Source of the DNA: a virus
DNA length: 23,010 bases
Virus record (IMG/VR): IMGVR_UViG_3300046557_000265
Span: 1-23,010 of that record
Reading direction: 5' to 3' (one strand)
Numbering within the stretch: position 1 is the first letter of the stretch; each line of letters begins with the position of its first letter. This document shows positions 1 to 23,010 of this stretch, piece after piece. The notes under the pieces were generated by a model. The model was not told where the DNA came from. It worked only from the letters and a program-made list of their open reading frames with translations, and did not search any database. The translations under genes were made by a program, and so were the position numbers.

Positions 1-2
1 TA

Positions 3-1418
3 TTCAACCCAACTTACTTTAAAGCGATGATTCAAACAAAGTCGCTTTACCTCGGAATTCTCAAAGGCACGGAATACGCCGTCTGGGACCCACAGGCCAA
101 AGATTTCATAAAATCCAACCTCCTCGACGGGGAGACTGGTTTCAGTTTCTTTATCAGTCACTTCAAAGAATTGCAGCCGACTCTGTCCGAGAGCTACAAG
201 CGTAAACAAAAGGTTGAGCTGGTCCAACGATTCAAGCCTATTGCATTGGCTGCCAAGGTACTGGTTCCTCCTGCCGGTCTGCGGGACATCGAGTTCCAGC
301 CGGACGGTACTACTGTTGAACCAGAGATAACCGACTTCTATCGCAAACTTTTGTTCCGCACTCGTGTGGTGTCACTGGGCAGTAAGGAAGATGGTGATAA
401 CCCACTGTATGACACAGTGCGCTGGGGTCTCCAGAGTTCCTACAACGATATTGACCAATACATCTTTGATCTGATGGACGGTAAGTCGGGTCTGTTCCAG
501 CGGCGGGTTTCTACTCGTGGCGTGGTATCGGGTACCCGTAACGTTATTACCGCTCGTAAGGTCTCCAGAGAGCACTTGCACAAAGGGAATGGGGTCAACC
601 CCAACTCGGTGGACATGGGCCTCTATCAAGCGCTGCTGAACTTTCAGTACGTTTGCATTCACGCACTGCTCACCAAGTACCTGGGTACCATCTTTAGCCC
701 AGGATCCCAAAACGTCAAGTTAGTCAATACCAAGACACTGGAGTATGAATATGTTGAGGTCGCAGCAGCCGTTGTCGAAAAGTGGTCAACTGCCACAGGC
801 ATCTCCAAACTCTTCAACGGTTTCGGAAATGCTCGACTCCGCTCCAAACCCATCATCCTTTCTGGGCACTATCTGGCGCTGGTGTACGACGACGGTCATG
901 ATGTTTGTGTCCTGAGTGACATCAACGATCTGCCAGCAGGTAAGGATCGTAAACTGGTGACTCCAATCACCTACATGCAGCTTTACTACCTCTCTTGCCA
1001 CAAGACGATCGGTGATCAGGTCTCCCAGCAGACACGTTACCCGGTAATTGGCATTGGTTCTATCTTCCCTGCCAAGGTTAACCTCCTGAGCATTGAAGGG
1101 GCCAAGCCTCGGGTCATTCGTGATACTGAGTGGGAAGTGCTTGAAGAATGCATGCGCTATCCGCACAACATTGAAAAGCCAGACTACTTTGATGCCATGT
1201 CAGTAGACCCAAGTCGTGAAGCCGGTCTCGACTCCGACCACGATGGTGACATGCTCAATAGTAACAGTGTGTGCGCTGAAGACAGTAAGGCTCAGGTTAA
1301 CGATCTGTTTGGTAAGCGCGAGTATTACATCAGCGGTAGCAATCGGTTCCTTTACGACCCTGTTAACGAACCCATTTTGTTTATGCTCAAAGCCGCCACC
1401 AGCGGTATGGAGAAATAA
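3..1418 (+). CDS. Phage RNA polymerase beta'-like subunit, N-terminal fragment (5' end outside window)
   Basis: This is the catalytic N-terminal part of a split beta' subunit, which holds the active-site Mg ion. Residues here count from the ATG at 27. VLVPPAGLRD (about 79-88) matches the beta' 'LPVPPxxLRP' segment. GLFQRRVSTRGVVSGTRNVI (155-174) matches '[20 protein letters not shown]'. RYPVIGIGSIFP (337-348) sits where beta' has 'RAPTLHRLG'. SDHDGDM (403-409) is the NADFDGD metal loop with all three Asp (404, 406, 408) kept. It stops soon after that loop, as in phiKZ-type split polymerases, so the beta' C-terminal half must be encoded elsewhere. The frame is open back to base 3 with no stop and the ATG at 27 has no good ribosome-binding site, so I treat the gene as entering from upstream. 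Closest in kind to phiKZ gp180, from memory; whether it is the virion or non-virion enzyme is inferred. Confidence 0.85.
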   Translation, partial: FNPTYFKAMIQTKSLYLGILKGTEYAVWDPQAKDFIKSNLLDGETGFSFFISHFKELQPTLSESYKRKQKVELVQRFKPIALAAKVLVPPAGLRDIEFQPDGTTVEPEITDFYRKLLFRTRVVSLGSKEDGDNPLYDTVRWGLQSSYNDIDQYIFDLMDGKSGLFQRRVSTRGVVSGTRNVITARKVSREHLHKGNGVNPNSVDMGLYQALLNFQYVCIHALLTKYLGTIFSPGSQNVKLVNTKTLEYEYVEVAAAVVEKWSTATGISKLFNGFGNARLRSKPIILSGHYLALVYDDGHDVCVLSDINDLPAGKDRKLVTPITYMQLYYLSCHKTIGDQVSQQTRYPVIGIGSIFPAKVNLLSIEGAKPRVIRDTEWEVLEECMRYPHNIEKPDYFDAMSVDPSREAGLDSDHDGDMLNSNSVCAEDSKAQVNDLFGKREYYISGSNRFLYDPVNEPILFMLKAATSGMEK

Positions 1419-1422
1419 AGGT

Positions 1423-4400
1423 ATGAATATCCCATCGGCGAACACGCTGAGTCCCCTAGACGCTGTGACGGGGGATGAAGCGCTCTATCCTCAGTTCTAC
1501 CGCGCCTTTGTACAGCGTAAGCGTCAAGAGTTGATCGCCCCTGTCTTTATCGGGATTGGCGAGATCATCTTGCCACGTTCTTCGTTGGTTCACTTCTTCC
1601 CAAACAACCCACAAGAGATCGGTCCTTCTATTTCTGAAGCCTTTATCAGCAACTACCCTGATGAAGTGTTTATCGAGTTTCCGGCCAAGTACACCCCGGT
1701 GATTGGTAGTGGTCGTGCTGTACAGATTGAACCTCGTAAAGTTATCCTGGGTTATCGCGGTTCGCACTACAAGTACAACTGGACCAAGGATATCAACACG
1801 GTCTACAACAAGGACAAGGTTCTGATTGTTAAGAGCTACGGTCTTGCCGATATGCTCTGGCATCCACGGGCTTCTCTGTTCATCAACTTCGAGCGGTTCT
1901 ACAACCACTTCAACCTGTTGATGGACGGTGTTAACGAAGAAGCTGAACGTGGTAAACGCCGCAAGCAGTTCCACCGCATTGACCTGCCGCTGCACATGCC
2001 GTCATTTACCGAACTGATGGTCGACTACGATCATTACGTTGAAAGCTTCCGTGACGGCAAGCCGCTGGCCAGCAACAAGACTGTACGGACCACCAAGCAG
2101 GAAAGTTCCTACTGGTTGATGGACTGGATGGCTTTGCTGTTCGGTGATTACGAATACAGTCTGCTGAATAAGCTTTCTGATAAAGCGATCGAAGATTTCC
2201 ACCTGATCTTTGTGTTTAACAGTCGTGCACTGGTGATTCACCTGGGTACACTGAAAGGGTGGTTGGATGCAGAAATGGATCCGAAAGCAAAGCCCAAGGA
2301 TGGAGACTCGCCGAAGAGTGAGCGTGAAAAACACGGTAAACGTTTGAACGCGTCTAAACGTGTTTACCTGGCCTTGCTTAATCTTACCCGGGGTGGTGTC
2401 TCGGAAGAGGAAGTGGTAAAAGAGGAAAAGGAAGATGGAAGAGGAGAAGAAGCAGAGACGGCTGGGCGCCTGGATGCAGAGGCGTCGCGAGCTGAGAAAG
2501 GGAAAGGTAAAACATCCGGTGGATCCGGAGAAGGAACGCTTCCTCGCAAAAATGACAGTGGGCGAACTACTGGTCATCCTGATCCTCTCCGTGATGCTTT
2601 CGGTGGTAGTCAAGGAGCTGACGACGGAAGTGATGAAGGGACCGGACAAGAGGGAGACGGAACAAATCCTGAAAGCACTGAAGACTGGACATCACATGTA
2701 GATGATCGTCTGCTCGAACAGGATAAAGTGGTTGGCGAAGTCTCCATCAAGAAGGACCCGTTCACCTCGTTTGAAAGTGGGGTATCCGCAGCACTGGAAG
2801 AGAAGGCTCGTGAAGGCAGTCTGTCTGTTGCAGAACAGCAGTTCTTCATGCGCAAGGCTACTCAGGTTTATCACATTGAAATGGAAAACGGTCAGAGTCT
2901 GGCTGAATACATGGAGATCAAACCAGAGGAGCTGAAGTCACTTCTCAGCGACGCAAAGATCGAAGGTAACTTCCCCACGATTCTCGATCAATCGATGCTC
3001 CAGAGCCGTGCCAAGGTCTTGAAGCAGGGTTATGTGGACAAGTTCCTGTATAAGGACATCGCTCGCATGGCGGTGGGTATCCAGAACGCAGGTTTTGCGT
3101 TGAACGACTACAAGCATGAAGAGATTCATGGTGTAGAGGGTTCCTACGACGTCATGACAATGCAAGTCCATCACGTTGATGGGGAGCAGTCGACTCACCA
3201 GGTTCGTTTCCCTAAGGTGAATAAAGACGGCTCCTTCACTGTTGATGGGGTTAAGTCTCACCTGCAACTGCAACGCATGGAACTGCCGATCCGCAAGATC
3301 GATGCAAGCACTGTACTGCTGACCTCTCACTATGACCGCCAGTTGATGGTGACCCGTAGCAAGAAGGTGGTGGATGACTTGGGTGTGTGGCTGAAGAAAC
3401 AGATCCTGCTGCGTGCTATGGCTGACAAGGATATCACGTTAAGCCGTGGTAATGGTCGTAACCGTGACTATACCGGTCCGCGGATCTACACTATCCTGGC
3501 CAGTCGCTTCCAGTGGATCAACGTGGGTGGTTACCTGCTGGACTTCCGCATCGAGAAGTTGTTGGAAGAACATCCTGAGTTCAAGAAGTTTACCAAACCT
3601 GACATGTTCCTGGTAGGCGTCAAGAACAAGAAACCAATCACGATCGACAGCTACGGCAACCTCTACCTGGATGGTGTTGAGTTTAATACCTTTGAAGGGT
3701 TGATGGGGATCAACTTCAGCAAAGCACCTAATGAACATGCCGTGATCAACATCAGCGGCTTTCAGTTTCCACTGGGTGTAGTCCTGTGTTACTACTTCGG
3801 GATTGATGACCTGCTGAAGATCATTAAGGCAACGACCCGCAGTGTGCCGATGGGGACGCGTCCTAAGTTGGCTGACGACGAGTACGCCATCCAGTTCAAC
3901 GACGAGTATCTGATCTTCAACCGTCGTGAGAAACTGACCACCCTGATCTTTGGTGGTATGCCTAAGTTGAACAACATCAGTAACTTCAGCCGGAGTGACC
4001 TGAACAACAAAGGTATCTGGGGTCCGTTGATGGGGGATCCAAAGGTTCGTCCTTCGCAGTTCCTGGAGATGAACCTGCTGTACAAAATGTTTATTGACGC
4101 GATCACCAAAGATCAGTTGAAACGCATGGGTTACAGTGAGTCCTTTCATTACCTGCTGATTGACGCAGCCAAGCTGCTGGAAACCGACTACACCCCTCAC
4201 GAGGTGGAATTGGAAGAGCAGCGTTTCGTGGGCTACGAGCGTTTCGCTGGTCATTACTACAAGATCATGGTAGGGGCTGCACGTCAGTACTTCAACAAAG
4301 GTAAAGGTCGTAAGCAGAAGCTTGAGATCAACCCTGAAGCAGTGATCATGAGTATCCTCAAGGATACCTCGGTTAACCGAGTGGAGGAAGTGAACCCTAT

Positions 4401-5793
4401 CCACCAGTTGAAGGATCAGGAAGAGCTGACCTTTGGTGGTACTGGTGGACGTAGCGAGATCACGGTGGTTAAGCGGGCTCGCGTTCAGCTTAAGAGCTAT
4501 CGTGGCAAGATCTCCGAGGCTAACAAGGACAGTGGTAAAGTGGGCTTCGTAACCTACACCACCTCTGACCCTCAGATCCTCGACTACCGCGGCAACATTG
4601 ACACCAAGAGTAAGCCGTCTGCTACCTCGTTGTATTCTGTAACAGGCAACCTGGCATTTGGTATGAACAAGGACGATACCAAACGGGGGATGTTTACCTC
4701 GACTCAGGCGTCTCAAGCGGTCAGTGCTGAAAACTACACCATGCCGATCACTCGTACAGGTTATGACAACGTCATTGCTCAACGGACTTCCGAACTCTAC
4801 AGCAAGGTGGCTAAAGAGGACGGCAAGGTAACGGCAGTCGAAGAGGACTATCTGGAAATCACCTATAACGACGGTACTGCTGAAAAGTATCCGTTGGGGT
4901 TGGTTATTGGTGAAGCCAGCGGCGAATACCATCGTCACACCCGCGTTACCGATATGAAAGTCGGCGACAAGTTTACCAAGGGTGAAGTACTGGGCTGGGA
5001 CAAGCAGTGGTTTGCTCGTGACCCGTTCTGCCCAGGACAAGTGGTTTGGCTTAACGGCAAACAAGTTCGCATTGCGTTGGTAGAAGACCAGGATACCTAC
5101 GAGGACTCCATCGCGGTTTCGAAAGAGATCATGGAGGAATCGATTACCCCGTTTCTGACGAAGAATACCTTCGCTGTAGACGTGGATAAGGTTGTGACCT
5201 TTAAGGTTAAACAAGGTGACCAAATCGACTACGACGCGATTTTATGCGAAATTGAAGAGAGCCACCTGGCAGGGGCTGGAGACACGAATACTCAAGTCGG
5301 GGATATCAACCGTCTGGGTATCAAACAGATTCGCTCCAAGTACCACGGCCAGGTCGTTAAGATCGACGTGATGTACAACTCACCTGTGGAAAAGATGTCG
5401 GACAGTGTGCGTAAACTGGTCGCTACCTCGGACAAAGAACGCAAGCGTATGTCTTCGATTGATGGCAGTGTTGCAACAGGTAGCGTGAGTAACAACCTCA
5501 ACGTGAGTAAGCCTGTATTGTCACCAGGGAAGATATTGTTTACCGTCTACGTCGAATCCATGGATGGTTCTACCACCTCGGACAAATACGTAATTGCCAA
5601 CCAGATGAAAGGTACCGTCAACGGTGTGATGAAGAAGCCGTTGATGACTCAAGACGGTCGTGTGGTAGACGTCAAGTGTAGCTTTAAAGGCGGCTTTAAC
5701 CGCATGGTACTGAGCTTTAGGGATCGACTGGGCACAAGTGAATTGTCGGTTGGGGTTACCAAACAGGCTATTGCCATTTACAGGGGTAAGTAA
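1423..5793 (+). CDS. Phage RNA polymerase beta-like subunit with a long N-terminal extension
   Basis: 1456 aa from the ATG at 1423, four bases after the beta' fragment stops; longer in-frame upstream starts would overlap that gene. Residues 1-326 match no RNAP region I know. Residues 327-426 are a Glu/Gly/Ser/Asp-rich low-complexity linker. Beta-like sequence follows: VRFPKVNKDGSFTVDG near 594, with the 'LPIRKI' and 'VLLTSHY' strands after it; FGGTGGRSEI near 1003-1012, equivalent to 'LGPGGLTR'; EDQDTYEDSIAVS near 1221-1233, equivalent to 'EGYNFEDSILIS'. At 1393-1403 NQMKGTVNGVM stands where bacterial beta has 'MAGRHGNKGVI', so that conserved basic motif is lost. It ends before the beta C-terminal clamp region, implying a separate C-terminal polypeptide, as with phiKZ gp178 plus gp149. 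Adjacency to late and virion genes favours the virion polymerase. The beta assignment is firm, the virion assignment less so. Confidence 0.85.
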   Translation: MNIPSANTLSPLDAVTGDEALYPQFYRAFVQRKRQELIAPVFIGIGEIILPRSSLVHFFPNNPQEIGPSISEAFISNYPDEVFIEFPAKYTPVIGSGRAVQIEPRKVILGYRGSHYKYNWTKDINTVYNKDKVLIVKSYGLADMLWHPRASLFINFERFYNHFNLLMDGVNEEAERGKRRKQFHRIDLPLHMPSFTELMVDYDHYVESFRDGKPLASNKTVRTTKQESSYWLMDWMALLFGDYEYSLLNKLSDKAIEDFHLIFVFNSRALVIHLGTLKGWLDAEMDPKAKPKDGDSPKSEREKHGKRLNASKRVYLALLNLTRGGVSEEEVVKEEKEDGRGEEAETAGRLDAEASRAEKGKGKTSGGSGEGTLPRKNDSGRTTGHPDPLRDAFGGSQGADDGSDEGTGQEGDGTNPESTEDWTSHVDDRLLEQDKVVGEVSIKKDPFTSFESGVSAALEEKAREGSLSVAEQQFFMRKATQVYHIEMENGQSLAEYMEIKPEELKSLLSDAKIEGNFPTILDQSMLQSRAKVLKQGYVDKFLYKDIARMAVGIQNAGFALNDYKHEEIHGVEGSYDVMTMQVHHVDGEQSTHQVRFPKVNKDGSFTVDGVKSHLQLQRMELPIRKIDASTVLLTSHYDRQLMVTRSKKVVDDLGVWLKKQILLRAMADKDITLSRGNGRNRDYTGPRIYTILASRFQWINVGGYLLDFRIEKLLEEHPEFKKFTKPDMFLVGVKNKKPITIDSYGNLYLDGVEFNTFEGLMGINFSKAPNEHAVINISGFQFPLGVVLCYYFGIDDLLKIIKATTRSVPMGTRPKLADDEYAIQFNDEYLIFNRREKLTTLIFGGMPKLNNISNFSRSDLNNKGIWGPLMGDPKVRPSQFLEMNLLYKMFIDAITKDQLKRMGYSESFHYLLIDAAKLLETDYTPHEVELEEQRFVGYERFAGHYYKIMVGAARQYFNKGKGRKQKLEINPEAVIMSILKDTSVNRVEEVNPIHQLKDQEELTFGGTGGRSEITVVKRARVQLKSYRGKISEANKDSGKVGFVTYTTSDPQILDYRGNIDTKSKPSATSLYSVTGNLAFGMNKDDTKRGMFTSTQASQAVSAENYTMPITRTGYDNVIAQRTSELYSKVAKEDGKVTAVEEDYLEITYNDGTAEKYPLGLVIGEASGEYHRHTRVTDMKVGDKFTKGEVLGWDKQWFARDPFCPGQVVWLNGKQVRIALVEDQDTYEDSIAVSKEIMEESITPFLTKNTFAVDVDKVVTFKVKQGDQIDYDAILCEIEESHLAGAGDTNTQVGDINRLGIKQIRSKYHGQVVKIDVMYNSPVEKMSDSVRKLVATSDKERKRMSSIDGSVATGSVSNNLNVSKPVLSPGKILFTVYVESMDGSTTSDKYVIANQMKGTVNGVMKKPLMTQDGRVVDVKCSFKGGFNRMVLSFRDRLGTSELSVGVTKQAIAIYRGK
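2435..2701 (+). CDS. Small basic single-span membrane protein, nested out of frame in the RNAP beta gene
   Basis: This 88-codon frame lies wholly inside the beta gene, one base ahead of it in phase, exactly under the low-complexity linker. An in-frame TAA sits at 2417 and the ATG at 2435 follows a purine-rich AGAGGAAAAGGAAG, so a start with a ribosome-binding site is present. Residues 1-39 are strongly basic (RRRELRKGK and similar), about 45-59 are a hydrophobic segment (LLVILILSVMLSVVV), and 60-88 form a charged tail. Codons such as ctg, atc, gtc, ggc and cgc look more like the neighbouring genes than the gga/aga/cga-rich codons of the beta frame across the same bases. Predicted: one membrane span, basic N-terminus in the cytoplasm. 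A holin or other membrane-lesion role is only a guess from size and the endolysin gene 3 kb downstream. It could also be a chance frame in a purine-rich linker. Confidence 0.5.
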   Translation: MEEEKKQRRLGAWMQRRRELRKGKVKHPVDPEKERFLAKMTVGELLVILILSVMLSVVVKELTTEVMKGPDKRETEQILKALKTGHHM

Positions 5794-5795
5794 AG

Positions 5796-6722
5796 ATGAT
5801 CTTCCAGACAGTCAACGGAGTTAAAGACATTCAGGTGGTCCTCGGTGAGGCCCAGGTCTACTCCGGCGCTATTGACGGTGTCTGGGGTAATGGAAGTCGG
5901 GATGGGGTCCTGAAGATGTTTCAGGACTACCACCTGTTCCTCAACGGGGGGCGCTCTGTGCCCCTGCCTGTTGCCTCAGGAGCTGGCTACGATGTTGCAG
6001 TACAAGCGGTTAAAGATATCCAGAGCAACTTGAAACTGGTTGGTCTTTATACCCGCGCAGTGGATGGCATTCCAGGTAACGGTAGCCTGGCTGGTTTGCG
6101 TCAGGTGTTGTTCAGCTATTCCACGCGCAACAAGCTTCCGTTCTACGACCTCGGTTGGAGTACGCGAGTTCCAGCGGCTTTCAGCATGAAGGTTCGCGAC
6201 TGGTGCAGCAAACAAAACATGTTCTCGGGTGCAGCCTCTGCATTGATGGCCTGCATGTGCTTTGAATCAGGTGGTACCTTCCGTCCTGATAAACAGAACA
6301 ACGGCGGTAGCAACTACTTCGGTCTGATTCAGTTCGGTACTGCGGCAGTGAGCGACCTGTCCAAGACGTACGGGTTGAATATCACCCTGGACGACGTCAA
6401 GGCCATGAGCCAACTGGATCAACTTGATCTGGTGTTCAAGTATTTCGAGATGTGGCAGAAGCGTGGCAAGGTCTACAAACGTCTCGAGGATTTCTATCTG
6501 ACGATCTTCTATCCTGCTGCGGTAGGTAAAGGTCCAGATGAAGTTCTGTTCCGCAAAGGTTCTCCTGTCCCTATCGAAGCCAAGTCTTATCTGCAAAACA
6601 GCGGGTTCGACATTGACAAGGATGGTGACATCACCGTAGGCGAGATCTGTGCTCGTCTCTACGACATGTATTACCAAGGGATGTCGGTCAAGAACCGCGT
6701 CTCCAGCCCTTCACCACTCTAA
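5796..6722 (+). CDS. Endolysin: two peptidoglycan-binding repeats plus lytic transglycosylase domain
   Basis: 308 aa, starting two bases after the beta stop with AGGGG upstream. Cleaves the glycan strands of peptidoglycan at lysis or entry. Residues 1-56 and about 64-112 are two peptidoglycan-binding repeats; compare VYSGAIDGVWGNGSRDGV with LYTRAVDGIPGNGSLAGL. Residues about 120-260 form an SLT/lysozyme-like domain. The likely catalytic Glu is E157 in CMCFESGGTF, followed by the NYFGLIQFG signature at 173-181. At 272-283 DIDKDGDITVGE is a textbook EF-hand calcium loop (D272, D274, D276, D278, E283). No signal peptide is seen, so it needs a holin or virion delivery. The architecture recalls phage EL endolysin EL188 more than the single-repeat phiKZ gp144. 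Its place beside virion genes leaves a virion-associated lysin possible. Confidence 0.9.
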   Translation: MIFQTVNGVKDIQVVLGEAQVYSGAIDGVWGNGSRDGVLKMFQDYHLFLNGGRSVPLPVASGAGYDVAVQAVKDIQSNLKLVGLYTRAVDGIPGNGSLAGLRQVLFSYSTRNKLPFYDLGWSTRVPAAFSMKVRDWCSKQNMFSGAASALMACMCFESGGTFRPDKQNNGGSNYFGLIQFGTAAVSDLSKTYGLNITLDDVKAMSQLDQLDLVFKYFEMWQKRGKVYKRLEDFYLTIFYPAAVGKGPDEVLFRKGSPVPIEAKSYLQNSGFDIDKDGDITVGEICARLYDMYYQGMSVKNRVSSPSPL

Positions 6723-6743
6723 CCCTACCAGGAGATCGGTCCG

Positions 6744-6920
6744 ATGACTGATAAAGAGCAACTCATCACCAACATCGTCACGGTCGCCAATACCGTGGAG
6801 GTCGTTAAGCGGACCCTCGCCAAAGTAGGGTTGCAATTCCTTGCCCCGCTGGGTGAATCCGTAATGGATGAAAAGATCAGCAAGGCTATCGTTGCCTGTG
6901 TACAAGGAGCGTCGAAATGA
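6744..6920 (+). CDS. Small conserved-looking phage protein (58 aa), function unknown
   Basis: This short gene fills the space between the endolysin and the 510-aa gene. The ATG at 6744 has AGGAG at 6729-6733, ten bases ahead. The product starts MTDKEQLITNIVTVANTVEV and ends IVACVQGASK. Its TGA overlaps the next gene's ATG as ATGA, a typical translationally coupled junction in this genome. The sequence is predicted alpha-helical, with no membrane span, signal peptide or recognisable motif. Coupling to the following gene suggests a structural or assembly partner, by inference only. Confidence 0.75.
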   Translation: MTDKEQLITNIVTVANTVEVVKRTLAKVGLQFLAPLGESVMDEKISKAIVACVQGASK

Positions 6921-8449
6921 TTCGCGAATCCAGTATTGCACTTGGCGAACTGATCGCCGTAGGCGGCGGTACCTTCCGTCCTGGTCCTGTGATCGCCGGA
7001 CTCAATGGTGAATCCGGTGGCGCTCTGGCCTTTACTGACAACTTCCGTCAGGAGATCATGGAAGCCAGCCAAGGCAACATGCACACCGAGGCCGTTGAAG
7101 GTGCCTCTGATCGTCTGGCCGAGATCATCCGTGACTCCCTGGGTAACATTCGTACCTACGGTGTGCCGATGGCTCGTCGGGTGTTGAAAGACACTCAGTT
7201 GCTGTATTCGCGTAAACAACTGCAAAGCCTGACCGAGCAGTTGATCGACGTGCAATACATCAACGTGGACAACGGCTTCTTCGAATCGGCGTTGTATCCG
7301 ACCGAAGTACGTGACAAGTCAATCACCTACACCGGTGTTGACCTGAAGCTCCTCAACCAACTGAAATGGCGCTGGCCTGAGCAGAAGGAAGTTCTCGATT
7401 TCATCGGGGCTACTCACGGTGACCTGATCGCCATCCTCGAAGACGATGACGAAAGTATTGGTGACGCTTGCAGCCGTATCGGTGACTTCGGTGAACTGGA
7501 GCACCTGTTCGTCAGCAAAGACGGTATCTTCGACTTCTCGCAGATCAAGTCGGTGCGTTTCGTTCTGCTGCTGAAGATGTATGTCCTGTTGACCAAGATG
7601 TACTTCAGCGAAGATCCTGCGCCTTGGCTGGTAACGGGTGAACTGTCGACCTATCGCAGTTTCGTCAGCCTGTTGTGGAACGGCATGACCCTGTACCTCA
7701 TCAAGCTGAAGTCGGTGGTAGCAGTTTACCGCCAGCGTCAACTGGTGATCGTTGCTGAGAAGTCTGCTTCGTTGACGCCTCACAGCCAGTCGCAGTACGG
7801 CGATACCCGTTTCATGCAAGCCAAGCTGAAGGTGTTCTACACTAACAGCATGCTGGACAAGATCCAATCGGCCCAAGCGGGCTTCACCGAAGCGATCATG
7901 GGTTACCACTGGGCGAACCTGACCGGTAACACGATGACCGTGACTGACTTCATCAACGATGTAGGTCGTGGCAAGGCTCACGCCAAAGCTTACTACGATC
8001 ACATCCACGAGAAGTTGTCGGTACAGTCGCGTGATCTGTTCATTAAGGGCGGCATCAAGGCGATCTTCGATTTCATCAGCGAGAGTCCTCAGCTGTTGGA
8101 ACGTACGAACATTGCCCGCGGTGCTAATCAGATGTTGATCAGCTGGGTTCAGGCGAAGTTCGCCAATGAGCTGGAGAAAGCGCATTACATCCTGGCCGAA
8201 CGTTTCAACGGCGGCGATGTGATCGAAGCCGGCGTGGGTCCTGATGATGGTGGTGATCCTCGTCTGGATACCCTGCTGGAAACCACGCTGATCCCTGCCT
8301 TCCTGCGTGCCTGTGGTGCCACTCTGACGGCTGACGTCATTGAAGCCACCTTCGTGGACACGAGCAAAGAAGACAACGTCATGGACAAGCGTGAGCGCCT
8401 GACCGTAGCGGTAGTCAACGAACTCGTGAAACGCCTGCTCGGAGCTTAA
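6917..8449 (+). CDS. Unrecognised phage protein, probable virion structural component (510 aa)
   Basis: Starts at the ATG overlapping the 58-aa gene's stop, with AAGGAG upstream. I do not recognise the family. The sequence is largely alpha-helical, with a Gly-rich start (LIAVGGGTFRPGPVIAG), a hydrophobic helix-rich stretch around 212-230 (SVRFVLLLKMYVLLTKMYF) and an acidic Gly/Asp turn near 445-455 (GVGPDDGGDPR). There is no signal peptide, and the hydrophobic segment contains Lys residues and looks like a buried helix rather than a membrane span. Codon use is strongly biased toward ctg/ctc, atc, cgt and gac, as in abundant late proteins such as the sheath. Position in the run from RNAP to prohead protease supports a virion or head-assembly role; that is inference. 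Confidence 0.85.
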   Translation: MIRESSIALGELIAVGGGTFRPGPVIAGLNGESGGALAFTDNFRQEIMEASQGNMHTEAVEGASDRLAEIIRDSLGNIRTYGVPMARRVLKDTQLLYSRKQLQSLTEQLIDVQYINVDNGFFESALYPTEVRDKSITYTGVDLKLLNQLKWRWPEQKEVLDFIGATHGDLIAILEDDDESIGDACSRIGDFGELEHLFVSKDGIFDFSQIKSVRFVLLLKMYVLLTKMYFSEDPAPWLVTGELSTYRSFVSLLWNGMTLYLIKLKSVVAVYRQRQLVIVAEKSASLTPHSQSQYGDTRFMQAKLKVFYTNSMLDKIQSAQAGFTEAIMGYHWANLTGNTMTVTDFINDVGRGKAHAKAYYDHIHEKLSVQSRDLFIKGGIKAIFDFISESPQLLERTNIARGANQMLISWVQAKFANELEKAHYILAERFNGGDVIEAGVGPDDGGDPRLDTLLETTLIPAFLRACGATLTADVIEATFVDTSKEDNVMDKRERLTVAVVNELVKRLLGA

Positions 8450-8452
8450 CCG

Positions 8453-9178
8453 ATGGACGTCGGCAATCTCAAGCACGACCCCAAGATTGCAGACCGTCTG
8501 TTAATTGAACTGGAAGATGGGTCCGTTATTGCTAAACGCGATTTCGAGATCCATCTGCCTAAACGTTTTGTTGACAGCGGCATGGCAGTGGTAGGGGAAA
8601 CAGTCACAACGCCTGCGGTGCTTGGATTGGTGATACCAGGGGACAGTTACGCACCTCTGGTATCATTGATGGACATTACCCTCGTACCGTTGAGCATTCG
8701 TGAAGTTGCAATCAAGGGTTCCCAGTATCTGGTGTTAGAGTTTACCAAAGGCGACACGGTAATCGAGAACATCAACGTGCTGCAAGAACCCAACCAACCG
8801 TATGCGTATTACATGGAGTTCCTCTACTACGCCAAGCGTCCTTGGTATGTGGTGGAAAATGCGTTGTCGTCGATGTTTGACTTCGCAGCTTCTGAGAGCG
8901 GTGATCCCGTAGGTAGTAGCCCTCAGGTAATGCGTGTCTACATGTCATTAATGTTCCGTGATCCAGATAACCTGGAAAAGCCGTACCGGTACAGTAAGGC
9001 GATGTTGGAAGGACGACCTCCAGTAATTGTGGGTCTTAATAACAGTGGGCTCCTGATCGACGGTACGTTCCCGAAAATCATGGGCGGTTACCAACGCGAC
9101 AACACGGTAGCGGCTATTGTGAACCCTGATGACCGTGTTACTGACCTGGAGAAGATTATTAAAGGGGTCCCAGTATGA
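8453..9178 (+). CDS. Unrecognised phage protein, probable virion or assembly component (241 aa)
   Basis: Begins three bases after the preceding stop with CGGAG upstream, and ends overlapping the protease start as ATGA. I do not recognise the family. It looks like a beta-rich N-terminal half (IELEDGSVIAKRDFEIHLP, GLVIPGDSYAPL) followed by a mixed C-terminal half. No signal peptide, membrane span or catalytic motif is visible. The ATGA coupling to the prohead protease suggests a partner in capsid maturation or a virion component, by inference. Confidence 0.85.
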   Translation: MDVGNLKHDPKIADRLLIELEDGSVIAKRDFEIHLPKRFVDSGMAVVGETVTTPAVLGLVIPGDSYAPLVSLMDITLVPLSIREVAIKGSQYLVLEFTKGDTVIENINVLQEPNQPYAYYMEFLYYAKRPWYVVENALSSMFDFAASESGDPVGSSPQVMRVYMSLMFRDPDNLEKPYRYSKAMLEGRPPVIVGLNNSGLLIDGTFPKIMGGYQRDNTVAAIVNPDDRVTDLEKIIKGVPV

Positions 9179-10035
9179 GCCAAATACTTACATTTGGTAG
9201 CACGGTGTTGGAAGGTAGTGGTAAGAAGGGTATCCTGAAGCCGATGGAGCCTAACGGTCATTACTACCTGATGAACGCGGGTGGTTTCAACATTCAAAAC
9301 CGTGGTGGTGTGGGTTATCGCTTCAATGACTATGTCAAAGAGTGCATGAACCCAGAGAGCGACCTGAACCGTCGTGCAGCGGAAAACCAGCTTTGGTGTG
9401 AAATGGGTCACCCTCCCCAGTTCTTCTGGGAGCGCAAAGACGGGCGAATTATTCAAACGGCTATCACGGATCTGTATCAGTGGATCCACCGTTTGCGTAC
9501 AGTGTTGGAACCCAACGTCTGCGCGTCGATTCGCAAGATCCATTTCATCATGACCGGTGGTGACCGTGATCCTGTATACAACAAGGTAGAGATCCGTTCA
9601 TTCGGTCCTCTCAAAGAAGTATTCCAGGACAGCATCGAAGATCCGGACATGAATACCGCGATCTCCATCCGCACGGTGACCAAGCCGCAGCAGATGGGTG
9701 ACCGTGTCCGTGAAGTTGAATACTGGACAGGTTACGACGTGGTGATGGAGCAGGGCATGTTGGAGGCCTGTAAATACCGCACCGCGGGTCTGGAGGACTT
9801 CTTGTCTTCGGCTCTGTACAACCCAACCCCGGCTGAAGTCGAGGCAACGGTGGATGAGTTCCTGTTCATGTGTAAGCAAACCGTGCATGGCGAAGCAGCC
9901 AAGGCTCGCTTTGCGGGTACTGAAAGTTATGAGCGCGTTACCTCGATGATTCGTGAAGTAGAACAACGTCTTCGTGGTCAACATGACAAGAAGATTCAGG
10001 TTGTTCGCTCCAGCGCACTGTCGATCTTCAAGTAA
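9175..10035 (+). CDS. Prohead maturation protease, S80 (T4 gp21-like) family
   Basis: 286 aa. Cleaves scaffold and capsid precursors inside the prohead. The N-terminal third follows the S80 pattern: FNIQNRGGVGYRFNDYV (39-55) matches 'NKNGRIYPxxVL', then RRAAENQLWCEMGHPPQF (66-83) matches 'RRALGELGHP', giving H79 as the likely catalytic His. VYNKVEIRSFGPLKEVF (134-150) matches the family strand 'vxGexxildTPxGxxl', and AISIRTVTKP (162-171) matches 'xgvSSRGxg', giving S164 as the likely nucleophile. The C-terminal 100 residues are helical and charged. The start overlaps the previous stop, with AAGGGG before it. A strong terminator follows at once. phiKZ gp175, also near the RNAP genes, is the expected counterpart, from memory. 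Assignment rests on motif reading. Confidence 0.75.
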   Translation: MSQILTFGSTVLEGSGKKGILKPMEPNGHYYLMNAGGFNIQNRGGVGYRFNDYVKECMNPESDLNRRAAENQLWCEMGHPPQFFWERKDGRIIQTAITDLYQWIHRLRTVLEPNVCASIRKIHFIMTGGDRDPVYNKVEIRSFGPLKEVFQDSIEDPDMNTAISIRTVTKPQQMGDRVREVEYWTGYDVVMEQGMLEACKYRTAGLEDFLSSALYNPTPAEVEATVDEFLFMCKQTVHGEAAKARFAGTESYERVTSMIREVEQRLRGQHDKKIQVVRSSALSIFK

Positions 10036-10041
10036 GACCCT

Positions 10042-10085
10042 TATAACTGCTACTGGGGACCGTCCCCAGTAGCAGTTATATTTAT
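10042..10085 (+). terminator. Strong hairpin terminator after prohead protease
   Basis: A 17-bp perfect stem (10042-10058 with 10064-10080) and a 5-base loop; the palindrome continues into the loop. The left arm starts TATAACTGC and the right arm ends GCAGTTATA, followed by TTTATT. It shares its design with the hairpins at 17099 and 19818 and is nearly symmetrical, so it could stop transcription from either side. Confidence 0.85.
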
Positions 10086-10148
10086 TCACGGCAGTACGAT
10101 AGTTATAGCAATTAGTGCATTTTGTTAAAAACCAAAGAGGACGAAGTA

Positions 10149-11090
10149 ATGGATACTCAATCGCGTGCAGCCACTCAGCTGTTGGAAACGCTGTCTTTTG
10201 TAAACACGCTGCGCGAAGTCACTGGCGGTGTCAACATTATTCAGGCTTTGCTGGAAACTTCCGCCAAAGAGTGGCTGAACTCCAAAGACGCCAATACTGA
10301 CATCCACCTGATCCAAGGTGTAGCTGTCAGTACGAAGAAGTCTGACGCGGTGCACGTCTACATCGCCAAGATCGTGGCACAGCACATGCGTTCGGTGGGC
10401 AACCGTTTGACTGCATGGACCAAAGGCACTATTGCCTCCGAAAACCACACCAACGTGGCTATCTCCAACCGTATCAGCGCGGGTGACTTCCACACTCATG
10501 TTGATCTGTTCAAAATGGTTGCTGGTCGTCTGATCGGTTTCGATGATGGTCTGATCGACTTCGCTCTGGCGGTTACTCCGCGTGAAAAGGCTGAAGCTCT
10601 GGTTGCCTACATGGCCACTCGCTTCGACCTGTCGGAAGATCGCACCAAGGCGCTGTTCGATTATCCGAATGCTACTGACTTTGCTGAAGTCATGTTCGAG
10701 AAGCAGGGCTTTACCAACGAGTACTTCCTCAAGACCATCGGCCAGGTTATCGCTTACTTCGGTGTTCCTACCAGCGACGGCGGTAGCCACCTGAGCGATC
10801 CGTTCGACGTGCTCGACATGTTGGCCACTGATGCCGAGTTCGATACGCTGGACGCTGGTGTAGATGCGTTGCTGGGCGTTGCCGTTCACACTGTGATCAT
10901 CGACAAAGACGATCCGGATCATCAGGCTACTATCGCTGAACTCCGCAAGATGTATGGCAATATAAAGTTCATCGCTCCTAACGGTGTAGTGGATTTGAAC
11001 AGCGATGAGCCGATTGCCGTACAAGTCGGTGGCGAAAAGACTGCTGAAGAAATCATCCCGGCGGGTATTCATCGCACGCTGGTTGGTTAA
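10149..11090 (+). CDS. Unrecognised phage protein, possibly virion (313 aa)
   Basis: The ATG at 10149 is chosen because GAGG lies at 10137-10140, eight bases ahead; a TTG at 10122 in the same frame has no such site. I do not recognise the family. The first 200 residues look helical (TQLLETLSFVNTLREVTGG, VHVYIAKIVAQHMRSVGNR), the middle contains acidic turns (TSDGGSHLSDPFD), and the C-terminus is mixed and ends HRTLVG. No signal peptide, membrane span or catalytic motif is visible. Highly biased codons like those of the virion genes suggest strong late expression. It is bounded by a terminator upstream and the early promoter at 11136 downstream, so it is probably a single-gene unit. Confidence 0.85.
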   Translation: MDTQSRAATQLLETLSFVNTLREVTGGVNIIQALLETSAKEWLNSKDANTDIHLIQGVAVSTKKSDAVHVYIAKIVAQHMRSVGNRLTAWTKGTIASENHTNVAISNRISAGDFHTHVDLFKMVAGRLIGFDDGLIDFALAVTPREKAEALVAYMATRFDLSEDRTKALFDYPNATDFAEVMFEKQGFTNEYFLKTIGQVIAYFGVPTSDGGSHLSDPFDVLDMLATDAEFDTLDAGVDALLGVAVHTVIIDKDDPDHQATIAELRKMYGNIKFIAPNGVVDLNSDEPIAVQVGGEKTAEEIIPAGIHRTLVG

Positions 11091-11104
11091 GTAAGCATTG
11101 TCCG

Positions 11105-11160
11105 GTCTGTTGTTTGGGTTAGAAATTTTCAAGCCTATATTACTATCCCGAGCAACAGAC
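11105..11160. repeat. Inverted repeat enclosing an early promoter
   Basis: The arms are GTCTGTTGTTTGGG (11105-11118) and CCCGAGCAACAGAC (11147-11160), pairing at 12 of 14 positions (the first 8 in a row, then G-U compatible or mismatched, then GGG/CCC). The 28-base interval holds the TATATTAC element at 11136. It may act as the terminator for the 313-aa gene, a protein-binding site, or both. Confidence 0.55.
11136..11143 (+). promoter_or_regulatory. Putative phage early promoter (TATATTAC)
   Basis: An exact TATATTAC in an intergenic gap, 95 bases before the 146-aa gene. I recall this octamer as the phiKZ early-promoter element used by the virion RNA polymerase. Transcription would start a few bases downstream, giving a leader of about 80-90 bases that includes a small CAGAC/GTCTG hairpin at 11156-11170. 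Confidence 0.65.
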
Positions 11161-11237
11161 TTACCGTCTGGGGGGACGTGGACACCACCTCTTCTTGCTT
11201 CCTAATTTCTCACACACCTGTACTTACGAGGTTTACA

Positions 11238-11678
11238 ATGAGCTTGAATAAAGAATACGCCGCAGCACAAGACGCGTCCGTAAAAGATCTGGTGGAAAAC
11301 GTCACTTACAACAAGGCCACCAACCACGCGACTTTCGATGCTACGAAGCTGGAACTGCCGGAAGACATCACTCCGGAATCCATGCAGGCACACGTTACCT
11401 ACATCAATCAACTCTCCGGCCAGGTTGAAGTGGCTACTGCACAAGTGGCCCGTGATCAGTTTGCTGACAACAAAAAGCTGACCACCATCGACGGTACCCT
11501 GGACTTCGGCGGTTTCACCATCAACTCCCAGCACCACCTGCAACAGCAAGTGGGCGACGATCACATGTACGGTATCTCGACCACCGCGATCGATTACTAC
11601 CACAGCGAAGAACAAACTGATTGGTTGCAGGAACATCGCGACCAACACGTAGCGCTGGCAACTGCGTTGTTCGGCTGA
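11238..11678 (+). CDS. Probable early phage protein, unknown function (146 aa)
   Basis: The start is the ATG at 11238 (MSLNKEYAAAQDAS), preceded by GAGG; a longer frame from 11178 would begin inside the leader without a ribosome-binding site. Acidic, soluble, no signal or membrane segment. A helical N-terminus (AAAQDASVKDLVENVTYN) is followed by a His- and Gln-rich stretch (FTINSQHHLQQQV, near 97-109). I do not recognise it. It is the first gene after the TATATTAC promoter at 11136, so expression immediately on infection is likely and a host-takeover role is possible; that is inference from the promoter alone. Codon use is as biased as in the late virion genes. Confidence 0.85.
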   Translation: MSLNKEYAAAQDASVKDLVENVTYNKATNHATFDATKLELPEDITPESMQAHVTYINQLSGQVEVATAQVARDQFADNKKLTTIDGTLDFGGFTINSQHHLQQQVGDDHMYGISTTAIDYYHSEEQTDWLQEHRDQHVALATALFG

Positions 11679-11710
11679 TTCACCACGCAACACTAACAGG
11701 AGTGGCCCGT

Positions 11711-12043
11711 ATGCCATATGTAGAAGTTATTAACAGGGTGCCAGAAGAGGTGACTTTTCTAACAAAGAAGATCACTGCAAGTGTCTGCCACGTTACTAAT
11801 AAAGCTACCGTGTTTCATGTAGATGATTTTCATGTTGTTGTTAAAGGTTCCGATGTTGGGTGCACCATTTCGATTTATGACTTCAACACGTCAGATCGAC
11901 CAATGGCCTCTTGTATGACGTTTATTCGATACGTTTATACTTACGCCAGCAAGGGGTTTCTGGAAAAACGACTCACCATTGATGTCATTCTTGATACGCT
12001 CAGGAAACTTTCCTTCAAGACCGCATGCTACGGCATTAACTAA
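11711..12043 (+). CDS. Small unknown phage protein (110 aa)
   Basis: The ATG at 11711 (MPYVEVINRVPEEV) has CAGGAG at 11697-11702; earlier in-frame starts overlap the previous gene and lack a site. Soluble, probably beta-rich in the middle (KATVFHVDDFHVVVKGSDVG), ending in a helix. Four Cys are scattered without a metal-binding pattern. No family recognised. It sits 30 bases after the early 146-aa gene and before a terminator, so the two probably share an early transcript. Codon choice is less biased than in that neighbour, suggesting lower expression. Confidence 0.75.
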   Translation: MPYVEVINRVPEEVTFLTKKITASVCHVTNKATVFHVDDFHVVVKGSDVGCTISIYDFNTSDRPMASCMTFIRYVYTYASKGFLEKRLTIDVILDTLRKLSFKTACYGIN

Positions 12044-12052
12044 CAGTAGTAA

Positions 12053-12090
12053 GGATGACTAGGGAGCGATCCTTAGTCATCCACTATTAT
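12053..12090 (+). terminator. Hairpin terminator after the 110-aa gene
   Basis: A 12-bp stem, GGATGACTAGGG (12053-12064) with CCTTAGTCATCC (12071-12082), with one G-U pair and a 6-base loop. It is followed by an AT-rich run with TTTTCATTTTTC. Its arms differ from the TATAA-type hairpins elsewhere in the window. Confidence 0.75.
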
Positions 12091-12116
12091 GCATTTTCAT
12101 TTTTCTTAGGTGGCTT

Positions 12117-12494
12117 ATGGATAACAACTCTAACATGGCTTCGAAGGACATGTCGGTAAATCAGGAGCTTCTGAATAAACTCCACGCGCTTAAAGAACGC
12201 GGGATCTTTAAGGCCAAGCTACCGGATATTCTCGTGGGACATTTGCTCGCTCGAGTAGATCAATCGGCACCTGACACCCCAACCTTTCAATTGGGTAGCC
12301 TTAGTCAATTTGCTCTAGAGGGGGCTGTTGAAGCAAAGTGGTTATTAGTATTTGGTGAAGGTGGCGGAATGGCGTTATTCCCTGGCGGCATGTACCCTCC
12401 TGCATTTGACGCCCTGATCAGTCGTGCGCTGGATATGTACAACGACATCATCGACGGCTTAATGATTAATGCCGACAACGGTCTTCTTCAATGA
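12117..12494 (+). CDS. Small unknown phage protein (125 aa)
   Basis: The ATG at 12117 has AGGTGG just upstream. The N-terminal 60 residues look helical and charged, with a KERGIFKAKLPDILVGHLL stretch; a Gly-rich segment follows near 81-91 (FGEGGGMALFPGGM), and the C-terminus is a helix ending NADNGLLQ. No signal peptide, no convincing membrane span, no motif I know. The stop overlaps the next start as ATGA, so the two are probably co-translated. The terminator just upstream suggests that a new transcript begins in the short AT-rich gap at 12085-12116, where I see no clear promoter. Confidence 0.75.
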   Translation: MDNNSNMASKDMSVNQELLNKLHALKERGIFKAKLPDILVGHLLARVDQSAPDTPTFQLGSLSQFALEGAVEAKWLLVFGEGGGMALFPGGMYPPAFDALISRALDMYNDIIDGLMINADNGLLQ

Positions 12495-12808
12495 ATAAAC
12501 CAAACTATCAGGAGCTGTATCGTGAACTAGAGACAGTCGGGTTCTTTATGGACCGTAATGCTAACGTTTCTATAAACGGCTTCAGGATAGATCATAGCTT
12601 TACTTTCACTATGCAGCCTCACAAGGTTTATATTACTTGTGCGATTCCTGGTTATAACCGTAGCAAGGGTAAAACCACCTCACCCAGTGTGAGGGTTGTA
12701 GAGTTCTATCCCGACGGTAGTGCGTGGATTGCTCAACCAGGTAAGTTGGATGATGCGATTCACGCTATCGAAACGCTTATTAAACAGCGTAAAGAATCGA
12801 AGCAATAA
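12491..12808 (+). CDS. Small unknown phage protein (105 aa)
   Basis: Starts at the ATG overlapping the previous stop. It opens MNKPNYQELYRELETVGFF, then appears to form a beta-rich core (VSINGFRIDHSFTF, HKVYITCAIPGY, VRVVEFYPDGSAW) and ends in a Lys-rich helix. I do not recognise a family. The following gene's N-terminus (YQLVSLLVKMGVFF) has the same YQ-x2-L-x3-hydrophobic-x-G-x-FF rhythm, hinting at a shared helical motif; this is weak. The coding sequence contains an exact TATATTAC at 12629, listed separately. Confidence 0.75.
   Translation: MNKPNYQELYRELETVGFFMDRNANVSINGFRIDHSFTFTMQPHKVYITCAIPGYNRSKGKTTSPSVRVVEFYPDGSAWIAQPGKLDDAIHAIETLIKQRKESKQ
12629..12636 (+). promoter_or_regulatory. 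Possible early promoter inside the 105-aa gene (TATATTAC)
   Basis: An exact TATATTAC whose surroundings match the promoter at 17164 over 18 of 21 bases, including the downstream TTG and GAT. It lies within a coding region, about 200 bases before the 330-aa gene it could drive. The match may be chance, since it also encodes VYITCAI. Confidence 0.4.
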
Positions 12809-12836
12809 CTATAACTGTGAAAGAGTTCAAGGGTGA

Positions 12837-13829
12837 ATGATGGATACATATCAACTTGTTAGTCTGCTGGTTAAAATGGGTGTGTTCTTCGGTCCCAAGG
12901 ACAGGTTTGTAATAAAAGACTATCTGGTAACGCTGCTTACCATGCCGGACTTTAATGAGAACCGTCTAGAGGTATCCGAGCGTCATCCTGTTCTCACAGG
13001 TGGGTTTATTCCTTGGTATAGCTATGACCACGGGGCTGACAAAGGGCACTGCTTCCATGCCCAAGCGCTCAATGCCAAGATCCTGCGTCAAGTATTGTCC
13101 GCAGCTATAATTAAGTGGTACGACGCTACAGCTGTAGAAATGATGACGGAATCAGGTACATACTTATCGCTTATTGACTCGGCGCTAACTCTTGACCCTG
13201 AGTTCACCGGTCATATCAAAACTGTAAAGACTGGCATCCGTAAAGCAACTCGTTGGGAGTTTACCCCTAACAACAGAATGCGAGCCATTATAGAGAAACG
13301 TCTGCTGCCTTATCCTTCTGCGGAACAAGCAGTAGTTCTAAATCCTTGGGGTATGCCTTTTACCCCGTACTCTGGAGGGATCCACATGATCACAGCTCTC
13401 AATAAAGAAGATACCAAAATGCCACGTATAGACTATCGAGACGCAGTGGCTAACCTAGCGTCTGAAGAAAAGCTCCGCTTCGAAGGCAATCATTACATAC
13501 CAAGAAAGGCCGAACCGAGTCCCTTTGGTGAGAAGGCTGTAGGTGTGGACGATCATCCCTGGGTTGCTTGGCGTCGTAGTCATTATTCCACTCCAGTGGG
13601 TGTTAAAGGCGATGAACATCGTCGGGCGCTTGTTGATGTACTGGAGAATGAACCGCTTCGCCAAATCAACAGTATCGGGCAGGTGAACTGTGAGCGTGAA
13701 CGCCACGGTCATTTGACACTGGGTTGGGTAATCTGTATGTACTACAACTTCGGCGGTAAGTCCTGGGAAGAGATTCACCAGGTCGGAGTTAACCGCATTA
13801 ACTATTATCGTGAACACGGTAAAGACTAA
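12837..13829 (+). CDS. Unrecognised phage protein (330 aa)
   Basis: Two ATGs lie side by side (12837 and 12840). The AAGGGTG at 12829-12835 fits the second better, so the product may be one residue shorter. The protein has a helical N-terminal third (YQLVSLLVKMGVFFG), a central region ending at NPWGMPFTPYSGG, and a basic C-terminal third rich in His, Arg and Trp (DDHPWVAWRRSHYSTPVG, CERERHGHLTLGW). No signal or membrane span; the Cys/His do not form an evident zinc site. I do not recognise it. At 13386 an in-frame ATG follows a strong GGAGGG, so a C-terminal product of 147 aa may also be made. Confidence 0.8.
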   Translation: MMDTYQLVSLLVKMGVFFGPKDRFVIKDYLVTLLTMPDFNENRLEVSERHPVLTGGFIPWYSYDHGADKGHCFHAQALNAKILRQVLSAAIIKWYDATAVEMMTESGTYLSLIDSALTLDPEFTGHIKTVKTGIRKATRWEFTPNNRMRAIIEKRLLPYPSAEQAVVLNPWGMPFTPYSGGIHMITALNKEDTKMPRIDYRDAVANLASEEKLRFEGNHYIPRKAEPSPFGEKAVGVDDHPWVAWRRSHYSTPVGVKGDEHRRALVDVLENEPLRQINSIGQVNCERERHGHLTLGWVICMYYNFGGKSWEEIHQVGVNRINYYREHGKD

Positions 13830-13846
13830 TAAGGGGTAATAACGAC

Positions 13847-14626
13847 ATGTTGCATCCAGATGATTATACCGAAGACATGGGTCTGACCCTGGGCTTGGTG
13901 CGTAGCGAACTCAAGGAGTTGGTAGACGGTCGCACGTTTACCGATCAGCAACAACTTGCGGGTGGTATCGATACCCGCTATTTCTTTTTGCCTGATGGTT
14001 TTGCCGTTATGGCTGGTACGCGCCACTTGGGCATTGATTCCTCCAACCAGCCGGTACTGACTTTCAGTGTTATCTCTAAGCCGGTTACTGTAGTTATGCC
14101 GGACGGTACTACTGCATACGAACTGATGTTCGCAAGCTTCCGGGATGAGCGATCAGGCTGCATCTCACTTGGGATGGAACGTGGTGTTGATCATCAAGAT
14201 ATTGTCATGCATGAATGCATACAAGATCAAACGATCACTGCTCCAGGAATAATCGATGTTATCAGTACTTTGAATAAGGCCAGTGAGGCGGCACTCAAAG
14301 GAGCTGTTCTGTACCCGGTAGGTCGTCAAGTTAGTGCTGGTTTTCGCTGCACTACCTTTCTCGGATTTATGACCACACCAACCACTGGTGAAGACTGCCG
14401 CTCTTTACACATGGCAATGGCCGGTGAAGGCGAGTATGACATCAAACACCCAGGTGACCAGCACCGTTACGTCTCTAATGCCTGGGTGTCTGCCAATCGG
14501 TTGTTGAGTGATCCTAATACCTTTGAAAAACTCTGTCCGTGGTCTGTTCAGTTCGTTGAGGCACTGCGCGCCGAACAGCGGAACTGGACACCACCGCACG
14601 AACAAGGTTTGAAAACCATCCGCTAA
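13847..14626 (+). CDS. Unrecognised phage protein (259 aa)
   Basis: The ATG at 13847 (MLHPDDYTEDMG) has AAGGGG ten bases ahead. The sequence looks mixed alpha/beta: RYFFLPDGFAVMAGTRHLGI and VTVVMPDGTTAYELMFASF resemble paired beta hairpins, and a short His-containing segment (VDHQDIVMHECI) follows near 117-128. The C-terminal half is helical and ends GLKTIR. No signal peptide, membrane span or known catalytic motif. It lies directly before the NUDIX-like gene with a 27-base gap, so a shared transcript is likely. Confidence 0.8.
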   Translation: MLHPDDYTEDMGLTLGLVRSELKELVDGRTFTDQQQLAGGIDTRYFFLPDGFAVMAGTRHLGIDSSNQPVLTFSVISKPVTVVMPDGTTAYELMFASFRDERSGCISLGMERGVDHQDIVMHECIQDQTITAPGIIDVISTLNKASEAALKGAVLYPVGRQVSAGFRCTTFLGFMTTPTTGEDCRSLHMAMAGEGEYDIKHPGDQHRYVSNAWVSANRLLSDPNTFEKLCPWSVQFVEALRAEQRNWTPPHEQGLKTIR

Positions 14627-14653
14627 CTGTTATACAAATCAGGAGCAATACCC

Positions 14654-15463
14654 ATGTTGTTGAAGACTATTCCTAAAGGCGCCGAATTCACTTACGGCGT
14701 TCACGCTCAATCGTTGTCTGCTATCGTTGCTGACAATGCATTCACGCTGCTGCCGCAAGAAGAGCTACGCCACAGATTGTGTGCACTTGATGATATCACC
14801 ATGGGCTCGGTACGCGCTCTGAACGCCAAGTTCGAACTGCTGCGTCAAGGCATCGGTTACATCCTGTTCTACCGCATCATCCAGAACCTCCAGCAAGATC
14901 GCCCTCAGGTCGTCTTCATGGTCTACCGTCGTAACAAGACCAACAACGAAGGTCAACTGACTTCCAAGCTGAGTCTGGGCGCCGGTGGTCACATCGAGGG
15001 TTACGACGTGTCGTATCACATGATCAGCGACGCAGGTCTGTTGACGCCCACCCCGCTGATCGATATGAACGAAACCACTGACGACTCCGTTGATCGTGAA
15101 GGTGGCGAAGAAGTCAAGTTGTTCGACAAGGACGGTCAAGACGTCACCCATTATGTAATGGGCGAGGCCAAAGAAGCTGGCTTCAAGAAGGTCGGCTTCG
15201 TTATGGACAGCAAACCTGAGCCAGGTTACGTCGGCAACATACACTACGGTGTGGTGTATGCCATCGATGCTTCTGAAGCCGTTCGCTTCGACATGGCTGA
15301 GCCTCAGAACGACGCTGTTGCCTGGGCAACTGCTGACGATCTCAAGAACGATACGCTGTTCAAAGATCCAGAAGTACCATTCGAACCATGGTCGCAAATG
15401 ATCGTTGATCAGATCGACGCTGTTGAAGACTACATCCTGTCGCACTTCGCTCCGGCTGCGTAA
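14654..15463 (+). CDS. NUDIX-like hydrolase (predicted phosphoesterase type)
   Basis: 269 aa, with AGGAG ahead of the ATG. VVFMVYRR (86-93) then KLSLGAGGHIEG (105-116) matches the 'YsiGiGGHi' strand of the MutT-related predicted phosphoesterases (COG4112 type, from memory). DREGGEEVKL (147-156) is the RExxEE core of a Nudix box, with E149, E152 and E153 as likely metal ligands. VGNIHYGVVYAI (193-204) matches 'VGkvHiGlvf', and WATADDL completes the pattern. The spacing from GGH to REGGEE is about 34 residues, far longer than the classic GX5EX7REUXEEXGU, so the box is expanded. Such enzymes cleave nucleoside diphosphate derivatives; the substrate here is unknown. The thymidylate kinase gene comes next, after a terminator. 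Read from motifs only. Confidence 0.7.
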   Translation: MLLKTIPKGAEFTYGVHAQSLSAIVADNAFTLLPQEELRHRLCALDDITMGSVRALNAKFELLRQGIGYILFYRIIQNLQQDRPQVVFMVYRRNKTNNEGQLTSKLSLGAGGHIEGYDVSYHMISDAGLLTPTPLIDMNETTDDSVDREGGEEVKLFDKDGQDVTHYVMGEAKEAGFKKVGFVMDSKPEPGYVGNIHYGVVYAIDASEAVRFDMAEPQNDAVAWATADDLKNDTLFKDPEVPFEPWSQMIVDQIDAVEDYILSHFAPAA

Positions 15464-15470
15464 CTGTAAT

Positions 15471-15507
15471 ACCTTGCCCTCTTCGGAGGGTAGGGTTTAT
15501 TTTTTGT
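15471..15507 (+). terminator. Rho-independent terminator with UUCG loop
   Basis: The stem CCTTGCCCTC (15472-15481) pairs with GAGGGTAGGG (15486-15495), including two G-U pairs, across a TTCG tetraloop closed by C-G. It is followed by TTTATTTTTTG. It ends the unit carrying the NUDIX-like gene. Confidence 0.85.
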
Positions 15508-15581
15508 CCTGTATATTTTGTAAGCAATCATATTGAACGAGTTAGTAAACTTATCGTATTTAAGAATGGGGAAGAAGCTGC

Positions 15582-16241
15582 ATGAAAGGGCAATTCATCG
15601 CTGTAGAGGGTCTGGGAGGTTCCGGGAAGACCAGTGTGCTGGATCGGATGGAAGTGCAGCTGCAACAAGCCAACGTGCCTTACGTCCGCACTCGTGAGCC
15701 TGGTGGTACCTTCGCCGCCGAGTATCTACGTAAGCTGTGTCGTGAGGGGATTCCGGATAACCCTGGTAAACTGGATCCGATGACAGTGGCATTGTTGTTC
15801 AATGCTGCACGTGCCGAGAATATCAAGGACGTCATCAAGCCTGCATTGCAAGCAGGTAAGGTTGTGTTGTGTGATCGCTTCTGTGATTCCACTTTTGCTT
15901 TCCAGCAAGCAGCCGGTCTGAAGCAACTGCTGAATATTCACCTGGCTGCACACGGTGACTTCTTCCCGGACCTTACGTTCTTGTTGGATGGTGATCCTGC
16001 GATCTTCCAGAAGCGTATCACTCCAGAAGAAATGGCTCGTGACCAGTTCGACTCCATGGCAATGGACAAGTTAAACACGGCCCGTCTGAACTTTGTCAAT
16101 CTGACCAAGTACCGGATTCACGACGGTAGTTATGTTCTGGTAAACGCCGAGGTCAATCAAGATCAGGTGTATGCACAGGTTCTTCCTGGTTTGATGTCGG
16201 TAATCGACTTCATGAAGAAACGCCCTAAAACTGGGGTGTAG
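15582..16241 (+). CDS. tmk: Thymidylate kinase (dTMP kinase)
   Basis: 219 aa, close to the usual length. Phosphorylates dTMP to dTDP for phage DNA synthesis. The P-loop is GLGGSGKTS at 10-18. TREPGGT (37-43) is the family's substrate-loop motif. LCDRFCDSTFAFQ (96-108) is the DR-(Y/F)-x2-S-x2-A(F)-(Y/F)Q motif that contacts the base and Mg. LTFLLDGDP near 132-140 matches 'LTxxLDxxP'. The start has GGAAG upstream; an AT-rich gap at 15508-15560 includes TATATTTT at 15512, a degenerate look-alike of the early element. phiKZ also carries a thymidylate kinase near its late gene block. Confident from motifs. Confidence 0.93.
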   Translation: MKGQFIAVEGLGGSGKTSVLDRMEVQLQQANVPYVRTREPGGTFAAEYLRKLCREGIPDNPGKLDPMTVALLFNAARAENIKDVIKPALQAGKVVLCDRFCDSTFAFQQAAGLKQLLNIHLAAHGDFFPDLTFLLDGDPAIFQKRITPEEMARDQFDSMAMDKLNTARLNFVNLTKYRIHDGSYVLVNAEVNQDQVYAQVLPGLMSVIDFMKKRPKTGV

Positions 16242-16282
16242 TTGGTTCAGATGTTATAGTCCACAAACAAGAGGTTAGGGTT

Positions 16283-16471
16283 ATGACACCTGATGACGAA
16301 ATGCGCCAACGGCTTCACCTGGATGCTTTGGGTAAAGTCTACTCGACGATGCCTGCTGATCGTCCATCCTGGAACCCGAACGGACTGAAGGAGGATCCTG
16401 GTTTTGTTAAACCACTGGAACCACCTAAACAGTTTGGTTACGGCATGGAACTGAACCTACCGAAGAAATAG
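16283..16471 (+). CDS. Small unknown phage protein (62 aa)
   Basis: The ATG at 16283 has AGAGG well placed upstream, and the gene fits exactly between the kinase and the 203-aa gene. The product (starting MTPDDEMRQRLHLDALGKVY) is hydrophilic and Pro-rich in its second half (PPKQFGYGMELNLPKK), so probably a short helix with a disordered tail. No motif is recognised. The stop is eight bases before the next start, so co-expression is likely. Confidence 0.7.
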   Translation: MTPDDEMRQRLHLDALGKVYSTMPADRPSWNPNGLKEDPGFVKPLEPPKQFGYGMELNLPKK

Positions 16472-16479
16472 GAGTAAGC

Positions 16480-17091
16480 ATGAAACTCTACCATTACTCC
16501 GATTCGCAGTACGCTCAGTTACAAAGTCGTCGTGTATCGGGCCTTCCAGTTCCTGAGGGTGTTCGGGTCTCTGATGACTATCTTGATCACATCTCGTTCT
16601 TCTTCACCCCTATCCCCTCCAAGCTGATGCCGGATATCTTTTATAAAGGTCATCCGTTCTGGTACAAGGGCCACAAGCTTTATGAGCATGTGATCGAGGT
16701 GGATGATCTGGAAGACGAGTTCAACTTCCGGGTGGTTGAGAGCGAACGTAAAACGGCTTTGCTGGACGAGTTCTCCAAAGAGCACGATTGGGAAACCCAC
16801 GACCCAAAGAAGTTTGCTCTGTGGAAAGCAGAACTGTTTAAGATGCAAAAGAAGTACGGCGAGATTGGCTTCAATAAGGCTGCGTTCAAAACGTTTCTTA
16901 AAACCCTACCACGCGACGTTACGCGGTACGGGTACCTGGCTGCCAAAGCACGGGATGACTTTGACTGGGGTTACAACAAGTACGCTGCCAACGTTCCGCA
17001 CGTTATGTTGTATCCGCGTACCGGCATCGTAGCTGTTAAGGAAGTATCCGAGCTGACCATTGGTAACGATCACCGCAAGAAAGTTGTTTAG
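16480..17091 (+). CDS. Phage protein with N-terminal LYHYS motif, unknown function (203 aa)
   Basis: The ATG at 16480 has AGGAG. The N-terminus MKLYHYSDSQYAQLQSRR, then DHISFFFTPIPSKL (36-49), FWYKGHKLYEHVIEVDDL (61-78) and the C-terminal YPRTGIVAVKEVSEL resemble a family of uncharacterised proteins I have a general memory of from large phages. The YHYS start, an SFFF strand and a later YEHVIEV strand also recall the H-Y-E layout of ADP-ribosyltransferase-like folds, but I cannot place all catalytic residues. No signal or membrane span. It ends a short operon with the thymidylate kinase, before a strong hairpin. Function not assigned. Confidence 0.8.
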   Translation: MKLYHYSDSQYAQLQSRRVSGLPVPEGVRVSDDYLDHISFFFTPIPSKLMPDIFYKGHPFWYKGHKLYEHVIEVDDLEDEFNFRVVESERKTALLDEFSKEHDWETHDPKKFALWKAELFKMQKKYGEIGFNKAAFKTFLKTLPRDVTRYGYLAAKARDDFDWGYNKYAANVPHVMLYPRTGIVAVKEVSELTIGNDHRKKVV

Positions 17092-17098
17092 ATCACAC

Positions 17099-17142
17099 TA
17101 TAACTCCTCCTAGCCCAAACAGGCTAGGAGGAGTTATATTTA
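17099..17142 (+). terminator. Strong hairpin terminator, TATAA-type
   Basis: A 17-bp perfect stem (17099-17115 with 17122-17138) with loop CAAACA. The left arm starts TATAACTCC and the right arm ends GAGTTATA, followed by TTTAA. Same design as those at 10042 and 19818. It insulates the thymidylate kinase operon from the early promoter 26 bases downstream. Confidence 0.88.
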
Positions 17143-17163
17143 AGATACATCGGTTTTCAGGTC

Positions 17164-17171
17164 TATATTAC
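17164..17171 (+). promoter_or_regulatory. Putative phage early promoter (TATATTAC)
   Basis: An exact TATATTAC between a terminator and the 268-aa gene, 47 bases before that gene's ATG, followed by TTGGGTGAT. This is the phiKZ-type early element as I recall it. The arrangement of terminator, promoter, short leader and gene supports function. Confidence 0.7.
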
Positions 17172-17217
17172 TTGGGTGATTAAGACAATTAAGTCTTTCA
17201 TACTCCGGAGTAATACC

Positions 17218-18024
17218 ATGTCTCATTTCAACGCTGGCCAGTTTGACGAAATCGTTGCAGTTGTTAAAGCTAACGAAGGTGTTATCGGTGACGACCACAA
17301 CAATGGTAATGGCACCATGCAGATCGCTGGTCTTGCAATCTTCCGCAAGCCTGGTGTACAGAAAGGTATTGTAGTTCCTCTGTGCAGTAGCAAGGTTGGT
17401 TTCTGTCTGAACCATATGTATCTGGAAAACGGCACAGTTCGCGTCTCCCGTGACTCAGTGGGTGGCCTGATCGAAACCGGTAAGCACGCCAACCTGCAAG
17501 CCGCAGTGGAAGCGTTTAACGCTGAGCAAGAGCACAACCAGTGGAGCATGGGTGTCCTTGAACGTGTTGTTTACCTGGACGAAGAAACGTCTGATTGCAG
17601 CAATGCAGTTTACGTTGAAGGCGTTCGCGTAGAGACCACGTCTGAAGGCCTGGTCAAAGCTGTAGCGGAAGATGCGATTAACTTCCACGCAGTTCTGGTG
17701 GCAGCTCGCCGTGACAACGGTAACCTACTGGATGACCACAAGGGTGGTGAAGGACGGTTGCAGTTAAGCGGTATGGCGACACTTCACAAAGCAGATGGTC
17801 GTCTGATCACTGTTGCACTGATCAATGACGAGTACTTCTCGCTCAACGAGGTTGTGGTCAACGCCAACGGCCAGGCAGTGATAACACGTAATGCGGTGGG
17901 TGGGGTTGTCCACACTCCCAAGCGTCTGGGTACCACGATTGCCGAAGGCATTGCCATCTACAACAAAGGCGATGTTGAAGGACTGTGGCGTATTGGGCAA
18001 GTAACCAACGTAACAATGTTCTAA
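17218..18024 (+). CDS. Early phage protein made of two tandem copies of one domain (268 aa)
   Basis: The ATG at 17218 (MSHFNAGQFDE) has GGAG at 17207-17210; a frame start at 17176 lies in the leader. The protein is an internal duplication. Copy 1 (about 12-104) contains GDDHNNGNGTMQIAGLAIFR, LNHMYLENGTVRVSRDSVGG and AAVEAFNAEQEHNQW. Copy 2 (about 163-260) contains LDDHKGGEGRLQLSGMATLH, LNEVVVNANGQAVITRNAVG and EGIAIYNKGDVEGLW. A 58-residue linker (MGVLERVVYLDEET and on) lies between. Each copy looks like a small beta-rich fold with a C-terminal helix. No enzyme motif, signal or membrane span. I do not recognise the domain. The promoter suggests immediate early expression, so a host-interaction role is possible but unproven. 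Confidence 0.88.
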   Translation: MSHFNAGQFDEIVAVVKANEGVIGDDHNNGNGTMQIAGLAIFRKPGVQKGIVVPLCSSKVGFCLNHMYLENGTVRVSRDSVGGLIETGKHANLQAAVEAFNAEQEHNQWSMGVLERVVYLDEETSDCSNAVYVEGVRVETTSEGLVKAVAEDAINFHAVLVAARRDNGNLLDDHKGGEGRLQLSGMATLHKADGRLITVALINDEYFSLNEVVVNANGQAVITRNAVGGVVHTPKRLGTTIAEGIAIYNKGDVEGLWRIGQVTNVTMF

Positions 18025-18034
18025 ACTGGATGTA

Positions 18035-18070
18035 AAAGGCAGGGGAGAAATCCTCTGTCTTTTATTTTTT
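18035..18070 (+). terminator. Rho-independent terminator after the duplicated-domain gene
   Basis: The 12-bp stem AAAGGCAGGGGA (18035-18046) pairs with TCCTCTGTCTTT (18051-18062), with two G-U pairs and a GAAA loop, followed by TATTTTTTG. It closes the single-gene early unit. Confidence 0.82.
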
Positions 18071-18109
18071 GGGGGATTAGGAATATTCCTCTTCATCAAG
18101 GAGTTAGTT

Positions 18110-18574
18110 ATGCGATTGCTTACCGCGCTGTTTCTTATCTTTGTTTCGGTAGTTGTCCATGCTGGAGTTATGGATGGCATACCCAAGGATAAGCAAGAAG
18201 ATGTTCTGTTGAGCTGTGACACAGAAGACGCCAAAAGCCTGCTAGTTCTGCGTGACCCCAAGACAGACACCTTCACGATTCTCTACGGCCAGGACTTGCT
18301 CCAGCCGGAACAGACCATCGTTAAGCTGGGCAACGACATGGGTACCTCCTACCACCATTCAGCGGCGGAAGCAACCGACACTCGAGAGATCTACTCGGCG
18401 GATGGGCAAGAGTTCACTACAGTGGGCTACATGGATAAGGGCGGTGTCATCTCAGCGTATTACAAACTACAAACAGGTGTGACGGTGTTGATCTCGGATA
18501 AATGTACAGCTGCTAGCATCAGCACTGCATTTGATTTCTCTGAGAACTTTGCCAATATGACCACGGTTGATTAA
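18110..18574 (+). CDS. Exported small protein with Sec signal peptide, unknown function (154 aa)
   Basis: The ATG at 18110 has AAGGAG. The N-terminus MRLLTALFLIFVSVVVHA-GVMDG is a clear signal peptide: an Arg, a hydrophobic core of about 14, and an AHA cleavage box after residue 18. The mature protein of about 136 aa is acidic and probably beta-rich, with two Cys (36 and 131), which would allow one disulfide in the periplasm. No lipobox is seen, so it should be soluble in the periplasm rather than a lipoprotein. I do not recognise a family. It has its own terminators on both sides, so it is an independently transcribed unit. Phage periplasmic proteins of this size can block superinfection or modify the envelope; no such role is shown here. 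Confidence 0.85.
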   Translation: MRLLTALFLIFVSVVVHAGVMDGIPKDKQEDVLLSCDTEDAKSLLVLRDPKTDTFTILYGQDLLQPEQTIVKLGNDMGTSYHHSAAEATDTREIYSADGQEFTTVGYMDKGGVISAYYKLQTGVTVLISDKCTAASISTAFDFSENFANMTTVD

Positions 18575-18580
18575 AGTGGC

Positions 18581-18618
18581 GGGAGGGTTTCCTCCCCCTA
18601 CTCTTTCTTTTATTTTTT
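18581..18618 (+). terminator. Rho-independent terminator after the exported-protein gene
   Basis: GGGAGG (18581-18586) pairs with CCTCCC (18591-18596) across a GTTT loop. A pyrimidine run ending TTTATTTTTTT follows. Short but GC-rich stem with a long T tract. Confidence 0.78.
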
Positions 18619-18642
18619 TGCTCTAATTCTCAGGAGTACCCT

Positions 18643-19374
18643 ATGAACCGCTTTCGTGCAGCGGACCGCAAAAACTTCCAGCTCTTTCAGGGCATCCTTA
18701 CTGTTGTCGGTAACTACCTACCTCTGGACTTTATCTTCACTATTTTCAACCATATGAAGAAGAACCCAGAGGGTTACGATCATGTATGGCTGTACAACGC
18801 CCTGTGTGCCACCAAGGAGCTCTCTGCACTTCATTCCCTACCCGATAGTACACTTCACATCATGTACGCTGTCACGATGCTCATGGAGACGGGTAAACGG
18901 TATGACGGTGTTACCCCCGATGCATCAGCAGCCTTTGCCGTCGTATTCTTAAATGAACGTGCTGACGGTTTCTTTACCGACGAAGATATTCAAAGTATTT
19001 ACAAGAGCTGTCGTCGTGTCAGTTTATTGAACCTGCGTCCTTCAGTGGATACTATCGTTGCTGTCATTGCCAATGAGGTTCGTTTATTAACCGATGTCTT
19101 CTACCCAGATCATGCAAAAGTGGTAGTTGAATTTGTCAGAAACAATTCTACGCCTAATCTTAGCCCCATGGATCCTGATGAATGGTGCAAGGCGTTGGCT
19201 AGTAGTTTTGCTGAACGCTTTGGCCGTCGTGGAACGGCGTGGAAAACGCTGCCAGTTATGGTCCTTAACAACAAGCAGGAGCAGTTAAGAAACTTCCAGG
19301 TACTTGCTGACGACGCGGATTATGTCAGTGGTCTTGTGAAGAATAACTATAACCGCATTTTTGCTCGAAGGTAA
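18643..19374 (+). CDS. Unknown phage protein, possibly a degenerate HD-fold phosphohydrolase (243 aa)
   Basis: The ATG at 18643 has AGGAG. The protein is all-helical in appearance, without signal or membrane span. LHIMYAVTMLMETGKRYDGV (71-90) followed by TPDASAAFAVVFLNERADGF has the layout of an HD domain ('lllHDiGh... e.sa.ia...l'), and DHVWLYNAL near 46-54 could be the first His motif. However, the HD pair would be E82-T83, the later His position is RRVSLL (124-129), and the final Asp position is ANEVRLL (143-149). If the resemblance is real, the metal site is destroyed. This is a by-eye fold guess; an unrelated helical protein is equally acceptable. The next gene starts five bases downstream, so they are co-transcribed. 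Confidence 0.8.
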   Translation: MNRFRAADRKNFQLFQGILTVVGNYLPLDFIFTIFNHMKKNPEGYDHVWLYNALCATKELSALHSLPDSTLHIMYAVTMLMETGKRYDGVTPDASAAFAVVFLNERADGFFTDEDIQSIYKSCRRVSLLNLRPSVDTIVAVIANEVRLLTDVFYPDHAKVVVEFVRNNSTPNLSPMDPDEWCKALASSFAERFGRRGTAWKTLPVMVLNNKQEQLRNFQVLADDADYVSGLVKNNYNRIFARR

Positions 19375-19379
19375 TAGGT

Positions 19380-19808
19380 ATGTCAGAGTTCATCATGGAT
19401 TTGATAACGGTCATGATCTGGCTAACCGTTATTGTCTTACTGGTGATCAGGCGAAAGGAACGACGTGGGTTACTCTACGGACTGACCTTAACCGATGACG
19501 GTATGACGTTCTGGTATAGATTAGGAATCTATGCTGGGACTGTAACTATGGTTCGTGATGTAATGGTAAAGGAGCCCCAGCTTTCCGGAAATGTTGTAGG
19601 CTGGCTGTGTCGCTTCCCTGTTCGTTATACGAACAAGGAGATGTGTAACTACATCAGGATGTACGCTCCCTTCTGTTCTGATAAGACTCCTCATTCACAA
19701 GACCTGTGGATATTTAACGAGGTGGTCAATCGAAACAACAACGCTTTGATCAGTGTTTATGGTCAAGTATTTGTGTTTGACAATCGCGATGGTAAAGGCT
19801 TTTATTGA
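19380..19808 (+). CDS. Small N-terminally membrane-anchored protein, unknown function (142 aa)
   Basis: The ATG at 19380, five bases after the previous stop, has GAAGG upstream. Residues about 6-22 form one hydrophobic span (MDLITVMIWLTVIVLLV), followed at once by RRKERRG, so the C-terminal domain should be cytoplasmic by the positive-inside rule. That domain (about 30-142) has aromatic and Cys residues (GWLCRFPVRY, MCNYIRMYAPFC) but no recognised motif. No lipobox or signal cleavage site is evident. It ends just before a bidirectional hairpin. Co-transcription with the 243-aa gene suggests linked roles, by inference. Confidence 0.8.
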   Translation: MSEFIMDLITVMIWLTVIVLLVIRRKERRGLLYGLTLTDDGMTFWYRLGIYAGTVTMVRDVMVKEPQLSGNVVGWLCRFPVRYTNKEMCNYIRMYAPFCSDKTPHSQDLWIFNEVVNRNNNALISVYGQVFVFDNRDGKGFY

Positions 19809-19817
19809 AAAAGCAGC

Positions 19818-19862
19818 TATAAGCCCCTCCACCCTTTTCGGGGTGGAGGGGCTTATATTTAC
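19818..19862. terminator. Bidirectional hairpin terminator between convergent transcripts
   Basis: A 17-bp perfect stem (19818-19834 with 19841-19857) with loop TTTTCG. It starts TATAAGCCCC and ends GGGGCTTATA, with TTTA after it. The stop of the 142-aa gene is 9 bases before and the tail tube stop, on the other strand, 9 bases after, so one element serves both. Confidence 0.88.
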
Positions 19863-19871
19863 GCTTGGTGC

Positions 19872-20780
19872 TTAACCCAGGTAATCAGCTGCCTCGGCCG
19901 CTACGGTCGCTTTCGCTTGCGTCATGCGTTCGATGGTACCTGCGTTAGCCAGGTTTTCCAGAATCGCGGTGCGTTCCTGGAAGCCAGCCGGCGCAGTCAC
20001 TGCGTCAGGGTTGAACAGTGGCAACAGTGCCAACATTTTGCGAGCGATCTGTTTCACCGCGAGGGTATCCATTTCGATCACACCGGTGAATTCCATCTCG
20101 ATAGAGCGGATCTGGTTTTCATCGGCTTTGTTGCGTTTGATCTCGATCGGAACGGTCGTGGTCGGCTGACCCGCTACCAGGATCGCGGCGTGAGCTACGT
20201 CCTTCATGTTGCGGGTTGGCTCGAAGTAGATCGCCGAGTACGAGGTGTCGTCGAGCAACATGTCTCCTGGATCGTCCAGGATGACCATTTTGGCGTTCAG
20301 GATCTCAGGGTCCATTACACCCCAACGCGACCAGGTCTTCAACATGTGAGTGAATACTTCACCTTCCACGTCGTAGGCCTTGTGGGTCACGCTACCCAGG
20401 GAACGGGTAGCACCGGTTGCCACGGACATTTTGTGACCTGTCCACTCCATCGAACCGAAGTTGATCTCTGTGGAGTCACGGATGCCGCTCCATTCCTGCG
20501 AACGGTTCTCGAAGAACGCTTTGCACAGGGAATGAAGTTTGGTACCACCCGGCAGACGGGAGAAGAACTGAGGGGTACTCAGGACAATACACCAGCCCTG
20601 TTGAGACACATGAGGCTGAGCCGACATGTACTCGAAGATGTTGCCTGCCCAACCGTACATGCCACCGGCGTCGCCATCGATGACGGGACGATTACCGAGG
20701 TCCAAGGCCTCGACAAACGGGTCACTCGTTGGCATCAACGTGGTGTCTGTACGGTGCGGGTAGTTAGTATCAGCAGCCAT
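19872..20780 (-). CDS. Tail tube protein (phiKZ gp30-like)
   Basis: 302 aa. Predicted to polymerise as stacked rings forming the inner tail tube through which DNA passes. Recognition rests mainly on its place immediately after the sheath gene on the same strand, the order I recall for phiKZ gp29 and gp30, and on size. The N-terminus has a long loop region (DPFVEALDLGNRPVIDGDAG), a beta-rich middle (STEINFGSMEWTGHKMSVAT) and a strand near 220-235 (IRSIEMEFTGVIEMDTLAVK) typical of tube folds; the C-terminus is helical and Ala-rich. The ATG at 20780 has AAGGAG (20790-20795) overlapping the sheath stop. Heavily biased codons agree with an abundant structural protein. Confidence 0.75.
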   Translation of the reverse strand: MAADTNYPHRTDTTLMPTSDPFVEALDLGNRPVIDGDAGGMYGWAGNIFEYMSAQPHVSQQGWCIVLSTPQFFSRLPGGTKLHSLCKAFFENRSQEWSGIRDSTEINFGSMEWTGHKMSVATGATRSLGSVTHKAYDVEGEVFTHMLKTWSRWGVMDPEILNAKMVILDDPGDMLLDDTSYSAIYFEPTRNMKDVAHAAILVAGQPTTTVPIEIKRNKADENQIRSIEMEFTGVIEMDTLAVKQIARKMLALLPLFNPDAVTAPAGFQERTAILENLANAGTIERMTQAKATVAAEAADYLG

Positions 20781-20793
20781 AACTACTTACTCC

Positions 20794-22968
20794 TTACGAG
20801 TTGGTGGCCAGATCTTCTTCGTTGTAGGCGAAGAGGTCCAGGTTCATCATGTACTTACCCTTGTTGAAGTAAGCATGGGCGATAGTGTTCATCACAGCAC
20901 GACCACCCGGTTGGGTCTCGTCGTAGCTTGGTACGAACGTGATGGACTTGCACAGGCCACCGAGGCGATCGCGGCATTTGCGTTCCGCGCCGTCTTTGAA
21001 GTTAGCCACGTAGTCGGAAGCCGACAGCGAGGTGTCACCGCAGACGTTGTTCCACTCGTCTTGTGCGATCTTTTCGATGCACACGCAGAGGAAGTTGGTG
21101 ACCAAGTCCTTCAGCACGGAATCCGCGTTCGGGTACAGGGTAACCAGGCATGGACGGAACATGGTGTCAGTATTGCGCGTACGCAAAGTGATACCACCGT
21201 TGGTGAAGTTGTCACCGGCGACGAAGTCTTCCTCGAACTCGATGTTAGGCGAGTGCATGGTCCGCAGGTTACGGTTGTCCTTGCTGTCAGGCGAGAACGC
21301 TGCACGGATCACACCGGCGCTGTTACCAGCGAAGAGTGCAAACGCGTAAGCCAGGTCGAGGTTACCCGACATTGCATCAGCGCTCTTCTCGTCGATAACG
21401 TAAGCTTCGATGAGGTTGACCGCCGAACGGCAGGTTGGAGTACCCCAGTACTGGGATTCCGGGAACAGCTTGGCTTGTGCGGACAGCGCAGTGAAGCGCG
21501 AGTACACGTCGGCCAGGGTGTTGGTCTTGCCTGGCGTAAATACAGTCGCATCTGGAATCACGATGATGTCTTTACGGCTGGCCAGCAACTGTACCGAGAG
21601 GTCTTTAACTTCCTGGGAGAAACCAACGTCCCAGTAGAAGGATTGACGGTTCTTGGTGTAGTTCTTGGTTTCGGTGCCGGCGAGGTACTCGGTCATGTCC
21701 AGCGCCATCAGCTTGTTGTTAACTTCCCAAGCTTGAACGTTGGTGATCGGGTACTTGGCGTTGGCCAAGACGTTGAACGGATCGTCCAGTGCAGGCACGG
21801 TCACGTACGCCGGCAGTTTGCCGTCGGCATCCAGGAATGGCGAAACGCCGCCCTTGGCTTTAACCGAACCGGTCATGTCCCAGGTCACTGCGCCAGTGTT
21901 GACGAGCGCGTAGTACGGGGCACCGTTGTGGTTGACGCAGGTGAACGGGTTCATCTGCTGGAACGGGAACTGGCTCACATCGAGCATGTTCGGGTTGTTC
22001 GGCTCTTCAACGGCGTACATCGCCTGGCACAGCGAGGTGATGTGGTCTTCGTAGACGTAGACGTCGTTGAACGGCTGGTGAACAGGAACAACCTTACGGT
22101 TGACGTTCGTGCCGGTGAACTGGCCGAAACCGTCTTTGATGCTGAACTTCACACCATTGACTTCGGTTTTGAACAGGGTGTACGAAACAGTTTCCAGACG
22201 TTTTGGCGTCTTGGAGAAGCTGCGTGCGCCGATCTCGGTTTCGGTGAACATCTTCAGATCGAACGGGAACACGCCAGTGGCGGTCACGAATTCCGAAACT
22301 GCGCGCCAGTTAACGTTGTTATCGGTAACACCGGTAACCAGGCCACCGCGGTTGTACTGATCGCCCACACCACACACCGCTTCGTAAAGCGGGTAAACGA
22401 TGGTGTCAGGCACAGCCGGGATTTCACCGTTGGCTGGAGTGCCGGCAATGGTACGACGTTGCAGGCCGCCGACCGCTACACCTTTCTTCGCTTCAGGATC
22501 AGGTTTGATCTCGATGCTCAGTGCAGTGGTGAAGGTATCGCCGGTTGGAATCTTTTTACCTTCAGCGTCACGCTTGAACTTACCAGCCAGGTCACGCTCG
22601 TAGTCTGCCAACTCTACCAGTTGAACGAACGCAGAGATTGCCACCCGGGCAACTTCTTTGTTAGCCGATACACGGCGAACACCGATAGCTGCTTGACCGC
22701 CCTTGATGAGCTGACTGACCAGCGCAGAGTTCGGGTTGTAGAAGGGGGTGGTGTGGTCCAACACGTTGCCGAACTTCTTGGTGAAGTCAGCAGTGGAGAT
22801 CCACTGGGTACCCTTATCTTCCGCCAAATCACCCACAGGAGTGACCATGGTAATGACCGGAAGGTGCAGTGGATACGTCGGGGTGGAGATAGTGTAATCG
22901 GGGATCGACTTGTCGTTGATACCACGATTATTCACTTTCCCCGGAATGATGCTGTTAAGAACAGTCAT
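20794..22968 (-). CDS. Tail sheath protein (phiKZ gp29-like)
   Basis: 724 aa, in the size range of jumbo-phage sheaths (about 700). Predicted contractile outer tail tube. PLHLPVITMVTPVGDLAEDK near the N-terminus matches the first folded sheath strand region. The middle carries variable domains. ESQYWGTPTCRSAVNLIEAY and LDLAYAFALFAGNSAGVIRA (near 510-565) form the conserved sheath core, and the C-terminal 110 residues (LVTNFLCVCIEKIAQDEWNN onward, ending in the strand GGRAVMNTIAHAYF) fit the sheath C-terminal domain. The ATG at 22968 has GAGG about seven bases ahead. The start codon is 42 bases from the window edge, so any promoter is outside or in that leader. Very biased codons agree with high expression. 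Confidence 0.88.
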   Translation of the reverse strand: MTVLNSIIPGKVNNRGINDKSIPDYTISTPTYPLHLPVITMVTPVGDLAEDKGTQWISTADFTKKFGNVLDHTTPFYNPNSALVSQLIKGGQAAIGVRRVSANKEVARVAISAFVQLVELADYERDLAGKFKRDAEGKKIPTGDTFTTALSIEIKPDPEAKKGVAVGGLQRRTIAGTPANGEIPAVPDTIVYPLYEAVCGVGDQYNRGGLVTGVTDNNVNWRAVSEFVTATGVFPFDLKMFTETEIGARSFSKTPKRLETVSYTLFKTEVNGVKFSIKDGFGQFTGTNVNRKVVPVHQPFNDVYVYEDHITSLCQAMYAVEEPNNPNMLDVSQFPFQQMNPFTCVNHNGAPYYALVNTGAVTWDMTGSVKAKGGVSPFLDADGKLPAYVTVPALDDPFNVLANAKYPITNVQAWEVNNKLMALDMTEYLAGTETKNYTKNRQSFYWDVGFSQEVKDLSVQLLASRKDIIVIPDATVFTPGKTNTLADVYSRFTALSAQAKLFPESQYWGTPTCRSAVNLIEAYVIDEKSADAMSGNLDLAYAFALFAGNSAGVIRAAFSPDSKDNRNLRTMHSPNIEFEEDFVAGDNFTNGGITLRTRNTDTMFRPCLVTLYPNADSVLKDLVTNFLCVCIEKIAQDEWNNVCGDTSLSASDYVANFKDGAERKCRDRLGGLCKSITFVPSYDETQPGGRAVMNTIAHAYFNKGKYMMNLDLFAYNEEDLATNS

Positions 22969-23010
22969 GGAGAACCTCGTTGATGTCCTGTTTGTGGGTC
23001 CTAAAACAAT

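Follow-up and report, generated by a model that had tools for sequence, protein, structure and literature searches.

The best-known overprinted genes come from small genomes, and phage lysis genes are among those described: E of phiX174 lies within gene D, and Rz1 of lambda lies within Rz, each in a shifted frame. A separate set of lysis proteins, the class III (T4 T-type) and other one-span holins, have one membrane span and are encoded near an endolysin gene. Lysis genes can also sit inside a polymerase gene. According to PMC7693330, 33 lysis (sgl) genes of ssRNA phages have activity in E. coli; 21 of them are located within the replicase gene and read in its +1 frame, and the rep-embedded sgl genes are mostly found in less conserved regions of the replicase.

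The stretch of DNA analysed here (the window; 23,010 nucleotides of IMG/VR virus record IMGVR_UViG_3300046557_000265) is a piece of a phiKZ-related jumbo phage genome, and it contains a short reading frame nested in the linker of a virion RNA polymerase beta subunit gene (Table 1). The beta frame has no stop anywhere in 1423-5793, and its product is homologous to gp178-type beta over its full length, the phrog_3148 match spanning residues 20-1456. The nearest named relatives of the protein are those of Pseudomonas phage EL (55% identity) and Erwinia phage RisingSun (54%), and a note in the 201phi2-1 record equates the beta orthologue of that phage with phiKZ gp178 and EL gp186/187. The N-terminal extension that the initial annotation attributed to beta dissolves on comparison into mere upstream open frame; full-length matches begin at residues 1-22 counted from the start at 1423, with the exception of L010, the contig of which begins later. 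The records of EL (L028 9187-9643) and FishSpeaker (L031 9178-9581) give beta as two annotated pieces separated by a gap near residue 1065, and an HNH endonuclease gene lies 5' of beta (compare also L041). According to the 201phi2-1 record, a mobile element interrupts the beta gene of that phage. The beta gene of the window is uninterrupted.

Table 1. Features of the beta locus and its flanks (positions in the window)
Feature	Position	Strand	Basis
RNA polymerase subunit gene (EL gp184 / phiKZ gp180 type), 5' of beta, truncated by the window edge	3..1418	+	phrog_2986
Virion RNA polymerase beta subunit gene (phiKZ gp178 / EL gp186-187 type), 1456 aa	1423..5793	+	homology, phrog_3148
Linker of beta	about residues 332-426 of the 1423..5793 product
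Shine-Dalgarno AGAGGA of the inner gene, within beta codons Lys-Glu-Glu	2421..2426	+	duplex energy -6.0
Inner gene, overprinted on beta in the +1 frame; 88 aa, from ATG to TAG	2435..2701	+	ORF, comparison, selection, tree, profile
Predicted membrane span of the inner protein (residues 41-59)	2555..2611	+	Kyte-Doolittle 2.57; AlphaFold helix 42-67
TAG stop of the inner gene, formed by the beta valine codon GTA and the next G	2699..2701	+	codon alignment
Endolysin-like gene adjoining beta, N-terminal peptidoglycan-binding domain	5796..6722	+	PF01471; PF18013 below its cut-off

The initial annotation had proposed that 2417-2701 is open in two frames. This holds for the beta frame; the inner frame opens at 2420, since 2417 is the in-frame TAA that precedes it. 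Translated from its ATG at 2435, the frame does encode 88 aa as described: the N-terminus is basic, a single hydrophobic span covers residues 41-59, and the tail is charged. The GAGG core of its Shine-Dalgarno sequence ends 9 nt 5' of the ATG, and the start region is weakly structured (-1.5 kcal/mol). In good agreement with the earlier impression that the inner codons are more gene-like than those of the beta linker, the codon score of the inner frame exceeds 30.6% of 121 real-frame gene windows, with only 2.5% of +1-frame windows scoring higher, whereas the score of the beta linker exceeds only 1.7% of real-frame windows. By length and hydrophobicity in the window alone, however, the inner ORF is not beyond chance: synonymous-codon shuffles of the window yielded an ORF of at least 80 aa in 494 of 2000 cases and one that also had a membrane span in 180 of 2000, and across 26 genomes shuffles with both properties numbered from 0 to 202 per 2000. 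These frequencies would suit an explanation in which no protein is made and the open frame is a by-product of the E/G/K/D-rich composition of the linker or an RNA element. It is the comparison with relatives that takes the inner ORF beyond chance.

All 20 IMG/VR loci that cover the linker keep the inner frame open, and in each an ATG is found at about the same point and a hydrophobic segment is encoded; several of these loci are near-duplicates, and together they encode 16 distinct inner proteins, that of the window included. The remaining loci of the 26 with beta (L020-L023, L026, L027) cover the linker incompletely and were not counted. Further contigs with the inner gene are L054-L057, L059 and L064. 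Among phage records, 13 of the 23 opened carry the gene, with an ATG and usually a Shine-Dalgarno sequence. Twelve of these belong to a first set of 16 phages (EL, RisingSun, Miami, FishSpeaker, Vibrio 2 TSL, pTD1, PDCC-1, N1M2, AH04, pEt-SU, pAEv1810 and D6; FishSpeaker, RisingSun and D6 with one representative each), and OBP is a further carrier from outside that set. The ten non-carriers are phiKZ, 201phi2-1, PA1C, SPN3US, EarlPhillipIV, Moabite, BONAISHI, pEa_SNUABM_54, Special G and Proteus 10. The Shine-Dalgarno core is kept in most relatives while the surrounding beta residues vary, the start signal being weak in N1M2, pEt-SU and pAEv1810. The span is weak in L018 (1.44) and pTD1 (1.58), both of which are left out by an ORF scan of beta with a hydrophobicity cut-off of >1.6, and D6 is the most divergent member. 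A second frame is thus open in divergent homologues with its own start and stop, as is expected of an overprinted gene. Hydrophobic stretches are also encoded by antisense and by other sense ORFs in beta, which we set aside; none of these recurs in place across the set in the way that the inner frame does.

A profile of 25 inner members, searched against 22 whole phage genomes, gave one strong match, at beta, in 12 of them (E 7.6e-10 or better), and the held-out genomes of AH04 (5.4e-18) and OBP (5.3e-17) were matched as well. The sole match among the ten non-carriers, in BONAISHI (E 0.013), lies far from beta, and a second match in N1M2 (E 0.1) has five internal stops; we took both as chance. 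PDCC-1 is absent from this search and from the beta tree described below, D6 was left out of alignment A5 and AH04 out of alignment A1. Queried by tblastn with the 88 aa of the window, the phage records gave no match even at E 10, and the matches there needed queries from the EL, Vibrio, OBP, Miami and Aeromonas members. Family members matched 52 phage records; in 51 of these just one annotated feature underlies the match, and one record is unannotated. None of the 13 carrier records opened has an annotated gene inside the linker. Gene callers can miss conserved genes of the overprinted type, and the inner gene is an example.

Differences among six close relatives change character where the two frames overlap. 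At beta codon positions 1/2/3 they amount to 0.094/0.051/0.306 upstream and 0.089/0.052/0.299 downstream, and to 0.249/0.146/0.090 in the overlap, with third-position differences falling to 0.046 in the overlap core. The initial annotation had named unreduced synonymous change in the overlap as evidence that would refute the inner gene; beta third-position differences in fact drop from 0.30 to 0.09, and this refutation fails. Because position 1 of beta is position 3 of the inner frame, the bases of the overlap behave as inner codons. By our own single-site two-frame count after the OLGenie idea (bootstrap over codons; pairs non-independent, values uncorrected for multiple hits or tree), dN/dS of the inner frame in the overlap is 0.22 both in the six close relatives (0.13-0.31) and in a second, separate group of four (0.14-0.34), as compared with 0.92 (0.48-1.99) and 0.86 (0.47-1.65), respectively, for beta over the same bases. 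In the flanks, the same count gives 0.08-0.12 for beta and 0.64-0.84 for the pseudo-inner frame. Purifying selection in the second frame therefore exceeds that in the container frame, a pattern that marks overprinted genes. A low inner dN/dS combined with a near-neutral beta argues that the shared bases are selected mainly for the hidden protein, and the beta linker would then be kept mostly for something other than beta.

The inner profiles of two deep subclades align with each other (hhalign 96.8%, E 3e-10). The beta-frame linkers of the same two subclades align less well (88%, E 3e-6), an alignment which nevertheless indicates that the linker is not wholly free. A short beta-frame motif of the type L-L-D-[VIL]-F, at 2560-2620 of the window, is common to the deep subclades, with S-L-A-D-L-Y-A-S in the N1M2 group; it faces the membrane span of the inner protein, and may reflect either a signal in beta itself or a side effect of the inner codons. 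Length changes in the overlap preserve both frames. Furthermore, the inner stop falls at the same codon of a conserved beta stretch (GTA for Val or ATA for Ile) in 26 of 31 motif-fitting rows, a count that includes near-duplicates and omits PDCC-1 and D6, which do not match the motif pattern. GTA accounts for 10-32% of valine codons in these beta genes (21 of 107 in the beta of the window). The stop lies elsewhere in L015, RisingSun, Miami, N1M2 and AH04. Given the agreement of inner dN/dS in two separate groups, with beta so much higher over the same bases, the survival of both frames through length changes, the recurrent stop codon and the held-out profile matches, we regard a by-product of composition or an RNA element without a protein as scarcely credible. 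Judged by these sequence comparisons, the inner frame is almost certainly a real, conserved and unannotated gene under selection, nested in beta.

When did this gene arise? We calculated an unrooted beta tree from residues 470-1060, with the overlap omitted, in which carriers (21 rows) and non-carriers (10 rows, three of them long-branched) separate at one branch with support of 100/100. Several deep lineages are found among the non-carriers, which makes one gain the most economical reading. The gene would then have a single origin, at the base of that branch of the phiKZ-related jumbo phages which holds EL, RisingSun, Miami, OBP, N1M2, Vibrio (Gorgonvirinae) and Aeromonas phages. The initial annotation had named relatives that keep the linker and carry stops in the inner frame as evidence that would count against the gene. 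Taken literally, the ten outgroups are such relatives, and inside the carrier branch there are none; as all ten lie beyond one branch, their stops date the inner gene and do not refute it.

As to how it arose, the suggestion had been that a free small gene between two polymerase pieces was read through when these pieces fused. Polymerase genes in this phage group are indeed often split, those for EL and FishSpeaker beta among them, but the EL and FishSpeaker breaks lie away from the linker. In all ten outgroups, moreover, the frame that carries the N-terminal part of beta continues through the region without an inner gene, in eight of the ten as a single CDS, with the beta of 201phi2-1 and BONAISHI in two pieces; the non-carriers retain a beta stretch in the linker region that is often acidic. 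No stand-alone copy of the inner gene was found in the 22 whole phage genomes with the 25-member profile, in viral contigs with two closer profiles or in genome contigs with one of these two, the closer sets having been used because the 25-row alignment is too diverse for a scan of the collections. An origin by fusion finds no support in either the outgroups or these searches, and we hold it to be very improbable. With beta continuing through the region in outgroups that lack the inner gene, overprinting is what fits: the inner gene probably arose within an already existing beta linker. The result would be an old, branch-wide overprinted gene in dsDNA phages of 203-285 kb.

The inner proteins range from 75 to 108 aa, the predicted span starting at residues 24-45 and leaving 25-64 aa after it (29 in the window). 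In each of 25 members the N-terminal part carries a net positive charge. Lysine and arginine residues directly beside the span are more numerous on the N side in 12 of 25, and these counts do not settle the topology. AlphaFold, run on 15 window and IMG/VR members, places helices at residues 3-22, 31-39, 42-67 and 70-83, with high confidence for the membrane helix alone (pLDDT about 90 at residues 41-60; model mean 69; pTM 0.32). The product is predicted to cross the membrane once; its N-terminal part is basic and its C-terminal helix charged. Searches of inner members against Pfam, PHROG and PDB gave no convincing family or fold match: single-member PHROG and Pfam matches at E 0.01-1 scatter over unrelated families, and Foldseek of the model against BFVD gave no match. 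The PDB profile matches, to photosystem II PsbL at E 0.7 or more, were dismissed. The lack of a holin-family match in Pfam and PHROGs is weak evidence, holins being very diverse.

In the window, the gene that adjoins beta on its 3' side encodes a protein that shares 48% identity with EL gp188 along its whole length. All 14 carriers checked have an endolysin-like gene in this position, on the same strand as the inner gene. EL gp188 is matched over its full length by the proteins of the window and of ten phages (36-48% identity), whereas those of AH04 and OBP have its binding domain in common and a different catalytic part; Pfam finds PG_binding_1 or SLT in each carrier slot protein, in some below cut-off. 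What is kept among the carriers is a lysin slot, not one particular enzyme. EL188, which we equate with gp188 by name, and OBPgp279 (OBP_279, annotated as endolysin) are proven muralytic, peptidoglycan-degrading endolysins according to PMC3352856. The carrier proteins have no strongly hydrophobic N-terminus (the highest value is 1.48, in three Vibrio/Photobacterium phages), and a release factor would therefore be needed.

Eight non-carriers (phiKZ, 201phi2-1, PA1C, pEa_SNUABM_54, SPN3US, Moabite, BONAISHI and EarlPhillipIV) have a short gene after beta instead, and of the five such genes scanned none is lysin-like. The slot protein of Special G matches the catalytic part of EL gp188 (39%), and Proteus phage 10 has an M15 peptidase (PF13539) there; as both lack the inner gene, a lysin in the slot does not require it. 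Catalytic types in the slot differ: the window gene at 5796-6722 is of the EL type, L073 29038-30024 and L036 5842-6828 (OBP, AH04) are of another and L043 6116-6511 is M15 (Proteus phage 10), a variety that hints at module swapping in place. After the endolysin gene, at 6744-6920 of the window, lies a 58-aa gene (PHROG 17945, unknown); short genes in a similar place are EL gp189 and, directly after beta in endolysin-less phages, phiKZ 177.1 and those of PA1C and SPN3US.

In the mechanism that we propose, a ribosome would start at the inner ATG behind the internal Shine-Dalgarno sequence on beta mRNA, read the +1 frame across a stretch in which beta puts up with almost any sequence, and terminate at the point where beta becomes conserved again. 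The inner protein would be made late, along with the virion polymerase and with the endolysin, whose gene comes directly after beta, and would act in the inner membrane in a holin-like manner, letting the endolysin reach the cell wall. Like a holin, the product is small and has at least one transmembrane segment (weak in L018 and pTD1), and it is encoded beside an endolysin, although about 3 kb separate the inner stop from the endolysin gene, which is thus no strict neighbour. Its single span speaks against a holin, as many holins have two or three. It is from gene context that we infer the role, and the holin-like product of the initial annotation, while still something that we infer, gains strength from the adjoining endolysin gene. 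We give a holin-like lysis protein slightly less than an even chance. The explanation as a whole, in which a selected nested gene of single origin has a late holin-like lysis role, stands in our judgement evenly balanced.

Two other kinds of role have to be weighed. Nesting in the gene of a virion-packaged polymerase subunit, and the position of the head genes after the endolysin, would agree with a function early in infection, the inner protein being packaged with the virion polymerase or made alongside it and serving as an inner-membrane anchor, either for the polymerase after its ejection or for the early infection vesicle. Such a function is distinctly unlikely: the same polymerase gene is present in phiKZ, 201phi2-1 and PA1C, which lack the inner gene, and the endolysin neighbour is left unexplained. 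A small, basic, single-pass protein near an endolysin gene could also be an antiholin or lysis timer, an inner-membrane spanin partner or a superinfection exclusion protein. The N-terminal transmembrane segment and long periplasmic part of an i-spanin (Rz type) are not what the inner protein has, its 25-64 aa after the span being short for a spanin, and the very weak SieB-like PHROG match of the RisingSun member (E 0.16) is at chance level. These roles taken together are rather unlikely.

For the holin-like role, the state of knowledge about EL-like phages is also relevant. A scan of EL for other small membrane proteins, made with crude longest-first gene calls that leave out nested genes, gave 18 candidates and zero holin-family matches. 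Across literature titles and abstract openings, mostly open-access, the inner gene is undescribed and no holin is named for EL-like phages. We tentatively suggest that the inner gene may be the missing holin of EL-like jumbo phages: a lysis gene overprinted in a multisubunit RNA polymerase gene, which would have turned a linker near-neutral and would tie synthesis of the lysis protein to that of the packaged polymerase. In any case, it is a concrete and easily tested lysis-gene candidate beside the well-studied endolysins EL188 and OBPgp279. Elsewhere in the window, the 142-aa protein encoded at 19380-19808 carries a membrane span at its N-terminus and matches no PHROG; by eye, the protein at 1894-2295 of the EL record is similar to it.

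Set beside known systems, the container beta is of the same kind as phiKZ gp178, and phiKZ, 201phi2-1 and PA1C are without the inner gene there. With class III and other one-span holins the inner protein has in common its one span and a nearby endolysin gene, late expression being assumed; unlike them, it has no holin-family match in Pfam or PHROGs. T4 T also has a larger periplasmic domain. With phiX174 E/D and lambda Rz1/Rz it has overprinting in common, whereas genes, families and sizes differ. From the sgl genes of ssRNA phages it differs in that it lies in a dsDNA jumbo phage, in the gene of a multisubunit RNA polymerase with a separate endolysin gene nearby, and in that its family is old and conserved and its lysis role is a proposed one. 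The likeness to sgl is nonetheless detailed: sgl genes arise de novo, as the inner gene probably did, and in both cases a small one-span protein is encoded in the +1 frame, with its Shine-Dalgarno sequence and start inside a polymerase gene, in a poorly conserved stretch of the container.
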